DNA from: a bacterium HR29
Lineage (GTDB): Bacteria > Chloroflexota > Dehalococcoidia > Tepidiformales > Tepidiformaceae
DNA length: 64,000 nt
Direction of reading: 5' to 3'
NCBI GenBank assembly: GCA_002898215.1
Contig: BEIF01000001.1
Coordinates: 229,501-293,500 of the forward strand
Shown here piece after piece: positions 1 through 64,000 of this stretch. The notes under the pieces were generated by a model. The model saw only the letters and a list, made by a program, of their open reading frames with translations. It did no database searches and was not told where the DNA came from. Each line of letters starts with the position of its first letter. Positions within the stretch are counted from its first letter, which is position 1. The position numbers were made by a program, and so were the translations under genes.

Positions 1-110
1 GAAAGAACGTCAGGAGCTGGCGCACGGCCCCGTCATCATGTCGGTACGGGGTAGGGCGGGGGGCCGCTCCCGCGCTACACTGCACCCGGAGCAGCACGGA
101 TGTTCGAACC

Positions 111-2873
111 ATGAACCGTCTCGAGGACCTCACGTTCGTCGCTCTCGACGTCGAGACGACCGGGCTCGACCCCCAGGAGGATGCGATCATCGAGGTTGGG
201 GCGGTGGCCTTCTCTCTCGACGGCACGCGGCACCGAATATTCCAGCGGCTCGTCGACCCGCAGCGTGACATTCCCGACTTCGTGGTCCGGCTGACCGGGA
301 TCGGGCCCGACGATGTGCGGGGAGCCCCGACCATCGACCGCGTCGTCGAGGAGCTGGAGGGCTTCGTCGGCGACGCGGTGGTGGTGGGTCAGAACGTCGA
401 GTTCGATTTGGCCCACCTCCGGCGCGCGGGGTTCCGCGGCGGGTGCGCCGCCATCGATACCGCTTTCCTCGCCCGGGCGCTGCTCCGCGACCGCCTGCCC
501 TCTCGCACACTGGGCGAACTCGCTGCCCATTTCCGTGTCGAACGGAACGGGGCCCACCGTGCACTCGCCGATGCCGAGACGGCTGCCGAGGTGTTCCTCG
601 CGCTGTTGCGGGAGGCCTGGCAGCTCGACGAGCGGCTCCGCCTCCAGTGGGCGGAGCTGCTCGCCTTCGAACAGCCGGTGCTCGCCCAACTCATCGCCGG
701 CCCGGGCGCATCGCTCAAGCTCACGCCGGGTGGATGGCGCTCGATCCTCGCGCCGCCTGCCCCTCCCCCACCGCCGTTGAAACCGGCCGACCGGCCCGCG
801 CCCGTCTCTCGCGCGGAACTGGAGCGCGCGTTCGCCGCCGCCTCGCGCGTGTTCGAGGACTTCGAGGAGCGGCCGGAGCAACGGGAGATGGCCGAGCACG
901 TTCGCCGCGCGCTCGTGCTCGGTGGACGGTATCTCATCGAGGCGGGAACGGGGGTGGGGAAGTCGCTTGCCTACCTGCTTCCCGCCGCGCTCTACGCTCT
1001 CCGGAACCAGCGCCGGGTCGTCATTTCGACCCACACCCTTTCCCTCCAAGACCAGCTACTTCGGAAGGACATTCCGCTGGTGCGGCGGATCCTGGCGGAA
1101 GCCGGGTTCGTCGAGCGCGAGGACGAGCTTCGCGTGGCTGTGCTGAAGGGCCGCTCGAACTACCTCTGTCTGCGACGCTGGCGGGCGCGCGTTGCCACTT
1201 TCCTCACCGAACCGGAGACTGCCAGCCTCGCGGCGTATGTCATTCCCTGGCTAGCGGAAACGGTGACGGGCGACCGCGCCGAGCTCCGCCTCGACCGTGA
1301 GGCGTACGCGGCCTGGCACGCCGTCTCGGCCCACGAGGCCGACTGCCTCCGGCAGCAGACGCGGGAAGTGCGCGAAGGCACGTGCTTCCTGGAGCGTGCC
1401 AGGCGGGTCGCCGACGCTTCGCACCTCGTGATCGTGAACCACGCCCTCCTCCTCGCGGACGCGGTCCATTCCGGCAGCGCGGTTCCTCCCCACGACTTCC
1501 TCATCATCGACGAGGCGCACAATCTCGAGGATGTGGCAACCCAGCAGTTCGGGGCGGCGGTGTCCCGCCGGGCGATCTTCGACGCGCTCGATGCCCTCTG
1601 GCGTCCCGCGGTCAGAGGCCGTGCTTCCAGTGGTGCGGCCGCCCTCCTCCAGCAGTCGGCGCTGGAAGCGCTCTCCGAAGCGGGGGTGCGGCTGGCTCGC
1701 GCCGCCTCGACCGCCCGCGAACTCACCGAGCCACTCGTAGCAGCGGTGGCCCGAGTGGCCTCGCGCGGGGGCGGGGAGGAGCGGGTGCTGCTCGGCCGCG
1801 CGGTCCGCTCCTCGCCGGAATGGGCCGATGTCGAAAGTGCCTGGTTCGCCCTCGACGCGGCTCTGCGGGGCGTCGAGGCCACTGGCGAAGAGGCAGTTCG
1901 CATCGCCGCTGCCTCCTCGCCCACCCAGCACGACGACCTCCTTGCCGATGAGCTCTCGGGAGCGGTGGCTGGCGTGCGGGCCGTGCGCGAATCCCTCGAG
2001 CGCATCGTCGCGGGGCGGAACGGCGACGTGACGTGGGCGGAACGGGACCGCGATGGTGCCGGCGTCCTCCGCTCCGCCCCCCTTTCCCCCGGTCCCCTCA
2101 TCGCGGCTTCGCTCTTCGAGGGACGTTCCGCCGTCGTTGCCACCAGCGCCACCCTCTTCCCCGGCGACAACGAGCGGTACACCCTTCGCGCCCTCGGGCT
2201 CGACGACGCCGAAACGGTGCGCCTCGGCTCGCCCTTCGACTACGAGCGGGCAGCGCTCCTCGCTACGGTCACCGATCTCCCCGAGCCCGGCGCTTCCGGC
2301 TACGTCGAGGCGGTTGCCGACGCCGTCGTCCAGCTCGCGGCTTCCTCTCGCGGCCGCGCGTTGGTCCTCTTCACCTCGCACGAGGCGCTCCGTGCGGTGC
2401 GAGAGCGTGCCGCCGGCCCCCTCCGCGACCGGGGCTTGTTGGTCCTGGCTCAGGACGTCGACGGGACTCCGAGGCAGCTCATCGAACAGCTTCGCACCGA
2501 CCCCGCCACCGTCGTCCTCGGGACGGCGAGCTTCTGGGAGGGCGTCGATATCCGTGGCGAAGCCCTCTCCCTGCTCGTCATCACCCGCCTCCCCTTCGCG
2601 GTCCCCACCGACCCGGTCTTCCTCGCGCGCTCCGACCTCTACGAACATCCTTTCCAGGAGTTTGCCCTTCCAGCGGCGGTGCTCCGCTTCCGTCAAGGTT
2701 TCGGCCGGCTCATCCGAGACCGTGACGACCGAGGGGTGGTCGTGGTTCTCGATCGGCGCCTCATCCAGCGCTCGTACGGGCGGGCGTTCCTCGATGCTCT
2801 CCCCGCCTGCCGTCGGATGACGGGGGACCTCGCAAGCGTTGTCCGCGAAACCCGCCGGTGGTTGGAGCAGTGA
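111..2873 (+). CDS. dinG: DnaQ-DinG fusion: 3'-5' exonuclease plus superfamily 2 helicase
   Basis: A 920-residue protein. Residues 8-165 form a DEDDh exonuclease: Exo I DVETTGL (D13, E15), Exo II GQNVEFD (about 93-99) and Exo III HRALADA (about 149-155) are all present. The helicase half has Walker A GTGVGKS (about 279-285) and a DEAH box (467-470) followed by a C-terminal XPD/DinG-like motor domain. Such fusions are known in Firmicutes and Chloroflexota and are thought to act in DNA repair or replication-intermediate processing in the cytoplasm. Only three cysteines (C353, C412, C425) sit where iron-sulfur DinG/XPD helicases have four, so the cluster may be missing. A TACACT hexamer at 76-81 could be the -10 box. 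The frame stays open upstream, but the exonuclease domain starts right at the chosen ATG. It overlaps the next gene by four bases. Confidence 0.93.
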   Translation: MNRLEDLTFVALDVETTGLDPQEDAIIEVGAVAFSLDGTRHRIFQRLVDPQRDIPDFVVRLTGIGPDDVRGAPTIDRVVEELEGFVGDAVVVGQNVEFDLAHLRRAGFRGGCAAIDTAFLARALLRDRLPSRTLGELAAHFRVERNGAHRALADAETAAEVFLALLREAWQLDERLRLQWAELLAFEQPVLAQLIAGPGASLKLTPGGWRSILAPPAPPPPPLKPADRPAPVSRAELERAFAAASRVFEDFEERPEQREMAEHVRRALVLGGRYLIEAGTGVGKSLAYLLPAALYALRNQRRVVISTHTLSLQDQLLRKDIPLVRRILAEAGFVEREDELRVAVLKGRSNYLCLRRWRARVATFLTEPETASLAAYVIPWLAETVTGDRAELRLDREAYAAWHAVSAHEADCLRQQTREVREGTCFLERARRVADASHLVIVNHALLLADAVHSGSAVPPHDFLIIDEAHNLEDVATQQFGAAVSRRAIFDALDALWRPAVRGRASSGAAALLQQSALEALSEAGVRLARAASTARELTEPLVAAVARVASRGGGEERVLLGRAVRSSPEWADVESAWFALDAALRGVEATGEEAVRIAAASSPTQHDDLLADELSGAVAGVRAVRESLERIVAGRNGDVTWAERDRDGAGVLRSAPLSPGPLIAASLFEGRSAVVATSATLFPGDNERYTLRALGLDDAETVRLGSPFDYERAALLATVTDLPEPGASGYVEAVADAVVQLAASSRGRALVLFTSHEALRAVRERAAGPLRDRGLLVLAQDVDGTPRQLIEQLRTDPATVVLGTASFWEGVDIRGEALSLLVITRLPFAVPTDPVFLARSDLYEHPFQEFALPAAVLRFRQGFGRLIRDRDDRGVVVVLDRRLIQRSYGRAFLDALPACRRMTGDLASVVRETRRWLEQ

Positions 2874-3289
2874 GGGGGCTCCTGTCGTTCCCCTCGGAAG
2901 TCCACGGCGAGCGTGTCCGGCTCGTTGCTTACGAGGTCGCCCGCCCGGAGGTAGGGTACGCGGTCGTTCGCCAGCACGACGGTCGGCGGGTGGGCACGCT
3001 CCGTGCGGCTCCCGAGGGTGACGCGGCGGTCATCCTCTCCCTCTGCATCGATGTCAGTGACCGGGGATACGGTTGTGGGTCCGATGCTGCATTCGCCTTC
3101 TCGTCCGCGGTCGCGGACGCCGGCTTCACTCGTCTTCGGGCTTGGGCGCCGGGAGAACTCGGCCTGGCGGTGTACTTCTGGATTCGGTGTGGCCTGCGGC
3201 CGCTCTTCGGCCCCGGACCCGATGAGGGCATCTGGTTCGAGCGTGTCCTACAGGCTCCCCCGCCGCAAAGTGCGAGGCGGGCGGGGTGA
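2870..3289 (+). CDS. GNAT-family N-acetyltransferase-like protein
   Basis: About 139 residues if GTG 2870 is used; this start overlaps the dinG stop as GTGA, so the two are probably cotranslated. An upstream GTG at 2858 is the alternative. The middle holds a GNAT acetyl-CoA-binding motif A: a hydrophobic strand, then DRGYGCG resembling R/Q-x-x-G-x-G, then a helix. A late strand-turn with YFWIRCGLRPLF fits the family's YEKxGF region. The substrate is unknown, and nothing in the neighbourhood points to one. Its stop codon lies inside a palindrome shared with the convergent icd gene. Confidence 0.7.
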   Translation: MRGLLSFPSEVHGERVRLVAYEVARPEVGYAVVRQHDGRRVGTLRAAPEGDAAVILSLCIDVSDRGYGCGSDAAFAFSSAVADAGFTRLRAWAPGELGLAVYFWIRCGLRPLFGPGPDEGIWFERVLQAPPPQSARRAG

Positions 3290-3301
3290 TCCCCGCCCGC
3301 C
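3276..3301. terminator. Perfect GC hairpin between convergent genes
   Basis: An 11-bp perfect stem (GGCGGGCGGGG with CCCCGCCCGCC) closes a TGAT loop that contains the TGA stop of the plus-strand GNAT gene. The minus-strand icd gene ends 18 bases further right. No T-run flanks it on either side, so it is a terminator-like structure by position and stability rather than a canonical intrinsic terminator. It could serve both strands. Confidence 0.55.
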
Positions 3302-3318
3302 GTCCGGCATCGGCGAAT

Positions 3319-4539
3319 TCAGGCGCCGAGCTTCTCTCGCAGCCGCCGCTCCACTGCGGCGAGGTACTCTTCGGTCGTCAGCCACGGGTGGTCCGGTGAG
3401 ATGAGGATTGCCAGATCCTTCGTCATCTCGCCAGCCTCGACCGCTTCGACGCAGGCCCGCTCCAGCTGTTCTGCGAAGCGGATGACATCGGGTGTCCCGT
3501 CCACCTTTCCGCGATGGGCCAGTCCGCGGGTCCAGGCGAAAATCGACGCGATCGGGTTCGTCGAGGTCTTCTCGCCCCGCTGCCAAGCACGGTAGTGGCG
3601 GGTCACGGTGCCGTGAGCTGCTTCGGCCTCGACTGTCTTGCCGTCGGGCGTCATCAACACGGACGTCATGAGCCCGAGGGACCCGAAGCCCTGGGCCACG
3701 ACATCCGACTGGACGTCCCCGTCGTAGTTCTTACACGCCCAGACGATGCCGCCCTCCCACTTCAGCACCTGGGCCACCATGTCGTCGATCAGCCGGTGCT
3801 CGTAGGTGAGGCCGGCCTCGGCGAACTCGCGGGCGAACTCTTGCTCGAAGACCTCTTGGAAGATGTCCTTGAAGCGGCCGTCGTAGGCTTTCAGGATCGT
3901 GTTCTTCGTCGAGAGGTACACGGGATAGCCGCGGTCGAGCCCATAGCGGAAGCACGCGCGGGCGAAATCGCGGATGGAGTCATCGAAGTTGTACATGCCG
4001 AGTGCGACGCCAGGGCCTTCGAAGACCGCCACTTCGTACGTCACGGCCTCGCCGCCGTCGGCCGGCGTGTAGGTAATCGTTACCCTCCCCGGACCGGGTA
4101 CGCGGAAATCCGTGGCCCTGTACTGGTCGCCGTGGGCGTGGCGGCCGATAACGATCGGTTTCTTCCAGCTCGGGACGAGTCGGGGGATGTTCGCGCAGAT
4201 GATCGGCTCCCGGAAGACGACGCCTCCGAGGATGTTCCGAATGGTCCCGTTGGGGGACTTCCACATCTGCTTCAGGTTGAACTCCTTCACCCGCGCCTCG
4301 TCGGGCGTAATCGTGGCGCACTTCACCCCGACGCCGTGCTTCTTGATCGCCAATGCCGCCTCGATCGTGACCTGGTCGTCGGTCGCGTCCCGGTTCTCGA
4401 TGCTGAGGTCGTAGTACTCGATGGGGATATCGAGGAACGGAAGGATGAGGCGCTCCTTGATCATGTGCCACATGATCCGCGCCATTTCGTCGCCATCGAG
4501 CTCTACGACCGGGTTCAGAACTTTGATCTTCTCCGCCAT
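3319..4539 (-). CDS. icd: NADP-dependent isocitrate dehydrogenase (eukaryotic-type)
   Basis: 406 residues, the usual length of the dimeric eukaryotic-type NADP-IDH subfamily. It oxidatively decarboxylates isocitrate to 2-oxoglutarate in the TCA cycle. The N-terminus has the family [13 protein letters not shown] segment, followed by a KSPNGTIRN phosphate/substrate loop and, further on, YDGDVQSD and [11 protein letters not shown] (NADP-binding region). The gene lies 22 bases downstream of aconitase on the same strand, the enzyme of the preceding reaction, so the two are very likely cotranscribed. The start ATG at 4539 follows a purine-rich GGGAGAAAGG ribosome site. This subfamily is distinct from the longer-loop E. 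coli Icd. Confidence 0.96.
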
Positions 4540-4561
4540 GCACCTTTCTCCCTGCTTCTCG

Positions 4562-7348
<2,787 letters not shown>

Positions 7349-7635
7349 GGGGCCTCCTTCTCTGCGCAGTGGGTGCCTGACGGTCGTGGAACACGAGCCA
7401 GAGTCAGCGCCGCGGAGAACCTCGCCCGCCGACCCGTCGGTCGGCCTCCGGGCGGTTCCTGGCGCTGGACCATCCCAAGCCTCCTTCCACGCGGCGGTGG
7501 CGGTACTTGGGCCCTCTCCCCGGCGGGCGCCGAGGCTGCCTCGCTCCACCTGGACCCGCGACTTCCCTTGCCGCAGGGACCGTTGGGCCCGGGCCAGGTA
7601 CGTACGGAGGAGACACGGCCAGTATACACGGCCCC
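7349..7635 (-). promoter_or_regulatory. Long leader and candidate promoter of acnA-icd
   Basis: A 287-base gap separates the MFS gene from acnA on the minus strand. A TATACT hexamer (minus strand, positions 7626-7621) is a good -10 candidate, but no convincing -35 precedes it at 16-18 bases. Initiation there would give a 5' leader of about 265 nt. I see GC-rich inverted segments but no riboswitch family that I recognise. Confidence 0.35.
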
Positions 7636-9111
7636 TCAGGGGACGCGGTTCGGTTTCCACCGGGGTGGCCGTCGCCACGTCGTCCCGGTCCCGCGGGGCA
7701 GCCTCGGATATGCCAAAGCCGCCGCGAACCCGGCCAGGGCCGCAAGGAGGGCCACGAGGGCCGCATCGGCGAATTCGACCGCCTCCGCGCTCACGAACGG
7801 GTCCCAAGACGCCGTCCGTTCCGCCTGGAGCTCCAAGATGGAGCCCGCGAGGGCCGCGGCCGCCGCGCCTCCCAGGAAGAAAGCCAGGTTGAACGCGCCC
7901 ATTCCCGTGCCGACCCAGCGCTCTGGCACTTCGGTTGCCACGGCACGGAGGGTGAGGGTGTTGGCGAACCCGAAGCTCGCCGCGAGGGCCGCGTACACCG
8001 CCGCAACGCCCCACCGCGGCCAACCGAACGCGAGGAGATGGAGCATGGCGGCGGCGACGAGCATGCCCCACCCGCTCCAAACCAGGCCGCGCTGGGTGCC
8101 ACCTCCTGCCGCTACGCTCCCTGCGGCGATGCCGGCCAGCCCCAGCATTGCGGCGCCCGGTGCGAGCCACAAACCCGTCGCCGCCGCCGAGAGCCCTTCG
8201 TACCGGGCGAGATAGAGGGGGAGCAGCACGACCGCTACGAAGTGCGCCGCCTGTGCCATCGCCCCGAACGTGCAGAGCGCGGCGAACCGCGCGTTGGTCA
8301 CCAGGTCGCGTGGGATGAGCGGCTCGCTGCGAACGAACGTGGCCGCCACGACGCCTCCCCACAGCACCAGCGCCGAGGCTCCCGCGACGGTCACCGTGGG
8401 GTCGTCGCCTGCCTTCGAGAGCCGATTGAGGGCGTACACCGCCGTGGCGATGGCACCCGCGAGGATGCCGAGCCCGACACCATCGAGCCGCGCCCGTCCC
8501 CTCCCTGGGAGTGGAGGCAGCCACCGCCCAGCTGCGAGCGCCAGCAGCGCGGCTGCCACGGCCGTCACCCAGAAGGGCGCGCGCCATCCTTGCCACTCTG
8601 CGAGGGCGCCGCCAGCCAACGGGCCGATGCCGAACGCGAACCCCACGGCGAGCACCACTGTCCCGAGGGCCCGAGGGCGCCGACTCTCGCGGGCAGCCCT
8701 CACGATGGCCGGTACGGTCATCGCGGGGAGAGCGGTTGGCCCTGCTCCCTGAACGGCCCGGGCCGCTGCGGCCGTCCAGAACTCCGGCGCGACGGCGATC
8801 AGCAGCGAGCCGATGGCGAACACCAGAACGCCAGCCGTGTAGAGCGGCCGTAGCGGCAGGGAATCGACCAGCCGGCCGTACACCAGTGTCCCGATGGCGA
8901 ACGGAATCAAGAATCCGGTGACGAACCACACGAGCGTGTCGTCGCGCACACCGAAGTCCCGCTGAACCCACGGCAGCACGACGGTCGACATCGAGGCATT
9001 CAAGACGGAAAGGAAGATGCCAGCGACGAGGACGGCCAGTCCGGAGGGTTGCAGCACCGGCGGCGATTGCGTCTGGCCGTCGCCATCCGACCTTACCGCC
9101 GGGAGGAACAT
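7636..9111 (-). CDS. MFS transporter, DHA2 (EmrB/QacA-like) family
   Basis: 491 residues from ATG 9111, which follows AAGGAGG; longer in-frame starts would add a basic, non-membrane tail and overlap the rnc promoter. The protein is almost wholly hydrophobic with about 14 predicted membrane segments. It has the MFS motif C-like stretch near the N-terminus ([12 protein letters not shown]) and a motif A-like loop [13 protein letters not shown]. Members export drugs, organic acids or siderophores by proton antiport; the substrate here is not deducible. It is transcribed divergently from rnc and followed by the TCA pair, with no obvious functional tie. Confidence 0.85.
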
Positions 9112-9142
9112 CACCGCCCTCCTTGCTTCCGGCGCCGAGCGC

Positions 9143-9172
9143 TTGACACGCCGGAAATGCGGTCCATATGAT
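9143..9172 (+). promoter_or_regulatory. Sigma70-type promoter of rnc-smc-ftsY
   Basis: TTGACA at 9143-9148 matches the -35 consensus exactly. TATGAT at 9167-9172 follows with an 18-base spacer. Transcription would start near 9179, about 40 bases before the rnc start. This is the clearest promoter in the window. Confidence 0.8.
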
Positions 9173-9221
9173 GAGGCAACCTTAACAATTTCGCCCAAGG
9201 CAGGGCGAACCCGGAGGGCTC

Positions 9222-9932
9222 GTGCCCCTGGCGCTCGACGCTGCGCTCGACGCGCTCCTCGCACAACTGAAGATTCGGCCGCTCCCCGAACCGCTCCTTC
9301 GTGAGGCTCTCACCCACGCCTCCTTCCTCAACGAAACGGAAACGCCCGGCCGTTCGAACGAACGCCTCGAATTCCTCGGTGACGCTGTGCTCGGCCTCGT
9401 CGTTGCCGACGAGCTCTTCCGCCTCTTCCCGGACATCGGCGAGGGGGAGCTCACCCGTATCCGCGCCGAACTGGTCCAACGGCGCGCCCTCGCCCGCGTC
9501 GCTCAGCGCATCGGCCTCGGCGACCACCTCGTCATGGGAAGGGGCGAGGAGGCGGCAGGGGGGCGGCGGAGGGAACGGAACCTCGCCGGCGCCCTGGAAG
9601 CGCTCATCGGCGCGGTCTACCTGGGCCACGGCTACCGCTCGGCGCGGGCGCTGGTGCGGCGCCTGCTCGCGCCCGAACTGCGGCGCGTGAAGACCACGGG
9701 CGTGGAGATCGACCCGAAATCCCGCCTCCAGCACGTGGCTCAAGCAACCTGGCATCAACCGCCCGAATATGTGACCCTCGGACGAGAGATGACGCCCGAA
9801 GGACAGCTCTTCGTCGTCGAGGTCCGTATCGCGGGGCGAACGTACGGCCGGGGGACAGGCCCCTCCAAGCGCGAGGCCCAGCGGGCCGCCGCCCGCGATG
9901 CGCTCAGCGTCCTCGAGCCGGGCGAGGGTTGA
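9222..9932 (+). CDS. rnc: Ribonuclease III
   Basis: 236 residues, standard for RNase III, which cleaves double-stranded RNA in rRNA processing and antisense regulation. The catalytic domain carries the signature NERLEFLGDAVLGL (about residues 46-59) and the second acidic box ALEALIGAVYL. The C-terminal double-stranded RNA-binding domain starts at about 160 (DPKSRLQHVAQ) and ends with the conserved SKREAQRAAARDAL helix. GTG 9222 is preceded by a GGAGGG site. It heads an operon with smc starting three bases after its stop; the rnc-smc-ftsY order is widespread in bacteria. Confidence 0.96.
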   Translation: MPLALDAALDALLAQLKIRPLPEPLLREALTHASFLNETETPGRSNERLEFLGDAVLGLVVADELFRLFPDIGEGELTRIRAELVQRRALARVAQRIGLGDHLVMGRGEEAAGGRRRERNLAGALEALIGAVYLGHGYRSARALVRRLLAPELRRVKTTGVEIDPKSRLQHVAQATWHQPPEYVTLGREMTPEGQLFVVEVRIAGRTYGRGTGPSKREAQRAAARDALSVLEPGEG

Positions 9933-9935
9933 GCT

Positions 9936-12900
9936 GTGTATCTGAAGAAGCTCTCCCTGCACGGATTCAAGAGCTTTCCGAGCCGAACCGTCCTGGAGTT
10001 CGGCCCGGGGATCACCGCCATCGTGGGGCCCAACGGTTCCGGAAAGAGCAACGTCGCCGACGCCATCCGTTGGGTCCTCGGCGAACAGAACCTCCGTCTC
10101 CTTCGCGCGCGGAAGCTCGAAGACGTCATCTTCAACGGCGGTCCGAAGCGCGCCGCTCTCGGCATGGCCGAAGTCATCCTCACGCTCGACAACGAGGACA
10201 GGTGGCTTCCCATCGACTTCGCCGAGGTGGAAATCGGCCGCCGGCTCTACCGTTCGGGCGAATCGGAGTACCTCCTCAACGGCTCCCGGGTCCGCCTGCG
10301 CGACATCCAGGAGCTCCTGATGAAAGGCGATGTGGGCCAGAACTCGTACACCATCATGGCCCAGGGGCTCGTCGACGAGGTGCTCTCCCTTCCGCCGCAG
10401 GAGCGCCGCATCTTCCTCGACGAAGCGGCCGATGTGAAGCGCTTCCGGCACCGCATCAAGGAGGCGCAGGACCGTCTGGCCGCTACCCGCGAGAACCTGG
10501 AGCGGGTGGAGCTCATCGTCGAAGAGCTCCGACCTCGGCTCGGCCAGCTCGAGCGGCAAGCCGAACGTGCAGCCGAGCACGCGCGCCTCTCGACGGAGCT
10601 GGTCGAGCTGCTGAAAACGTACTACGGCCAGCTCTGGAACGAAGCGCAGCACGCGCTCGTCCGTAGCCGGGCGGCTCTCGACCAGTGCGTGGCCGAAGAG
10701 GCCGCCGCCGCGCAACGGCTCGAACGGCTGCGCGGCCAGCTCCGCGCCCTCGGCGAGGAAATTCGTCGCCGCCGCGAGGCCATTGCCCGGCGTGATGCGG
10801 CGCAGTCCGGGCTCGAGCAGCGGCTCGCGGAAACCGAACGCGCCCTCTCGCTCGATCGTGAGCGGCTGGGGATGTTGGCGGCCCGACGCGAGGAGCTTCG
10901 CCTGGAGCTGGAGGCCCTCGAGGCGGAGCGCCTCTCCCTCTCCACCGCCGACGTCGACGAGGGCCGCCGCGGCCTCGCCTTGGCCGAGGAAGTCGAGGCG
11001 CGCAAGGCTGCACTTGCCGATGCTCGCGAGGCACTCGAGCTCGCCGAGCGCGAGTTCGCAGCCCTCCGTGGACGTCTCCAGGAGTTCCGGGCCGGTGCCG
11101 AGGCCGACGACCGGCGTATCGGCGCCAGCGAGGCCGATGTCCAGGCGGCGGAAGGTCGGCTCGCTGCCCTCGAGCGCGAGGAGGCCGACCTCCTCGCCCG
11201 CCGCAAGCAGCTGCTCGTGGAGCTCATCGGATACGGGCGGCGGTTCCGCGAGCTCTCCGAGGCGGCCGTCGCCCTCAATGACAACCTCGCTCGGGCGCTC
11301 CGAGAGGCCGAGGCCGTCCGCGAACGCCTCGCGCGCGTCGAAGAGGAGGTGCGCGTCTTCGAAGCGGCCGGAAGCCAGGAGCTGCGCGAGCTGGACCGCC
11401 TCGAAGGCCGGCTCGAAGCGCTCCAACGCGTGCACGCTGAGCATGAGGGGATCGCTCAGGGGACGCGCAACGTGCTCATCATGGGCCAGGCCCTCATCGA
11501 GGGCATCGCGCCGGGAAGCCTCGGGGAACCCCCGGAGGTACCGGGAGTCCTCGGCATCCTGGCTCGCCAGCTGCGTGTCCCTGCGGGGCTGGAAGCAGCC
11601 ATTAACGCAGCCCTCGAGCATCGCCTCCACGCCGTGGTCATCGAACGCCACACCGACGCGCTGGAGGCGATCCGCCTGCTCGCGCAGCGGAACGGCGGCC
11701 GTGCCCAGTTCCTCCCCCTCGACTCCATCCGGCACGTCTACCCGCTGAACCTCCAAAAGGAGCGGGGAGTCGTCGGTGTGGCGGCGCGGCTCGTTCGCTG
11801 CGAGCCCCCTGTCCGCCCCCTGGTCGACACGCTCCTCGGCCGCGTCATCGTCGTCGAAGACACGCCCACCGCGCTCCGCATCCTCCGTCGCGCCCTGGGG
11901 ACGGTCGTCACCCTCGACGGGATCCTCTTCGAACCGAGCGGGGCGATCACGGGCGGTTCGCCCTCGGATGACTCGGTGCTCGCCCGCCAGCGCGAACTGG
12001 AGGAGCTCCCCGCGCGGATCGAGGAGCTGCGGAAGCGCACCAGCGTGATCGAACAGCAGATCGCTGCAGCCCGGCACTCCATCGAACGCCTCGCCGCCGA
12101 GGCTCGTGAGGCCGACGCGCGCTACCAGGAGCTTCGGCGGGAGGCCGAGGCTGCGCAGGCGAACCTCACCCGTGAACGCGAGCGTCTCCACCGGGTTCGG
12201 CGCGAAATGCAAGCCCTTCTCTCGAAGCGGGAGGACATCGCCCGCGAGCGTGAGTCCCTCCTCCGGCGAATCGACCAAGCCCGCCAGGCCGCCGCCCAGG
12301 CCCTCCAGCGGCGTCAGGCGCGCGAGGCCGACCTCCGCGCCTTGGAGGAGGAGCTCGCCCGTGCCGCGGCCCGCCGCGACGCCGCGCTCCGGGCCGTCTC
12401 CGAGGCATCGAGCCGGGTGGCAGCCATCGAAGGCGAACGGCGTGCCCTCGAGCTCATGCGAGAGCAGCACGAGAAGGCCCTTGAGCGGCTCGAGGGTCAG
12501 CTCGCGGCGCGTCGGCTCCAGGCCAAGAACCTCGACCTCGAGGCCCAGGTCGTCCAGGAGCGAATCGCCAAGCTCCAGCGCGAGGCGGAGTTGATCCGCG
12601 CCGAGCAGCAGCGGTTCGCTGAGGACGTCGCGCCCGACCGGGACGAGCTCGACCGCCTCGAGCACCACGAACGGCAAGTGCAGGATGAACTGGCAGAGGC
12701 CCAAGGGGCGCTCCTTGAGGTACAACGGCGCCGACTCGAACTGGAGTCGGAAGTCGCCCGTTGGGAGGAGCGTATCCGGACCCTACGGACGGAGATGGAG
12801 GCCGAAGGTCTCGTCGCCGCCCCTTCCGGTCAGGTCGTCACCCTGGCCGAGGCGAACAGCGGCGGAGGACGCTCCATCCACGGGGCCGCCCACGTCAGCG

Positions 12901-13568
12901 CCGAGGAGCTCCGCAGCCGCATCGAGGACGTACGCCGCCGAATCCGGAAGCTCGGCCCCATCAACCAGGAAGCGCCGGAGGACTACCGGGAGACCCGCGA
13001 CCGGTACGAGTTCCTCACCACTCAGATGGCCGACCTGCGCGAGGCCGAACAGCAGCTCCGTACGGCGATCGACGAACTGAACGACCAGGTCCGGACGCGT
13101 TTCCAGTCGGCCTTCGACGCCGTCAACGAGTCGTTCGGCCGCTTCTTCGCCGACTTCTTCGGCGGCGGTTCGGCAAGGCTCGTGCTCACCGATCCCGAGC
13201 GCCCCGCCGAATCGGGGGTCGAGATCGAGGCCCAGCCGCCCGGCAAGCGCGTCAACAGCCTCGCTGCGCTCTCCGGCGGCGAGCGCTCGCTCACGGCTGT
13301 CGCACTCCTCTTCGCCCTCCTCACTGTCAACCCGGCGCCCTTCTGCGTCCTCGACGAGGTGGACGCCGCTCTCGACGAGGCGAACATCGGCCGCTTCACG
13401 GCTGCCCTCCGCCGCCTCGCCGAACGCACACAGTTCCTGGTCGTCACGCACAACCGGCGCACCGTCGAAGCCGCCGATGCGATTTACGGCATCTCCATGG
13501 GCTCCGACGGTGTCTCGAAGGTGCTCTCCCTTCGCTTGGCCGACCTCCCCGCTCACCTGGAACGCTGA
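9936..13568 (+). CDS. smc: Chromosome partition protein SMC
   Basis: 1210 residues, typical of bacterial SMC, the ATPase of condensin that organises and segregates chromosomes. The N-terminal head holds Walker A GPNGSGKSN (residues 31-39). Long Arg/Glu/Leu-rich coiled coils flank a hinge at about 500-670. The C-terminal head has the ABC signature LSGGERS followed by Walker B CVLDEVDAALDE and the D-loop. GTG start three bases after rnc suggests translational coupling. The ScpA and ScpB partners are not in this window. Confidence 0.97.
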   Translation: MYLKKLSLHGFKSFPSRTVLEFGPGITAIVGPNGSGKSNVADAIRWVLGEQNLRLLRARKLEDVIFNGGPKRAALGMAEVILTLDNEDRWLPIDFAEVEIGRRLYRSGESEYLLNGSRVRLRDIQELLMKGDVGQNSYTIMAQGLVDEVLSLPPQERRIFLDEAADVKRFRHRIKEAQDRLAATRENLERVELIVEELRPRLGQLERQAERAAEHARLSTELVELLKTYYGQLWNEAQHALVRSRAALDQCVAEEAAAAQRLERLRGQLRALGEEIRRRREAIARRDAAQSGLEQRLAETERALSLDRERLGMLAARREELRLELEALEAERLSLSTADVDEGRRGLALAEEVEARKAALADAREALELAEREFAALRGRLQEFRAGAEADDRRIGASEADVQAAEGRLAALEREEADLLARRKQLLVELIGYGRRFRELSEAAVALNDNLARALREAEAVRERLARVEEEVRVFEAAGSQELRELDRLEGRLEALQRVHAEHEGIAQGTRNVLIMGQALIEGIAPGSLGEPPEVPGVLGILARQLRVPAGLEAAINAALEHRLHAVVIERHTDALEAIRLLAQRNGGRAQFLPLDSIRHVYPLNLQKERGVVGVAARLVRCEPPVRPLVDTLLGRVIVVEDTPTALRILRRALGTVVTLDGILFEPSGAITGGSPSDDSVLARQRELEELPARIEELRKRTSVIEQQIAAARHSIERLAAEAREADARYQELRREAEAAQANLTRERERLHRVRREMQALLSKREDIARERESLLRRIDQARQAAAQALQRRQAREADLRALEEELARAAARRDAALRAVSEASSRVAAIEGERRALELMREQHEKALERLEGQLAARRLQAKNLDLEAQVVQERIAKLQREAELIRAEQQRFAEDVAPDRDELDRLEHHERQVQDELAEAQGALLEVQRRRLELESEVARWEERIRTLRTEMEAEGLVAAPSGQVVTLAEANSGGGRSIHGAAHVSAEELRSRIEDVRRRIRKLGPINQEAPEDYRETRDRYEFLTTQMADLREAEQQLRTAIDELNDQVRTRFQSAFDAVNESFGRFFADFFGGGSARLVLTDPERPAESGVEIEAQPPGKRVNSLAALSGGERSLTAVALLFALLTVNPAPFCVLDEVDAALDEANIGRFTAALRRLAERTQFLVVTHNRRTVEAADAIYGISMGSDGVSKVLSLRLADLPAHLER

Positions 13569-13615
13569 CGCTCCCCGGCCGACCGTCTACCATCGACTGC
13601 CAGAGGAGGGGTCTC

Positions 13616-14614
13616 GTGCGGTTCTGGCGCAGGAAACCTGAAGGCACGGACGCATCCCAGGTCGGCGTACTGGAGCTCACCGCCGAAGAGCGACGCGAGG
13701 TCCATGAACAGACGGAGCGGGCCACCGACCGCAGCCGCCGTGGGATCCTCGGCCGCCTTGCCGAGGTGTTCGCGCGCCCTCAATTCGATGAGTCCCTGTG
13801 GGACGAACTCGAGGAGATCCTCATCCTCGCCGACACCGGCGCCGCCACTGCCGGCGAGCTCCTTGCCCGTGTGCGGCAGCGGGCGAAGGCAGAAGGTGTG
13901 AGGGATGCAGCCGGGGTGCGCGAACTCCTTCGCCAGGAGATGGTCGCAGTCCTCGAGGCACCCGCCCGCCGGCCACCCGCTTGGGCCCTTCCCGACCCGC
14001 CGTCGCCGCTCGTCATCCTGGTCGTCGGAGTGAACGGCTCCGGCAAGACGACGACGATCGGCAAGCTGGCACAGGCGTTTCGACGGGACGGCGCGAAGGT
14101 CGTCCTCGGTGCGGCTGATACCTTCCGTGCCGCCGCTATCGACCAGCTCCGCGTGTGGGCCGAGCGCATCGGCGTCCGCCTCGTCGCCCAGCAGCCGGGG
14201 TCCGACCCGGGTGCCGTCGCCTACGACGCGGTTGCCGCTGCCGAAGCGGAGGCCGCGGATGTCGTCATCATCGACACCGCCGGGCGCCTCCACACCAAGA
14301 CGAACTTGATGGAGGAGCTCCGAAAGGTGGCCCGGGTGGTTCAACGGCGCATTCCGGAGGCGCCACACGAGGTGCTCCTCGTCCTCGATGCCACCACCGG
14401 ACAAAACGGGCTCGCCCAGGCGCGGACGTTCACCGAAGCCGTCGGCGTGACCGGCATCGTGCTGACGAAGCTCGACGGCACGGCGAAAGGGGGCATCGCC
14501 TTCGCCATCGCCCACGATCTCGGCCTCCCCGTCCGTTTCATCGGGACAGGCGAGAGGGCCGACGACCTCGCGCCCTTCGATGCGCGCGAGTTCGTGGGCG
14601 CTATCCTCCCCTGA
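13616..14614 (+). CDS. ftsY: Signal recognition particle receptor FtsY
   Basis: 332 residues from GTG 13616, preceded by GAGGAGGGG; the open frame continues upstream inside smc but has no homology there. FtsY is the membrane-associated GTPase receptor for SRP-ribosome complexes. The four-helix N domain spans about 15-115. The G domain shows G1 [10 protein letters not shown] (138-147), the DTFRAAA insertion-box segment, DTAGR (G3) and [10 protein letters not shown] (G4 and following). The acidic A domain of E. coli FtsY is nearly absent, as in most non-proteobacteria; a short basic FWRRK start may help membrane contact. Third gene of the rnc operon. Confidence 0.96.
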
Positions 14615-14623
14615 GGTACGGTC

Positions 14624-17023
14624 GTGGCCGACGTGCTGGCGTTCTGGGCCGTAGCAGTCGGCACCGCCGCGCTCGCCTTCCCCATCGCCCAGCTCATCTT
14701 CCGCCGCTTCCCCGATGGCGGGGCAGGGATTGCGCTCCCTCTGGGGCTGATGCTCTCCGGCTGGAGCTACTTCCTGCTCCGCGTGACCTCCCTGCTTCCC
14801 TTCGGGCGCGGGGGAGCGCTGGTCGCCCTCGCGCTGCTCGGGCTGGCGGGCGCCGCCGCCTGGGGCCTGAAACGGCGGGCTCGCTCCGATTCCCGCCGAT
14901 CGGCTGGCGCTGCCTGGGCGATGCTTGCCCTCTTCACCAGCGCCTTCCTTGCCTACACCGCCTTCCGTTCCTACGTCCCGGAGATCCAGGGCACCGAACA
15001 GCCCATGGATCTCCTCTACCTGAACGCGGCCGTCGCTTCCCCCTCGTATCCACCTGAGGACCCGTGGCTCGCCGGGTATTCCGCGAGCTACTACTACTTC
15101 GGCTACCTGCAGGTCGGGCTGTTGACACAAGCGGCGGGCGTCCCCTCCTCCGTCGGTTACAACCTGGGACTCAGCGTCGTGTTCGGCGCTGTCGTTACTG
15201 GCGCCGTGAGCGTGGCGGTTGCCCTGGCGCGCGGTTTGCGCGGAGGCCGTCGCGGCTGGACGATTGCCGCCGCCGGCTTCGCTGCCGTTCTGCTCCTCCT
15301 CTTCGTTGGGTCGCTCACGGCTCCCTTCGAGCTGGCTGCTGCGCACGGACAGTCGCCCTCCGGCCTCTTCCGTGCCTTCGGGCTCGAATGGCTCCTACCG
15401 TGTGCCCCCGGCCAGACGGAGCGCTGCTACCCGGACGCGGCCCGGACCTCGGCCTGGTACCCCACCGAGTTCTGGTGGTGGTGGCGGGGCACACGCGTCA
15501 TTCCCTCGACCATCACGGAGTTCCCTTTCTTCAGCTTCCTGCTCGGCGACCTGCACCCGCACCTGATGGCGCTACCGGCGAACCTCCTCGCGGTGGCCCT
15601 CGCCCTCGCGTGTTGGCGCAGCCGACGGCCGCTCCCCACCCGCGGGAGCCTGCCTCCCGCTGAAGGCTTCCGCTTGGCGGTGACCGCCATCCTGCTCGGA
15701 GGCCTGGCCTTCCTGAACGCCTGGGATGTCATCACCTTCGTGCTCCTTGTGGGAGCCGCGGCCGTCGGTCGGACGCTCTCGCTGCGCCCGCGCGATGTGC
15801 CGCTGGCGGCAGCCTGGTTCCTCGTCGTCGTGGGTGCGGGCGTTCTGGCCTACCTCCCGTGGTGGCTGGATTTCCGCTCGCAGGCCTCCGGCCTGCAGCC
15901 GTATGTGGGCCCCGGCACGCGACCTGCGCACGCGCTGCTGCAGTTCGGGCCGGTCGGCATCGCGGCGCTCACGGGCACGATCGTCCTCGCGGCCCGTGGG
16001 CGCGACGCTCCCATCCGCGGGGCCTTCGCCGTTGGCCTGGCCGTACTCGTGCTCCCACTGGCGGTGTGGGCGCTGTTCACGCTGGTGCGCGGCGACTTCG
16101 AAACAGCCATTCGTGCCCGCACCACCGGAGGGTTCGTCACCCTCGGCGCCTTTGCGTACGGTGCGGCCGTCTCCGCCATGGCAGCCGTCGCGCTCTCGCG
16201 CGTGGGGCGCACCGCGGAAGCTGCTGTCGCGGCCCTCGCGGCCGGCGGCCTTCTGCTCCTCTACGGTGCCGAGCTCTTCTACATCCGCGATGTCTTCGCA
16301 GGCTCCGCCCCGCGGATGAATACCGTGTTCAAGCTCTCGTACCAGGCTTGGCTGCTCCTCTCGCTCGCGGGAGCCGGCGGAGCCGCCGCCGTCCTCGCAA
16401 GCCGCCGTCCCGCGCTTCGCTTGGCGGCGGCGCCGGCCGCGCTGCTTGCCGTCGTCGGACTCGTCTATCCTGTCACCTCCCTCCCGAACCGGACCGACGG
16501 GTTCGCCGGCCCGACGGCCATCGACGGTCTCGCCTTCCTGGCCGAAGCGTCGCCCGGGGAGTGGGCGCTCCTCCAGGCAATCCGGAACTACGTCCCCCCG
16601 GGCGCCGTCGTCGTCGAGGCGACCGGGCGCACGTGGCGGAAGGGAAACGCCGGCCCCGAGCTTGTTTCGGCGAACGTCGACTACACCGATGCCGGCCGGA
16701 TTGCTGCCCGCACAGGCCGTCCGACGCCAATCGGCTGGTACTTTCACGAGCTCCAGTGGCGCGGTGATTCGCAAGCGAACCACCGGCTTCTCTCGGCTCG
16801 TCAGGAGCTCGTCGACGGCGTCTACCTCGCCCCCGACGCGGCGACGGCGCTCGATCGTCTCCGCCGCCTCCGAGCGGAGTACGTCGTGGTCGGGCCGGTG
16901 GAGCGCAGTCGGTACCCCGCAGACCTCATGCCCCGCTTCGGGGAGTTCCTCGTGACCGTCTACGACGATGGCATCGTCCAGCTCTACCGCCTCCCAGTGG
17001 AGCGGGAGCTTCCCACATCCTGA
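14624..17023 (+). CDS. YYY-domain membrane protein (DUF2298/TIGR03662-like)
   Basis: 799 residues with well over ten hydrophobic segments. The SASYYYFGYLQVGLL segment and the DLLYLNAAV motif before it match the YYY-domain family, found mainly in Chloroflexota and Archaea and related in fold to GT-C glycosyltransferases. Acidic and aromatic loop motifs (PSTITEFPFFSFLLGDLHPH) fit a membrane glycosyltransferase-like active site. The biochemical activity is not established. It begins 9 bases after ftsY and leads a cluster with another YYY-neighbour family (TIGR03663), a flippase and an FAD enzyme, pointing to cell-surface glycan or glycolipid synthesis (inference). Confidence 0.82.
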   Translation: MADVLAFWAVAVGTAALAFPIAQLIFRRFPDGGAGIALPLGLMLSGWSYFLLRVTSLLPFGRGGALVALALLGLAGAAAWGLKRRARSDSRRSAGAAWAMLALFTSAFLAYTAFRSYVPEIQGTEQPMDLLYLNAAVASPSYPPEDPWLAGYSASYYYFGYLQVGLLTQAAGVPSSVGYNLGLSVVFGAVVTGAVSVAVALARGLRGGRRGWTIAAAGFAAVLLLLFVGSLTAPFELAAAHGQSPSGLFRAFGLEWLLPCAPGQTERCYPDAARTSAWYPTEFWWWWRGTRVIPSTITEFPFFSFLLGDLHPHLMALPANLLAVALALACWRSRRPLPTRGSLPPAEGFRLAVTAILLGGLAFLNAWDVITFVLLVGAAAVGRTLSLRPRDVPLAAAWFLVVVGAGVLAYLPWWLDFRSQASGLQPYVGPGTRPAHALLQFGPVGIAALTGTIVLAARGRDAPIRGAFAVGLAVLVLPLAVWALFTLVRGDFETAIRARTTGGFVTLGAFAYGAAVSAMAAVALSRVGRTAEAAVAALAAGGLLLLYGAELFYIRDVFAGSAPRMNTVFKLSYQAWLLLSLAGAGGAAAVLASRRPALRLAAAPAALLAVVGLVYPVTSLPNRTDGFAGPTAIDGLAFLAEASPGEWALLQAIRNYVPPGAVVVEATGRTWRKGNAGPELVSANVDYTDAGRIAARTGRPTPIGWYFHELQWRGDSQANHRLLSARQELVDGVYLAPDAATALDRLRRLRAEYVVVGPVERSRYPADLMPRFGEFLVTVYDDGIVQLYRLPVERELPTS

Positions 17024-17112
17024 ACGCTCGGGCTCGTCCGCGCCGCCGACCGGCGATATGCTCCGTCCGATACCGGTGCCCCTGTAGGCTGCACGACCGG
17101 TCGGGAGCCTCG

Positions 17113-18756
17113 ATGCCGATGACTCGCCCTGCTTCGCTCGCCGTCGACCTCGGAGACGAGGGCTCGATCGCGGTTCCGCTTCCCGTTCTCGGCTGGGCGA
17201 GCGTTGCGGCACTCTATGCGGCCGTGCGCTTGGCCGTGGCGCTGAACGCCCCCGTCGCCGGTGCGGAGCTCTGGAGCCTCTCGGGGGCCTGGGCGGCGCA
17301 CGCTGGAGCAGACGACGCGCGGTTCACCGGCGCCCTCGCCCAGGCGATTGCCGCCGCGACCTTCGCCTTCACCGACTCGGCCCTTCCGGCACGCCTCGTG
17401 CTCGCTCTCCTGGGGAGCGTGGTGCTTGCCGTCGCCGCTGCCCGGCTTCGCGCGGTCGTCGGCGATGGCCCGCTGCTCGTGGCGGCGGCGCTCGTCGCCC
17501 TCGATCCCTTTCTGGCTGCCAGCGGTGGCACCGCCTCTTCCCTCGCTCTCGACGTCCCCGTGGCCTTGCTGCTGTTCGCGGTCGCCGTCAGGCCGCTGGC
17601 TACGGCGTGGCCGTGGCCCGTTCTCGCTGCCGCCATCGCCGTGTGCGGACCACTCCCGTTCCTGCTCGCGCTCGTCCTGCTCGCGGCTCGGTTGGCAGTG
17701 GCCCAGTACCCCCGGCCGCTGACGGCGGCGCTCGCTGCCGTGGGCGCCATCGCCGGAATCGCGGCGGCGAGCGTGGGGTTCGGATTCCGGACGCTCGGCT
17801 TGGCCGTACCTCCGGTCGACCTCTTCGCCGCCTCTTTCGATGCCGAGTGGTCCACGGGCACGGCCGCCGAACTCGCCCTCCTTTACGGCTGGCCCCTGTT
17901 GGCAGCGGGAGGGGCGTCGGCAGGGTGGGTCATCGCCGGCTGGGCGCGGGGCGCGGATGTTCCGCAAGGCTGGCAGCGCCTGGGGCTTTCCTGGGGCGGA
18001 ATCGGCCTGGTGTGGCTCATCGCAGGTGCGGGCTCCCACGCGTGGGCTCCCGTACCGGCCGTCTCCATGCCGGCGGCGCTCCTCGCGGGCGCGGCAGCGC
18101 CCCGCCTGTGGGAGCGTCTCCGCAGCTCGGCATGGCGGCTCGCAGCGCCGCCGTTGGCTGCCATCGCCGTCATGGCCGCCTCGGCGGGGTTGTTCGCCTT
18201 CGGCTGGGCCTTCGGACGCCCGAACGGGAGCGCGCTGCTGGCCATCCTGCTCGTCGGCGGAGCCGGGGCCATGGCTGCACTCCTCGCCGCTTCGCGCCCG
18301 ACGCGGCCCGCCACCTTCCTCGTGCCGCTGGCCTTCGGCTTTCTGTGGCTCGTCGCCATGACAGGGCGCGCCGCTTCCCCCGGTCCTGCGGAGCCGGTCT
18401 ACTCGCCCGCGGCGACTGCCCAGGGGCGGGTGATTCGTGCCGCTGCCATCGAGCTCGCGGACGGTCGCGGGCGAATCGCCGTTCACCCCGACCTCGTCGA
18501 CGACGTGACCTGGCCGCTGCGTCGCTCCGGCACCCTGCTCGTCACCGACCGCCCCCCAGCCGATGCCGCGGTGTTCCTCGCGCCTGGGGGAACGACCGCC
18601 CCCGAGGGCTACCTCGAGCTCGAAGGCCCGTGGGCCTTCCTGCGCCTCACCGGGCCCCCGGAGAGCGTCCGGGGTGTTCTCCGATGGCTCGCTAGCCGGA
18701 ACGTGCACCCTTCTCGCGACGAACCGGTCGCGATGTTTGCGAGGCCGACGCCGTGA
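17113..18756 (+). CDS. Hypothetical multi-spanning membrane protein
   Basis: 547 residues, rich in Ala, Leu and Val, with about ten predicted membrane helices and a soluble C-terminal stretch from about 430 onward. I recognise no family motif. Its position between a YYY protein and a TIGR03663 protein suggests a divergent GT-C-type or accessory member of the same pathway. Its stop overlaps the next start (GTGA), so the genes are translationally coupled. ATG 17113 is the first start after a GGTCGGGAG ribosome site; ATG 17119 is an alternative. Confidence 0.75.
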   Translation: MPMTRPASLAVDLGDEGSIAVPLPVLGWASVAALYAAVRLAVALNAPVAGAELWSLSGAWAAHAGADDARFTGALAQAIAAATFAFTDSALPARLVLALLGSVVLAVAAARLRAVVGDGPLLVAAALVALDPFLAASGGTASSLALDVPVALLLFAVAVRPLATAWPWPVLAAAIAVCGPLPFLLALVLLAARLAVAQYPRPLTAALAAVGAIAGIAAASVGFGFRTLGLAVPPVDLFAASFDAEWSTGTAAELALLYGWPLLAAGGASAGWVIAGWARGADVPQGWQRLGLSWGGIGLVWLIAGAGSHAWAPVPAVSMPAALLAGAAAPRLWERLRSSAWRLAAPPLAAIAVMAASAGLFAFGWAFGRPNGSALLAILLVGGAGAMAALLAASRPTRPATFLVPLAFGFLWLVAMTGRAASPGPAEPVYSPAATAQGRVIRAAAIELADGRGRIAVHPDLVDDVTWPLRRSGTLLVTDRPPADAAVFLAPGGTTAPEGYLELEGPWAFLRLTGPPESVRGVLRWLASRNVHPSRDEPVAMFARPTP

Positions 18757-21700
18757 AGCTCGAGGCGGCCCAGACGTCGCAGCCTGCTCCCGAATCTGCG
18801 CCCTCGCGCGTTCTCCTGCGCTTCGGTCGCGAAGGAGCCGCCTACGCTGCGGTGTTCGCGGCGGGCGCGATCCTTCGCCTGTGGGACCTGGGCTCACGCG
18901 CGCTTCACCACGACGAAAGCATCCACGCCCAGTGGTCGTGGGACCTGCTCCGCGGCGGGTACGAACATAACCCGGTCTTCCATGGCCCGCTCTACTACCA
19001 CGTCCAGGCGTTCGTCTTCTTGCTGTTCGGCGCGAGCGATTACACGGCTCGGCTCTCGGCGGCCTTCTTCGGCATCGCCCTCATGGCGATGCCCCTCCTG
19101 CTCCGCCGGTGGCTGGGGCCCGCAGGGACCTTCGCGGCGTGCGCGTTCATCGCGCTTTCGCCGACGCTCGTCTACTTCTCCCGCTTCTTCCGGGAGGACA
19201 TCTATCTCGCCGTCTTCACCCTCGCGATGGTGATCTCGATGTGGCGGTACCTCGCGGGCGGTGGGGACCGCTGGCTCGTGGGCTTCGCGGTAGCCACCGC
19301 CGCGGCCCACGCGACGAAGGAGGCGACCTACCTCCTCGTGGCGATTCTCCTGCTCTACCTCAACGCGGCGTTGGCGGCCGAGCTCGCCCGCCAAGCAGTG
19401 ACGGTCCGACCGGGAAGCTCCCGCGCTGACCGGGTAGTGCTGACGGCGGCGCTCTTCCCCTATGCCTGGGCCCTCGCGGCCGCCTGGCCCGCCGCCGAGC
19501 GCCTGCGCCGCTGGGCAGGGTGGACGGCCCTCCCTCGCGCAGGCGACCTGTTGGTGGTGCTCGGGACGCTCACGGTGCCCCTCCTCGCGCCCGTGCTCCA
19601 CGAGCCGCTCGAGCGGGCGCTGGCCCAGCCCGGCCAGCTTCAGTGGCCAGCGGTGTGTCAGGCCACAGGCGCGACCGCCCGTCAGAACGTCCTCATTCTC
19701 GGGGGAACCTACGCGCTCTTGGTCGGTGCGGCCGCGTGGGTCGGGCTCGCTTGGCGGCCTCGAACCTGGCTGACCGCCGCCGGCCTGGCCGCGCTTCTCT
19801 ACCTCACGCTGATGACGACCTTCTGGACGAACCTCGGTGGGCTGTGCTCCGGCCCCTGGGGTTCCCTCGACTACTGGATCACGCAGCACGGCGTTCGTCG
19901 CGGAAACCAGCCCTGGTTCTACTACACGATGCTGATGCCCGCCTACGAGTTCCTCACCCTTTCGCTTGCGCTCTTCGGTGGGTGGTGGGCCGCGACCCGG
20001 GGCGATGGGTTCTCGCGCTTCCTCCTCTTCTGGATCGTCGGGATCTGGGGTGCGCTCTCGTGGGCAGGGGAAAAGATGCCGTGGCTCAACGTCCACATCG
20101 CCCTCCCTGTGGCTCTTCTCGCTGCCTGGGCGGTGCAGCAAGCCGCCAGCCGAGCTGCCGGGAACCGGCCACCCCTCGCGTCGCTCGCCAGCTTGGCGCT
20201 CGCGGCTGCAGGTACGGCCCTCGTGCTCGTGTACCTGCCGCTCGGCGGACCTGTGGGGGCCCTCGTACGGGCGGTGGTCGGGGCGGCGGGGATGGCCGCC
20301 GGCGCGGCGGCGGCCCGGTCGTGGTGGCGCAGCACTGTTCCCCTCGCTGCCGCCGTTGTGCTCGTCGGGGGGCTCCTCCCCTTCTCACTGCGGACGATGA
20401 TCGGGGTCACGTTCGAACGGGGCGATGTGCCCAGGGACCTCCTCATCTACACCCAATCGAGCCCCGCCATCCCGGACCTGGCCGCCGACATCTCCGCCCT
20501 CGCGCGCGCGACGGGGCTGGGGTACGACCTCCCCATCGCTGTAGACACCACCGACTCCTTCGCCTGGCCTTGGGCTTGGTACCTCCGCGACTACCGTCGG
20601 GTCAGCTACGCCGACCTCTCCAACGGCCTGCCCCCCGGAGACTTCCGCGTCATCCTCGTCGCCGAACGGAATGCGTCCAAGGTCACCGACGCCCTCGGCC
20701 CACGGGTGGAGGAGTTCGCCGCCCCGGAGCGGTACCCTCATCGCTGGTGGTTCCCGGAGGACTACAAGGCGGCACTCCCGGGCGGCCCTTGGAGCCTGGA
20801 CACCTGGAGGCGTATCGCTCGCGGCGTGTTCGCCGGCGAATGGCTCCCGACCTGGTACCGGTTCTGGCGCGACCACGATCCCGGCCGTGCACCGGGCTCG
20901 GTCGATGCCTACGCCTTCTTCCCCGCCAACTTCGATCGCGAGACAGGCCTCCTGAGGCTCGTTCCCGCTCCTCCGCCAGGCCCCACCACCGACGGTCAGG
21001 GAAGGCCCGTGTTCGGACAGCCGGGCGCGGGCTCCGGCCAGTTCCTCGCTCCCGTCGATGTCGCCACCGATGCCGAAGGGAATTTCTACGTCATCGACCG
21101 CGTGACCCGGAAGCTGCAGAAATTCGACCGCGAGGGGCGCTTCCTCGCCTCGGTCGACGTCCGCGGCGAACCCGGAGAGGCTTCCGAGCCGTGGGGGCTT
21201 GCCGTGGCAGCGAACGGGGACGTCGTGGTCGCCGATACGTTCGGCTGGACCATCCGCGTCTTCGACAGCAGCCTCCGCCCCCTCCGCCAGTTCGGGCGGG
21301 CTCCCGGGGGCGCGCAGCCCCCTCCCCTGGACGAGCTGTTCGGGCCCCGGGACGCGGCTTTCGACCCGGCAGGCAACCTCTGGGTGACCGATACCGGTCA
21401 CGACCGCATCGTCATCTTCGCCCCCGACGGGACCCCAATCCGCGCCGTGGGGGGAACGGGGAGCGGCCCTGGACAGTTCGACGAGCCGGTCGGGATCGCC
21501 ATCGCCCCGGACGGGACGGTGTACGTAGCCGATATGTTCAACGCCCGCGTCCAGGTTCTGGCTCCCGATGGCAGCTACGTTCGCGAATTCCGCGTCGAAG
21601 GGTGGGGCGGCACCGACGCGCTCGACAAGCCGTATCTCGCCCTCCTGCCAGGCGGTCGGGTCGCCGTCTCGCTCCCGAGCCGCGACGAAGTGCGGGTCTA

Positions 21701-21845
21701 CGCTGCCGATGGCCGGTTGTTGGCCGTGCTCGCGCCCGAAGGTGACCCGATTCGGGCCCCGTACGGTCTCGTAACGGGGGCCGATGGTAGACTCTGGATA
21801 GTCGAAAGCGGGAACAGCCGCGTGCGGGGCTTCACGACCGATTGA
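18753..21845 (+). CDS. TIGR03663/Agl23-like membrane protein with C-terminal NHL beta-propeller
   Basis: 1030 residues. The N-terminal two thirds are membrane-spanning, with the HHDESIHAQWSW motif near residue 50 resembling the GT-C Asp-Glu motif, and PVFHGPLYYHV just after; this is the pattern of the TIGR03663 family (flippase-activity-associated Agl23-like). From about residue 735 the protein becomes soluble with repeated blades (GQFLAPVDVATDAEGNFYV, EPWGLAVAANGDVVVADT, GPRDAAFDPAGNLWVTDT, EPVGIAIAPDGTVYVADM), an NHL-type six-bladed propeller that would face outside. The propeller may bind glycan or protein partners. The chain is long for the family because of this fusion. Confidence 0.82.
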   Translation: MKLEAAQTSQPAPESAPSRVLLRFGREGAAYAAVFAAGAILRLWDLGSRALHHDESIHAQWSWDLLRGGYEHNPVFHGPLYYHVQAFVFLLFGASDYTARLSAAFFGIALMAMPLLLRRWLGPAGTFAACAFIALSPTLVYFSRFFREDIYLAVFTLAMVISMWRYLAGGGDRWLVGFAVATAAAHATKEATYLLVAILLLYLNAALAAELARQAVTVRPGSSRADRVVLTAALFPYAWALAAAWPAAERLRRWAGWTALPRAGDLLVVLGTLTVPLLAPVLHEPLERALAQPGQLQWPAVCQATGATARQNVLILGGTYALLVGAAAWVGLAWRPRTWLTAAGLAALLYLTLMTTFWTNLGGLCSGPWGSLDYWITQHGVRRGNQPWFYYTMLMPAYEFLTLSLALFGGWWAATRGDGFSRFLLFWIVGIWGALSWAGEKMPWLNVHIALPVALLAAWAVQQAASRAAGNRPPLASLASLALAAAGTALVLVYLPLGGPVGALVRAVVGAAGMAAGAAAARSWWRSTVPLAAAVVLVGGLLPFSLRTMIGVTFERGDVPRDLLIYTQSSPAIPDLAADISALARATGLGYDLPIAVDTTDSFAWPWAWYLRDYRRVSYADLSNGLPPGDFRVILVAERNASKVTDALGPRVEEFAAPERYPHRWWFPEDYKAALPGGPWSLDTWRRIARGVFAGEWLPTWYRFWRDHDPGRAPGSVDAYAFFPANFDRETGLLRLVPAPPPGPTTDGQGRPVFGQPGAGSGQFLAPVDVATDAEGNFYVIDRVTRKLQKFDREGRFLASVDVRGEPGEASEPWGLAVAANGDVVVADTFGWTIRVFDSSLRPLRQFGRAPGGAQPPPLDELFGPRDAAFDPAGNLWVTDTGHDRIVIFAPDGTPIRAVGGTGSGPGQFDEPVGIAIAPDGTVYVADMFNARVQVLAPDGSYVREFRVEGWGGTDALDKPYLALLPGGRVAVSLPSRDEVRVYAADGRLLAVLAPEGDPIRAPYGLVTGADGRLWIVESGNSRVRGFTTD

Positions 21846-21865
21846 AGCCCGCGTGAGGAGCTTCG

Positions 21866-22882
21866 TTGTTCCGGTCCATCCGATTCTGGGGAGCGCTTGC
21901 CATCAGCGCGGTGCTCATCGCGCTCTTCCTCCGCGCCATCCACCCCCGCGAGCTGGCGGAGGCGTTCTCCCAAGTCAACTACTGGTACATGGCGCCGGCC
22001 ATCGCCGTGCTCTTCGTTGCCCTCACCATCCGCGTGGTGCGGTGGTCGATTCTCCTCCGGCCGGTGGCGTCGATCGCGCCTCAGCGGCTCTTCACCTACG
22101 CAATCATCGGCTACATGGCCAACAACCTCCTGCCCGCTCGCGCGGGAGAGCTCGTCCGCGCCTACGTTCTCGGCGACCGCGAGCGTATCTCGAAAGTGGG
22201 CACGCTCGGCAGTATCGCCGTCGAGCGGCTCTTCGATGGCACGACGCTCGTGCTGCTCTTCGTCGGGGCCGGCGCGACCGTCGGGTTCAACGACCGCCGA
22301 CTCGACCTCATCGCTATCGCCTCGGCGGGTCTCTTCGCTGTCGCGCTGGTGGGCTTCTACGCCCTGACCCTCTCCGAGGCCCGCGCCCGCAGGGTCGTGC
22401 GGTGGCTCGTGGGGCTTCTGCCGCGGCGATTCGAGCATCGCGCTGAAGAGATGGCCGAGAACCTGCTGGCCAGCCTCCGCTCCGTTCACGATGCGCGCAC
22501 GCTGGGGGTGGTCGTCCTGCTCAGCGTCGCAGGGTGGACGGTCGAGGCGGCTGCCTATGCGATCATCGGTCTGGGCTTCGGTTTCGGCGCCGAGGAAGTG
22601 AACTTCGGACACTACGTGCTTCTCCTCGCCGCGGCGAATCTTGCCATCATCGTTCCCACCTTCTTCGGTGGTACAGGGCCGTTCGAGTGGGCGGCGACGC
22701 TGGTCCTCGTGGGGGCAGGCGTCGCCAGCGCCCAAGCGGGGGCGTACTCCATCCTCGCCCACGCCGTCATCTTCATCCCCACCACGGTGCTCGGGCTCGT
22801 GTTCCTCTGGTCGTTCGGCGTTTCGTTCGCCAGGGTGATACGACCCGAAGCAGCAACAGAAGAGAGGGCTCCGGTTCCATGA
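21866..22882 (+). CDS. Flippase-like membrane protein (LPG synthase TM / UPF0104 family)
   Basis: 338 residues with about eight membrane segments. RVVRWSILLRP and NNLLPARAGELVRAYVLG are the family hallmark segments of the lysylphosphatidylglycerol-synthase membrane domain (DUF/UPF0104), whose members act as lipid flippases without the synthase domain. The start is TTG 21866 after GAGGAG. A VERLFDG motif follows. The neighbours (GT-C-like proteins upstream, FAD enzyme downstream with an ATGA overlap) suggest it moves a lipid-linked glycan or phospholipid across the membrane (inference). Confidence 0.82.
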   Translation: MFRSIRFWGALAISAVLIALFLRAIHPRELAEAFSQVNYWYMAPAIAVLFVALTIRVVRWSILLRPVASIAPQRLFTYAIIGYMANNLLPARAGELVRAYVLGDRERISKVGTLGSIAVERLFDGTTLVLLFVGAGATVGFNDRRLDLIAIASAGLFAVALVGFYALTLSEARARRVVRWLVGLLPRRFEHRAEEMAENLLASLRSVHDARTLGVVVLLSVAGWTVEAAAYAIIGLGFGFGAEEVNFGHYVLLLAAANLAIIVPTFFGGTGPFEWAATLVLVGAGVASAQAGAYSILAHAVIFIPTTVLGLVFLWSFGVSFARVIRPEAATEERAPVP

Positions 22883-24204
22883 ACGTCGGCATCGTCGGAG
22901 CGGGCGTGTGCGGCCTCGCGGCCGCCAAGGTCCTCCAGGAGCGCGGGCATCGGGTCACCATCTTCGAGGGGCGACACGAGGTGGGCGGTCAGGTGGTGAC
23001 CTTCCCCGTGGGCGGAACTCCCCTCGAGTGCTTCTACCACCACCTCTTCACCAGCGATACCACCGTCGTCCGCTACATCCGCGAATTGGGGCTCGAGCGC
23101 TACCTCCGCTGGATCGAGCCGCGAAACGCCCATCTCGTGCGGGGTCGCATCTACCCGTTCGTAACTCCCCTCGACCTTCTCCGCTTCACGGCCGTCCCGC
23201 TCACGAGCCGGATCCGCCTCGGCCTCGTCGCTCTCTACCTGCGCCGGCAGAAGAACTGGCGGAAGTACGAGGGCGTCACCGCCAAGGAGTGGATGATGCG
23301 GGCGGTGGGTCGGAAGGCGTACGAGGCCTTCTGGGGTCCCCTCCTGCGGGGGAAGTTCGCCGACCACGCCGACGACGTGAGCATGGCCTGGCTTTGGGGG
23401 AAGATTTACCTCCGCTTCGCTTCGCGGAAGGGGAGTCGCGAGGCGCTCGGCTACCTCGAAGGCTCCTTCCGGCGCTACTACCAGGCCCTCGCCGACCTCA
23501 TCGTCGAGCGAGGGGGCACCATCCATCTTTCCACGCCGGTCGAACGCGTCGTCGTGGAGAACGGTCAGGTGCGAGGCATTCGCGCCGCTGGCCGACTCTG
23601 GGAGTTCGACCAGGTGCTGATGACCACGCCGAACATCATCACCCGGAAGATCGCGCCCGACCTCCCGGCCGACTACGCCGCCATCCTCGACCGGGTGCGC
23701 TACCAGTGGGCCACCTGTCTCGTCCTCGCGCTCGACCGGCCCCTGACCAACATCTACTGGCTCAGCATCGCCGACGACCTGAAGTTCGTGGCCTGCATCG
23801 AGCACACGAACTTCATGCGTCCCGAGGACTACGGGGGGAACCACATCGTCTACCTCTCCAACTACGTTCCTCCTGACCACCCCGTGCTCCGGATGGGCGC
23901 CGAAGAGGTGCTCGAGCTCTACCTGCCTGGCATCCGCACCATCAACCCCTCCTTCGAGCGCTCCTGGATCCGCGACCTCTGGTTCTTCACCGACCCCGGC
24001 GGACAGCCCATCATCACCACGAACTACTCGCGCTCCATCCCCGACATCCGTACCGGGATCCAGGGGCTCTACCTGGCGAACACCACGCAGATCTACCCCG
24101 AGGATCGCGGCCAGAACTACTCCCTGCTCCTCGGGGAGCGCGCTGCGGCCATCATCGACGAGGACGCCCGCGCGGTTGCTGCCCGGCGAGGAGCCTCGAT
24201 ATAG
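22879..24204 (+). CDS. FAD-dependent oxidoreductase (amine oxidase / protoporphyrinogen oxidase-like)
   Basis: 441 residues from ATG 22879, which overlaps the flippase stop as ATGA. The N-terminus is a Rossmann FAD-binding fold, VGIVGAGVCGLAAAKVL, followed by an acidic residue at the end of strand 2 (IFEGRHEVGGQ). The C-terminal FAD motif NTTQIYPEDRGQNYS closes the fold. Such enzymes include polyprenyl or sterol dehydrogenases and UDP-galactopyranose-mutase-like proteins; the substrate is not deducible, although the linkage to glycan-type genes suggests a lipid or nucleotide-sugar substrate. The stop is TAG at 24202-24204, inside a candidate promoter for the next operon. Confidence 0.83.
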   Translation: MNVGIVGAGVCGLAAAKVLQERGHRVTIFEGRHEVGGQVVTFPVGGTPLECFYHHLFTSDTTVVRYIRELGLERYLRWIEPRNAHLVRGRIYPFVTPLDLLRFTAVPLTSRIRLGLVALYLRRQKNWRKYEGVTAKEWMMRAVGRKAYEAFWGPLLRGKFADHADDVSMAWLWGKIYLRFASRKGSREALGYLEGSFRRYYQALADLIVERGGTIHLSTPVERVVVENGQVRGIRAAGRLWEFDQVLMTTPNIITRKIAPDLPADYAAILDRVRYQWATCLVLALDRPLTNIYWLSIADDLKFVACIEHTNFMRPEDYGGNHIVYLSNYVPPDHPVLRMGAEEVLELYLPGIRTINPSFERSWIRDLWFFTDPGGQPIITTNYSRSIPDIRTGIQGLYLANTTQIYPEDRGQNYSLLLGERAAAIIDEDARAVAARRGASI

Positions 24205-24205
24205 T
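24176..24205 (+). promoter_or_regulatory. Candidate promoter of the nuoE-nuoF pair
   Basis: TTGCTG (24176-24181) and TATAGT (24200-24205) are spaced by 18 bases and resemble sigma70 boxes. They overlap the end of the preceding gene. Start of RNA would be near 24212, about 23 bases before the ATG. Confidence 0.5.
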
Positions 24206-24234
24206 AGTTCCGCATTTCACAATCCGGAGGCCGC

Positions 24235-24711
24235 ATGGCTGCCGCCGAGCCCTCCCTGGAAGAGCTGCGCCAGCTCGTCTCCGAGTTCCGTCCGAACCGC
24301 GGCCATCTCCTCCCCGCTCTCCACAAGGTTCAGGACACCTACGGCTACATCCCCCGAAGCGCCATCGAGGTCATCGCCCGCCAGCTCAATACCACCCCGG
24401 CGCTCGTGTACGGGGCGATGACGTTCTACGCGGAGTTCCGGACGCATCCGCCCGCGCAGACCGAGATCGCCTGGTGTAGCGGGCCGACCTGCCGCATTCT
24501 CGGCGGTGACCGCATCCGGGAGGCACTCGAGCATACGCTGGGCCTTCCCCTCGGGGGGTACAGCGAGGACGGCCGATACGCCCTCCACCTCGGTCAGTGC
24601 AACGGGACCTGTAGCGAAGCCCCCCAAGTGTGGGTGAACGGGAGGGTCGTCGGCAGACTCACCGTGGCCGACGCCATCCGCCTCGCCCGCCGCATCCGGG
24701 AGGGAGCATGA
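24235..24711 (+). CDS. NuoE-like thioredoxin-fold [2Fe-2S] subunit
   Basis: 158 residues, the length of the 24-kDa subunit of NADH dehydrogenase and of NAD-linked formate dehydrogenases and hydrogenases. Cluster ligands are WCSGPTC (C-x4-C) and QCNGTC (C-x3-C), the family pattern. The N-terminal helical bundle has the typical LHKVQDTYGYIP segment. The gene ends with an ATGA overlap with the NuoF-like gene, so the two form a diaphorase module that would pass electrons between NADH and another carrier. A CCGGAGG ribosome site precedes the ATG. Confidence 0.88.
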   Translation: MAAAEPSLEELRQLVSEFRPNRGHLLPALHKVQDTYGYIPRSAIEVIARQLNTTPALVYGAMTFYAEFRTHPPAQTEIAWCSGPTCRILGGDRIREALEHTLGLPLGGYSEDGRYALHLGQCNGTCSEAPQVWVNGRVVGRLTVADAIRLARRIREGA

Positions 24712-26606
24712 ACGCCGCCCTGCAGTCGCTCATCACCCGCGCGCGCGAATCCTATGAGGCGTGGCTGACCAATGGCCGACCGAAGGTGAACGTCTGCATC
24801 GATACCTCTTCCCTCGCGCGTGGGGCCGACGAAACCCTCCGCATCATCCGTGAGACGGTCGCTCGCGAGGGCATCGATGCCGATATTGGCATCATCGGCT
24901 CCTGGGGCTTCTGCTGGATGGAGCCCACGGTCACGGTTCGCACCGCTGGCGGCACGCGCACCATCCTCTACGGCAACGTCACCCCCGATCGGGCCGAGGA
25001 GTTCGTCCGCAGGGTTCTCGTCGACGGCGAGGAAGTGCCCGAGCTGGCAATCGCCGTCGTCGAGGGAGTCTCCAACGAGGGCATCGTTCCCCTGGGCGAG
25101 CACCCCTTCATGCAGGGCCAGGTGCGGCGCCTGATGGCGAACTGCGGCATCATCGACCCGGAGAACATCGACCACTACCTCGCCCGGGGCGGTTACGAAG
25201 GATTCGCCAACGCGCTCGAGCGCACACCCGAGGAGATCATCAAGGAAGTGCTCGATAGCGGCCTTGGCGGTCGCGGCGGCGGTGGCTTCCCCACGGGCCG
25301 CAAATGGGACTTCCTCCGCACCGCTACCGCCGAGCCGAAGTACCTCGTGTGCAACGCCGACGAAGGCGACCCGGGCGCCTGGGTGAACCGAATCCTGATG
25401 GAGAGCGACCCGCAGCTTGTCATCGAGGGGATGCTCATCGCCGCCCGGGCGACGGGTGCTCGCGAAGGGTACATCTACATCCGCTACGAATACCCCCTCG
25501 CTTTCCAGCGGATGAAGGTCGCGGTCGCGCAGGCCTACGAGCGCGGGCTCCTCGGCACGAACATCTGCGGCTCCGGCCTCGATTTCGACCTCATCGTCTT
25601 TCGCGGCGCGGGCTCCTACGTCTGCGGCGAGGAAACGGGGCTCATGTCCTCCATCGACGGATACCGCGGGATGCCGCGCATCAAGCCGCCCTTCCCCGCG
25701 CAGGCCGGTTTGTGGAACAAGCCGACGAACGTGAACAACGTCGAGTCGTACGCGAACGCCCCCCTCATCCTTCGTCATGGCGCCGCGTGGTGGAGCAGCG
25801 TCTCCGACGCGAAGGATAAGGGCACGAAGATGTTCACCCTCAGCGGCGCCATCAAGCAGATGGGCTGCATCGAGATCCCCTTCGGCTATCCCGTGCGCCG
25901 GCTCCTCGAACAGTACGGCGGGGGTATGCGCGACGGCAGCGTCCTGAAGGGATTCCAGCCGGGCGGGCCACTCTCCGGCATCCTTCCCGCTTCCGAGATC
26001 GACCTTCCGGTTGCCCTGGACCCGTACCGCGAGCGAGGGATGTTCCTCGGCTCCGGCGGCATCATCTTCTTCGACCAGCACACCAGCGTCGTCGACCTGT
26101 GCACGTATTTCGTCGGGTTCGCTGAAGACGAATCGTGCGGTCGGTGCACCACCTGCCACGGCGGCACGCAGCGCGCTGTCGAGATTCTCCGCCGTATGGC
26201 AGCCGGTGGGGGGCGCGACAGCGACCTCGACAAGCTCGAGGAGCTGACGCGAACGCTGGTGTGGTCGAACTGCCTCCACGGCCAGTTCGCGCTCACGACC
26301 GTCAAGCTGGCGCTCCGCTACTTCCGCGACGAATTCGAAACGGTGATCCGCGAGAAGCGCGACCCCGCGGGAGTGCTGAGCGGGCTCATCCGCTACGAAA
26401 TCGCGAACCAGGCGGACCCCTTGCTGCCCGAGGCGGCAGATATCTGCCCCACCGACGCCATCGTCGAAACCCACGAGGGATGGACGATCGTCGACGAGCT
26501 CTGTGTCCGCTGTGGCGCTTGCCGCGAGGTCGCACCTGGTGCCGTGCGGGTGGTGGAGCGCTTCGCGCAGCCTGCGGCGGAGCCTACGGCCGCCGCCGCC
26601 CGCTGA
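24708..26606 (+). CDS. NuoF-like NADH:acceptor FMN subunit with C-terminal ferredoxin domain
   Basis: 632 residues. An N-terminal thioredoxin-like domain (about 25-115) keeps only C30 and C69 of the usual four ligands, so its [2Fe-2S] cluster is probably lost. The central domain has the FMN loop GRGGGGFPTGRKW, the NADH-binding segment GAGSYVCGEETG and the cluster motif ESCGRCTTC with a later Cys in NCLHG. The C-terminus holds a ferredoxin half-repeat, ICPTDAI plus CVRCGAC, which supplies four Cys for one [4Fe-4S] cluster. This architecture resembles HoxF/HydB/FdsB diaphorases more than respiratory NuoF. No catalytic subunit (hydrogenase, formate dehydrogenase or complex I genes) lies nearby. 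Confidence 0.88.
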   Translation: MNAALQSLITRARESYEAWLTNGRPKVNVCIDTSSLARGADETLRIIRETVAREGIDADIGIIGSWGFCWMEPTVTVRTAGGTRTILYGNVTPDRAEEFVRRVLVDGEEVPELAIAVVEGVSNEGIVPLGEHPFMQGQVRRLMANCGIIDPENIDHYLARGGYEGFANALERTPEEIIKEVLDSGLGGRGGGGFPTGRKWDFLRTATAEPKYLVCNADEGDPGAWVNRILMESDPQLVIEGMLIAARATGAREGYIYIRYEYPLAFQRMKVAVAQAYERGLLGTNICGSGLDFDLIVFRGAGSYVCGEETGLMSSIDGYRGMPRIKPPFPAQAGLWNKPTNVNNVESYANAPLILRHGAAWWSSVSDAKDKGTKMFTLSGAIKQMGCIEIPFGYPVRRLLEQYGGGMRDGSVLKGFQPGGPLSGILPASEIDLPVALDPYRERGMFLGSGGIIFFDQHTSVVDLCTYFVGFAEDESCGRCTTCHGGTQRAVEILRRMAAGGGRDSDLDKLEELTRTLVWSNCLHGQFALTTVKLALRYFRDEFETVIREKRDPAGVLSGLIRYEIANQADPLLPEAADICPTDAIVETHEGWTIVDELCVRCGACREVAPGAVRVVERFAQPAAEPTAAAAR

Positions 26607-26636
26607 TCGGCTTCATTTTCGGTCGACCGAACGACC

Positions 26637-26666
26637 TTGACGCCCTTCGGCCCCCGGAACGACAAT
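26637..26666 (+). promoter_or_regulatory. Candidate promoter of the DUF35-thiolase pair
   Basis: TTGACG (26637-26642) and GACAAT (26661-26666) with an 18-base spacer lie in the 135-base gap after the NuoF-like gene. The -35 differs from consensus at one position; the -10 is weaker. The remaining leader to 26741 contains a GC-rich inverted segment around GGCCG...CGGCG. Confidence 0.5.
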
Positions 26667-26741
26667 TGGGGCGCAATTCGCCGGCCGCAGCCCTTGGGCC
26701 GGCGTGCGGCGCGACCCCAGCCGGACAAAGGAGGAAGTGGA

Positions 26742-27170
26742 TTGACCACCGAAGCCCCGCCGAAAGGCGAACTGCGTCCTATCGTGCCCTACCTCGCGCT
26801 CGGGAACACCCGCGACGAGGATTACCTCTTCGGCAGCCGCTGCACGAACTGTGGCACCCTCTATGTCGGCCCGCGCCTCTTCTGCGGGAAGTGCAGCGGC
26901 GAAGGCCCCTTCGAGACGGTCCGTTTCAGCAAAGAGGGCGAGGTCTACGTCTGGTCCATCATCCACCAGTCGGTGCCCTGGGTGAAGGTGCCGTACATCG
27001 CTGCCGTCATCGACCTGCCCGAGGGCGTCTCCGTGAACGCCAACATCGAGGGCATCGAGCCGAAGCCGGAGAACCTGAAGTTCGGCATGAAGGTGAAGAT
27101 GTTCACCGAAGTCGTCAGCCAAGACGCCGACGGGAACCAGTACGTGGGCTATAAGTTCCGGCCCGCCTGA
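26742..27170 (+). CDS. Zn-ribbon/OB-fold protein (DUF35), thiolase partner
   Basis: 142 residues from TTG 26742, preceded by AAAGGAGGAAG; the open frame runs upstream, but that part is non-coding in character. A rubredoxin-like zinc knuckle, CTNCG then FCGKC (about residues 35-50), is followed by an OB-fold that binds acyl-CoA in characterised family members. DUF35 proteins form channelling complexes with thiolases and HMG-CoA synthases. The gene directly precedes a thiolase with a 27-base gap, so a two-protein complex is the natural reading. A role in fatty-acid or ketone metabolism is inference. Confidence 0.88.
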   Translation: MTTEAPPKGELRPIVPYLALGNTRDEDYLFGSRCTNCGTLYVGPRLFCGKCSGEGPFETVRFSKEGEVYVWSIIHQSVPWVKVPYIAAVIDLPEGVSVNANIEGIEPKPENLKFGMKVKMFTEVVSQDADGNQYVGYKFRPA

Positions 27171-27197
27171 CGCTTGCCCGAGGAAGGAGGAATTTCG

Positions 27198-28394
27198 ATG
27201 CGTGAAGTAGCCATTATCGGAGTCTCGATGATCAAGTTCGGCCGCTATCCCGACCGGAAGGTCGAGGAGCTCGCGGCTCGCGCCGCGCTCGATGCGCTCA
27301 AGGACGCGGGCGTCGAGATGAAGCAGGTCCAGGCCCTCTACAGCGGGAACCTGTATCAGACGAGCGGTTCCGGCCAGCGCATCCTGCAGCAGATGGGCCA
27401 GACAGGCATCCCTGTCGTCAACGTGGCCAACGCCTGTGCCACCGGCTCCACCGCCTTCCGCGAGGCGTACTTCGCCGTCGCTTCCGGGGCGTACGACATC
27501 GTCCTGGCCGTCGGCTCGGAGCAGATGGGGAAGCAGGGCCTGCTCGGTGCTCCCCGCGACCCGGCAACGTCGATCGAGGGTCGCATCGGCTCTTACCTCA
27601 TGCCTGCCGTCTTCGGCATGGCTGGTATGGAGCACATGCGGAAGTACGGCACCACGCAGGAGCAGTTCGCCCTCGCCAGCGTGAAGAATCACTGGCACAG
27701 CACCATGAACCCGCTGGCCCAGTACCAGAAGGAAACCCCGCTGGACGAGGTGATGAACTCCCGCGTCGTGGCTTACCCCAACACGCTGCTCATGTGCTGC
27801 CCCACGGGCGATGGCGCTGCGGCGGCCGTGCTCTGCTCGATGGAGAAGGCGCGGCAGTTCACCACCCAGCCCATCAAGATCGCAGCCAGCGTCCTCACCA
27901 GCGACCCGTACACCGATCGCGACCTCACGCTGCCCGACATCAATACCCTCACCCGCAACGCGGCCAAGCAAGCGTACGAAATGGCGGGGATCGGCCCCGA
28001 GGACCTCGACCAGGTGGAGCTCCACGACTGCTTCGCCACCGCCGAGCTCCTGCACTACGAGAACCTCGGCCTCTGCGGTGAAGGGGAGGCGGCGAAGCAC
28101 ATCGCTAGCGGCGCACCCTGGCTCGGGAACAAGGTGCCCACCAAGTACGAGGAGGACGTCGCTCCCTTCGTCGACAAGACCTACCAGCCGAAGACGAAGG
28201 CCGTGGTGAACGTCAGCGGTGGCCTCCTCTCCAAGGGCCATCCGCTCGGTGCCACCGGCGTCGCCAACATCGCCGAGATCGTGTGGCATCTCCGCGGCCA
28301 GGCCGGCGCCCGCCAGGTGGAGGGTGCGAAGGTGGGCCTCGCCCACGTCATCGGCCTCTGCTCCGCCTGCACCATCCACATCCTCCAGCGGTAG
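27198..28394 (+). CDS. Thiolase family protein (acetyl-CoA acetyltransferase / SCP-x type)
   Basis: 398 residues from ATG 27198 after GGAAGGAGG; an upstream in-frame start at 27174 would put the ribosome site inside the protein. The nucleophile region is VANACATGS (C80), and the conserved histidine motif appears as KGHPLGATG. The usual C-terminal Cys-Gly motif is replaced by LCSACTIHI, as in SCP2/SCP-x-type thiolases that work with DUF35 partners. It would condense or cleave acyl-CoA; direction and chain length cannot be read. The operon ends with a strong hairpin terminator. Confidence 0.9.
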   Translation: MREVAIIGVSMIKFGRYPDRKVEELAARAALDALKDAGVEMKQVQALYSGNLYQTSGSGQRILQQMGQTGIPVVNVANACATGSTAFREAYFAVASGAYDIVLAVGSEQMGKQGLLGAPRDPATSIEGRIGSYLMPAVFGMAGMEHMRKYGTTQEQFALASVKNHWHSTMNPLAQYQKETPLDEVMNSRVVAYPNTLLMCCPTGDGAAAAVLCSMEKARQFTTQPIKIAASVLTSDPYTDRDLTLPDINTLTRNAAKQAYEMAGIGPEDLDQVELHDCFATAELLHYENLGLCGEGEAAKHIASGAPWLGNKVPTKYEEDVAPFVDKTYQPKTKAVVNVSGGLLSKGHPLGATGVANIAEIVWHLRGQAGARQVEGAKVGLAHVIGLCSACTIHILQR

Positions 28395-28419
28395 CCCGCA
28401 CCCGACCTACTTTTCCTGA

Positions 28420-28452
28420 GCGCCCCCTCCCGCAACGGCCGGGAGGGGGCGC
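28420..28452 (+). terminator. Intrinsic terminator after thiolase
   Basis: A perfect 13-bp stem (GCGCCCCCTCCCG with CGGGAGGGGGCGC) closes a 7-base loop and is followed by TTCCTTTCC. It lies 25 bases after the thiolase stop. The T-run is broken by C, as often in GC-rich genomes. Confidence 0.8.
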
Positions 28453-28537
28453 TTCCTTTCCCCGTTCGACCAGGCCCCGCGGCGGGCGACGCCGATACCA
28501 TGCCGGCGAGGACGCAACCGAAGAAGGAGGACGGACG

Positions 28538-29293
28538 ATGCAGCTCGAAGGACGTGTCGCCATCGTCACCGGCGCCGGCTCCGGAATCGGAAAGGCCATC
28601 GCGCTCCGGTTCGCCCGCGAGGGCGCCCGCATCGTAGCTGCCGACATCGCTCCGGACCGCGCGGAGACGGTCGCCGGCGAGATCGTCGCCGGCGGCGGGG
28701 AGGCTGTCGGGCTGGGCGCCGACGTTGGCTCGCCGGAGGACGCCGCCCGTATCGTCGCGTCCGCCGTCGAACGGTTCGGCCGGGTCGACATCCTGTGCAA
28801 CAACGCCGGAATCATGGACCGGATGGCCCCGGCTGCGGAAACTCCCATCGACCTCTGGGAACGGGTGCTCCGCGTCAACCTCACCGGGCCGTTCCTGCTC
28901 TGCCGCGAGGCCCTTCCGCTGATGCTGCGCCAGGGAGGGGGCGTCATCATCAACATCGCCTCGGTGGGTGGGCTCCAGGGCGGACGGGCTGGTGCCGCCT
29001 ACACGGCCTCCAAGCACGGCCTCATCGGCCTCACCAAAAACATCGCCTTCATGTACGCGCCCCAGCGCATTCGCTGCAACGCTATCTGCCCTGGTCCCGT
29101 GCAGACCGCTATCGGGCTTGGTGGCGAACCGAACGCGTTCGGGTTGTCAAGGATGCAGCTCGGCGCCACGCTCATGCCTCGTATCGCGCAGCCCGAGGAG
29201 ATCGCCGCTGTGGCCCTCTTCCTGGCCAGCGACGAGGCGAGCTTCGTCAACGGCGCGGTGGTCGTGGCCGACGGCGGTTGGACTGCGTACTGA
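28538..29293 (+). CDS. SDR-family oxidoreductase
   Basis: 251 residues, classical short-chain dehydrogenase length. The Rossmann motif is TGAGSGIG (residues 11-18), followed by NNAG, a catalytic Ser in NIASVGG, and YTASK (Tyr-x3-Lys). The C-terminus ends with the family pattern FVNGAVVVADGGW. An Asp after the second strand (AADIAPD) suggests preference for NAD over NADP. The substrate is unknown; acyl-CoA or alcohol metabolism is suggested by the thiolase upstream and the alcohol dehydrogenase nearby (inference). GAAGGAGG precedes the ATG. Confidence 0.9.
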   Translation: MQLEGRVAIVTGAGSGIGKAIALRFAREGARIVAADIAPDRAETVAGEIVAGGGEAVGLGADVGSPEDAARIVASAVERFGRVDILCNNAGIMDRMAPAAETPIDLWERVLRVNLTGPFLLCREALPLMLRQGGGVIINIASVGGLQGGRAGAAYTASKHGLIGLTKNIAFMYAPQRIRCNAICPGPVQTAIGLGGEPNAFGLSRMQLGATLMPRIAQPEEIAAVALFLASDEASFVNGAVVVADGGWTAY

Positions 29294-29333
29294 CGGGCGC
29301 TCCCAGGAGGCCGCGCAGCGTACACTGGGAGCC

Positions 29334-30353
29334 ATGGCAGGCCGCCATCCGCCCGGGCCCGACGTTGTCCGCGCCCTCCGCCTTTTCGGAATCGAGGCGG
29401 AAGGCATCTTCCCCATCCCGGGAGGAGATGCGGGTGCGGAATGGCGCGCCGTCGCGGAAGGACGAACCTTTCTCGTCCGCCGTCACCACCCTGCCCGCCC
29501 CGACCAGGCCATCGCCTGGGAGCATTCGCTGCGGGCCTACTTGGAGGAGAGAGGGTGGCCGGGCGCGCCGCCGCTCGTTACCCGCGACGGGCGCGATGTG
29601 GTCGCTGTCGACGGCGAGCGCTTCTCGCTCTATCCCTTCCGCCCGGGGCGGCCTCTCCCCGCCCGCAGCTCCGGCGCGGCGCCGATCATCGGTCGGCTGC
29701 TCGCCCGCCTCCACCGCGACGCCCGCCGTTTCCCGCTCGATGAGCAGCCCGAAGGGCTCGGCCTCGCCTGGGAGCTCGACACGCTCGTTCAGACCGCCGG
29801 CTTGGGGACCCTCGGTGAACTTCTCGTGGCCTTCGCCCGGGAAGCTCCTGCCCTCGCGGCGGCCTTCCGCAGGGAGCGGTTCCGCCTCGTGCGCGACCTG
29901 GCCCGCTGCGGATACGCCGACCTTCCGCGCGGCGTCGTCTTTCTCACCCTCTGCCGCGAGACCATCCCGTTCGAGGGCGGAGTGCCGTCCTCCCTCCTCC
30001 GATTGGAGCTGGCGCACTGGGATGCGCTCGCCTTCGACGTCGCTGCCGCCCTGGTGCGCGAAGCCTGGAGCCCGGCGCGACCGGCCACGTTCGACGTGGC
30101 GGCCGCGCTCGGGCTCCTGGAGGGGTACGAGGCCCTCCGACCCCTCGAGCCGGAGGAGTGGCAGGCTCTGCCCGTGCTCGTTCGGGCAGCGGCCATCTGG
30201 GAGGCGGTCCGTGCGCTCGCCCGCTGGTGGAGCGAAGGGGATCCGCGCGCGCCTGCGGTCGTGCGTCGAACGCTCGAACGCCAGCTCCCGGCGGTCGAAT
30301 CTCACGCCCGGCGGCTGGTCGAACTGGCGGCCGGCGCTGCCCGGCGCCGCTGA
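29334..30353 (+). CDS. APH/ThrB2-fold protein, probable pseudokinase
   Basis: 339 residues with the layout of the aminoglycoside phosphotransferase and homoserine kinase II fold: an N-lobe with TFLVRRHH (possible nucleotide Lys position replaced by Arg), a linker, and a C-lobe beginning near LLARLHRDAR. The place where active members have H-x-D-x4-N (ThrB2-type LPRGVIHADLFRDN) reads LPRGVVFLTLCRET, and the following metal-binding Asp-Phe segment is LLRLEL. Catalytic His, Asp, Asn and metal Asp are thus missing. The reading frame is intact, so it may be a non-catalytic regulator or binder. It lies 40 bases after the SDR gene on the same strand. Confidence 0.65.
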   Translation: MAGRHPPGPDVVRALRLFGIEAEGIFPIPGGDAGAEWRAVAEGRTFLVRRHHPARPDQAIAWEHSLRAYLEERGWPGAPPLVTRDGRDVVAVDGERFSLYPFRPGRPLPARSSGAAPIIGRLLARLHRDARRFPLDEQPEGLGLAWELDTLVQTAGLGTLGELLVAFAREAPALAAAFRRERFRLVRDLARCGYADLPRGVVFLTLCRETIPFEGGVPSSLLRLELAHWDALAFDVAAALVREAWSPARPATFDVAAALGLLEGYEALRPLEPEEWQALPVLVRAAAIWEAVRALARWWSEGDPRAPAVVRRTLERQLPAVESHARRLVELAAGAARRR

Positions 30354-30356
30354 GCG

Positions 30357-31391
30357 CTACGGCCGGAGGGCGATCTTCAGCACGCCCCCTTCGCGTTTGC
30401 GGAACCGCTCGTAAGCGGCTGGGGTCTCCTCCAGCTTCATGTGGTGGGTGAAGAGCGGCCGGGGGTCGATCCGGCCCCGCTCGATGAGCCGCATCAGCCG
30501 CTCCATTCGGTCCGTTCCCACGGGACAGAGCGTGGTAATGATTCGCCGGTGGAGGAACGTCCCTGTCGTCGGCAGCGTCAGCGTCGGGAAGGCACCGTAC
30601 ACGCCCACGCTACTGACCGTGCCCCCCCACCGCGTCACCGCACACGCATTCTCGAAGGTGGCCTGGTGCCCGAGGGCCTCCACGGCTACGTCGACCCCAA
30701 CGTTGTTGGTGAGCGCCATGATCCGTTGGACGGCCTCGTTGGGCTCGACGACGATATCCGCGCCCATCCGCTTCGCCATAGCCTGGCGCTCCGGAATGCC
30801 TTCCACGGCGATGATGAGACCGGCACCGAGTGCCCGAGCGGCCATCGTGGCGCAGAGGCCCACGGGGCCCTGGGCGAAGATCGCCACCGTGTCGCCCGTG
30901 CGCAGTCCGGCGCGCTCGATGGCCCCGAACCCAGTCGAAAGGATGTCCCCCACGAAGATGACCTGCTCGTCCTCCAGCGAATCGGGGACCTTTGCCATCG
31001 ACGTCTGCGCGCCGTTCACCAGGAAGTACTGTCCTTGTGCGCCGAAGAGAAGGTTGTTCGGCGCCGCGAACGTCTGACAAACCTGCGAGTTGCCCTCCTG
31101 ACACCGCACGCACACCCCGCAGCTGAGCAGGCAGCTCACCACGACCCGGTCGCCCGGTCTGAAGGCCGTCACGCCCGGCCCGATTGCCTCGACGACGCCC
31201 ACTGCCTCGTGGCCCATGGGCACGCCGGCAGGGACCGGAAGCTCGTCGACGATGTGGATGTCGCTTCCGCAGACGGTCGAAAGCGTCGTGCGCACGAGCG
31301 CCTGGCCCGGGCCCGGCTGGTCGGGCATCGGAATGTTCTGCATGGCTACCTGGCCCTGCCCGGCCTTGACGCAGGTGAGGGACGTCGGCAT
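30357..31391 (-). CDS. Zinc-dependent alcohol dehydrogenase (MDR family)
   Basis: 344 residues from ATG 31391 after GGAAGGAGGAG. Catalytic zinc ligands are C in VCGSDIH, H in GHEAVGV, and a later acidic residue. The structural zinc site is CGVCVRCQEGNSQVC (C-x2-C-x2-C-x7-C). The dinucleotide-binding glycine motif is AQGPVGLCA. Members oxidise alcohols or act on threonine or sorbitol; the substrate is open. It converges with the APH-like gene, the two stops being three bases apart. Confidence 0.9.
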   Translation of the reverse strand: MPTSLTCVKAGQGQVAMQNIPMPDQPGPGQALVRTTLSTVCGSDIHIVDELPVPAGVPMGHEAVGVVEAIGPGVTAFRPGDRVVVSCLLSCGVCVRCQEGNSQVCQTFAAPNNLLFGAQGQYFLVNGAQTSMAKVPDSLEDEQVIFVGDILSTGFGAIERAGLRTGDTVAIFAQGPVGLCATMAARALGAGLIIAVEGIPERQAMAKRMGADIVVEPNEAVQRIMALTNNVGVDVAVEALGHQATFENACAVTRWGGTVSSVGVYGAFPTLTLPTTGTFLHRRIITTLCPVGTDRMERLMRLIERGRIDPRPLFTHHMKLEETPAAYERFRKREGGVLKIALRP

Positions 31392-31435
31392 TCGCTCCTC
31401 CTTCCGTTCTGGCTCCGTTTCCGGCCGACGAAATG

Positions 31436-32296
31436 TTAGCCGATGCCGGCGTTCTCGCGCAGGAACCGCTCGAGCGGCTCGTACGCTTCCGGCTCCGTGA
31501 GGGCGGGGGCGTGGCCCACCCCGGGAACCTCGACGAGCGTGCAGCGGGGATGTTCGGCTGCCATCCGCTCCGCCGTCGCCCGGTCGAGCACGTCGCTCTC
31601 GGCACCCCGGATCACGAGGACGGGCGCCTGGATTGCGCGGAACGCCTCCCAGGGGTCCATGGGTGGCGGCACTGGCTGGGAGGGCGGCCGCCGGATTGCC
31701 GGGTCCATCTTCCACACGTAGAGGCCCGTGTCGTCCCGGCGCACGTGCCAGCGGGCGTACTCGAGGACCTCGTCGTCGGTTCGCCGCGCGAGAGCCGGCG
31801 CGTTCGACTCCCGGTAGTAACGCGCCACTGCCTTCAGGTCGGTGAAGGCCTCCGGGGCGCTCGTCAGCATCGTCATGATGCGTTGTAGCCCAGCCTGGGC
31901 GACCTCGGGCCCGATGTCGTTGAGCACTGCCGCCCACACCCGCTCCGGGTGCTGCGGGGCGTAGTACATGGAGATGAGGCCGCCCATCGATGTCCCCACG
32001 AGGGCGAACCGGTCGATCCCCAGCGCCTCGCGAAGGGCCTCCAGGTCGCGCACGTACACGTCGAAGCGGTACTCATCGGGTGGGCCCCAGTCGCTCTCCC
32101 CTCGCCCGCGGACGTCGAGGCAGTACACGTGGAAGTGGCGGGCGAGTTTGGTCGCCACGGCATCGAACACGTGGGCCTGCTGGGTGAGCCCGTGGACCAT
32201 CATCACGATCGGGGCGCCCTGCTTGCCGCGCGCGATGAGATGGTGACGCAGGCCGTTGGCCATCACGTAGATATCGCGCATCGCTCCGTCCGCCAT
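31436..32296 (-). CDS. Alpha/beta hydrolase
   Basis: 286 residues. The nucleophile elbow is GTSMGG (Ser near residue 102), the oxyanion region MVHGLTQQ follows strand 3, the acid is likely in RGAESDVLD, and the catalytic His is in GVGHAP. The overall arrangement fits esterases, lactonases or C-C hydrolases of the family. The ATG at 32296 has a GGAGGG site eight bases away. It is upstream of the alcohol dehydrogenase by 44 bases on the same strand, so the two may be cotranscribed. Confidence 0.88.
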   Translation of the reverse strand: MADGAMRDIYVMANGLRHHLIARGKQGAPIVMMVHGLTQQAHVFDAVATKLARHFHVYCLDVRGRGESDWGPPDEYRFDVYVRDLEALREALGIDRFALVGTSMGGLISMYYAPQHPERVWAAVLNDIGPEVAQAGLQRIMTMLTSAPEAFTDLKAVARYYRESNAPALARRTDDEVLEYARWHVRRDDTGLYVWKMDPAIRRPPSQPVPPPMDPWEAFRAIQAPVLVIRGAESDVLDRATAERMAAEHPRCTLVEVPGVGHAPALTEPEAYEPLERFLRENAGIG

Positions 32297-32325
32297 CGCT
32301 GCACCCTCCGGTCACTACACGCGTC

Positions 32326-32733
32326 TCAAAACTCCGAGAGCGGCCGCCGGCCCGCGTAGCCGGTGTCCGCAGGATGCCAGGACTGGATGTCGGGCTCGCC
32401 GTATTCGTAGCAGAGGTACACGACCTCGCCGGCTCGCTCGGCAGGGAAGTCCACGAGCCCCCGCCGCAGGTCCTTCACCTCCACGCCGGCGGCGGCGATG
32501 GTGCGGAGCGAGGCTTGGAGGACGGACCTCAGCTCCTCGAGCTCGCCGGGCCCCGCCTCGTCTTGGGGAGGTATCCGGTCCCGCATGTGGCCGTTCTTGG
32601 CCGCGGTCCGCGCCGCCGCTACGATACGCCGCTCGAGCTGTTCGGCCCGTCGGGCAGCAGCAACCATGCGCCCGATTTCGGGCAGCAGCGTGCGCAGGAC
32701 GGCTCGTGCCTCCTCGACCGTGAACAGCCGCAC
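32326..32733 (-). CDS. DUF2203 family protein
   Basis: 135 residues from GTG 32733. The N-terminal half is helical (LFTVEEARAVLRTLLPEIGRMV), and the C-terminal half carries the family pattern VEVKDLRRGLVDFPAERAGEVVYLCYEYGE then WHPADTGYAGRRPL. DUF2203 proteins are conserved in many bacteria without a known function. It lies nine bases downstream of glgC on the same strand, so it is probably cotranscribed with glgC. Confidence 0.85.
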   Translation of the reverse strand: MRLFTVEEARAVLRTLLPEIGRMVAAARRAEQLERRIVAAARTAAKNGHMRDRIPPQDEAGPGELEELRSVLQASLRTIAAAGVEVKDLRRGLVDFPAERAGEVVYLCYEYGEPDIQSWHPADTGYAGRRPLSEF

Positions 32734-32742
32734 GCGTGCATG

Positions 32743-34032
32743 CTACACGAAGAGGTGCAGCGGGATGTGGGTAGGGTGGACCGAGGCGCCGCTCGGAAGC
32801 TCGTCCAGGTCGGCCAGCTCCTCTTCGACGCCAGGGCCGACCACCACGTTCCTCCCCACCCGGAGACCGGACGGGATGGTCGCGCGCTTCCCGATGACGG
32901 TGATGCCGGTGTTCACGATGTCCGGGCGCTCCAGGTTCGGGCGGAAATCGTCCCCGTAGCCGATATAGGCTCCCGCGCCCACCGTCACCTCTTTGTCGAG
33001 AATCGAACGGTCCACGACCGCGCCCTGCCGGATGACGCACCGATGCTGGATGATCGAGTCTCGCACTTCGGCCCCCTCTTCGATCACCGCACCGGGGGAG
33101 ATGACGGACCGAACCACCCGGCCGGCAATTCGCGCCCCAGGGGAAATGAGTGAATCGATGACCTCCGCCCGCGGTCCAATCCAGGCCGGTGGCATGGTGG
33201 GCGCCGAGGTGCGCAGCTTCAAGTCCGGGTCGTCCAGGTCGAGTGCCGGCCGCGGCCCCAACAGGTCCATGTGGGCCTGCCAGTACGACTGGATGGTCCC
33301 GACGTCGCGCCAGTACTCCTGGTACTGGTATCCGAAGACCCGGTACCGCTGGAAGATTCGCGGGATGATGTCCCGGCCGAAGTCGTGGGTGCTCTGGTCG
33401 CCGAGGTCGGCGTCGGCCTGCAGTTCCTCCACGAGGACGTCCTTGTTGAAGCAGTAGACGCCCATCGAGACCCAGGTCGACTTCGGCTCCTCCGGTTTCT
33501 CTTGCCAGTCGACGATGCGTCCGTTGCTGTCGAGCTCCAGGACACCGAAGCGCCTCGCTTCCTCGAGCGGCACGGTGTAGACGCCCACCGTCACGTCCGC
33601 GGCCTGGCTCCGGTGGTAGGCGATCATGTTCCGGTACGACGTCAAGTAGATGTGGTCCCCGGCGAGGATGAGGACCTCCCGGACGCGCGACTCCTCGATG
33701 ACGTACAGGTTCTGGTAGACGGCGTCGGCCGTCCCCTGGTACCAATCCATGTCGGCGCGGCCGAGGTACGGCTGCAGGATCTGCACGGCTCCGTCGGGCC
33801 GGTCCAGTCCCCAGGCCCTGCCGGAGCCGATGTGGTTGATGAGCGACCGCGGGCGATACTGCGTCAGCACGCACACCTTGGTGAGCTGGCTGTTGGCGCA
33901 GTTGCTAAGGGCGAAATCGATGATGCGGTAGTGGCCGGCGAACACCACCGCTGGCTTCGCCCGCTGCTCGGAGAGGACGGAAAGTCGGTCCCCCTGTCCG
34001 CCCGCGAGGATCATCGCCAGGACGTCGTTCAT
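32743..34032 (-). CDS. glgC: Glucose-1-phosphate adenylyltransferase
   Basis: 429 residues, the standard length. It makes ADP-glucose from ATP and glucose-1-phosphate for glycogen synthesis. The nucleotidyltransferase signature AMILAGGQGDRLSVLSEQRAKPAV is at the N-terminus, with GTADAVYQNL and the LAGDHIY metal/nucleotide segment further on, and EKP and the STWVSMGVYCF region in the middle. The C-terminal left-handed beta helix has hexapeptide-like repeats (ISPGARIAG, VISPGAVIEE). No glycogen synthase or branching enzyme lies nearby. Confidence 0.94.
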   Translation of the reverse strand: MNDVLAMILAGGQGDRLSVLSEQRAKPAVVFAGHYRIIDFALSNCANSQLTKVCVLTQYRPRSLINHIGSGRAWGLDRPDGAVQILQPYLGRADMDWYQGTADAVYQNLYVIEESRVREVLILAGDHIYLTSYRNMIAYHRSQAADVTVGVYTVPLEEARRFGVLELDSNGRIVDWQEKPEEPKSTWVSMGVYCFNKDVLVEELQADADLGDQSTHDFGRDIIPRIFQRYRVFGYQYQEYWRDVGTIQSYWQAHMDLLGPRPALDLDDPDLKLRTSAPTMPPAWIGPRAEVIDSLISPGARIAGRVVRSVISPGAVIEEGAEVRDSIIQHRCVIRQGAVVDRSILDKEVTVGAGAYIGYGDDFRPNLERPDIVNTGITVIGKRATIPSGLRVGRNVVVGPGVEEELADLDELPSGASVHPTHIPLHLFV

Positions 34033-34119
34033 GGCTGCTCCGGTGCGGGGGTCTGTCCCGATTCTAGCCCCGAGCTTCCCGGCCTGTCAGGACAGCCCCC
34101 GCACGGGTCCGGTGCGGGC

Positions 34120-34314
34120 CTACCGCTGTCCGGCGGCCGCCGCCGCGGTGCGCGCCACCATTGCCAGCGCACAGTCGCGGCAGATCACGGTGGCGAACCG
34201 CGCGCCTCGCACCCCTGCTGCCGCCTCGACATCGGCCAGGAGCAGCCGCGTGCGCGATTGCCCCGTGCGCCCGCAGAGCGGGCATGCATCGGTATTCAGT
34301 TGGCTGCGAGTCAT
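34120..34314 (-). CDS. Small zinc-ribbon protein, unknown
   Basis: 64 residues with two knuckles, CPLCG near residue 11 and CRDC near residue 45, separated by about 33 residues, a plausible zinc ribbon. The N-terminus MTRSQLNTDACPLCGR is typical of small zinc proteins. An AGGGGAGATG ribosome site precedes the ATG. It lies between glgC (minus) and nadE (plus, divergent). The function is unknown. Confidence 0.5.
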   Translation of the reverse strand: MTRSQLNTDACPLCGRTGQSRTRLLLADVEAAAGVRGARFATVICRDCALAMVARTAAAAAGQR

Positions 34315-34469
34315 CTCCCCTTCCTCGTAGCCCCGCCGTTCGCCATCCTTGCCGCTGCCGTCGCCATTGCCAATCGGGCGATTCGCCTAAGGCGATTCCC
34401 CGAGGCCGCTCCCCCAGGTGCCATGGCCGACCGGCGGTATACTTCCTCCATCTCCCGCCGGTGGAGCCG

Positions 34470-36203
34470 ATGCGCACCATCCGCCTCGCCCTCGCTCAGC
34501 TCAATACGACCGTCGGCGACATCGAGGGCAACGTCGACCTCATCGCCCGGGCCATCCTCCGTGCGAAGCGGGCGGGGGCCCACCTCGTCGCCGTGCCCGA
34601 GCTCGCGGTCACGGGGTACCCGCCGGAGGACCTGCTCCTCCGCCGGGCCTTCTGCGAAGCCTCCCGAGCCGCGGTCGAGCGCATCCTCCCCGCCTCGGAA
34701 GGGATCGTGGCCGTCGTCGGATTCGTCGATTGGGATGGCGACGCAGCCTACAACGCCGCCGCTGTCCTCGCCGACGGCCGCTGGGTCGACACCTACCGGA
34801 AACGGCGCCTCCCCAACTACGGCGTGTTCGACGAGGAACGCTACTTCGCGCCCGGCAAGCGCGTCCCCCTCTACGACGCCGGCAGCTTCACGTTCGGCGT
34901 GAGCATTTGCGAAGACATCTGGTACCCCGGCCTCCCGCTCGAGGCGATGGCGCTGGCCGGCGCCGAGCTCGTCATCAACATCAACGCCTCGCCATACCAC
35001 CGCGGCAAGGTCCGCGACCGCGAGCGGATGCTCGCCACGCGAGCCGCCGATAACCTCATCGCCCTCGCCTACGTCAACCAGGTCGGTGGCCAGGACGAGC
35101 TGGTCTTCGACGGCTGCTCCATGGTCTTCGACCCGGACGGGAGCCTCGTTGTTCGGGGACCGCAGTTCCGCGACGACACGGTGCTGGCCGATATCGACCT
35201 CGACTTCGTGGCTCAGCGGCGGCTCCACGACCCGCGGCGGCGTGTCGAGCTCCGCGAACGGGGCGAGCTGCCAGTCGAGACCATCCCCCTCGGCTTCCGC
35301 ATCGAACCCTCCTGCGAGGTGCCCAGGCACCGCGATGTCCTCCCCTTGCTCGGCGACGAGGAGGAGGTGTGGGAAGCGCTCGTCTTGGGCACGCGCGACT
35401 ATCTGGCGAAGACCGGCTTCCGGCAGGCCGTCATCGGGCTCTCCGGAGGGATCGATTCCAGCCTGGTGGCGGTGATCGCCGTCGACGCCCTCGGGGCCGA
35501 GAACGTCGTGGGCGTCTCCATGCCCAGCCGCTACTCCAGCGAGCACAGCAAGGCCGATGCGGCGAAGCTCGCCCGGAATCTCGGCATCCGTCTCCTCACC
35601 ATCCCCATCGAGCCGGCCCATGCCGCCATGCTCGAGATGCTGGCCGATGCCTTCGAGGGCACCGAACCGGGTACCGCCGAAGAGAACCTGCAGTCCCGCC
35701 AGCGCGGCAACGTGCTGATGACCCTCTCGAACAAGTTCGGCTGGCTCGTCCTGACCACCGGGAACAAGAGCGAAATGGCTACCGGCTACGCCACCCTCTA
35801 CGGCGACATGGCCGGCGGCTACGCCGTCATCAAGGACGTGCCCAAGACCCTCGTCTACCGGTTGGCCCGCTGGCGCAACGCCCGCGCCGGCTTCGACCTC
35901 ATCCCCGAGTCGGTGCTCCGCAAGCCGCCCTCCGCCGAGCTGAAGCCCGGCCAGGTCGACCAGGACACCCTGCCACCGTACGAAATCCTCGACCCCATCC
36001 TCGAACAGTACGTCGAGCTGGACCGCACACCGGAAGAGATCGTCGCCATGGGCTTCGACCGCACCACCGTCGAACGGGTCGTCGCCATGGTGGACCGGAA
36101 CGAGTACAAGCGCCGTCAGGCGCCCCCCGGCGTGAAGATCACCCCCCGCGCCTTCGGCCGTGACCGACGCCTTCCCATCGCCGCTCGCCTCCGCCATTGG
36201 TGA
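34470..36203 (+). CDS. nadE: Glutamine-dependent NAD+ synthetase
   Basis: 577 residues from ATG 34470; the frame is open upstream, but the conserved glutaminase fold starts at MRTIRLALAQLN. The N-terminal nitrilase-type glutaminase (1-270) has the catalytic triad: E in AVPELAVTGYPPEDL, K in RKRRLPNYGVFDE and C in GVSICEDIWYP. The C-terminal synthetase has the P-loop IGLSGGIDSSLVA and the NAD-binding MPSRYSSEHSK segment, with TGNKSEMATGY later. It amidates deamido-NAD with ammonia from glutamine. A TATACT at 34438-34443 may be its -10 box. Confidence 0.95.
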   Translation: MRTIRLALAQLNTTVGDIEGNVDLIARAILRAKRAGAHLVAVPELAVTGYPPEDLLLRRAFCEASRAAVERILPASEGIVAVVGFVDWDGDAAYNAAAVLADGRWVDTYRKRRLPNYGVFDEERYFAPGKRVPLYDAGSFTFGVSICEDIWYPGLPLEAMALAGAELVININASPYHRGKVRDRERMLATRAADNLIALAYVNQVGGQDELVFDGCSMVFDPDGSLVVRGPQFRDDTVLADIDLDFVAQRRLHDPRRRVELRERGELPVETIPLGFRIEPSCEVPRHRDVLPLLGDEEEVWEALVLGTRDYLAKTGFRQAVIGLSGGIDSSLVAVIAVDALGAENVVGVSMPSRYSSEHSKADAAKLARNLGIRLLTIPIEPAHAAMLEMLADAFEGTEPGTAEENLQSRQRGNVLMTLSNKFGWLVLTTGNKSEMATGYATLYGDMAGGYAVIKDVPKTLVYRLARWRNARAGFDLIPESVLRKPPSAELKPGQVDQDTLPPYEILDPILEQYVELDRTPEEIVAMGFDRTTVERVVAMVDRNEYKRRQAPPGVKITPRAFGRDRRLPIAARLRHW

Positions 36204-36243
36204 GCGGTTGCCTCGGGCCGGCCGCCCCGCCACACTCGGCGGC

Positions 36244-36921
36244 ATGAGCATCGAAGCGGTCATCTTCGACTTCGGCGGCGTTATCGTCCCTGGGGGCGCC
36301 GAGCCCATCGCCAACCAGACGGAGTCGCCGTTCGTGCAGGTCGAACGCCGGTTCGGCCTTCCCTCCGGGTTCGCGTTCCGCTGGCTCTACCTCGAAAACC
36401 CCGCCTGGATGCGCCTGCGCGTCGGCGAGGGCTCCTTCGAGGAGTGGTACGACACGAGCCGCCGCCTCATCGCCGAGCGCGCCTCTCCGGAGGCCGCCGA
36501 GGCGTTCATCGAGGCCCTCACCGCCGACCGTCCACCAGCCTTCAACCCCGGCATGCTCGAGCTCATCGGCCAGCTCCGCGGCCGGTACCGCCTCGGCCTC
36601 CTCTCGAACGCTGCGCCTGGCCTCGAAGAAGACCTCGAGCGGAAGTTCCGCATCGCCCATCTCTTCGACGACATCATCAACTCCGCTACGGTGCGGCTTG
36701 CCAAGCCCGACCCTCGCATCTTCCACCTCGCTGCCGAGCGTCTCGGAGTGCGGCCCGAATCCTGCTTCTTCACCGACGACCTGGCCCACAACGTGGAGGC
36801 CGCCCGCGCCGTTGGCATGACCGCCCACCAGTTCCGCGGTGCGAGCGAGCTCGCCGCCGCGCTCCGTGCGGCCGGCGTCGACGTCGTCGACCCCCTCGCC
36901 GACCCGCTCAGCGGCCGATGA
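36244..36921 (+). CDS. HAD-family hydrolase (DFGGV type)
   Basis: 225 residues from ATG 36244; a GTG at 36160 would overlap nadE and add an unconserved tail. Motif I is FDFGGVIVPGG, with Gly in place of the second Asp, as in YihX-like HAD-IA members. Motif II is LLSNAAPG, motif III the Lys in LAKPDPRIFHLAAERL, and motif IV FTDDLAHNVEAA. It probably hydrolyses a small phosphate ester; the substrate is unknown. Its last 14 bases overlap the convergent Clp-domain gene. Confidence 0.87.
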   Translation: MSIEAVIFDFGGVIVPGGAEPIANQTESPFVQVERRFGLPSGFAFRWLYLENPAWMRLRVGEGSFEEWYDTSRRLIAERASPEAAEAFIEALTADRPPAFNPGMLELIGQLRGRYRLGLLSNAAPGLEEDLERKFRIAHLFDDIINSATVRLAKPDPRIFHLAAERLGVRPESCFFTDDLAHNVEAARAVGMTAHQFRGASELAAALRAAGVDVVDPLADPLSGR

Positions 36922-37321
36922 GGCGGAATAGCTCGTCGCGTTCGATGCCGAGCCCGCGGTAGAACAGCGGGTTGACCTCGCCGGAATCGATGACGCCGAG
37001 CGCGAGGTCTCGGGCGCCGAACGCGCTGCCGCCCATCTCCCGCAGCCGTGCAACGGCGTGGTTCAGGGCGGCCCGCGCGCCTGGGCTCGGCATCACCTGC
37101 TCGCGGAGCGGCTCCGCTCCTGCACCGTGCACCAGTAGCAGTGCCTCCTCGATGCGTGCCCGATCGGGCAGCCCGACCGACCCGCCCTCGCCGAGCACGA
37201 GCAACGCGCCTGCCAGGAGGTGCTCCGGAGCCTCGATGGCGACATTCATCCGCCAACAGAGCTGTTCCGCCTCGCGCAGCGCCCGCTGGCCGTCGGGCGT
37301 CAGGCGCACCCCCTCAGCCAT
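36908..37321 (-). CDS. Stand-alone Clp N-terminal-like domain protein
   Basis: 137 residues, entirely helical. It has the two-repeat look of the Clp N (R) domain: ALREAEQLCWRMNVAIEAPEHLLAGALLVL resembles the AxxLGHxYIGTEHLLLALL signature, and a second half begins near ALNHAVARLREMGGSAFGARDLALGVI. No AAA module follows. Similar lone domains are ClpS2- or ClpT-like adaptors or stress proteins. Its ATG overlaps the stop of recJ, so it is coupled to it. Confidence 0.72.
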   Translation of the reverse strand: MAEGVRLTPDGQRALREAEQLCWRMNVAIEAPEHLLAGALLVLGEGGSVGLPDRARIEEALLLVHGAGAEPLREQVMPSPGARAALNHAVARLREMGGSAFGARDLALGVIDSGEVNPLFYRGLGIERDELFRLIGR

Positions 37322-39032
37322 GCAGGTCCGCCCCCTCGAGCGGCCGCCGCTCCGCGGCCGGCGCGAAGTCGAGCACCTCCAGTTCGATGAGCCCCTCGCG
37401 CCCGTTCCGGAGCGTGTACACGACGTCCACCTCGTCGGCGATCGGGCCGTTCCCTTGCCGAAATGCGATGGCTGGCCAGGCTGCGGCGCCGTCTCCCTTC
37501 AGCTTCATCCGCATGTGCGCGCCGTCGCTCCCGACGGGGCGCCAATCGGCGACCCGCACGCCCCGCGCCAGCAGTACGGGCCGTTCGTTCCCGTAGCCGC
37601 ACGGTTCGAAGGCGAGCAGCCCCTTCAGCTCCGTCGGGTTCAGCTCGTCGAGGTGAGCCTCGGCGTCGATCTCGATGACCGGCCGCAGGTCCTCCGGCCT
37701 CAGCAGGTCCTCCGCGTAGGCCTGGAGGCGCCGCTTCAGCTCGGGAAGCCGGTCGTTCCGGACGGTGAATCCGGCTGCAGCCCGGTGGCCGCCGTGCCGC
37801 TCCAAGAGGTCGCCCGCCCGTCCGATTGCGGTGACGATGTCGAAGGCGGGAATGCTCCGGGCGCTTCCGCGGCTCTCCGATTCGCCCCGATTGAAAACGA
37901 TGGCCGGGCGGCAGTACTTCTCTGCCAGCTTCCCGGCCACGATGCCCACGATGCCCACGTGCATCGACTCGTGGCCTACGAAGAGCAGCGGACCTTCGCC
38001 GTCCGCCAGCGCCTCCGCCAGCGCCATCGCCTCCTCGGTGAGCCGCTGCCGCTCGCGGTTCAGCCGGTCCAGCTCCTCGGCTAACGGGAGGGCATCCTCC
38101 ACCCGCTTGGCCAGCAGCAGTTCGAGCGCCAGACGTGCGTGGCGGAGGCGTCCGGCGGCATTCAACCGCGGCCCCCATTGGTAGGCGAGGACCTCGGCGT
38201 CGACTCGCTGGGCGGTCCCGGCGACGGTCGCTAGAGCGGCCAACCCCGGCCGAAGCCCCCGCCGCATCGCATCCAGCCCCCGCCGGACGAACGCACGGTT
38301 CTCGCCGACGAGCGGCGCGACGTCGACTACCGTGCCCAAGGCGACCAAGTCGATGAGCTCCTCGACCGGCGGCTCCCGCCCCACGGCGTCGTAAAGGGCC
38401 TCCAGGAAGCGGTACGAGACGCCCACGGCCGCGAGCTCGTCGAACGGGTAGGCGGAATCCGGACGCTTCGGGTCGATGTTGGCGACGGCTGGAGGGAGCT
38501 CGCGCGGAACCGTGTGGTGGTCCAGGACGATGACGTCCATGCCGCGGCGCCGCGCAGCCGCGATCTCCGCCACCGAGGTGATGCCGCAATCGGCCGTGAT
38601 GAGCAGGGAGACGCCGGCTCCCCTCAAACGCTCCAGGGCGGCGGTGTTCAAGCCGTACCCCTCCGCGAAGCGGTCGGGGATGTACCGCACCGTCCGCGCC
38701 CCCAGCGGGCGGAGCCCGAGCTCGAGGACGGCAACGGACGTCACGCCGTCGACATCGAAGTCACCGTACAGCCCGATGAGCTCGCCCTCCTTTAGCGCCT
38801 GCCGTGTGCGGGCCACCGCCTCTGCCATCCCGGGCAGGAGGAAGGGGTCCCCCGGCGGCGTCTCGCCGGGGCGGTAGAACTGTCGCGCTGCCTCCCGGTC
38901 GGTAATGCCGCGCGCGGCGAGAACGCGCGCCACCACCGCCGGGTAACGAGGGAGCGCGTGGCGATGGGCGTCGGGCCGCCGCAGTTTCCAGCGCGGCCTC
39001 CCGCGCACCAGCGCCGCGCCCGTGCCCTTCAC
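37314..39032 (-). CDS. recJ: Single-stranded-DNA-specific exonuclease RecJ
   Basis: 572 residues. The DHH domain shows [11 protein letters not shown] (motif I), TADCGI, and the DHH motif in [10 protein letters not shown]. The DHHA1 domain has [21 protein letters not shown] and a glycine-rich GGHRAAAGF loop near residue 420, followed by an OB-fold C-terminus. RecJ degrades single-stranded DNA 5'-3' in recombination and mismatch repair. GTG 39032 overlaps the fabF stop (GTGA). Confidence 0.95.
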
Positions 39033-40267
39033 GGCACGTACCTACGGAAGATGAGGCAGGAGTTGTGCCCGCCGAACCCGAACGAGTTCGTCATTGCGAC
39101 ATCCACGGTTGCCGGCCTGGCCACGTTCGGCACGTAGTCGAGGTCGCACTCGGGGTCGGGTTCGACGTAATTCGCCGTCGGCGGAATCACTCCTCGGTCG
39201 ATCACGAGCACGCACACCGCCGCCTCGACCGCACCGGCGGCGCCCAGGAGGTGGCCGGTCATCGACTTGGTCGAGCTGATGGGCACGTGATAGGCATGCT
39301 CCCCGAACGCCCGCTTGATAGCCAGGGTTTCCATCCGGTCGTTGAGGGGTGTCGACGTGCCGTGGGCGTTGATGTAGTCGACGTCATCGGCCTGCAGCCC
39401 GGCTCGTTCGAGAGCGAGCCGCATCGCCCGGACGGCTCCCTCCCCCTGTTCGTCGGGCTGGGTGATGTGGTAGGCGTCGCTCGTCGCCGCGTAGCCGGCG
39501 ACCTCGGCGAGGATTCGCGCCCCCCGTGCCTTCGCGTGCTCCTCCGCCTCCAGCACGAGGAGGCCGCCTCCCTCGGCGATCACGAAGCCGTCGCGGCCGG
39601 CGGCGAACGGCCGCGAAGCTGTCGCCGGGTCGTCGTTCCGTGTGCTGAGCGCTTTCGCGGCCGCGAACCCGGCCACGGCGATGGGCGTGATGGGCGCTTC
39701 GGCTCCACCGGCCAGCGCCACGTCCGCGTCGCCTCGGGCGATCATGTTCGCTGCTTCCCCGATTGCGTCGGCACCGCTAGCGCAGGCGCTCACCAGCGCG
39801 TAGTTCGGACCGCGAGCGCCCAGCCGGATGCTGAGCTGACCGCTGGCCATGTCCGGAAGCATCATGGGCATGAGGAATGGACTGACCCGCCCCGGCCCCT
39901 TCGTCCGAAGCTGCTCGAACTCTTCGGCCAGCGTCATGATCCCGCCCATCGCGGTACCCACGATGATCGCCGTTCGCTGCCCGTCCTCGCTGCCGATGTC
40001 GAGCCCGGCCTGGGTCAGCGCCTCCTGCGCCGCGGCCGCAGCGAAGTGGGTGAAGCGGTCCGCTCGTCGCGCCTCCTTCCGCTCCATGAAGCGAAGCGGG
40101 TCGAAGCCCTTCACTTCGCCAGCGATGCGCGAATCGAACCCCCTGGCATCGAAGAGCGTGATGGGTCCGATGCCGCTGCGGCCGTTGGTGAGCGCATCCC
40201 ACGTTTCCTCCGCCGTCAAACCCACCGGCGTCACCAGCCCGATACCCGTGACCACCACGCGCCGCAC
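39029..40267 (-). CDS. fabF: 3-oxoacyl-ACP synthase II
   Basis: 412 residues, the usual length. It condenses malonyl-ACP with acyl-ACP in fatty-acid elongation. The nucleophile is in [13 protein letters not shown], the two catalytic His are in [12 protein letters not shown] and [12 protein letters not shown], and the C-terminus [12 protein letters not shown] is intact. The N-terminus [13 protein letters not shown] is standard. GGAGG precedes the ATG, and a TATACT (minus strand, 40308-40303) may be the -10 box. It heads the fabF-recJ-Clp-domain operon. acpS, whose product activates ACP, is 1.6 kb away on the same strand. Confidence 0.95.
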
Positions 40268-40311
40268 GCGCGACCTCCGGGAAATCGATCAGGTTGTTGC
40301 GCAGTATACCA

Positions 40312-41868
40312 TCAGCCCGCCGTGAGCTCGCGCACGACCCGTGGTACTCGGGCGGCTACTTCGTGCGCCAGCAACCCCCCGTCGCCGAGCTCCTCGCGGA
40401 GCGATTCCCCCGCCGCCGCGTGGACGTACACCCCCGCGCAAGCGGCCTCGAAAGGCTCGAGGCCCTGGGCCAGGTAGCCGGCGATCAGCCCCGCGAGCAC
40501 GTCGCCCGTGCCCGCGGTAGCGAGCAGCGGGTTGGCGTACGGCGAAAGGCGAGCACGGCCGTCAGGAGCGGCCACGACCGTGTGCGCTCCCTTCAGCACC
40601 ACCGTGCACCCGAAGCGCGCCGCCGCTTCCCGTGCCGCGCCGAGCCGGTCGGCCTGCACGTCGCGCACCTCGCACCGCAGGAGGCGCGCCATCTCGCCAG
40701 GGTGTGGCGTCAGCACGGCGTGCCCCGGCAGCCGCTCGTGGGCGTCCTCGAAGGTGGCTAGCGCGTTCAGGCCGTCCGCATCGATGACGCAGCCGCGCCG
40801 CAGCGCCGCGAGGTCCGGAAGCGCCGCCCAGACGAACGCCCGCGTCCCCTCGGTGTTGCCCAACCCGCAGCCCAGGACGGCGGCGTCGAACCCGCTCCAC
40901 TCGCGACGGAGGGCAATCGCCGTCTCGCCAGGGAGGTAGCCGCCCTCGTCGGCCGGCAACGGGAGCCAGGTCGCCTCGAGCGCGACCGAGGCAGCCATCG
41001 GCTGGATGGTCTCGGGACAGGCCACGGTCACGAGCCCCGCTCCGGCCCGATAGGCGCCCAGGGCCGCCAATGCGGGTGCCCCCACGTACCTCCTGCATCC
41101 GCCCGTCACCAGCACGCGGCCGAACGTGCCCTTGTTCGCCTCTTCCGGACGACGGGGGAGTGCGCCCCGCAGCCAGCGCGCCGTGAGCAGCTCGAGCCGC
41201 ACCGCCTCCTGGGCTTCCTTGGGGATCCCGATGTCGATCACCTGCACGCGGCCCACCGCCGAGCTTCCCGGAAGCTGGTACATCCCCACTTTCGGCAACC
41301 CGAAGGTCACCGTGAGGTCGGCCGCGACGGTGAGCGGGTCGAGCGCCCCGGTGTCTGCGTCGAGGCCAGTGGGGATGTCGACCGCCACCAGCTTCGGTGG
41401 GTTCCGACGCGAGCGTGCCGCGCGAAGCGCCTCCAACGTCCGGCCCAGAGGGCTCCGTGGGTCGATTGGCCGCGCCTTCCCGATGCCGAGGAGGCCGTCG
41501 ATGACGAGGTCGGCGTCGGTCAGGGCGCGTTCCAGGGCTGGGCCGAGGGCCTCCTCGCCTTCGGCGATGGGAATGCCCCTCGCCTCCGCCTCCGCCCGCA
41601 GCTCGTCGGGCTTCCGGCCCATGGGGGCGAACACGGCCACCTCGGCGCCCCAATCGGCGAGGTGGCGAGCCGCCACCAGCGCGTCGCCGCCGTTGTTGCC
41701 GGGCCCGACCAGGACGGCGATGCGCCGGCCCTCGAGCGTGCCCAGCGCCATCCACGCCTCCTGGGCCACCGCCAGCCCCGCCTCCTCCATCATCTGCCGT
41801 TCCGAAACGCCCGCCTCCACGGCCGCCTCTTCCAGGCGCCGCATCTCCTCGACCGTCACCAGCTTCAT
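40312..41868 (-). CDS. nnr: Bifunctional NAD(P)H-hydrate epimerase and ADP-dependent dehydratase
   Basis: 518 residues. The N-terminal epimerase domain (about 1-215) has GPGNNGGDALVAARHL. The C-terminal ribokinase-like dehydratase domain (about 230-510) has TPHPGEMARLL, the KGAHTV segment and the nucleotide motif GTGDVLAGLIAGYL. Together they repair hydrated NAD(P)H. Its ATG overlaps the acpS stop (ATGA), a neighbourhood common in bacteria. Confidence 0.94.
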   Translation of the reverse strand: MKLVTVEEMRRLEEAAVEAGVSERQMMEEAGLAVAQEAWMALGTLEGRRIAVLVGPGNNGGDALVAARHLADWGAEVAVFAPMGRKPDELRAEAEARGIPIAEGEEALGPALERALTDADLVIDGLLGIGKARPIDPRSPLGRTLEALRAARSRRNPPKLVAVDIPTGLDADTGALDPLTVAADLTVTFGLPKVGMYQLPGSSAVGRVQVIDIGIPKEAQEAVRLELLTARWLRGALPRRPEEANKGTFGRVLVTGGCRRYVGAPALAALGAYRAGAGLVTVACPETIQPMAASVALEATWLPLPADEGGYLPGETAIALRREWSGFDAAVLGCGLGNTEGTRAFVWAALPDLAALRRGCVIDADGLNALATFEDAHERLPGHAVLTPHPGEMARLLRCEVRDVQADRLGAAREAAARFGCTVVLKGAHTVVAAPDGRARLSPYANPLLATAGTGDVLAGLIAGYLAQGLEPFEAACAGVYVHAAAGESLREELGDGGLLAHEVAARVPRVVRELTAG

Positions 41869-42311
41869 CGCACCCCTCGCTCTTCGACGAGCTTCCGCGC
41901 GCGCTCACCGAATCGCGGCGTGTCTTCGTCGGCCGTCAGCCAACGCTCTCCCACCGCCACCGCCATCGCGTACTCACGGGAGTGCGTCAGGCTCACCTCC
42001 AATCCCCGGAGGCCGATGGCCGCTGCCCTCGCCTCCGCCCGACCGTACAGGAACACCAACGGCTTCCCCCGCCGGTTCGGGAGCACCTCGATCTCCCGCC
42101 AGCCGACGCCTCGGACCCCCGTGCCCAGCGCCTTCATCACCGCCTCCTTTGCCGCGAACCGGGCCGCCAATTCCGGAATCCGGCCTCGGCAGAACGCGAT
42201 CTCGTCGGCCGTGTACACCCGCTGAAGGAAGCGATCGCCGTGACGGGCGATGACGTCGGCGATGCGGCCGATCTCGATGATGTCGATGCCGAGCGCGAAC
42301 TTCGTTTCCAT
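41865..42311 (-). CDS. acpS: Holo-[acyl-carrier-protein] synthase
   Basis: 148 residues from ATG 42311; the longer open frame upstream overlaps the divergent folD gene and has no family similarity. The magnesium-binding GIDIIEIGRI and the RFAAKEAVMKALGTG motif are both present, followed by a short variable tail. It transfers 4'-phosphopantetheine from CoA to ACP. Translationally coupled to nnr. Confidence 0.94.
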   Translation of the reverse strand: METKFALGIDIIEIGRIADVIARHGDRFLQRVYTADEIAFCRGRIPELAARFAAKEAVMKALGTGVRGVGWREIEVLPNRRGKPLVFLYGRAEARAAAIGLRGLEVSLTHSREYAMAVAVGERWLTADEDTPRFGERARKLVEERGVR

Positions 42312-42368
42312 CGGCCCAATGCTACGGGATTCGCGCTCCAAGAGCCCCGGCACGCTACCCTTGGAGGC

Positions 42369-43283
42369 GTGACTGCCCAGCTCATCGACGGGGCGGCGAT
42401 CGCCGCCGAAATTCGCCGCCAGGTGGCCGGAGGCGTCGCCCGCCTTCGCGAACGGGGGATCGTCCCCGGGCTCGCCGCTATCCTCGTCGGCGACAACCCT
42501 GCCAGCATCTCCTACGTTTCCGCGAAGGCGAGGGCCTCGGACGAGGTCGGCATCCGTGCCCGCACCTACCATCTGCCTGCGGAAACCCCCCAAGAGGAGC
42601 TCCTCGCCCTCGTCGACCGTCTGAACGCGGACCCCGAAGTCCATACTATCCTTCCCCAGCTTCCCCTCCCCCCGCACATCGACGAGCGGGCCGTGCTCGA
42701 GCGCATCCTACCGGCGAAGGATGCCGACGGCCTCCATCCGTGGAACCTCGGGAAGCTGCTCCGCGGCGACCTCGACGGAGCGATCCCGTGTACGCCCCAC
42801 GGGGTACAGCAGCTCCTCCTGCGCACCGGCAACGACCCCGGTGGGAAACACGTCGTCGTCGTCGGCCGCTCGACGCTGGTCGGGCGCCCGCTGGCCGTTC
42901 TCCTCACCAACAAGGCGCCTGGCGCCAACGCCACCGTGACCATCTGTCACACCGGCACGCCGGACCTCGGCCTCCACACGCGACAGGCGGATATCCTCGT
43001 CGTCGCCGCCGGCCGTCCGCGCACGATCACGGCGGAGATGGTGAAGCCGGGCGCCGTCGTGATCGACGTCGGGACGAACCGCGTCGACGACCCCTCGCGG
43101 AAGCGGGGCTGGCGCCTGGTGGGTGACGTCGACTTCGAGGCCGTGCGCGAGGTTGCCGGCTGGATCACCCCTGTTCCGGGCGGAGTCGGCCCCATGACCA
43201 TCGCCATGCTCCTGGTGAACACCCTTCGCGCCGCCGAGCGGGTCGCCGGTCTCCCGCCGTCCTCCTTCGCTCCTACCCCCTGA
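42369..43283 (+). CDS. folD: Bifunctional methylenetetrahydrofolate dehydrogenase/cyclohydrolase
   Basis: 304 residues from GTG 42369 after TTGGAGG. The substrate motif with catalytic Lys is SYVSAKARASDEVGI (the canonical Y-x3-K), and the Q-L-P-L-P region is LPQLPLPPHI. The NADP-binding loop is VVGRSTLVGRPLAVLL, and the end is GGVGPMTIAMLLVNT. It interconverts methylene-, methenyl- and formyl-THF. The gene is 26 bases upstream of prfB. Confidence 0.95.
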   Translation: MTAQLIDGAAIAAEIRRQVAGGVARLRERGIVPGLAAILVGDNPASISYVSAKARASDEVGIRARTYHLPAETPQEELLALVDRLNADPEVHTILPQLPLPPHIDERAVLERILPAKDADGLHPWNLGKLLRGDLDGAIPCTPHGVQQLLLRTGNDPGGKHVVVVGRSTLVGRPLAVLLTNKAPGANATVTICHTGTPDLGLHTRQADILVVAAGRPRTITAEMVKPGAVVIDVGTNRVDDPSRKRGWRLVGDVDFEAVREVAGWITPVPGGVGPMTIAMLLVNTLRAAERVAGLPPSSFAPTP

Positions 43284-43308
43284 CCGGTCCCCGCGCTACC
43301 CTGAAGCC

Positions 43309-44458
43309 GTGAGCGAACGGATCGACCGCGCCACTGCCCTCCTCCAGCGCATCTCCGATACGCTGGTGCGTCTTTGACATCCCCGGGGCTGAACGCGAGC
43401 TCCAGGCCCTCGAGCAGCGCGCCGCGGACCCGGACCTCTGGAACGACCCCGCCGAGGCGCGCCGCGTGCTCCAACGGTCCGCTGCCCTGCGCGAGCGGAT
43501 CGAGACGTGGCGGAACCTCGAACGCCGGGCAGCCGAGACCCTCGACCTTCTGAAGCTCGCTGAAGAGGAGGAGGACGAAGCGGCGATCGAAGCCGCCGAA
43601 CGGGACCTCGACGGCATCGAAACGGAGCTGCGCCGGCTCGAATTCCAGATCCGCCTCGCCGGCCCCTACGATGCCCGGAGCGCGATTCTCGCGGTCCACG
43701 CGGGGGCGGGCGGCACCGAATCGCAGGACTGGGCCGAGATGCTCCTTCGCATGTACCTCCGCTGGGCCGAACGCCGGGGCTACGATACGGAAGTCATCGA
43801 CGTCACCGAGGGCGAAGAGGCGGGAATCAAGAGCGCCACCGTCGAGATTCGTGGACCTTACGCCTACGGCTACTTGAAGGGCGAGCATGGCGTCCACCGG
43901 CTCGTGCGCCTCTCGCCGTTCGACTCCGCCCACGCGCGCCACACGAGCTTCGCCAAGGTCGAAGTCCTCCCCGAGGTCGACGAGCCCGGGGAGGTCCACA
44001 TCGACCCGAAAGACCTCCGCATCGACGTCTTCCGCGCCAGCGGCCGCGGCGGCCAGAACGTCCAGAAGAACGCAACGGCCGTCCGCATCGTGCACATCCC
44101 GACCGGCATCGTCGTCACCTGTCAGAACGAACGCTCTTTGAGCCAGAACAAGGAATCGGCCATGAAGGTCCTCGAGGCGCGGCTGCTCCAGCTCGAACTT
44201 CAGCGTCAAGCCGAGGAAAAGGCCAGGCTCAAGGGCGAACACGTCGACATGGGATGGGGGAACCAAATCCGGAGCTACGTCCTCCACCCGTATAAGATGG
44301 TCAAAGACCACCGGACGGGGTTCGAAACGAGCGATGCTGCCGCCGTCCTCGACGGCGAGATCGACGGCTTCATCGAGGCCTATCTCGCCTCCCAGGTCGG
44401 GCAGGAAGGCGTCGGCTCGGCGGCAGGGAGCGCCGATGGCCCGAGCGCTGCTCCGTAG
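43309..44458 (+). CDS. prfB: Peptide chain release factor 2, with programmed +1 frameshift
   Basis: Translation begins at GTG 43309 and runs 22 codons to CTT TGA C at 43372-43378, the classical RF2 autoregulatory slip. A +1 shift past the TGA continues with GAC ATC CCC (DIPGAE) to the stop at 44456-44458, giving about 382 residues. RF2-specific SPF is in RLSPFDSAHARHTSF, and the GGQ loop is SGRGGQNVQKNATAV. RF2 releases at UGA and UAA, so low RF2 promotes the shift. Unlike E. coli, no strong AGGGGG lies just before the slip; the corresponding bases read CTGGTG. An annotation tool that ignores the shift would start the gene too late. Confidence 0.94.
43372..43378 (+). other. RF2 programmed +1 frameshift site
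   Basis: CTTTGAC is identical to the E. coli slip site: P-site CTT, in-frame TGA, then C, a poor termination context. The upstream stimulatory Shine-Dalgarno is weak (CTGGTG ending three bases before CTT). Confidence 0.93.
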
Positions 44459-45878
44459 TTTCGTCTTCCTCGTTGCTCTTGCATCTGCAGCGGCACCGTT
44501 CGCACGCACCTTTCCTGCGAGCGCCCAGCCTGCCCTCACCGTTCTCGAGGAGCGTATCGAGCCGCGCTACCCTGAAGCGCTCGATTTCCGCATCCGCGTC
44601 CAGGGCGACCGCCCCATCGTCGAGGCCGTGCTCCGTTACCAGGTCGCGGGCTCGGGAACGAGCGCCTTCGTCCGCGTGGAGGACCTCCAGCCCGCGCCGG
44701 AGGTCGAGGCCATAGCCGCCGTCCAGGTCAACACCGCCGACAGCTACATCCCCGTCGGCAGCCGCTTCCGCTACCACTGGGAGTTCACGCTCGATGGGGG
44801 CCAGACGGTCGCCACTCCCGAAACGTCGTTCGTCTTCCTGCCTCCCGGCCGCGACTGGCGATCGGTGGAGACGGAGACCCTGCGCGTCTTCTTCTACGGC
44901 GACCGCGAGGCCCTCGCCCGGCAGTACCTCGAGGCCGGCAGCGAGACGTACGAGCAGCTTGCGCGGCAGCTCTTCGGGATCGAGCTCCCGGTGCTACCGG
45001 TCCACGTGGTGCTCTTCGCCACCGAAGAGGAGCTGAACGAAGCTCGGCCGAGTCGCGGCACGACCTTCGACGCCGCGGTGGTCACCTGCGGGACGAAGGT
45101 CTCCGCCGATGTCGTCCTCGTCATCCCCGTATCGTGCGGAACCCGTGACCGGGCAGATACGCTGCGCCACGAGCTCGCTCACATCATCAACGCTGCGGCG
45201 GGCGAGAGCGCGCTCGGCAAGCTGCCGGCCTGGCTCGACGAGGGGCTCGCCGTTTGGGCGCAATCCGAGCCCGGAAACAACTACACCGGCGCTTTCCAGG
45301 CGAACGCGCGCGCCGGACGCCTCATCCCCTTCGCCCAGATGGTCTCCCCCACCAACGACCCCAACCGCGTCAACCTCTTCTACGGCCAGGCGTACGCGAT
45401 GGTCTCGTACCTCATCAACGAGTTCGGCGAGCCCAAGTTCGCCGAGCTCTTCCGGACGGTGAAGGGCGGTGAGCGGTTCGACCGTGCCATCGAGCGTGTG
45501 TACGGGTTCTCCGTCGATGAGTTCGAGCGGCGCTTCTTCGCGCAGTTCAGCCCCGACTCCCTGGCCACACCCACGCCTGCCCCCGGGCGGCAGGCCCCCT
45601 CGCCTCAGCCGACAGCCCGTCCGCCGCTGCGGACCACGGCCGAATCCGATGACGGGCTCGACCCTGTCATCATCGGTGCGTTCGGCGTCGGTGTCCTCTT
45701 CCTCCTCGTCGGTGTCTTCGTCGCGCTCCTGGGCATGTGGGCGCGGCAACGCGCGGCGGCCGTGCCGTCTGGGGGAGCCGTCCCGGGCACGGGTGCCCCC
45801 GCGGAGAGGGAGACGAAGCTGCCTTCGGGGAGCGAACCCGACGACATCGACCGCTGGCGGCGGCCGCCCGACGCGTAG
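44436..45878 (+). CDS. Membrane-anchored gluzincin metallopeptidase (peptidase MA-like)
   Basis: 480 residues from ATG 44436, overlapping the end of prfB by 23 bases. An N-terminal signal peptide (LLRSFVFLVALASAAAPFA) is followed by an Ig-like region to about 130. The catalytic domain has HELAH (about residues 246-250), and the third ligand Glu fits AWLDEGLAVWAQ. A Pro/Thr-rich linker (about 380-405) precedes a single transmembrane helix and a short cytoplasmic tail. It is thus an external, tail-anchored peptidase. The substrate is unknown. Confidence 0.85.
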   Translation: MARALLRSFVFLVALASAAAPFARTFPASAQPALTVLEERIEPRYPEALDFRIRVQGDRPIVEAVLRYQVAGSGTSAFVRVEDLQPAPEVEAIAAVQVNTADSYIPVGSRFRYHWEFTLDGGQTVATPETSFVFLPPGRDWRSVETETLRVFFYGDREALARQYLEAGSETYEQLARQLFGIELPVLPVHVVLFATEEELNEARPSRGTTFDAAVVTCGTKVSADVVLVIPVSCGTRDRADTLRHELAHIINAAAGESALGKLPAWLDEGLAVWAQSEPGNNYTGAFQANARAGRLIPFAQMVSPTNDPNRVNLFYGQAYAMVSYLINEFGEPKFAELFRTVKGGERFDRAIERVYGFSVDEFERRFFAQFSPDSLATPTPAPGRQAPSPQPTARPPLRTTAESDDGLDPVIIGAFGVGVLFLLVGVFVALLGMWARQRAAAVPSGGAVPGTGAPAERETKLPSGSEPDDIDRWRRPPDA

Positions 45879-45895
45879 AGGCGGGAGCTCGCTGG

Positions 45896-46477
45896 TCAGC
45901 CCGCTTCCCGAAGCGCTCGCGCCAGCATCACGAACCGCTGGAGCGCGGTGAGGTGGGCGAGGACCGCCATCGCGAGGAGGACCGGCCCCAGGTACCCGGT
46001 GAGAAGCCCGAGCCCGAGGAGCACCACGCGCTCCTGACGCCGCAGCAGCCCTTCTCGGAGGCTCCGCCCGGCCAGCTCCGCCCTCGCGCGGATGTAGCTC
46101 ACCATGATGCTCCCGCTCAATGCTCCGAAGGCGGACCACACCTCCCACTCGGCCCCGTGGGCGGCCAGGTGCCAGGCGCAACCCGTGAGCACGAGCGCCT
46201 CGCTCACCCGGTCGAGCACCGCATCGAGCACCGCTCCGTACGGTGTGCTTTTCCCCGTGGCCCGCGCCACGGCGCCGTCCAGCATGTCGAAGGCGCTGAA
46301 CAGGAGGAAGACCGCCCCCGCTGCCACCAGCTCGCCGAGCCCGGCCAGCGTCGCGGCCGCCCCGTTCCCGACGAGCCCCATCACGCTGAGCACGTTCGGA
46401 GTGAACCCGAGCCGGGCGAGCCCTCTCCCCAGTCGATCGGAAACACCCTGGGGAAGTCGTTGCGGCAGGATGCTCAT
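45896..46477 (-). CDS. CDP-alcohol phosphatidyltransferase (PI synthase-like)
   Basis: 193 residues with about five membrane segments. The family motif reads DMLDGAVARATGKSTPYGAVLDAVLD, i.e. D-x2-D-G-x2-A-R-x8-G-x3-D-x3-D with all catalytic Asp. It transfers a phosphatidyl group from CDP-diacylglycerol to an alcohol; the family includes PgsA and phosphatidylinositol-phosphate synthases. Its ATG overlaps the stop of the glycosyltransferase. In the PIM-like context, an inositol phosphate acceptor is plausible but not proven. Confidence 0.88.
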   Translation of the reverse strand: MSILPQRLPQGVSDRLGRGLARLGFTPNVLSVMGLVGNGAAATLAGLGELVAAGAVFLLFSAFDMLDGAVARATGKSTPYGAVLDAVLDRVSEALVLTGCAWHLAAHGAEWEVWSAFGALSGSIMVSYIRARAELAGRSLREGLLRRQERVVLLGLGLLTGYLGPVLLAMAVLAHLTALQRFVMLARALREAG

Positions 46478-47625
46478 GGCACGGCTGGCCTGGCTATCCG
46501 CGCCAAGCGCGTCCGCTCGACGATGGCCCGCTCGTCGAGGATGCGGAGGTAGTAATCGAGCACCCGCACCGCGATTTGCTCCCAGGAGAAGGCGCGGGCC
46601 CGACGCCGCGCTGCCTCGGCGAGCTCCCGGCGACGCTCCGGGGCGTCGAGCAGCTCCGCCAGCGCGGCTGCCAGGGCACGGTGGTCCTTCGGCGGCACCA
46701 ACACGCCGTCGATGCCGTCGGTGATGACTCCGGCGAAGCCCGGGATGTTGCTCGCGACCACCGGAAGCCCTGCCGCCAACGCCTCGAGGATGACGTATCC
46801 CTGGCTTTCGTTGCCGGTGTTCGGTGCACAGAAGATGTGGGCGCTCGCGTGGTATCGCGGCAGCTCCTCGTGGGGGATGTAGCCTGCGAACACCACGTCG
46901 GGCACCTCCGCCATCAGCTTCCGGTACCGGCGGAAGTCGCCCGCCCCAACCACCACCAACCGCACATCGCTTCGCACTGCGCGAAGCTCGATGAACGCCC
47001 GCAGCAGGTAGCGCAGCCCCTTCCGCTTCTCGGGGCGCCCCACGAAGAGGATATTCAGCTTCCCGTCGTTCAGCTCGGGGATGGGGTCGTATCGCCGCCC
47101 CCAGAACTCCAGGTCGATCCCGTTCGGGATGATGTTGTAGTAGCCGCGGAAGTAGCGGGAGATGAGGGCTGCCGCCGCGGGCGAGACCGCGATCTTCCCT
47201 TCGAGCCGGCGGAACCAGCGTCGCGTCAGCGGCCGCGTGTACCAGTAGAGGAGGCTGCCACCGTCACGTGCCGCGTGGAACGTTCCGATGTTCGCCGCCT
47301 GGGAATGGCGCAAGAAGTGGTAGGGCAGCAGCGGCATCAGCGGTTCGTGCAGGTGCACGACGTCGAAGCGGTGCCGCTCGAGCGCTTCCTCGACCGCGCT
47401 CGAAAGCCACGAGAACGTAATCCTCGCCACGGAGCCGCTCGCCGGGATGCTCCACGGCCGCCCCATGGCGCACACCTCTCCCTCGACCGCAGAGGGATCG
47501 GATGCGGGCGCGAAGATGACCACCTCGTGGCCCCACCGGCGGAACCGCGCCGCCAACTGGCGGATGTGCGTCTTCACCCCGCCTTCGCTACACCAGTCGT
47601 ACGGCGACACCATCGCGATCCTCAT
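46474..47625 (-). CDS. Glycosyltransferase family 4 (PimA-like)
   Basis: 383 residues from ATG 47625; the open frame upstream belongs to another gene's antisense. The GT-B fold shows MRIAMVSPYDWCSEGGVKTHI with a glycine-rich loop, the HEPLMPLLPY segment, NGIDLEFW, the phosphate-binding GRPEKRKGL and the E-x7-E motif ESQGYVILEALAAG. Length and N-terminal sequence resemble the mycobacterial phosphatidylinositol mannosyltransferase PimA. The start overlaps the PHP gene stop. The donor would be a GDP- or UDP-sugar. Confidence 0.88.
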   Translation of the reverse strand: MRIAMVSPYDWCSEGGVKTHIRQLAARFRRWGHEVVIFAPASDPSAVEGEVCAMGRPWSIPASGSVARITFSWLSSAVEEALERHRFDVVHLHEPLMPLLPYHFLRHSQAANIGTFHAARDGGSLLYWYTRPLTRRWFRRLEGKIAVSPAAAALISRYFRGYYNIIPNGIDLEFWGRRYDPIPELNDGKLNILFVGRPEKRKGLRYLLRAFIELRAVRSDVRLVVVGAGDFRRYRKLMAEVPDVVFAGYIPHEELPRYHASAHIFCAPNTGNESQGYVILEALAAGLPVVASNIPGFAGVITDGIDGVLVPPKDHRALAAALAELLDAPERRRELAEAARRRARAFSWEQIAVRVLDYYLRILDERAIVERTRLARIARPAVP

Positions 47626-48359
47626 GGGCGGAGCCTCTCCCACACGCGGCGTGCGGCCTTGCGGGGCGTGGCCGTCAGGCCGTAGGCCAGCCCCAGTGCC
47701 AGATTGCCATACCCCACCTCGCGCGCCGAAGGGTACGGGACCATCCCGCACGAGATCGTGCCCTCCAACAGCGCCACGCGCAGCTCCTCGGCAGTGCGCC
47801 CAGGAAAGTTCGTCCACCCTCGGCCGATGTGAAGGAGATGGTGCGCATCGCTGCTTCCCGTCGCTGGCAAGTGCCACCGCTCCCGGTTGAGACGGAGCGC
47901 AGCCTCGCGCCCCGGCCTCCCTGCAGGCGAGGGATTGGCCAGCTCGATGGCGTCGAAGGTGACTCCGGGTTCCTGCCGCGCACAGACGCGGTCGATCGCC
48001 CGGCGGCCGAGCGAACGGGTGAGCCAGCTCATGGGGTGCGGCACCACGGCGATGCCGCCCCGCTCGTGAATCCACTCGAGGGTTCGCTCCACCGAACGGA
48101 GGAGCGGCGGGCGCTCCTCGATGAAGAGCGCGAGGAGATGCCCCTGGAGCGTGGTCACCTCGGCGCCGACCACTACCTCGACCCGGTAACCCCGCCGGGC
48201 CGCCAGTTCGCGGGCGCGCAGCGCCGCCTCGACGTCCTCGTGGTCGGTGATGGCGATCACGTCGAGGTCCGTCCGTTCCTCGGCCCAGCGTAACACCGTC
48301 TCCGGCGAGGCCAGCCCGTCGGAGTGGCGCGTGTGGATGTGGAGGTCAGCTTTCCCCAC
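47622..48359 (-). CDS. PHP-domain metal-dependent phosphoesterase
   Basis: 245 residues from GTG 48359. The N-terminal PHP motif is KADLHIHTRHSDG, then AITDHEDVEAA, and later GSSDAHHL provides further metal ligands. The ribosome-side overlap of 14 bases with the acyltransferase upstream and the ATG overlap with the GT4 gene downstream show tight coupling. A PHP gene is also found in some mycobacterial-type neighbourhoods, but its role in glycolipid synthesis is not established. Confidence 0.85.
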   Translation of the reverse strand: MGKADLHIHTRHSDGLASPETVLRWAEERTDLDVIAITDHEDVEAALRARELAARRGYRVEVVVGAEVTTLQGHLLALFIEERPPLLRSVERTLEWIHERGGIAVVPHPMSWLTRSLGRRAIDRVCARQEPGVTFDAIELANPSPAGRPGREAALRLNRERWHLPATGSSDAHHLLHIGRGWTNFPGRTAEELRVALLEGTISCGMVPYPSAREVGYGNLALGLAYGLTATPRKAARRVWERLRP

Positions 48360-49212
48360 AGCGGTGCGCCTCCCAGAAATCCTCCAGCACCAGCCACTGT
48401 CCCGGGTCGCGCCGGATCTGTTCTTCGAGCACCGCCGCCCAGCGGCACACAGCCGCGGCGACAGCCTCCTCGTGCTCTCCCTCCCTGCTCACCGGGATAG
48501 GCTCGCCGATCCAGGCCGCGAAGTCGCTTCGCCCGAGCCTGCGCAAAAAGACGGGCACCACCGGCGCACCCGTCCGACGGGCCAGCTCCCACGGGCCGCG
48601 CGGGAGCTTCACCCGACGTCCAGCCAGCGTCACGCACACGCCCCTCCCGGTGAGGTCGCGGTCCCCGACGATGGCCACCGGCTCTCCCGCTCGCAGCCTC
48701 TCCAGGCAGCGGCGCGTTCCCTTCAGGTCGGCTTCCACGAACTCCCCTCCGTGGGACGAGCGGAGCCGCTCGAGGAGGCGGTGCACCGCCGGCGGCTCGA
48801 GTCGCTCCACCACCGCCGTGAAGGTCGGCCGCCGCGAGGTGAGGAACTGCACCAGTTGGTCGGGGTTCCCGTAATGCGCGGATACGAAGATCACCGGCCC
48901 GGGCTGCTCGACGGAGGGGAGACGCTCCGGGGTCTCGACGTAGACGTGCTGTCGTTCGAACGTCCGCGGGTCCCGTCGGGGGATGAGGGCGAGATCGACA
49001 TAATAGCGCCCGACGTTCAGGAACGCCTGAAACGAGGCGCGGCGTGCGGCACGAGGGCTTCCGACGAAAGGCGCAAGATTCGCGATCGCCTGTCGGCGCA
49101 GGCTGGACCGCAACACCCACATCGCCGCTGCGGCCAGTTCGGCCACGAGGTAGCCGAGCCCCGGTGTCCGCTGAACGAGCGGCACCGCCATGCGCATGGC
49201 GAGCGCCTTCAC
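48346..49212 (-). CDS. Lysophospholipid acyltransferase family protein, second copy
   Basis: 288 residues from GTG 49212, which overlaps the upstream stop as GTGA and has CGGAGG just before it; a start at 49254 would lie further inside the upstream gene. The active-site H-x4-D is SAHYGNPDQ (His-Tyr-Gly-Asn-Pro-Asp), a family-typical LpxL/PatA pattern. It is homologous to the adjacent upstream acyltransferase. In mycobacteria one such enzyme acylates PIM; here two paralogues could make di- or tri-acylated glycolipid (inference). Confidence 0.87.
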   Translation of the reverse strand: MKALAMRMAVPLVQRTPGLGYLVAELAAAAMWVLRSSLRRQAIANLAPFVGSPRAARRASFQAFLNVGRYYVDLALIPRRDPRTFERQHVYVETPERLPSVEQPGPVIFVSAHYGNPDQLVQFLTSRRPTFTAVVERLEPPAVHRLLERLRSSHGGEFVEADLKGTRRCLERLRAGEPVAIVGDRDLTGRGVCVTLAGRRVKLPRGPWELARRTGAPVVPVFLRRLGRSDFAAWIGEPIPVSREGEHEEAVAAAVCRWAAVLEEQIRRDPGQWLVLEDFWEAHRCGES

Positions 49213-50075
49213 GGCCTCCGCCCCTCCGCCCAGAAGTCGCGGAACATGTACCACTGGTCGGGAAACTGCCGGATGAACCCCTCCAGCGAGCGCATCATCG
49301 CCTGGCTGAGCGCCGTAACTGCCGCCGCGTCGTCGCGGTCGCCGGGATTCTCGATGCCGAAGTCGGCCAAGATGCGCACTCTGCCGCCGCGGAGCATCGG
49401 CACTGCCACGGGCACCACCTTCGCTCCCGTGCGCAGGGCCAAGCGAGCGGCGCCCTCAGGGATCCGTACTGGCGCGCCGAAGAACTCGACCTCGACGCCA
49501 TCGTCGCGCAGCGGCCGATCGACGAGCAGCGCCACCACTCCGCCCGCTTTCAGTCGCCGCGCCACCGAGGGGAGTGCCGTGCGCAGCGGCAGAACCTCGA
49601 TGCCGAGCCGCGCTCGTCGGCGGAACACCTCCCGGTCGACCCGCGTGTCCCCGAACCTTTCCCCCACGACCATGAGGGGAACGCCCGCCGCGCTGAGCGC
49701 TGCTGCGCCCGTGTCCCAGTTGCCGAGGTGCGGCAGGGCGAGCACGGCCCCTCTCCCACTCTCGAGGTGGCGCTTCAGCCGTTCGATGGCCCCTCCATCG
49801 TCGGTTCGCAGCGCGAGGCGGCTCGTGGGTTCGTCTCCGACGCGGGCGAATGCGACCAGGTAGCGGAGGTAGTTCGCCATTGCCCGCCAGGCGAGGCTCG
49901 TCCGCTTCCATCGGCTGGCTCCCGGCAGCACGTGGCGGTAGTTCCTCAGCATCGCCCGCCGGCCGCGAGGCCAGGCCAGAAGCACTGCCGCGGCAATCGG
50001 GCGGGCTAGGAGGTCGGCCACACCGGTGGGGAGCACGCGCGCCGCGGCCCGGAGCAGCAGCCAGCCCCAGTACAT
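49209..50075 (-). CDS. Lysophospholipid acyltransferase family protein (LpxL/PatA-like)
   Basis: 288 residues from ATG 50075 (a GTG three bases earlier is an alternative). The H-x4-D motif is LPHLGNWDTG. A hydrophobic N-terminus (WGWLLLRAAARVLPTGVADLL) likely anchors it to the membrane. The order of this operon, acyltransferase, acyltransferase, PHP, GT4 and CDP-alcohol transferase, resembles the mycobacterial pgsA1-patA-pimA cluster read in reverse. Confidence 0.88.
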   Translation of the reverse strand: MYWGWLLLRAAARVLPTGVADLLARPIAAAVLLAWPRGRRAMLRNYRHVLPGASRWKRTSLAWRAMANYLRYLVAFARVGDEPTSRLALRTDDGGAIERLKRHLESGRGAVLALPHLGNWDTGAAALSAAGVPLMVVGERFGDTRVDREVFRRRARLGIEVLPLRTALPSVARRLKAGGVVALLVDRPLRDDGVEVEFFGAPVRIPEGAARLALRTGAKVVPVAVPMLRGGRVRILADFGIENPGDRDDAAAVTALSQAMMRSLEGFIRQFPDQWYMFRDFWAEGRRP

Positions 50076-50117
50076 CACCTGCGACCCGTCCCCTTTCTCG
50101 CGGCGCTCAGTGCAGCG

Positions 50118-50193
50118 TGGCGCCCCCGGCAGGATTCGAACCTGCGACCGTTCGCTTAGAAGGCGACCGCTCTCTCCCCTGAGCTACGGGGGC
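50118..50193 (-). tRNA. tRNA-Arg(UCU)
   Basis: The minus strand folds as a complete 76-nt tRNA including encoded CCA. The acceptor GCCCCCG pairs with CGGGGGC, the D arm GCTC/GAGC and the T arm GCAGG-TTCGAAT-CCTGC are perfect, and the anticodon loop CTTCTAA gives anticodon UCU (codon AGA). The outermost anticodon-stem pair is a G-A mismatch. AGA is a rare codon in a GC-rich genome. Confidence 0.95.
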
Positions 50194-50279
50194 GTCACTC
50201 CGGATTGTAGAGGGTCCGTGCACCTTCCTACCCCCGGTCCTCCTTCGAGCGCTTGCGGGGCGCCACGGCACCCGTCACC

Positions 50280-51290
50280 ATGCGGACGGAGGTCCTCGTG
50301 CGAGTCAGCCCCAGCGTCCGCGCCGTCCAGGTCCCCGACGACGACCCCATGCATCCCCAGTGCACCACCATCTACCTCGTCGGCAACGGGCAGGCCCTGG
50401 CCATCGACTCTGGGGAGGCGGTCGACCGGTACCGCTGGATGCTCCGAGGGTACCTCGCCGCCGTGGAACGGTGCGACATCGCACTGGCGGCGGTCACGCA
50501 CCACCACGCCGACCACTCAGGCAACCTGCGCTGGGCGCGGGAGGTCTTCGGCGCCACCGTTCTCGTTCCCCGCAACGGCCGGACGCTCCTCCGCGGCCGA
50601 CTCCCGTCGAGGGGCGTGGAACTCCTCGCCGACGGCCAGGTCATCGAGCTCGACGGCGGCGTGCGCGTCCGCGTCCTCGAGACCCCCGGACACACGCGCG
50701 ATTCCCTCTGCTTCTACCTCGAGGACGAGGGCGTGCTGTTCACCGGCGACACCATGCTCGGGAGCACGACCACCACGGTCTCCGACCTCGCTGCCTACCG
50801 CGCCACGCTTCGCCGCCTGCTGGAGCTCCCGAACCTCGAGGTCATCTGCCCCGGTCACGGGCCCCTCATCTTCGACCCCCGGGAGCGCATCCAAGCCTAC
50901 ATCGCCCACCGCGACGAGCGGGAGCGCCAGATTCTGGAATTCCTCGAGCGCGCCGGCCGGCCGGTCACGAGTTGGGAGATTATGCTCGCCCTCTATCCCG
51001 ACATCCATCCTCGTCTGCGCCGCGCGGCCGACAACAACGTTCGCGCCCACCTCGAACAGCTCGCCCGCGAAGGCCGGCTGGAGGTGACCCCGGGCATCCC
51101 CAGAGAGCCCGACCCGGAACGCCGCGCCCGCGAGGCCGAACACGCCCGCGAGCAGGAGCGGGTCATCCGCCTAGCCCGCAAGTACGAAGCGGCGCGACGC
51201 CGGGCGCTCATCCGGGCCCAGGAAAGCCCGCCGACGGAGGTGTGGAAGCGCCCGCCGCGCTACCGCCTCGTCGGTCGCGCCCGCGAATAA
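50280..51290 (+). CDS. MBL-fold metallo-hydrolase with LACTB2-type winged helix
   Basis: 336 residues from ATG 50280. The metal motif is THHHADHSGN, with further ligands in TPGHTRDS, FTGDTMLG and CPGHGP. From about residue 220 a winged-helix region (RQILEFLERAGRPVTSWEIMLALYP) matches the LACTB2 C-terminal domain, followed by a charged tail. LACTB2-like proteins include RNases and hydrolases; the substrate here is unknown. It is the first gene of a rightward group after the tRNA. Confidence 0.87.
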   Translation: MRTEVLVRVSPSVRAVQVPDDDPMHPQCTTIYLVGNGQALAIDSGEAVDRYRWMLRGYLAAVERCDIALAAVTHHHADHSGNLRWAREVFGATVLVPRNGRTLLRGRLPSRGVELLADGQVIELDGGVRVRVLETPGHTRDSLCFYLEDEGVLFTGDTMLGSTTTTVSDLAAYRATLRRLLELPNLEVICPGHGPLIFDPRERIQAYIAHRDERERQILEFLERAGRPVTSWEIMLALYPDIHPRLRRAADNNVRAHLEQLAREGRLEVTPGIPREPDPERRAREAEHAREQERVIRLARKYEAARRRALIRAQESPPTEVWKRPPRYRLVGRARE

Positions 51291-51302
51291 AGGAGTCGTG
51301 CG

Positions 51303-51806
51303 ATGCCGCGGATGAAGCCCCACGACTTGGAAGCGTTCCTCCAGCAACCCCACATCGGGGTCATCGCTACCCTTCGCCGGGATGGCCGGCCGTACACGGT
51401 GCCGGTCTGGTGGCTCTGGAAGGACGGGGCGGTCTGGCTCACCGGAACCTACAACCGGGTGTGGTGCAAGCATCTCCTCCGCGACCCACGCACCTCGCTC
51501 TGCATCGAGGCGACGGAACCGGTGCCCGGGCACGTGGAGTTCGATGGCATCGCCGAGCCCCTGCACCCCGACCGCTTCGATATCTGGCCGATCTCCCGCG
51601 AGCTCGTCGAGAAGTACGTCGGGCGCGGCGATCCGGCCCGCCAGCCAGCCGTGGAGGCGTTCCTGGCCAACATGCGGACCGAGCCGCGGCTCCTCTTCCG
51701 GCTCGTTCCCCAGACCGTCCGGGCCATCGATATGCGCGTCTACCGCGGCAAGCGTGCCGACCGAGAGTATCAGGCGCGTGCCGCTGCGCCGGAACCGGAG
51801 CGTTGA
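51303..51806 (+). CDS. Pyridoxamine 5'-phosphate oxidase-like flavin/F420 protein
   Basis: 167 residues with the split-barrel fold pattern: IGVIATLRRDGRPYTVPVWWLW, TYNRVWCKHLLRDPRTSLCIE and VEFDGIAEPL. Members bind FMN or F420 or heme; the cofactor is not clear from the motif. It begins 12 bases after the MBL gene with an AAAGGAG site, so it is probably in the same transcript. Confidence 0.82.
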   Translation: MPRMKPHDLEAFLQQPHIGVIATLRRDGRPYTVPVWWLWKDGAVWLTGTYNRVWCKHLLRDPRTSLCIEATEPVPGHVEFDGIAEPLHPDRFDIWPISRELVEKYVGRGDPARQPAVEAFLANMRTEPRLLFRLVPQTVRAIDMRVYRGKRADREYQARAAAPEPER

Positions 51807-51882
51807 CAGCGGAGGCAGCTCCGGTAGGATGAGGGAAATCCCCCGTTCGCGACATCCGCGTACGCACCGCCGGGCCGAGCTT

Positions 51883-53340
51883 ATGCCGCACGAGGTCCAT
51901 CGCCGTCTCGCCATCAGCGTCCAGAAAGTCCCGAAGCAGGCTCCGGAGGTCCGGGTCCGAAATTGGGACGAGGTGTATCTCGGGTTCGACCTCGCGTCGG
52001 CGCGCATCGAAGCCTCGCGCTGCATCCAGTGCCCTTCGGCCCCCTGCCAGGAAGCGTGCCCCGTCCACAACGACATCCCCGGCGCGCTCGCCCTCCTCGA
52101 GCAGGGCGACGTCATCGGCGCTGCGAACAAGTTCCGCGAAACGAGCAACCTGCCCGAGATGTGCGGGCGGCTCTGCCCCCAGGAGCAGCTGTGCGAGGGG
52201 GCGTGCGTCGTCGGCTTCGCCATCCGTCCCGATGGACGAAGCGAGCCACCCGTCTCCATCGGAAAGCTCGAGGCCTTCGTTACCGACTACCAGCGCCGCC
52301 AACTGGGCGGCTGGCCGATGCCCAAATACCTCCCCGAGCCGACCGGTCGCCGCGTCGCCGTTGTCGGGTCCGGCCCGGCTGGGCTCGCGGTCGCCGAGCT
52401 CCTCTCCCTCGAGGGCCATTCCTGCACGGTGTTCGAAGCGTGGCCCGAGCCCGGCGGCGTGCTCGTCTACGGCATCCCCAACTTCAAGATGAGGAAGGAG
52501 ATCGTCGACGAGTACATCACCTACCTGAAGAAGCTTGGGGTGGAGTTCCGGACCAACACGCTCGTCGGCCGCGACATCACCGTCGACGAGATGTTCGCGG
52601 AGGGGTACGACGCCGTCTTCCTCGGTACCGGCGCTGGCGTCGGCAACCGGATGGGCATTGAAGGGGAGGACTTGAAGGGGGTCTTCACGGCCACCGAGTT
52701 CCTAGTTCGCGGCAACCTCCCACCGGAAGACCTCCCACCGCACTACCGCGAGCCGCTGCCCAAACCGCACCACGTCGTCGTCATCGGCGGCGGCGACACC
52801 TCCATGGACTGCGTCCGCACCGCCGTGCGTCTTGGTGCCGAGCGCGTGACCCTCGTCTACCGGCGTACGGAATCGGAGATGCTCGGGCGCGAAGAGGAGC
52901 GGCGTCACGCGCGGGAAGAAGGGGTCATCTTCGAGATGCTCACGCTGCCCACCCGCATCATCGGCGACGAGCAGGGCCGGGTCACCGCCGTCGAGTGCGT
53001 GCGGATGCAGCTCGGGGAGCCCGACGAGACGGGCCGCAGACGGCCGGTTCCGATCCCGGGCAGCGAGTTCGTCATCCCCGCGGACACCGTCGTCATCGCC
53101 ATCGGCTACTCCGCCGACCCCCTCGTGCCGGAGTCGACCCAGGGCATCCGCACCCGCGGGAAGGCCCTCATCCAAGTCGATGAATACGGCCGCACCACCC
53201 GTCCGGGTGTCTTCGCCGGCGGCGACAACGTCAACGGCGCTGACCTGGTCGTCACCGCCCTCGCCGACGGACGCCGCGCCGCGCGAGCCATCTCCGAATA
53301 CCTGGCCTCGCTGCCCCCGAAGGCCACACCACGACGATAG
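51883..53340 (+). CDS. GltD-like NADPH-dependent oxidoreductase
   Basis: 485 residues from ATG 51883; an ATG at 51829 would add 18 basic residues and is possible. The N-terminal iron-sulfur domain has RCIQCPSAPCQEACP and a second group CGRLCPQEQLCEGAC. The FAD-binding motif is VAVVGSGPAGLAVAELL, and the NADPH-binding motif is HVVVIGGGDTSMDCVRTA. This is the architecture of the glutamate-synthase small subunit and related electron-transfer proteins. No glutamate synthase large subunit is nearby, so the partner is unknown. Confidence 0.88.
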   Translation: MPHEVHRRLAISVQKVPKQAPEVRVRNWDEVYLGFDLASARIEASRCIQCPSAPCQEACPVHNDIPGALALLEQGDVIGAANKFRETSNLPEMCGRLCPQEQLCEGACVVGFAIRPDGRSEPPVSIGKLEAFVTDYQRRQLGGWPMPKYLPEPTGRRVAVVGSGPAGLAVAELLSLEGHSCTVFEAWPEPGGVLVYGIPNFKMRKEIVDEYITYLKKLGVEFRTNTLVGRDITVDEMFAEGYDAVFLGTGAGVGNRMGIEGEDLKGVFTATEFLVRGNLPPEDLPPHYREPLPKPHHVVVIGGGDTSMDCVRTAVRLGAERVTLVYRRTESEMLGREEERRHAREEGVIFEMLTLPTRIIGDEQGRVTAVECVRMQLGEPDETGRRRPVPIPGSEFVIPADTVVIAIGYSADPLVPESTQGIRTRGKALIQVDEYGRTTRPGVFAGGDNVNGADLVVTALADGRRAARAISEYLASLPPKATPRR

Positions 53341-53430
53341 CTCCACATTTTACGGCCGGTTTACAGACCCTGGCTGTTCTGCCGCTCCGTGGGCGCCGTA
53401 GCTGAAGCTAGAACGCGGCGGGAGCGCACG

Positions 53431-54213
53431 GTGAATCGTCCCAGCGGTACCAGCTTGTTCTCACTCTCTCCCTCCGAGGCGCGGGTGCTCGGCTCGGTCG
53501 AGACGCCGCTCGTCCTCCGCTTCCTGCGCCCAGCGAGCTTCGCCCTCTGGTTCCTCGTCTTCTGCATCCAGGTAGTGATGCTCGTCGCCGACTCCTCCCA
53601 GTCGGTCTGGCTCGCGCTCGTGCTCTCGACCGCTCTCTTCGCCGGCGTCCACATCCAGTTCTGGTACGAGGAGTCCGAACAGGGGCGGCGCCTCCATCAC
53701 CTCCTCGAGCGTATGCGAGGCCGCATCTACGAGGACGAACTCACCGGCCTCCCCAACGCCCGCCACTTCGTCTTCGAGCTGCGCCGCCAGATGATGCGCT
53801 CGATGCGCAACGGCCGCAGCTTCTCGGTAATCATCGCCGAGCTCCATGGCTTCGACGCCGTCGATGCCGACGAGCAGGAGCGGATCGCCCGCGCCGCCGC
53901 CAAGGCGCTGCGGGCGGCCGTCGGGGACAGCGATTTCGTGGCGCGGCTGCAGGGCGGCATCTTCGCCTCCATCGTCACCGATGACAAGGAGCGGACCATC
54001 GGCGAGAAGCGCGACGCCGTGCTCTGCGCCGTAGCATCGGCGGTCCCGCTCGAGCGGGCCGCAGTGATCCAGCCGATCGTCACCATGACGGGTTACGAAG
54101 GGGAGCTGGAGGTTCGGGAGCTCCTCCGACGGGCCCAGCGGGACCTCCACGCTGCTCGCGCGCGGGGGTTCGCCGGCAGCCTTCCTCGCCCCCTCTCCCG
54201 CACTGCCGCCTGA
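53431..54213 (+). CDS. Membrane protein with degenerate GGDEF domain
   Basis: 260 residues from GTG 53431 (GGGAG site; an alternative GTG at 53389 adds 14 residues). Two hydrophobic segments lie at about 30-75, then DELTGLPNARHFVFELRRQM marks a GGDEF fold (the DxLTGLPN-type entry). Where diguanylate cyclases have GGDEF, the sequence reads RLQGGIFASI, so catalytic acidic residues are missing. The protein may bind GTP or act as a receptor but is unlikely to make c-di-GMP. It is the last gene before the long gene-free region. Confidence 0.78.
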   Translation: MNRPSGTSLFSLSPSEARVLGSVETPLVLRFLRPASFALWFLVFCIQVVMLVADSSQSVWLALVLSTALFAGVHIQFWYEESEQGRRLHHLLERMRGRIYEDELTGLPNARHFVFELRRQMMRSMRNGRSFSVIIAELHGFDAVDADEQERIARAAAKALRAAVGDSDFVARLQGGIFASIVTDDKERTIGEKRDAVLCAVASAVPLERAAVIQPIVTMTGYEGELEVRELLRRAQRDLHAARARGFAGSLPRPLSRTAA

Positions 54214-55081
54214 ACTCTCCGAGCACGAGGCCCTGCCCGCAGGGAGGCCGATTCCAGCACCGACGGCGAGCCGGCAGGCTTTGCGGGCGACGCCCAAAAC
54301 GACAAGCCCGCGAGGCGGCGGATTCCGGCACCGGCGGCGAGAGCCGGGCCTCCTCGGCCTGGTGTCTCTCATCCACCTCGCACCCAGAGAAGGCTGCCGC
54401 GCGAGGCCGATTCGGACGTTGCGCCGCCGCATGGGGCCGGGGCGCCGCTTATCCCGCCTCGAAACCCGTCCCGATGTCTCCCCTCGGGGAGGGCTCGCCC
54501 GTACCGTCGCCCCACGGCTCCCTTCGGCCGCGCGGCGCCGGTCCCCACGCCACGACGGCCGGAACGAGCAGGCAGCGGTCCCGTGTCCCGGCGGGCTGGG
54601 TACGTCGGGGTGGAGCTTCCTGCGGGGAACGCGCGGGCACGGCCTTCGCTGGCGGCTCGGTGCTGGTGAGGAGCTGAGGCGCGTGGGCGCAGCGAGCGCC
54701 CGAGGCCGATCGGGCGGGCTGCACAGCTCACCTGAGTCCCGGGGCGGAGCGCTCGTGGGCCCATGGTGAGGTCGCAAGCTCGGCCGGGAGTTGCTGGAGC
54801 GCGGACACCGGCCCCGCTCTTCCGGAGCGTTCGGCACCTCACGGGCGCGTCTTAGTCACGCTCTTGGGACCCCGGCGCACCCACGAGAGCAGCCGCAGCG
54901 CTGCGGATCTCCGGGGCGCGGTGGCCCGACGCGGTGCGGAGGACGTGGTGGGGCGGGGAGAGACGCCGTCGCCCAGTCGGCCTTCACGCACGGTGGTCGC
55001 ATGGGAGCGTTCGGCCGCCTCCGTGGCGGACGGCGGTGCTGGGGGCTTGCAAATTGGCGAGCGATGTGGGAAACTACGCCG
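54214..55081. other. Gene-free GC-rich region
   Basis: About 870 bases hold no open frame with protein-like composition on either strand. I see a loose imperfect direct repeat (54249-54270 against 54319-54341, around GATTCC-GGCACC-GGCGGCGAG) and four scattered copies of GAGGCCGAT (near 54244, 54403, 54702 and, degenerate, 54312). No tRNA, rRNA, RNase P or tmRNA signature is apparent. It separates core genes on the left from accessory genes on the right. Confidence 0.5.
55047..55075 (+). promoter_or_regulatory. Weak candidate promoter of the SAM riboswitch RNA
   Basis: TTGCAA (55047-55052) and GAAACT (55070-55075) with a 17-base spacer would start RNA just at the riboswitch P1 stem. Both boxes deviate from consensus. 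Confidence 0.35.
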
Positions 55082-55189
55082 CGTATCGAGAGAGGCGCGA
55101 GGGTACCGGCCCGATGACCGCCCGGCAACCCGGTGGACGCCGCCAGGGTGCCAAAGCCGGCCCCGTCCAATAGGGCGGGGGACGATACG
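55082..55189 (+). ncRNA. SAM riboswitch (S-box, SAM-I clan)
   Basis: The P1 stem is CGTATCG (55082-55088) with CGATACG (55183-55189). Inside are the S-box conserved segments in order: AGAGAGG, GAGGG then CCGGCCCGATGA, CCCGGCAACC, GGTGCCAAAGCCGGC, and a P4-like CCCGTCC-AATA-GGGCGGG hairpin. S-box RNAs bind S-adenosylmethionine and switch off methionine or SAM genes in cis. No such gene follows: the next ORF is nine codons, then a MoxR ATPase. This may be a riboswitch left after loss of its gene, or one regulating something unusual. Confidence 0.87.
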
Positions 55190-55220
55190 GCTCACGTCGG
55201 GAGCAACCAACGGCGTGGGC

Positions 55221-55237
55221 CCCTCCGCGCGGGAGGG
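55221..55237 (+). terminator. Possible expression-platform hairpin of the SAM riboswitch
   Basis: CCCTCC pairs with GGAGGG around a five-base loop, about 30 bases after the aptamer. There is no T-run, so a role in masking a ribosome site or in Rho-dependent control is as likely as intrinsic termination. Confidence 0.3.
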
Positions 55238-55274
55238 AGTTACCGCCCGCGACATCGAACAGGAGGGTGCCGGT

Positions 55275-55304
55275 ATGAGGTTCGTGCACGACCGCTCCGG
55301 TTAG
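55275..55304 (+). CDS. Nine-codon ORF after the SAM riboswitch
   Basis: ATG AGG TTC GTG CAC GAC CGC TCC GGT TAG encodes MRFVHDRSG. An AGGAGGG site lies eight bases before the ATG, stronger than for many genes here. The position suits a leader peptide or the remnant 5' end of a lost SAM-controlled gene. I recognise no homologue. Confidence 0.35.
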   Translation: MRFVHDRSG

Positions 55305-55414
55305 GCCCTTGTCCTTCCCTTGAGCTTGCGCTCCTCCCAGGCAGGCGCCGCCGCGTGCCGTGCGCGGTCACGCCCGTCTCTCTCGAAGACTGCCTTCTAG
55401 GAGGAGCAGAGACC

Positions 55415-56509
55415 GTGAACGCCGTCCTCGTTGCGCTCGCCATCGCCGTCCAGGCGCGCATTCCCGTTCTCCTCTGGGGGCCGCCCGGCACCGGCAAGTC
55501 CTCCGCCGTCCGGCAACTCGGCCAGGTCCTCGGCCTTCCCGTCGAGACCGTCATCGCTTCCATTCGGGAACCGACCGACTTCGCCGGTCTCCCCGTGGTG
55601 GGGGAGGGAGGCGTCCACTTCGCCCCGCCCTCCTGGGCGGTGCGTCTCGCCCAGGCCGGCAACGGCATCCTCTTCCTCGACGAGCTGACGACGGCCCCGC
55701 CGGCCGTGCAAGCGGCCCTGTTGCGGGTCGTCCTCGAGCGGGTCGTGGGCGACCTGGAGTTGCCGCCCGAAGTCGCCGTCGTGGCCGCCGCCAACCCGCC
55801 CTCCCAGGCTGCGGGGGGTTGGGACCTCAGCTTGCCGCTCACGAACCGGTTCGTGCACCTTCACTGGTCAGTTAACGCTACCCACTGGGCGAACGGCTTC
55901 GCGTCCGGTTGGCAGGTCCCCGTTGACTTGAAGCTCCCCGCGGGTTGGAAGGCCGAGCTTCCGGTCGCGAGAGAGGTCGTCGCCGCATTCATCCGTCGCA
56001 GGCCTTCGCTTCTCTTGCGGCCACCGGGAGACGAGCGGAACCGAGAGGTGGAGGAGCTCGCCTGGCCCTCGCCGCGCAGCTGGGAGCTCGCCGCGACCGC
56101 GCTCGCAGCTGTGCAGGCGGTGAACGCGTCCAAGGCTGTTTGCGAACACCTGGTGTTCGGTGCCGTCGGTGAGGGTGCCGGTCGAGAGTTCCTGAAAGCC
56201 CTCGAGGAAGGGAAGCTTCGCGACGTGGAGCAAGCGCTCCGGGACCCTCGCCGGTTCCGCGTCCCCGACCGCTCGGACATCCTCCACGCGTTTCTCGAGG
56301 CGCTCTGCGACCGGGTGATTGCGGACCTCTCCGGGAAAGAGTCGCAGCACCTGTGGAAAACGGCGTGGGCGATCCTCGCCCGCGTCGCTCGCCTCCGAAG
56401 TGCAGACGCCGTGGCGCCCTTCGCACTCAGGTTGGCAGCGGCAGGGGAAGGGACGCACGAGCTCGGTCCCGAGGCGGAGGCGCTCCTCCGCAGGCTGGCC
56501 GGGAGGTGA
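55415..56509 (+). CDS. MoxR-type AAA ATPase
   Basis: 364 residues from GTG 55415, with AGGAGG ten bases before it; the open frame continues upstream through the riboswitch but is not protein-like there. Walker A is GPPGTGKSS (about 19-27), Walker B LFLDELTTAPP, and sensor I VAAANPPSQ. The C-terminal lid is long and helical. MoxR ATPases work with VWA proteins as chaperones or in assembly of complexes. The partner gene starts seven bases downstream. Confidence 0.88.
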   Translation: MNAVLVALAIAVQARIPVLLWGPPGTGKSSAVRQLGQVLGLPVETVIASIREPTDFAGLPVVGEGGVHFAPPSWAVRLAQAGNGILFLDELTTAPPAVQAALLRVVLERVVGDLELPPEVAVVAAANPPSQAAGGWDLSLPLTNRFVHLHWSVNATHWANGFASGWQVPVDLKLPAGWKAELPVAREVVAAFIRRRPSLLLRPPGDERNREVEELAWPSPRSWELAATALAAVQAVNASKAVCEHLVFGAVGEGAGREFLKALEEGKLRDVEQALRDPRRFRVPDRSDILHAFLEALCDRVIADLSGKESQHLWKTAWAILARVARLRSADAVAPFALRLAAAGEGTHELGPEAEALLRRLAGR

Positions 56510-56515
56510 TGCAGG

Positions 56516-58327
56516 GTGCGACCGATCGAGTCTGTCGAGATTATGGCCGGGGACGCCGAGTGGATCGAGTACGACCCCGAGGAAGAGTACTTCTTGGCGC
56601 CGCTAATGTCGGGAACCGTCGGCCTCGACGTTTGGCCCGGCGAGGAGCCCCCGAGAGGATTGCACTCCCCCCAGCGTTCCGGTGCCGCGGAGGCGTACCT
56701 CTGGGCGTGGTTCGGACCGGCCCCAATGGTCGGTTATTCGGCCACCTACTGGGTCGTCCGGGTGGGAGGTGTGGCGGTCGTCGTCCGATACCCGGGTGAC
56801 GAGCCGTTCGAGGGGCTCCTGAGGGCGTTGGGGAGGTCCAACGCCACTGCCGAAGAGCTCAGTGATGTCGAAGCGGTTCTCCAGACTTCGTTTCCGGATT
56901 GGAGCCCGCAGCTTGTGCGGGCAGAACGGGTGATTCGGCGACATTTTCGCCGAAAGCTAGAGGAGCCTTTTCTCACGACGGCCCGGCAGGCAATAAATAT
57001 TCAGTGGACCCTCGCCTATGAAGAGGAAGATTCCCCCAGACGGCGTTTCGAGGAGGCAAGGCAGCTGCTGCTGCTGAGATTCCCCTTTTTCAGCGCAGCA
57101 GCGTGGAACTTGAAGCTTATCGAAACGCCAGGGATCGGCACAGTATCGGTGGACCCCGCCGCGCGGTGCTACGTCGATCCTGCGTGGGTTGTTAAGCTCA
57201 AGGCTAGTGAGTTTGCGGGGGTTCTGTACCACGAGCTTTCGCATCTCATCCGCATGCATTTCCACAGAGGGCAGCGGATCGGTGCGGACCCGAAGCTGTG
57301 GAATCTCGCCTGCGACCTCGAGATCAACGACGCGAAGGACTTTCGCCAGGCCCGAGCGCGCTTGTCGCTGCCTGTGGAAGCGGTTCGACCATCGGAATTC
57401 GGGCTTCCCGAGGGTCTGACGGCCGAAGAGTATTACGTCGGTCTCCGTTACCGCGACGCTGACGCACTGCCTCTCGCCCGTGGCATCGCTTTCGGAAGGT
57501 GCGGAAGCGTCGCTTCCGGCAGTCCTGAACCGTGGGAGCGCTCTCCTGACGCGGCTGGCGACGGTGATGGTTTGGAAAAGAAGAGGGGAGCGCCTGCCGA
57601 GAGCGCCCAGGGCAGGCGGCCGTTTTGGCAGGAGAACGGCGATGCGGACCTCTCGGAGCGGCCGAGCGTCGCGCTCGAGGTGAACGAATTTGCCCAACGC
57701 GTGGCTCGGTCCATCATGTCGGACCAGACCTGGGGGAATCGCCCGGGAACGATTCCCGGCTCCTGGAAGCGCTGGGCTCGCCGGCGCCTGTCCAGCTCGT
57801 ACGACTGGCGGCCCGAACTTGCCAGAGCGGTCCGGGGAGCGTTGGCAGAGGCGTCTGGCATGGTCGACTACACGTTCCGCCGCCCGTCCCGGCGGTCGAG
57901 CGTGCTGTGGCCGGTTATCCTCCCTGCCCTGCGGGCGCCGCGTCCCGACGTTGCCGTCATCGTCGACACATCCGGGAGCATGTCCGAGGAGCTGCTCGGC
58001 AAGGCGCTAGGAGAGCTGGAGGGAATTCTCAAAGCGAACGACCGGCAACGGGTTACGGTTTACGCTGTCGACGCTGCTGTCCACGTCGTGCAGCGGGTCT
58101 GGCGTGCCGGGGACGTCGAGCTCCGCGGTGGCGGCGGGACGGACATGGGCGTGGGCATCAAGGCCGCACTCAAGCAGAGGCCCCGCCCGAGCCTCATCGT
58201 CGTCCTCACCGACGGTCACACTCCCTGGCCGAAGAGACCGCCAGCGGTTCCAGTCGTTGTGGGGCTGCTCGGCAGGGGTTACGCCTGGGGACCGACTTGG
58301 GCGACGACGGTGTCCATTCCCGCCTAG
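56516..58327 (+). CDS. DUF2201-type metallopeptidase/VWA protein, MoxR partner
   Basis: 603 residues from GTG 56516. An N-terminal region of about 130 residues has no motif I recognise. A metallopeptidase-like domain follows with HELSHLIRMH (His239-Glu240-x2-His243) and a downstream CDLEINDAKDF segment. A disordered, charged linker spans about 340-395. The C-terminal VWA-like domain has an intact MIDAS entry DTSGSMSEE and TDMG and VLTDGH further on. This is the architecture of DUF2201 proteins paired with MoxR ATPases; their target is not known. Its 3' end lies 175 bases before the first CRISPR repeat. Confidence 0.87.
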   Translation: MRPIESVEIMAGDAEWIEYDPEEEYFLAPLMSGTVGLDVWPGEEPPRGLHSPQRSGAAEAYLWAWFGPAPMVGYSATYWVVRVGGVAVVVRYPGDEPFEGLLRALGRSNATAEELSDVEAVLQTSFPDWSPQLVRAERVIRRHFRRKLEEPFLTTARQAINIQWTLAYEEEDSPRRRFEEARQLLLLRFPFFSAAAWNLKLIETPGIGTVSVDPAARCYVDPAWVVKLKASEFAGVLYHELSHLIRMHFHRGQRIGADPKLWNLACDLEINDAKDFRQARARLSLPVEAVRPSEFGLPEGLTAEEYYVGLRYRDADALPLARGIAFGRCGSVASGSPEPWERSPDAAGDGDGLEKKRGAPAESAQGRRPFWQENGDADLSERPSVALEVNEFAQRVARSIMSDQTWGNRPGTIPGSWKRWARRRLSSSYDWRPELARAVRGALAEASGMVDYTFRRPSRRSSVLWPVILPALRAPRPDVAVIVDTSGSMSEELLGKALGELEGILKANDRQRVTVYAVDAAVHVVQRVWRAGDVELRGGGGTDMGVGIKAALKQRPRPSLIVVLTDGHTPWPKRPPAVPVVVGLLGRGYAWGPTWATTVSIPA

Positions 58328-58351
58328 TTGGGCTGAGGGACGCAACGGCGT

Positions 58352-58386
58352 GGCGTCGGGCCCTTCCGGCGCGAAGGACCGACGCC
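58352..58386 (+). terminator. Terminator-like hairpin after the MoxR-VWA operon
   Basis: GGCGTCGG (58352-58359) pairs with CCGACGCC (58379-58386), and the inner CCTTC/GAAGG extends the stem. It lies 24 bases after the stop. No T-run follows. The remaining bases to 58502 contain several further GC palindromes but no gene. Confidence 0.45.
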
Positions 58387-58502
58387 GCGTCGCCTTCAGC
58401 GGCCGCGCTTGGAGCGGCCTGCCGTTGGGGCTGGCTGCAGCCCTTTGCGGGGCGGCCGACGCCCGCGCGCTGTGCGCGGCGCGCTGCAGCGCAGCCGCTC
58501 GG

Positions 58503-58538
58503 GTTGCAGTCCCCCGGAGGGGAATTTCACGGAGGAAC
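58503..58538 (+). repeat. Solitary, perfect CRISPR repeat copy
   Basis: A 36-base copy identical to the array consensus (starts GTTGCAGT, ends GGAGGAAC), in the same orientation as the main array but 1.2 kb to its left. The segment to its right is lower in GC and carries a lipoprotein gene, so an original array seems to have been split. Confidence 0.9.
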
Positions 58539-58757
58539 TGCTGAAGGTATCTTGATCCCAGGAATCAGCGGTTATGGGTTTCTCTCAAAAGAGTAGGATG
58601 GGTGTTGCGAGTGCAAGTTAGGCGCGAACACCGGGAGGACGGCCCCGCCCGGCAATCTATGTGATCTCGGCCGGCGCTCGCCCACCGGCAAAGCAGGGGA
58701 GAAGCACCTGCGAACATTAAACGCCGGACACGCCCCTCGCACAACTGGGCAAACCCA

Positions 58758-58786
58758 AAGCGGGACACAATCTCTGTGTCCCGCTT
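58758..58786. terminator. Bidirectional terminator of the lipoprotein gene
   Basis: AAGCGGGACACA pairs perfectly over 12 bp with TGTGTCCCGCTT around a five-base loop. It lies 25 bases beyond the stop of the minus-strand gene and is followed on the plus strand by GCTTTTG, so it may also act in that direction. Confidence 0.75.
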
Positions 58787-58811
58787 GCTTTTGTGGCAGG
58801 TCTCAATGCTC

Positions 58812-59489
58812 TCAATACAATCCCTCGAGCGCGTCTATAAGCTCCAGACCGTTTTCTGCTTCACTTGTCAGCGTCGCGCCGTCTTTCGCGAGTAAGGCCT
58901 GTTCCTGCTTGGCAATACTCGCCAAAAATGGGGCCGCGACATCTTTTCCGTCGTGTTCCAACACAGAAGCCTTCACGTTGTCCCAGACTGACTTGACCTT
59001 TGCCAAACTTGCCGCCGCCGCGTCATAATTGTGCGCGGCCACATCGAGAACAACCTGACGCTCCCACACGTCCAACCGCCCAATATCAGCAGGCACTTTC
59101 GGATGGTAGATAGCGAACAATTCAATAACTGCGGCGCTCAACTCATTGGCGGATTGCATAGTGGCCAATGCATCTTTAGCCGCAGATGCGGTCTGGAGTT
59201 TAACAAGCGCAGTTGAAAGCGCGTCCTGTGTGGCTTGGGGTGCACCATCTTTGCTCGCTTGAGCTTGATAAGCCTTCCAGGACTTCGCGATGTCTGTAAC
59301 GTCCGCGTTAATCCTGTCCCAATGTCCGGTCGGAGCAGAGTCAATAATATCCTCCGCAGCGGCTTCAATAGTCTGCAGAGAATCCGGTACGGCGCCAGTG
59401 TGTGTTGCCGCTGGTTTCCCGCCGCAGGCGGAAAGTGCTGCAACAGCAACCAGCAGTATCAGGGCAAGAGATGGAATACGGTCGGTCAT
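58812..59489 (-). CDS. Predicted lipoprotein, unknown, lower-GC insertion
   Basis: 225 residues from ATG 59489. The N-terminus TDRIPSLALILLVAVAALSACGG is a lipoprotein signal with a lipobox-type LSAC; acylation of C21 is expected. The mature part is helical and Ala-, Asp- and Lys-rich, with alternating helices of about 30 residues (for example KVPADIGRLDVWERQVVLDV), resembling a helical bundle. I do not recognise the family. The gene and its flanks have visibly lower GC than neighbours, and it stands between CRISPR remnants, so horizontal arrival is likely. Confidence 0.75.
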   Translation of the reverse strand: MTDRIPSLALILLVAVAALSACGGKPAATHTGAVPDSLQTIEAAAEDIIDSAPTGHWDRINADVTDIAKSWKAYQAQASKDGAPQATQDALSTALVKLQTASAAKDALATMQSANELSAAVIELFAIYHPKVPADIGRLDVWERQVVLDVAAHNYDAAAASLAKVKSVWDNVKASVLEHDGKDVAAPFLASIAKQEQALLAKDGATLTSEAENGLELIDALEGLY

Positions 59490-59570
59490 TTGCAGGCGTT
59501 CCTTGTGAGTGTTGGGTAGTAGGCTCGCTTTTAAGGGCACGTTCAAGGGGTGGTCACGTTTACGCTCGGA

Positions 59571-59621
59571 GTTGCCGTCCCCCGGAGGGCCAGCGTCAGT
59601 CTAGCACAGTGACGGAGGAGC
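59571..59621 (+). repeat. Disrupted CRISPR repeat remnant
   Basis: GTTGCCGTCCCCCGGAGGG (59571-59589) matches the first 19 consensus bases with one mismatch, and ACGGAGGAGC (59612-59621) matches the end with one mismatch. The middle is replaced by about 22 unrelated bases instead of six. It is spaced 94 bases from the next remnant, near one repeat-spacer unit. Confidence 0.65.
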
Positions 59622-59664
59622 CGGGTGGATGGCGTCGGTCGCGGGCGGGATGCGGGAGGCTCGA

Positions 59665-59700
59665 CCTTCAGTCGCCCGGTGGGGAGCTTCACAGAGGAAG
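59665..59700 (+). repeat. Degenerate CRISPR repeat
   Basis: Over the last 32 consensus positions (59669-59700), 26 bases agree. It lies 82 bases before the first intact repeat, in register with the array period of about 77. Such decay is typical of the leader-distal (trailer) end. Confidence 0.75.
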
Positions 59701-59746
59701 GGCCGGGGGTGGGGGTTCCCGCCCGCCGGGCGTCACCCGCGAGCGG

Positions 59747-62008
59747 GTTGCAGTCCCCCGGAGGGGAATTTCACGGAGGAACACAAAGGAGGTACGGCAG
59801 TGAACACGGAACTTTGGAAGGTTGCAGTTCCCCGGAGGGGAATTTCACGGAGGAACTCGCCCGAGGTGCAGCGGATCTTTGAGGCGCTGCGCCTGCACGT
59901 TGCAGTCCCCCGGAGGGGAATTTCACGGAGGAACAGCGAGCAGCGCGCCCTCGCGGTTGCACGGGCATACCTGTTGCAGTCCCCCGGAGGGGAATTTCAC
60001 GGAGGAACATCGACATTGTCGGGAGCCGGCTGGTGCTCCTGATTCGGAAGTTGCAGTCCCCCGGAGGGGAATTTCACGGAGGAACAGCAGCACGACACGA
60101 GGAGGTACACGCACGTGAGGTTCTTCTCGTTGCAGTCCCCCGGAGGGGAATTTCACGGAGGAACAAAAAGAAGATCAAATTCGTTGCAGTTTCGTGTCAC
60201 AAAGACTTGCAGTCCCCCGGAGGGGAATTTCACGGAGGAACGTGGCACGAGCGCCCATTGTCAGCTCTGCACTGCCCATCCTGTTGCAGTCCCCCGGAGG
60301 GGAATTTCACGGAGGAACCCGTCTTACGTTCGCGAATGGTTGGCGTCGGCGGCAGCTGAGATGGAGTTGCAGTCCCCCGGAGGGGAATTTCACGGAGGAA
60401 CGGGGCTCATCGGCCCCACAGCCCGAGCCGCGCGCCCCAACGTTGCAGTCCCCCGGAGGGGAATTTCACGGAGGAACCTGAGGACGCGGCCTGGCAGGTA
60501 TGGCCATTACTGCCGCAGTTGCAGTCCCCCGGAGGGGAATTTCACGGAGGAACGACATCCTGGGCGTAGACCCAGGGCGAGTGCGGCAGTCATCGTGTTG
60601 CAGTCCCCCGGAGGGGAATTTCACGGAGGAACCTGGACGGCGCGGGGCGCGGGCGCGGTCGCGTCCAATTTATGTTGCAGTCCCCCGGAGGGGAATTTCA
60701 CGGAGGAACAAGCTCGGACGGCGCGTGGAGGTCTTGTTGCTCCAGTCCATGTTGCAGTCCCCCGGAGGGGAATTTCACGGAGGAACCTGGAAGTCGTTGA
60801 ATTGCCGGCCTTGTTGGCGTCGCCGGTTGCAGTCCCCCGGAGGGGAATTTCACGGAGGAACCTGACGTCAGTCGTCACCCAGATCGACGGGCAGGCGAAC
60901 CGTTGCAGTCCCCCGGAGGGGAATTTCACGGAGGAACTCCGAATTTATGCGCCGTGGAGGAGTCGCGATGAGTGTGGACATGTTGCAGTCCCCCGGAGGG
61001 GAATTTCACGGAGGAACACGTCATCGGCGCGGATCCCTCGCGGATTCGCCAATCGGCGTTGCAGTCCCCCGGAGGGGAATTTCACGGAGGAACGTCGAAG
61101 AGGCCCGCGCCGAGTGGGTGCGCCTGCGCGACGCGTTGCAGTCCCCCGGAGGGGAATTTCACGGAGGAACTCCCTCGACCTCATCCCCGACTGGGACAAG
61201 GCCGCCGACGTTGCAGTCCCCCGGAGGGGAATTTCACGGAGGAACTAGGCATCGAGGGCATCCTGTCGCTCTTCTACGGCTTCAGGTTGCAGTCCCCCGG
61301 AGGGGAATTTCACGGAGGAACCCTTGCTCGCGCCCGTCGCCCGACGGCCCCGGCCCAACGTCTGGGGTTGCAGTCCCCCGGAGGGGAATTTCACGGAGGA
61401 ACAGCTCCCGTTGAGCCGCTCAACCGCCTGCTGGGTGCGCCTCGAGTTGCAGTCCCCCGGAGGGGAATTTCACGGAGGAACGCCGTCCCCGAACGCCGAA
61501 GGCGCCGTCCCCCGAACGCCGTTGCAGTCCCCCGGAGGGGAATTTCACGGAGGAACCCAGCGCACCACGATCAGCTCCCACGGTGGCTCGCCTCCAGTTG
61601 CAGTCCCCCGGAGGGGAATTTCACGGAGGAACGGGAAAGAATACTACTACGTCCAAATCCGGGACTGAGGTCGTGTTGCAGTCCCCCGGAGGGGAATTTC
61701 ACGGAGGAACGGAAATTCAGGCGCTCGAAGTCAACGAAGCACTCGAGCTGTTGCAGTCCCCCGGAGGGGAATTTCACGGAGGAACCTCATTATACCCTTG
61801 CCAAGGCCTGTTACGGAACGATGTTGCAGTCCCCCGGAGGGGAATTTCACGGAGGAACTATTCGCAATGAATTCGTTGTGCGAGAGGCATATTCCAGTTG
61901 CAGTCCCCCGGAGGGGAATTTCACGGAGGAACTAAATGAGCAGTGTTGGGTTGCGGCAGAAGAAATTTTGTAGTTGCAGTCCCCCGGAGGGGAATTTCAC
62001 GGAGGAAC
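59747..62008 (-). CRISPR. CRISPR array, 30 repeats and 29 spacers
   Basis: The 36-base repeat (plus strand: GTTGCAGT, CCCC-CGGA-GGGG palindrome, AATTTCAC, GGAGGAAC) recurs 30 times from 59747 to 62008. Nearly all copies are identical; repeat 2 (59821) has one C to T change and repeat 7 (60206) begins with C. The 29 spacers are 37-47 bases, mostly 38-43. On the minus strand the hairpin ends 8 bases before the repeat 3' end, leaving ACTGCAAC, the shape of a Cas6-type handle; I therefore give the minus strand. Decayed repeats lie to the left, and the right end is one base from the cas2 stop codon. No effector genes are present, so the subtype is open; type III is favoured by handle and spacer sense. 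Confidence 0.97.
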
Positions 62009-62009
62009 C

Positions 62010-62321
62010 CTATTCCCGGTCGCCGTCCGCACCAGCTATTATCGTCAGATACGGCGTCTCGACAAGGCCAGGCCCACCGAACCGCACGATAGCCAGCGCT
62101 GCCTGCTTCGTGAGCCGGTAGATTCGGATGAGGTCCCCCTCGCACCACATGCGCCCGACTCGCTTCACCAGCTCCTCGTACTCGGAAGGTCGCAGGTCGC
62201 ACTCGAACACGCTGCGCTGGACTCGGTCCCCGTAGCCGGCGAGGAGCCGTGCCAACTTCGCCCGACGACGGTCATCGGGAATGTCGTACGCTACCACGAC
62301 GTAGCTTTCACCCGCTCGCAC
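62010..62321 (-). CDS. cas2: CRISPR-associated protein Cas2
   Basis: 103 residues. The ferredoxin-fold N-terminus is SYVVVAYDIPDDRRR with D13 at the family metal position, then GDRVQRSVFECDL and IRIYRLTKQ. Cas2 bridges two Cas1 dimers in spacer integration. Its start overlaps the cas1 end by 14 bases. The stop (62010-62012) is followed on the minus strand by one base and then the first array repeat, an unusually tight junction. Confidence 0.95.
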   Translation of the reverse strand: MRAGESYVVVAYDIPDDRRRAKLARLLAGYGDRVQRSVFECDLRPSEYEELVKRVGRMWCEGDLIRIYRLTKQAALAIVRFGGPGLVETPYLTIIAGADGDRE

Positions 62322-63303
62322 GGCCTTCCCAACGCTCGGCGGTGGCGATGGGCCGGTACGCGCCCGGCTTCCCGGTGCGGATGGCCCGGGCCAGCGCCCC
62401 GGCTTGACGCTCGATGATCTCGTCCCAGGGGAGGGAACGGCCGGCGGGGGCGTAGAAGGTGCGGCGCAAGAGCCGCTCCTCCAGGGCTTTCACCGCGGCC
62501 GTTCGGGCTTCGCTCGAAAGACGGACACCGCCCTCGCCGACCTCCCACCAGCCGCTCGGTCCGAACGCTCGGAGGAGGCGAAGCACGAGGAAGTCGCAGA
62601 AGGGTGCTCTGAGCTCCTCCAGAAGGTCGAGGACGAGGGATGGCCGGCCGCGTCCAGGCGTGTGGAGGAGCCCCAGGTAAGGGTCGAGGCCCGCCGTCGC
62701 CGCCGCGCGCTGGACGACGGGCAACGCGACCATGTAGACGTACGAGAGCAGCGCGTTTACCGGGTCGGGAGGAGGCCGACGCCTCCGCGTCCAGTCACTC
62801 CCGACGCCCAGCGCAGGGCGGAGCGCGGCGAAGTAGGCGCGAGAGGCTAGCCCCTCGCACCCGGCGACCTCGTTCGCGGAGGTCGCCACTCGCAGGGCCC
62901 GAGCAGCTTTCACCCACTCGCGGGGCAAGGGAGTGCGCAGGGCCCGAAGGACCCGCATCTGTCCGTGGAGCTTGTTCCGTACGATGACGCGGGCGAAGGC
63001 GGCGCGCCGAGCAGGGTCGGCGACGGTGAGGGCCTGACGGAGCTTCAGTTCCACTGGAGTCGCAGCAGGGGTCTCGAGTCGGCCGCGGTACGCTCCTTTC
63101 GCCGAGAGGAACACCACGTCGGCGCCGCTGGTTAGGAGGCGTACTAGTGCGCCCGCCGAGATGTGAACGGCACCGTGGATCACCAGCCGGTCCAGCAAAG
63201 GGGGGCGGAGCTCTTGCACGATGACGCCGCCGGTCGCGACGACGAGGCGCTCCCCCTCGGCGCGGAGCTCGGCACCCTGTTCCCGAAGGTGGACGACTCG
63301 CAT
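62308..63303 (-). CDS. cas1: CRISPR-associated endonuclease Cas1
   Basis: 331 residues from ATG 63303; the open frame continues upstream into the antisense of the next gene and is not Cas1-like there. The beta-strand N-domain covers about 1-85. Catalytic metal ligands are E150 in CEGLASRAYF, H214 in LLHTPGRGRPSL and D226 in VLDLLEELR, all intact. It performs spacer integration with Cas2. No reverse transcriptase or Cas4 domain is fused. Confidence 0.95.
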   Translation of the reverse strand: MRVVHLREQGAELRAEGERLVVATGGVIVQELRPPLLDRLVIHGAVHISAGALVRLLTSGADVVFLSAKGAYRGRLETPAATPVELKLRQALTVADPARRAAFARVIVRNKLHGQMRVLRALRTPLPREWVKAARALRVATSANEVAGCEGLASRAYFAALRPALGVGSDWTRRRRPPPDPVNALLSYVYMVALPVVQRAAATAGLDPYLGLLHTPGRGRPSLVLDLLEELRAPFCDFLVLRLLRAFGPSGWWEVGEGGVRLSSEARTAAVKALEERLLRRTFYAPAGRSLPWDEIIERQAGALARAIRTGKPGAYRPIATAERWEGRASG

Positions 63304-63339
63304 CGGTGGGAAAGCCCCCAGCTTCGATGTCCCCCGTCG

Positions 63340-63360
63340 GCTCGCCCCCCTAGGGCGAGC
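63340..63360. other. Hairpin at the end of the HEPN-motif gene
   Basis: GCTCGCCC pairs perfectly with GGGCGAGC over 8 bp around CCCTA, the loop including the stop codon of the minus-strand gene. It lies 36 bases before the cas1 start. No T-run follows; it may be a weak terminator or processing site between the two genes. Confidence 0.4.
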
Positions 63361-63967
63361 AAGCCTTGGGTAGCTCTTCGAGGCACCCGCGGAGCTTCGA
63401 GACGAACTTCCGCAGGCTGTCGGGGGCAGTGGGTGCCTGGTCCCATGCCTCCCAATCCCAGCATTCAAACACCTGGGTGAGCGCCTGGAGCGCCAGCCGA
63501 AGCACGCGTCGGGCTTCGTCGTGGTCGGTGGTGCCGGTGTGGACGAGCTGGTTGCGGAGCTCGGCGAGCCGTTCGAACGGCGCGAGGTCGCCCCGCTGCT
63601 GCAGCTGCGACGTGAACTGGTCGAGTTCGACGAGGGCGTGCCGTCGGTTCCGTTCGCCTTCGAGCCGCCACCGGTGGTCTTTCTCCACCTCGCGCAAGCG
63701 ACAGCGGAGGTCTTCCGGGAGGCGGTCGTAGTCGGCGCGCCGAACGTTGTCGGGGTCGAACCCGCACGCGGACTTGAGCCTGGCGCGGATGGCAACCTCC
63801 CAGGCCGTCACGCCGGCGACGAGGGCGCGCGTCAATCGCTCGCTTTCGAAGAGCCGTGCCGCGGCCGCGGCGAGTTCCGCCGGCAAGGTGGCCAGGTTCT
63901 TGCGGTCGGTCGAAGCGGCCTTCCCGAACCATTGCTTCAGGCGGTCGAGCTCTCCGCGGAGGGCCAC
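63350..63967 (-). CDS. HEPN-motif protein next to cas1, possibly cut by the window edge
   Basis: 205 residues if GTG 63967 is the start, but the frame stays open to the window end, so the gene may be longer. It is largely helical. Near the C-terminus LAELRNQLVHTG contains R138-N139-x3-H143, the R-x4-6-H catalytic motif of HEPN RNases with the usual polar residue after Arg. An N-terminal helix with WEVAIRARLK and a middle charged region fit a HEPN fold. It lies 46 bases upstream of cas1 on the same strand. Known CRISPR HEPN proteins (Csm6, Csx1) are larger and carry a CARF domain, which is not seen here. The motif is short, so the assignment is tentative. Confidence 0.6.
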   Translation of the reverse strand: MALRGELDRLKQWFGKAASTDRKNLATLPAELAAAAARLFESERLTRALVAGVTAWEVAIRARLKSACGFDPDNVRRADYDRLPEDLRCRLREVEKDHRWRLEGERNRRHALVELDQFTSQLQQRGDLAPFERLAELRNQLVHTGTTDHDEARRVLRLALQALTQVFECWDWEAWDQAPTAPDSLRKFVSKLRGCLEELPKACSP

Positions 63968-64000
63968 GTTGGGTCCCGGGGTGGCCGCATCCCTCGCCCC

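Follow-up and report, generated by a model that had tools for sequence, protein, structure and literature searches.

A SAM-I riboswitch carrying an added P5/PK-2 module probably controls a two-gene MoxR-VWA operon of bacterium HR29, plausibly by means of an OFF switch and a short leader ORF. The operon is the most likely target of this riboswitch in the window, that is, the whole stretch of 64,000 nucleotides analysed here. The sequence-only reading had reported a well-formed S-box aptamer followed by a nine-codon ORF with a strong ribosome site and then by an AAA ATPase instead of a methionine or SAM gene. All of this was confirmed: the covariance model scores above its threshold, the short ORF is preceded by AGGAGG, and the next genes code for a MoxR ATPase and a DUF2201/VWA protein, with no met/SAM gene between or beside the aptamer, the short ORF and these two genes.

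RF00162 (SAM-I, S-box) covers positions 55080-55191 of the plus strand over its full model length with 57.3 bits (gathering threshold 44.4, E 1.3e-10), and is the best-scoring clan model for this element. According to the Rfam alignment, a k-turn P2, PK-1, P3 and P4 are arranged around the SAM core, the letters of which (GGCAACC / GGUGCCA) are intact. The element is a SAM-clan variant, nearest to SAM-I by score, and presumably binds SAM. Its parts and the adjoining elements are:

55080-55191, plus strand: SAM-I (S-box) aptamer, RF00162 match, 89.7% identical to that of T. flava
55082-55087/55184-55189, plus strand: P1, placed from the sequence and the Rfam alignment
55106-55110 with 55156-55160, plus strand: PK-1, L2 CCGGC with GCCGG, placed in the same way
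55137-55142, plus strand: P3-loop strand of the proposed PK-2 (ACGCCG), complementary to 55211-55216
55190-55204, plus strand: P5 hairpin GCUC-ACGUCGG-GAGC, with a layout like P5 of SAM-IV (PMC6890682)
55211-55216, plus strand: 3' strand of the proposed PK-2 (CGGCGU), within the motif (G)CAACNAACGGCG common to the SAM-I/IV aptamers L069, L093 and L094
55189-55199/55211-55221, plus strand: alternative 11-bp stem, which includes the 3' strand of PK-2
55217-55226, plus strand: conserved anti-SD GGGCCCCUCC, where conservation with T. flava stops

The conserved element reaches past the Rfam model and includes P5, the PK-2 strand and the anti-SD, up to 55226. Downstream of P1, P5 (retained in T. flava as GCUC-ACGUC-GAGC) is followed by AACCAACGGCG, whose CGGCG complements CGCCG of the P3 loop, which is the layout of PK-2. 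In the alignment with SAM-I/IV aptamers of the window's family, the last column of PK-2 changes on both sides (G-C in five and U-A in 24 distinct sequences), three columns are invariant, and the first column is a non-standard pair in 13 of the 29. As PK-2 is identical in both MoxR aptamers, those of the window and T. flava, support for it comes from the comparison with the SAM-I/IV relatives, and the complementarity suggests that PK-2 forms in the window RNA.

The leader DNA was searched for in 61 genomes, and one twin was found, in T. flava YIM 72310, from the genus Tepidiforma of the window's family (G032, C1:2049009; RF00162 55.4 bits); the other matches were other SAM-clan aptamers or short chance matches. 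Gene order is the same in both genomes: aptamer, short ORF, MoxR, DUF2201/VWA. Identity between them is 91.4% over 55080-55226, 50% in the rest of the leader and 60.7% in the MoxR gene DNA, and the drop after 55226 indicates that the constrained unit ends at the anti-SD. Differences between the two aptamers are concentrated in P4, with both strands changing.

The leader downstream of this unit contains the following elements:

55261-55266, plus strand: Shine-Dalgarno sequence AGGAGG of the leader ORF, 8 nt before its ATG
55275 (ATG) to 55302-55304 (TAG), plus strand: nine-codon leader ORF MRFVHDRSG*
55331-55337, plus strand: CUCCUCC, a candidate strand sequestering the MoxR Shine-Dalgarno sequence by predicted pairing
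55400-55406, plus strand: MoxR Shine-Dalgarno sequence GGAGGAG

A short ORF preceded by a Shine-Dalgarno sequence arises in 2.8% of dinucleotide shuffles of the window leader and in 2.6% of those of the T. flava leader, so a strong leader-ORF ribosome site in both leaders is unlikely by chance. The ORF at the matching place in T. flava is a different one (MQARSP*), with no conservation of the peptide sequence. For a GC-rich RNA of 360 nt, folding predictions carry limited weight. A fold in which P1 and P5 are imposed and the PK-2 strand is held pairs the leader-ORF Shine-Dalgarno sequence with 55221-55226 of the anti-SD (p about 0.95 for the window, 0.92 for T. flava). In the same bound-like fold the MoxR Shine-Dalgarno sequence is also paired, at p about 0.99 in the window (55331-55337 with 55400-55406) and 0.84 in T. 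flava. Without constraints, the probability that the leader-ORF Shine-Dalgarno sequence pairs with the anti-SD is about 0.5 for the window, and in T. flava this sequence has other pairing partners. Masking of the leader-ORF ribosome site by the constrained folds of both genomes favours an OFF switch acting at leader-ORF translation.

As a rule, a MoxR ATPase and its VWA partner form a pair with a role in assembly or remodelling. In the window, a MoxR AAA gene adjoins a VWA gene with a metallopeptidase-like N-terminus:

55415-56509, plus strand: MoxR-type AAA ATPase of 364 aa with a GTG start (PF07728, AAA_5, 42.4 bits; PF20030, bpMoxR, 33.3 bits)
56516-58327, plus strand: protein of 603 aa with a metallopeptidase-like DUF2201_N part and a DUF2201 VWA part (PF13203, 107 bits; PF09967, 66.1 bits)

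Compared with four Tepidiforma copies, the MoxR protein shows 53-55% identity. Its matches in PDB and NCBIfam were generic AAA ones only, and the VWA protein had no useful match there. The window proteins match the phage families phrog_1297 and phrog_1314; the latter is labelled HNH endonuclease in PHROG and matches the 56516-58327 product at 172 bits; the label looks wrong. RavA-ViaA is an example of a MoxR/VWA pair (PMC3893208), and phage MoxR-vWA homologues were proposed to serve virion assembly (PMC7824862). By analogy with these pairs, the window operon may encode an ATPase/VWA pair assembling or remodelling a protein complex. The SAM link bears on the timing of its expression and leaves its activity aside.

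SAM-clan aptamers recur before homologous MoxR-VWA pairs, which supports the earlier suggestion that the riboswitch controls this pair. A search of the genome collection with the VWA alignment returned 16 loci, 12 of them outside Tepidiforma. At one of these, L109 (Acidimicrobiaceae, Actinomycetota), a SAM-I aptamer (57.4 bits) ends 16 nt before the ATG of a MoxR gene whose product is 49% identical to the window MoxR. A phylum search with the MoxR alignment found SAM-I/IV aptamers (65.3 and 65.6 bits, gathering threshold 41.1) upstream of MoxR in G963 and G942, which belong to another Chloroflexota family. Judging by complementarity, PK-2 can form there between GCGAC of the P3 loop and a 3' GUCGC, and the CUCCUG that comes right after it is able to pair with the MoxR Shine-Dalgarno sequence CAGGAG. 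DUF2201/VWA follows MoxR in L109 and in G963, where it is in two pieces around an undetermined base; the G942 contig ends inside this gene. At L188, L189 and L109 there is no such short ORF and the aptamers face MoxR directly.

Most MoxR-VWA loci have no SAM aptamer, so this control is optional. The aptamer is absent from 14 of 15 Acidimicrobiia loci of this MoxR family, from 17 of 19 loci of the family in a further scan, from the Actinomycetota MoxR loci in further samples scanned and from the three other Tepidiforma MoxR-VWA copies (L060, L061 and L062). A model match of 20.5 bits at L103, distant from MoxR, was attributed to chance. In Tepidiforma sp. KatS3mg062, a c-di-AMP riboswitch (RF00379, 54.2 bits; L061 15805-15960) and the MoxR-VWA pair are a few kb apart. 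The MoxR tree (31 rows) requires four changes of the aptamer label, forced by well-supported branches, which means that the pairing was gained and/or lost repeatedly. Since only a few SAM-clan aptamers occur per genome scanned, chance can hardly account for three aptamer types preceding a single gene family. The association of aptamers with MoxR-VWA is well supported, and its presence in three separate bacterial lineages with three sensor designs probably reflects a real control circuit, not a leftover.

From what is directly observed (the aptamer, its conservation, its recurrent position before MoxR-VWA and the complementarities), an OFF switch coupled to the operon through the nine-codon ORF is plausible. 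SAM binding would stabilise P1 and the PK-2 pseudoknot (55137-55142 with 55211-55216), and this would prevent the alternative stem 55189-55199/55211-55221. The anti-SD at 55217-55226, once freed, would mask the ribosome site of the nine-codon ORF. With the leader ORF untranslated, a hairpin between 55331-55337 and 55400-55406 would continue to hold the MoxR Shine-Dalgarno sequence, the leader RNA would terminate early, or both. When SAM falls, the leader ORF would be translated, and then MoxR-VWA.

This lineage may habitually use short ORFs in such control. The window genome (2.34 Mb) has two SAM-I aptamers, one here and one before a threonine synthase gene; metK, so named on the basis of its sequence, is preceded by a SAM-I/IV aptamer. 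Most SAM-clan aptamers examined in the window's family precede thrC or metK. In most genomes of the family the thrC leaders (L001, L018-L044) consist of a SAM-I aptamer and a short ORF (e.g., MVEFLGRMVML* or MSAPLGRMFMSLVP*) before threonine synthase. This ORF is conserved, with LGRMxM near its end in many genomes, and has a good Shine-Dalgarno sequence. Two of its internal codons are Met, and it may act as an attenuator that senses methionine. Overall, SAM riboswitches of this family appear to act through short leader ORFs.

Two further arrangements were seen. At G000:C1:11882 (L001) and in relatives, the SAM-I aptamer precedes a threonine synthase-like gene, and the next ORF begins with MAVKRVRFTFPEELIREPVIYRL, which we take to resemble NIL-domain proteins, so this operon may make homocysteine rather than threonine. 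At four loci of Tepidiforma and G023 (L005, L006, L007 and L013), a gene of unassigned function is preceded by SAM-I/IV and SAM-I aptamers in tandem, the SAM-I copy overlapping the ribosome site of the gene (GATTGGAGG).

We consider it possible, if rather unlikely, that control is transcriptional, by Rho or by an unusual leader terminator, with the short ORF merely modulating the access of Rho. The long leader, about 220 nt from the aptamer to MoxR, and the GC-rich hairpin right after the short ORF in the thrC leaders fit such control, and Rho coupling to a riboswitch-controlled uORF was discussed for M. tuberculosis ppe2 (PMC11260477). However, no U-tract terminator was found on this strand within 54000-56500, and at L109 the aptamer ends right at the ribosome site of MoxR, as would suit direct control of translation at that locus.

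The operon is followed by a CRISPR-Cas locus. A CRISPR array of about 30 repeats (GTTGCAGTCCCCCGGAGGGGAATTTCACGGAGGAAC) extends over 58503-62000, with a lone repeat at about 58503 set apart by an opposite-strand ORF (58812-59546). A type III-A system (Csx1/Csm6-like effector, Cas6, Csm5, Csm4, Csm3, Csm2 and Cas10), adjoining Cas1-Cas2, is located at 62010-64000 and in L098. In Tepidiforma sp. KatS3mg064 (L062 3686-13574), an aptamer-less MoxR-VWA pair lies directly before the HmaA and HmaB genes. A consistent defence neighbourhood found no support outside the window's family.

The operon could serve in defence or stress and be switched on by a fall in SAM, e.g., when a phage destroys SAM. This is compatible with the proposed OFF switch, and we regard it as improbable. 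MoxR-VWA occurrence is patchy, the window and T. flava operons are both beside CRISPR repeats and type III cas genes, the KatS3mg064 copy adjoins HmaA/HmaB, an N6 DNA methylase is near L109 and related pairs occur in phages (PMC7824862). On the other hand, the copies beside defence genes include one without an aptamer, other homologues are in unremarkable surroundings, no defence model matches the VWA protein, and the phage pairs were proposed to act in virion assembly (PMC7824862). The vicinity of CRISPR and type III cas genes hints at a role in defence or as an accessory system, but such surroundings are not general. Likewise improbable is the idea that a SAM drop, through consumption or destruction of SAM, e.g., by a phage, is an alarm releasing MoxR-VWA beside type III CRISPR, with a new SAM-clan architecture having PK-1, PK-2 and P4 at once as the sensor; if true, it would link methyl-donor status to an accessory ATPase system.

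The sequence-only reading had also offered two explanations in which MoxR-VWA is not the target. According to one, the gene originally controlled by the riboswitch was deleted, in which case it would have been a methionine or SAM gene and MoxR-VWA would be behind the aptamer by chance; the preference of the family's aptamers for thrC or metK and the position of the locus next to CRISPR arrays, a common border of accessory DNA, would agree with this. But T. flava keeps the same order, with an aptamer far more conserved than the MoxR gene, SAM-clan aptamers precede homologous pairs in two other lineages, and the core letters are intact. The conserved order contradicts the deletion and largely refutes this explanation, which we now find very improbable. 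According to the other, the nine-residue peptide is the regulated product, in which case MoxR would be independent; this is hardly credible despite the strong Shine-Dalgarno sequence and start directly behind the switch, as the T. flava peptide differs and the ORF is absent in two of the three lineages, and a role of the peptide as an intermediate step in the mechanism is likelier than one as its target.

SAM riboswitches normally precede methionine genes, and SAM-clan riboswitches serve to assign genes to methionine and SAM metabolism. Three aptamer designs before one MoxR-VWA pair give the first physiological clue to this pair, namely that it should respond to SAM, and make its function directly testable. 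Within the literature searched, no paper combines "SAM riboswitch" with "MoxR", MoxR with DUF2201, or MoxR with VWA and riboswitch; the papers examined that mention "riboswitch" and "MoxR" draw no link between them. Control of MoxR-VWA by a SAM riboswitch is probably an undescribed circuit.

The closest counterpart of the genes is the jumbo-phage MoxR-vWA pair (PMC7824862), which shares a MoxR AAA gene beside a metallopeptidase-VWA fusion but is phage-borne and has a proposed role in virion assembly. No SAM-I aptamer was found at any of 46 related viral MoxR-VWA loci. The control itself resembles that of M. tuberculosis metE and ppe2, which have B12 riboswitch-controlled uORFs (PMC11260477): in both cases a riboswitch and a short translated ORF set the expression of the next gene, whereas the window case, which is predicted, involves SAM as the ligand, another RNA class and other genes.

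Each of the three related SAM-clan classes shares a part of the architecture. Usual SAM-I (RF00162) has in common with the window aptamer the full-length match, k-turn P2, PK-1, P3, P4 and the core; the window aptamer then has P5 and a PK-2 strand, and precedes MoxR-VWA instead of methionine/SAM genes, whose presence is a usual but not a defining feature. SAM-I/IV (RF01725) shares P5 and PK-2 on the 3' side of P1; the (G)CAACNAANGGCG motif is also that of the family's SAM-I/IV aptamers. However, it has an unsplit P2 and no PK-1 (PMC6890682), while the window element has a k-turn splitting P2 as well as complementarity for PK-1. By score, the T. flava twin reaches 35.1 bits against the RF01725 gathering threshold of 41.1, and the window copy is not reported at E 0.001. 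SAM-IV (RF00634) shares the split P2, PK-1, P5 and PK-2 together; it differs from SAM-I in having PK-2 and P5 and no P4, and its P2 contains another kind of turn (PMC6890682), whereas the window and T. flava aptamers have P4. A full SAM-I core with P4 and PK-1, combined with P5 and a PK-2 strand, is outside the described SAM-I, SAM-I/IV and SAM-IV layouts, and a SAM-I aptamer with a PK-2 module is an addition to them.
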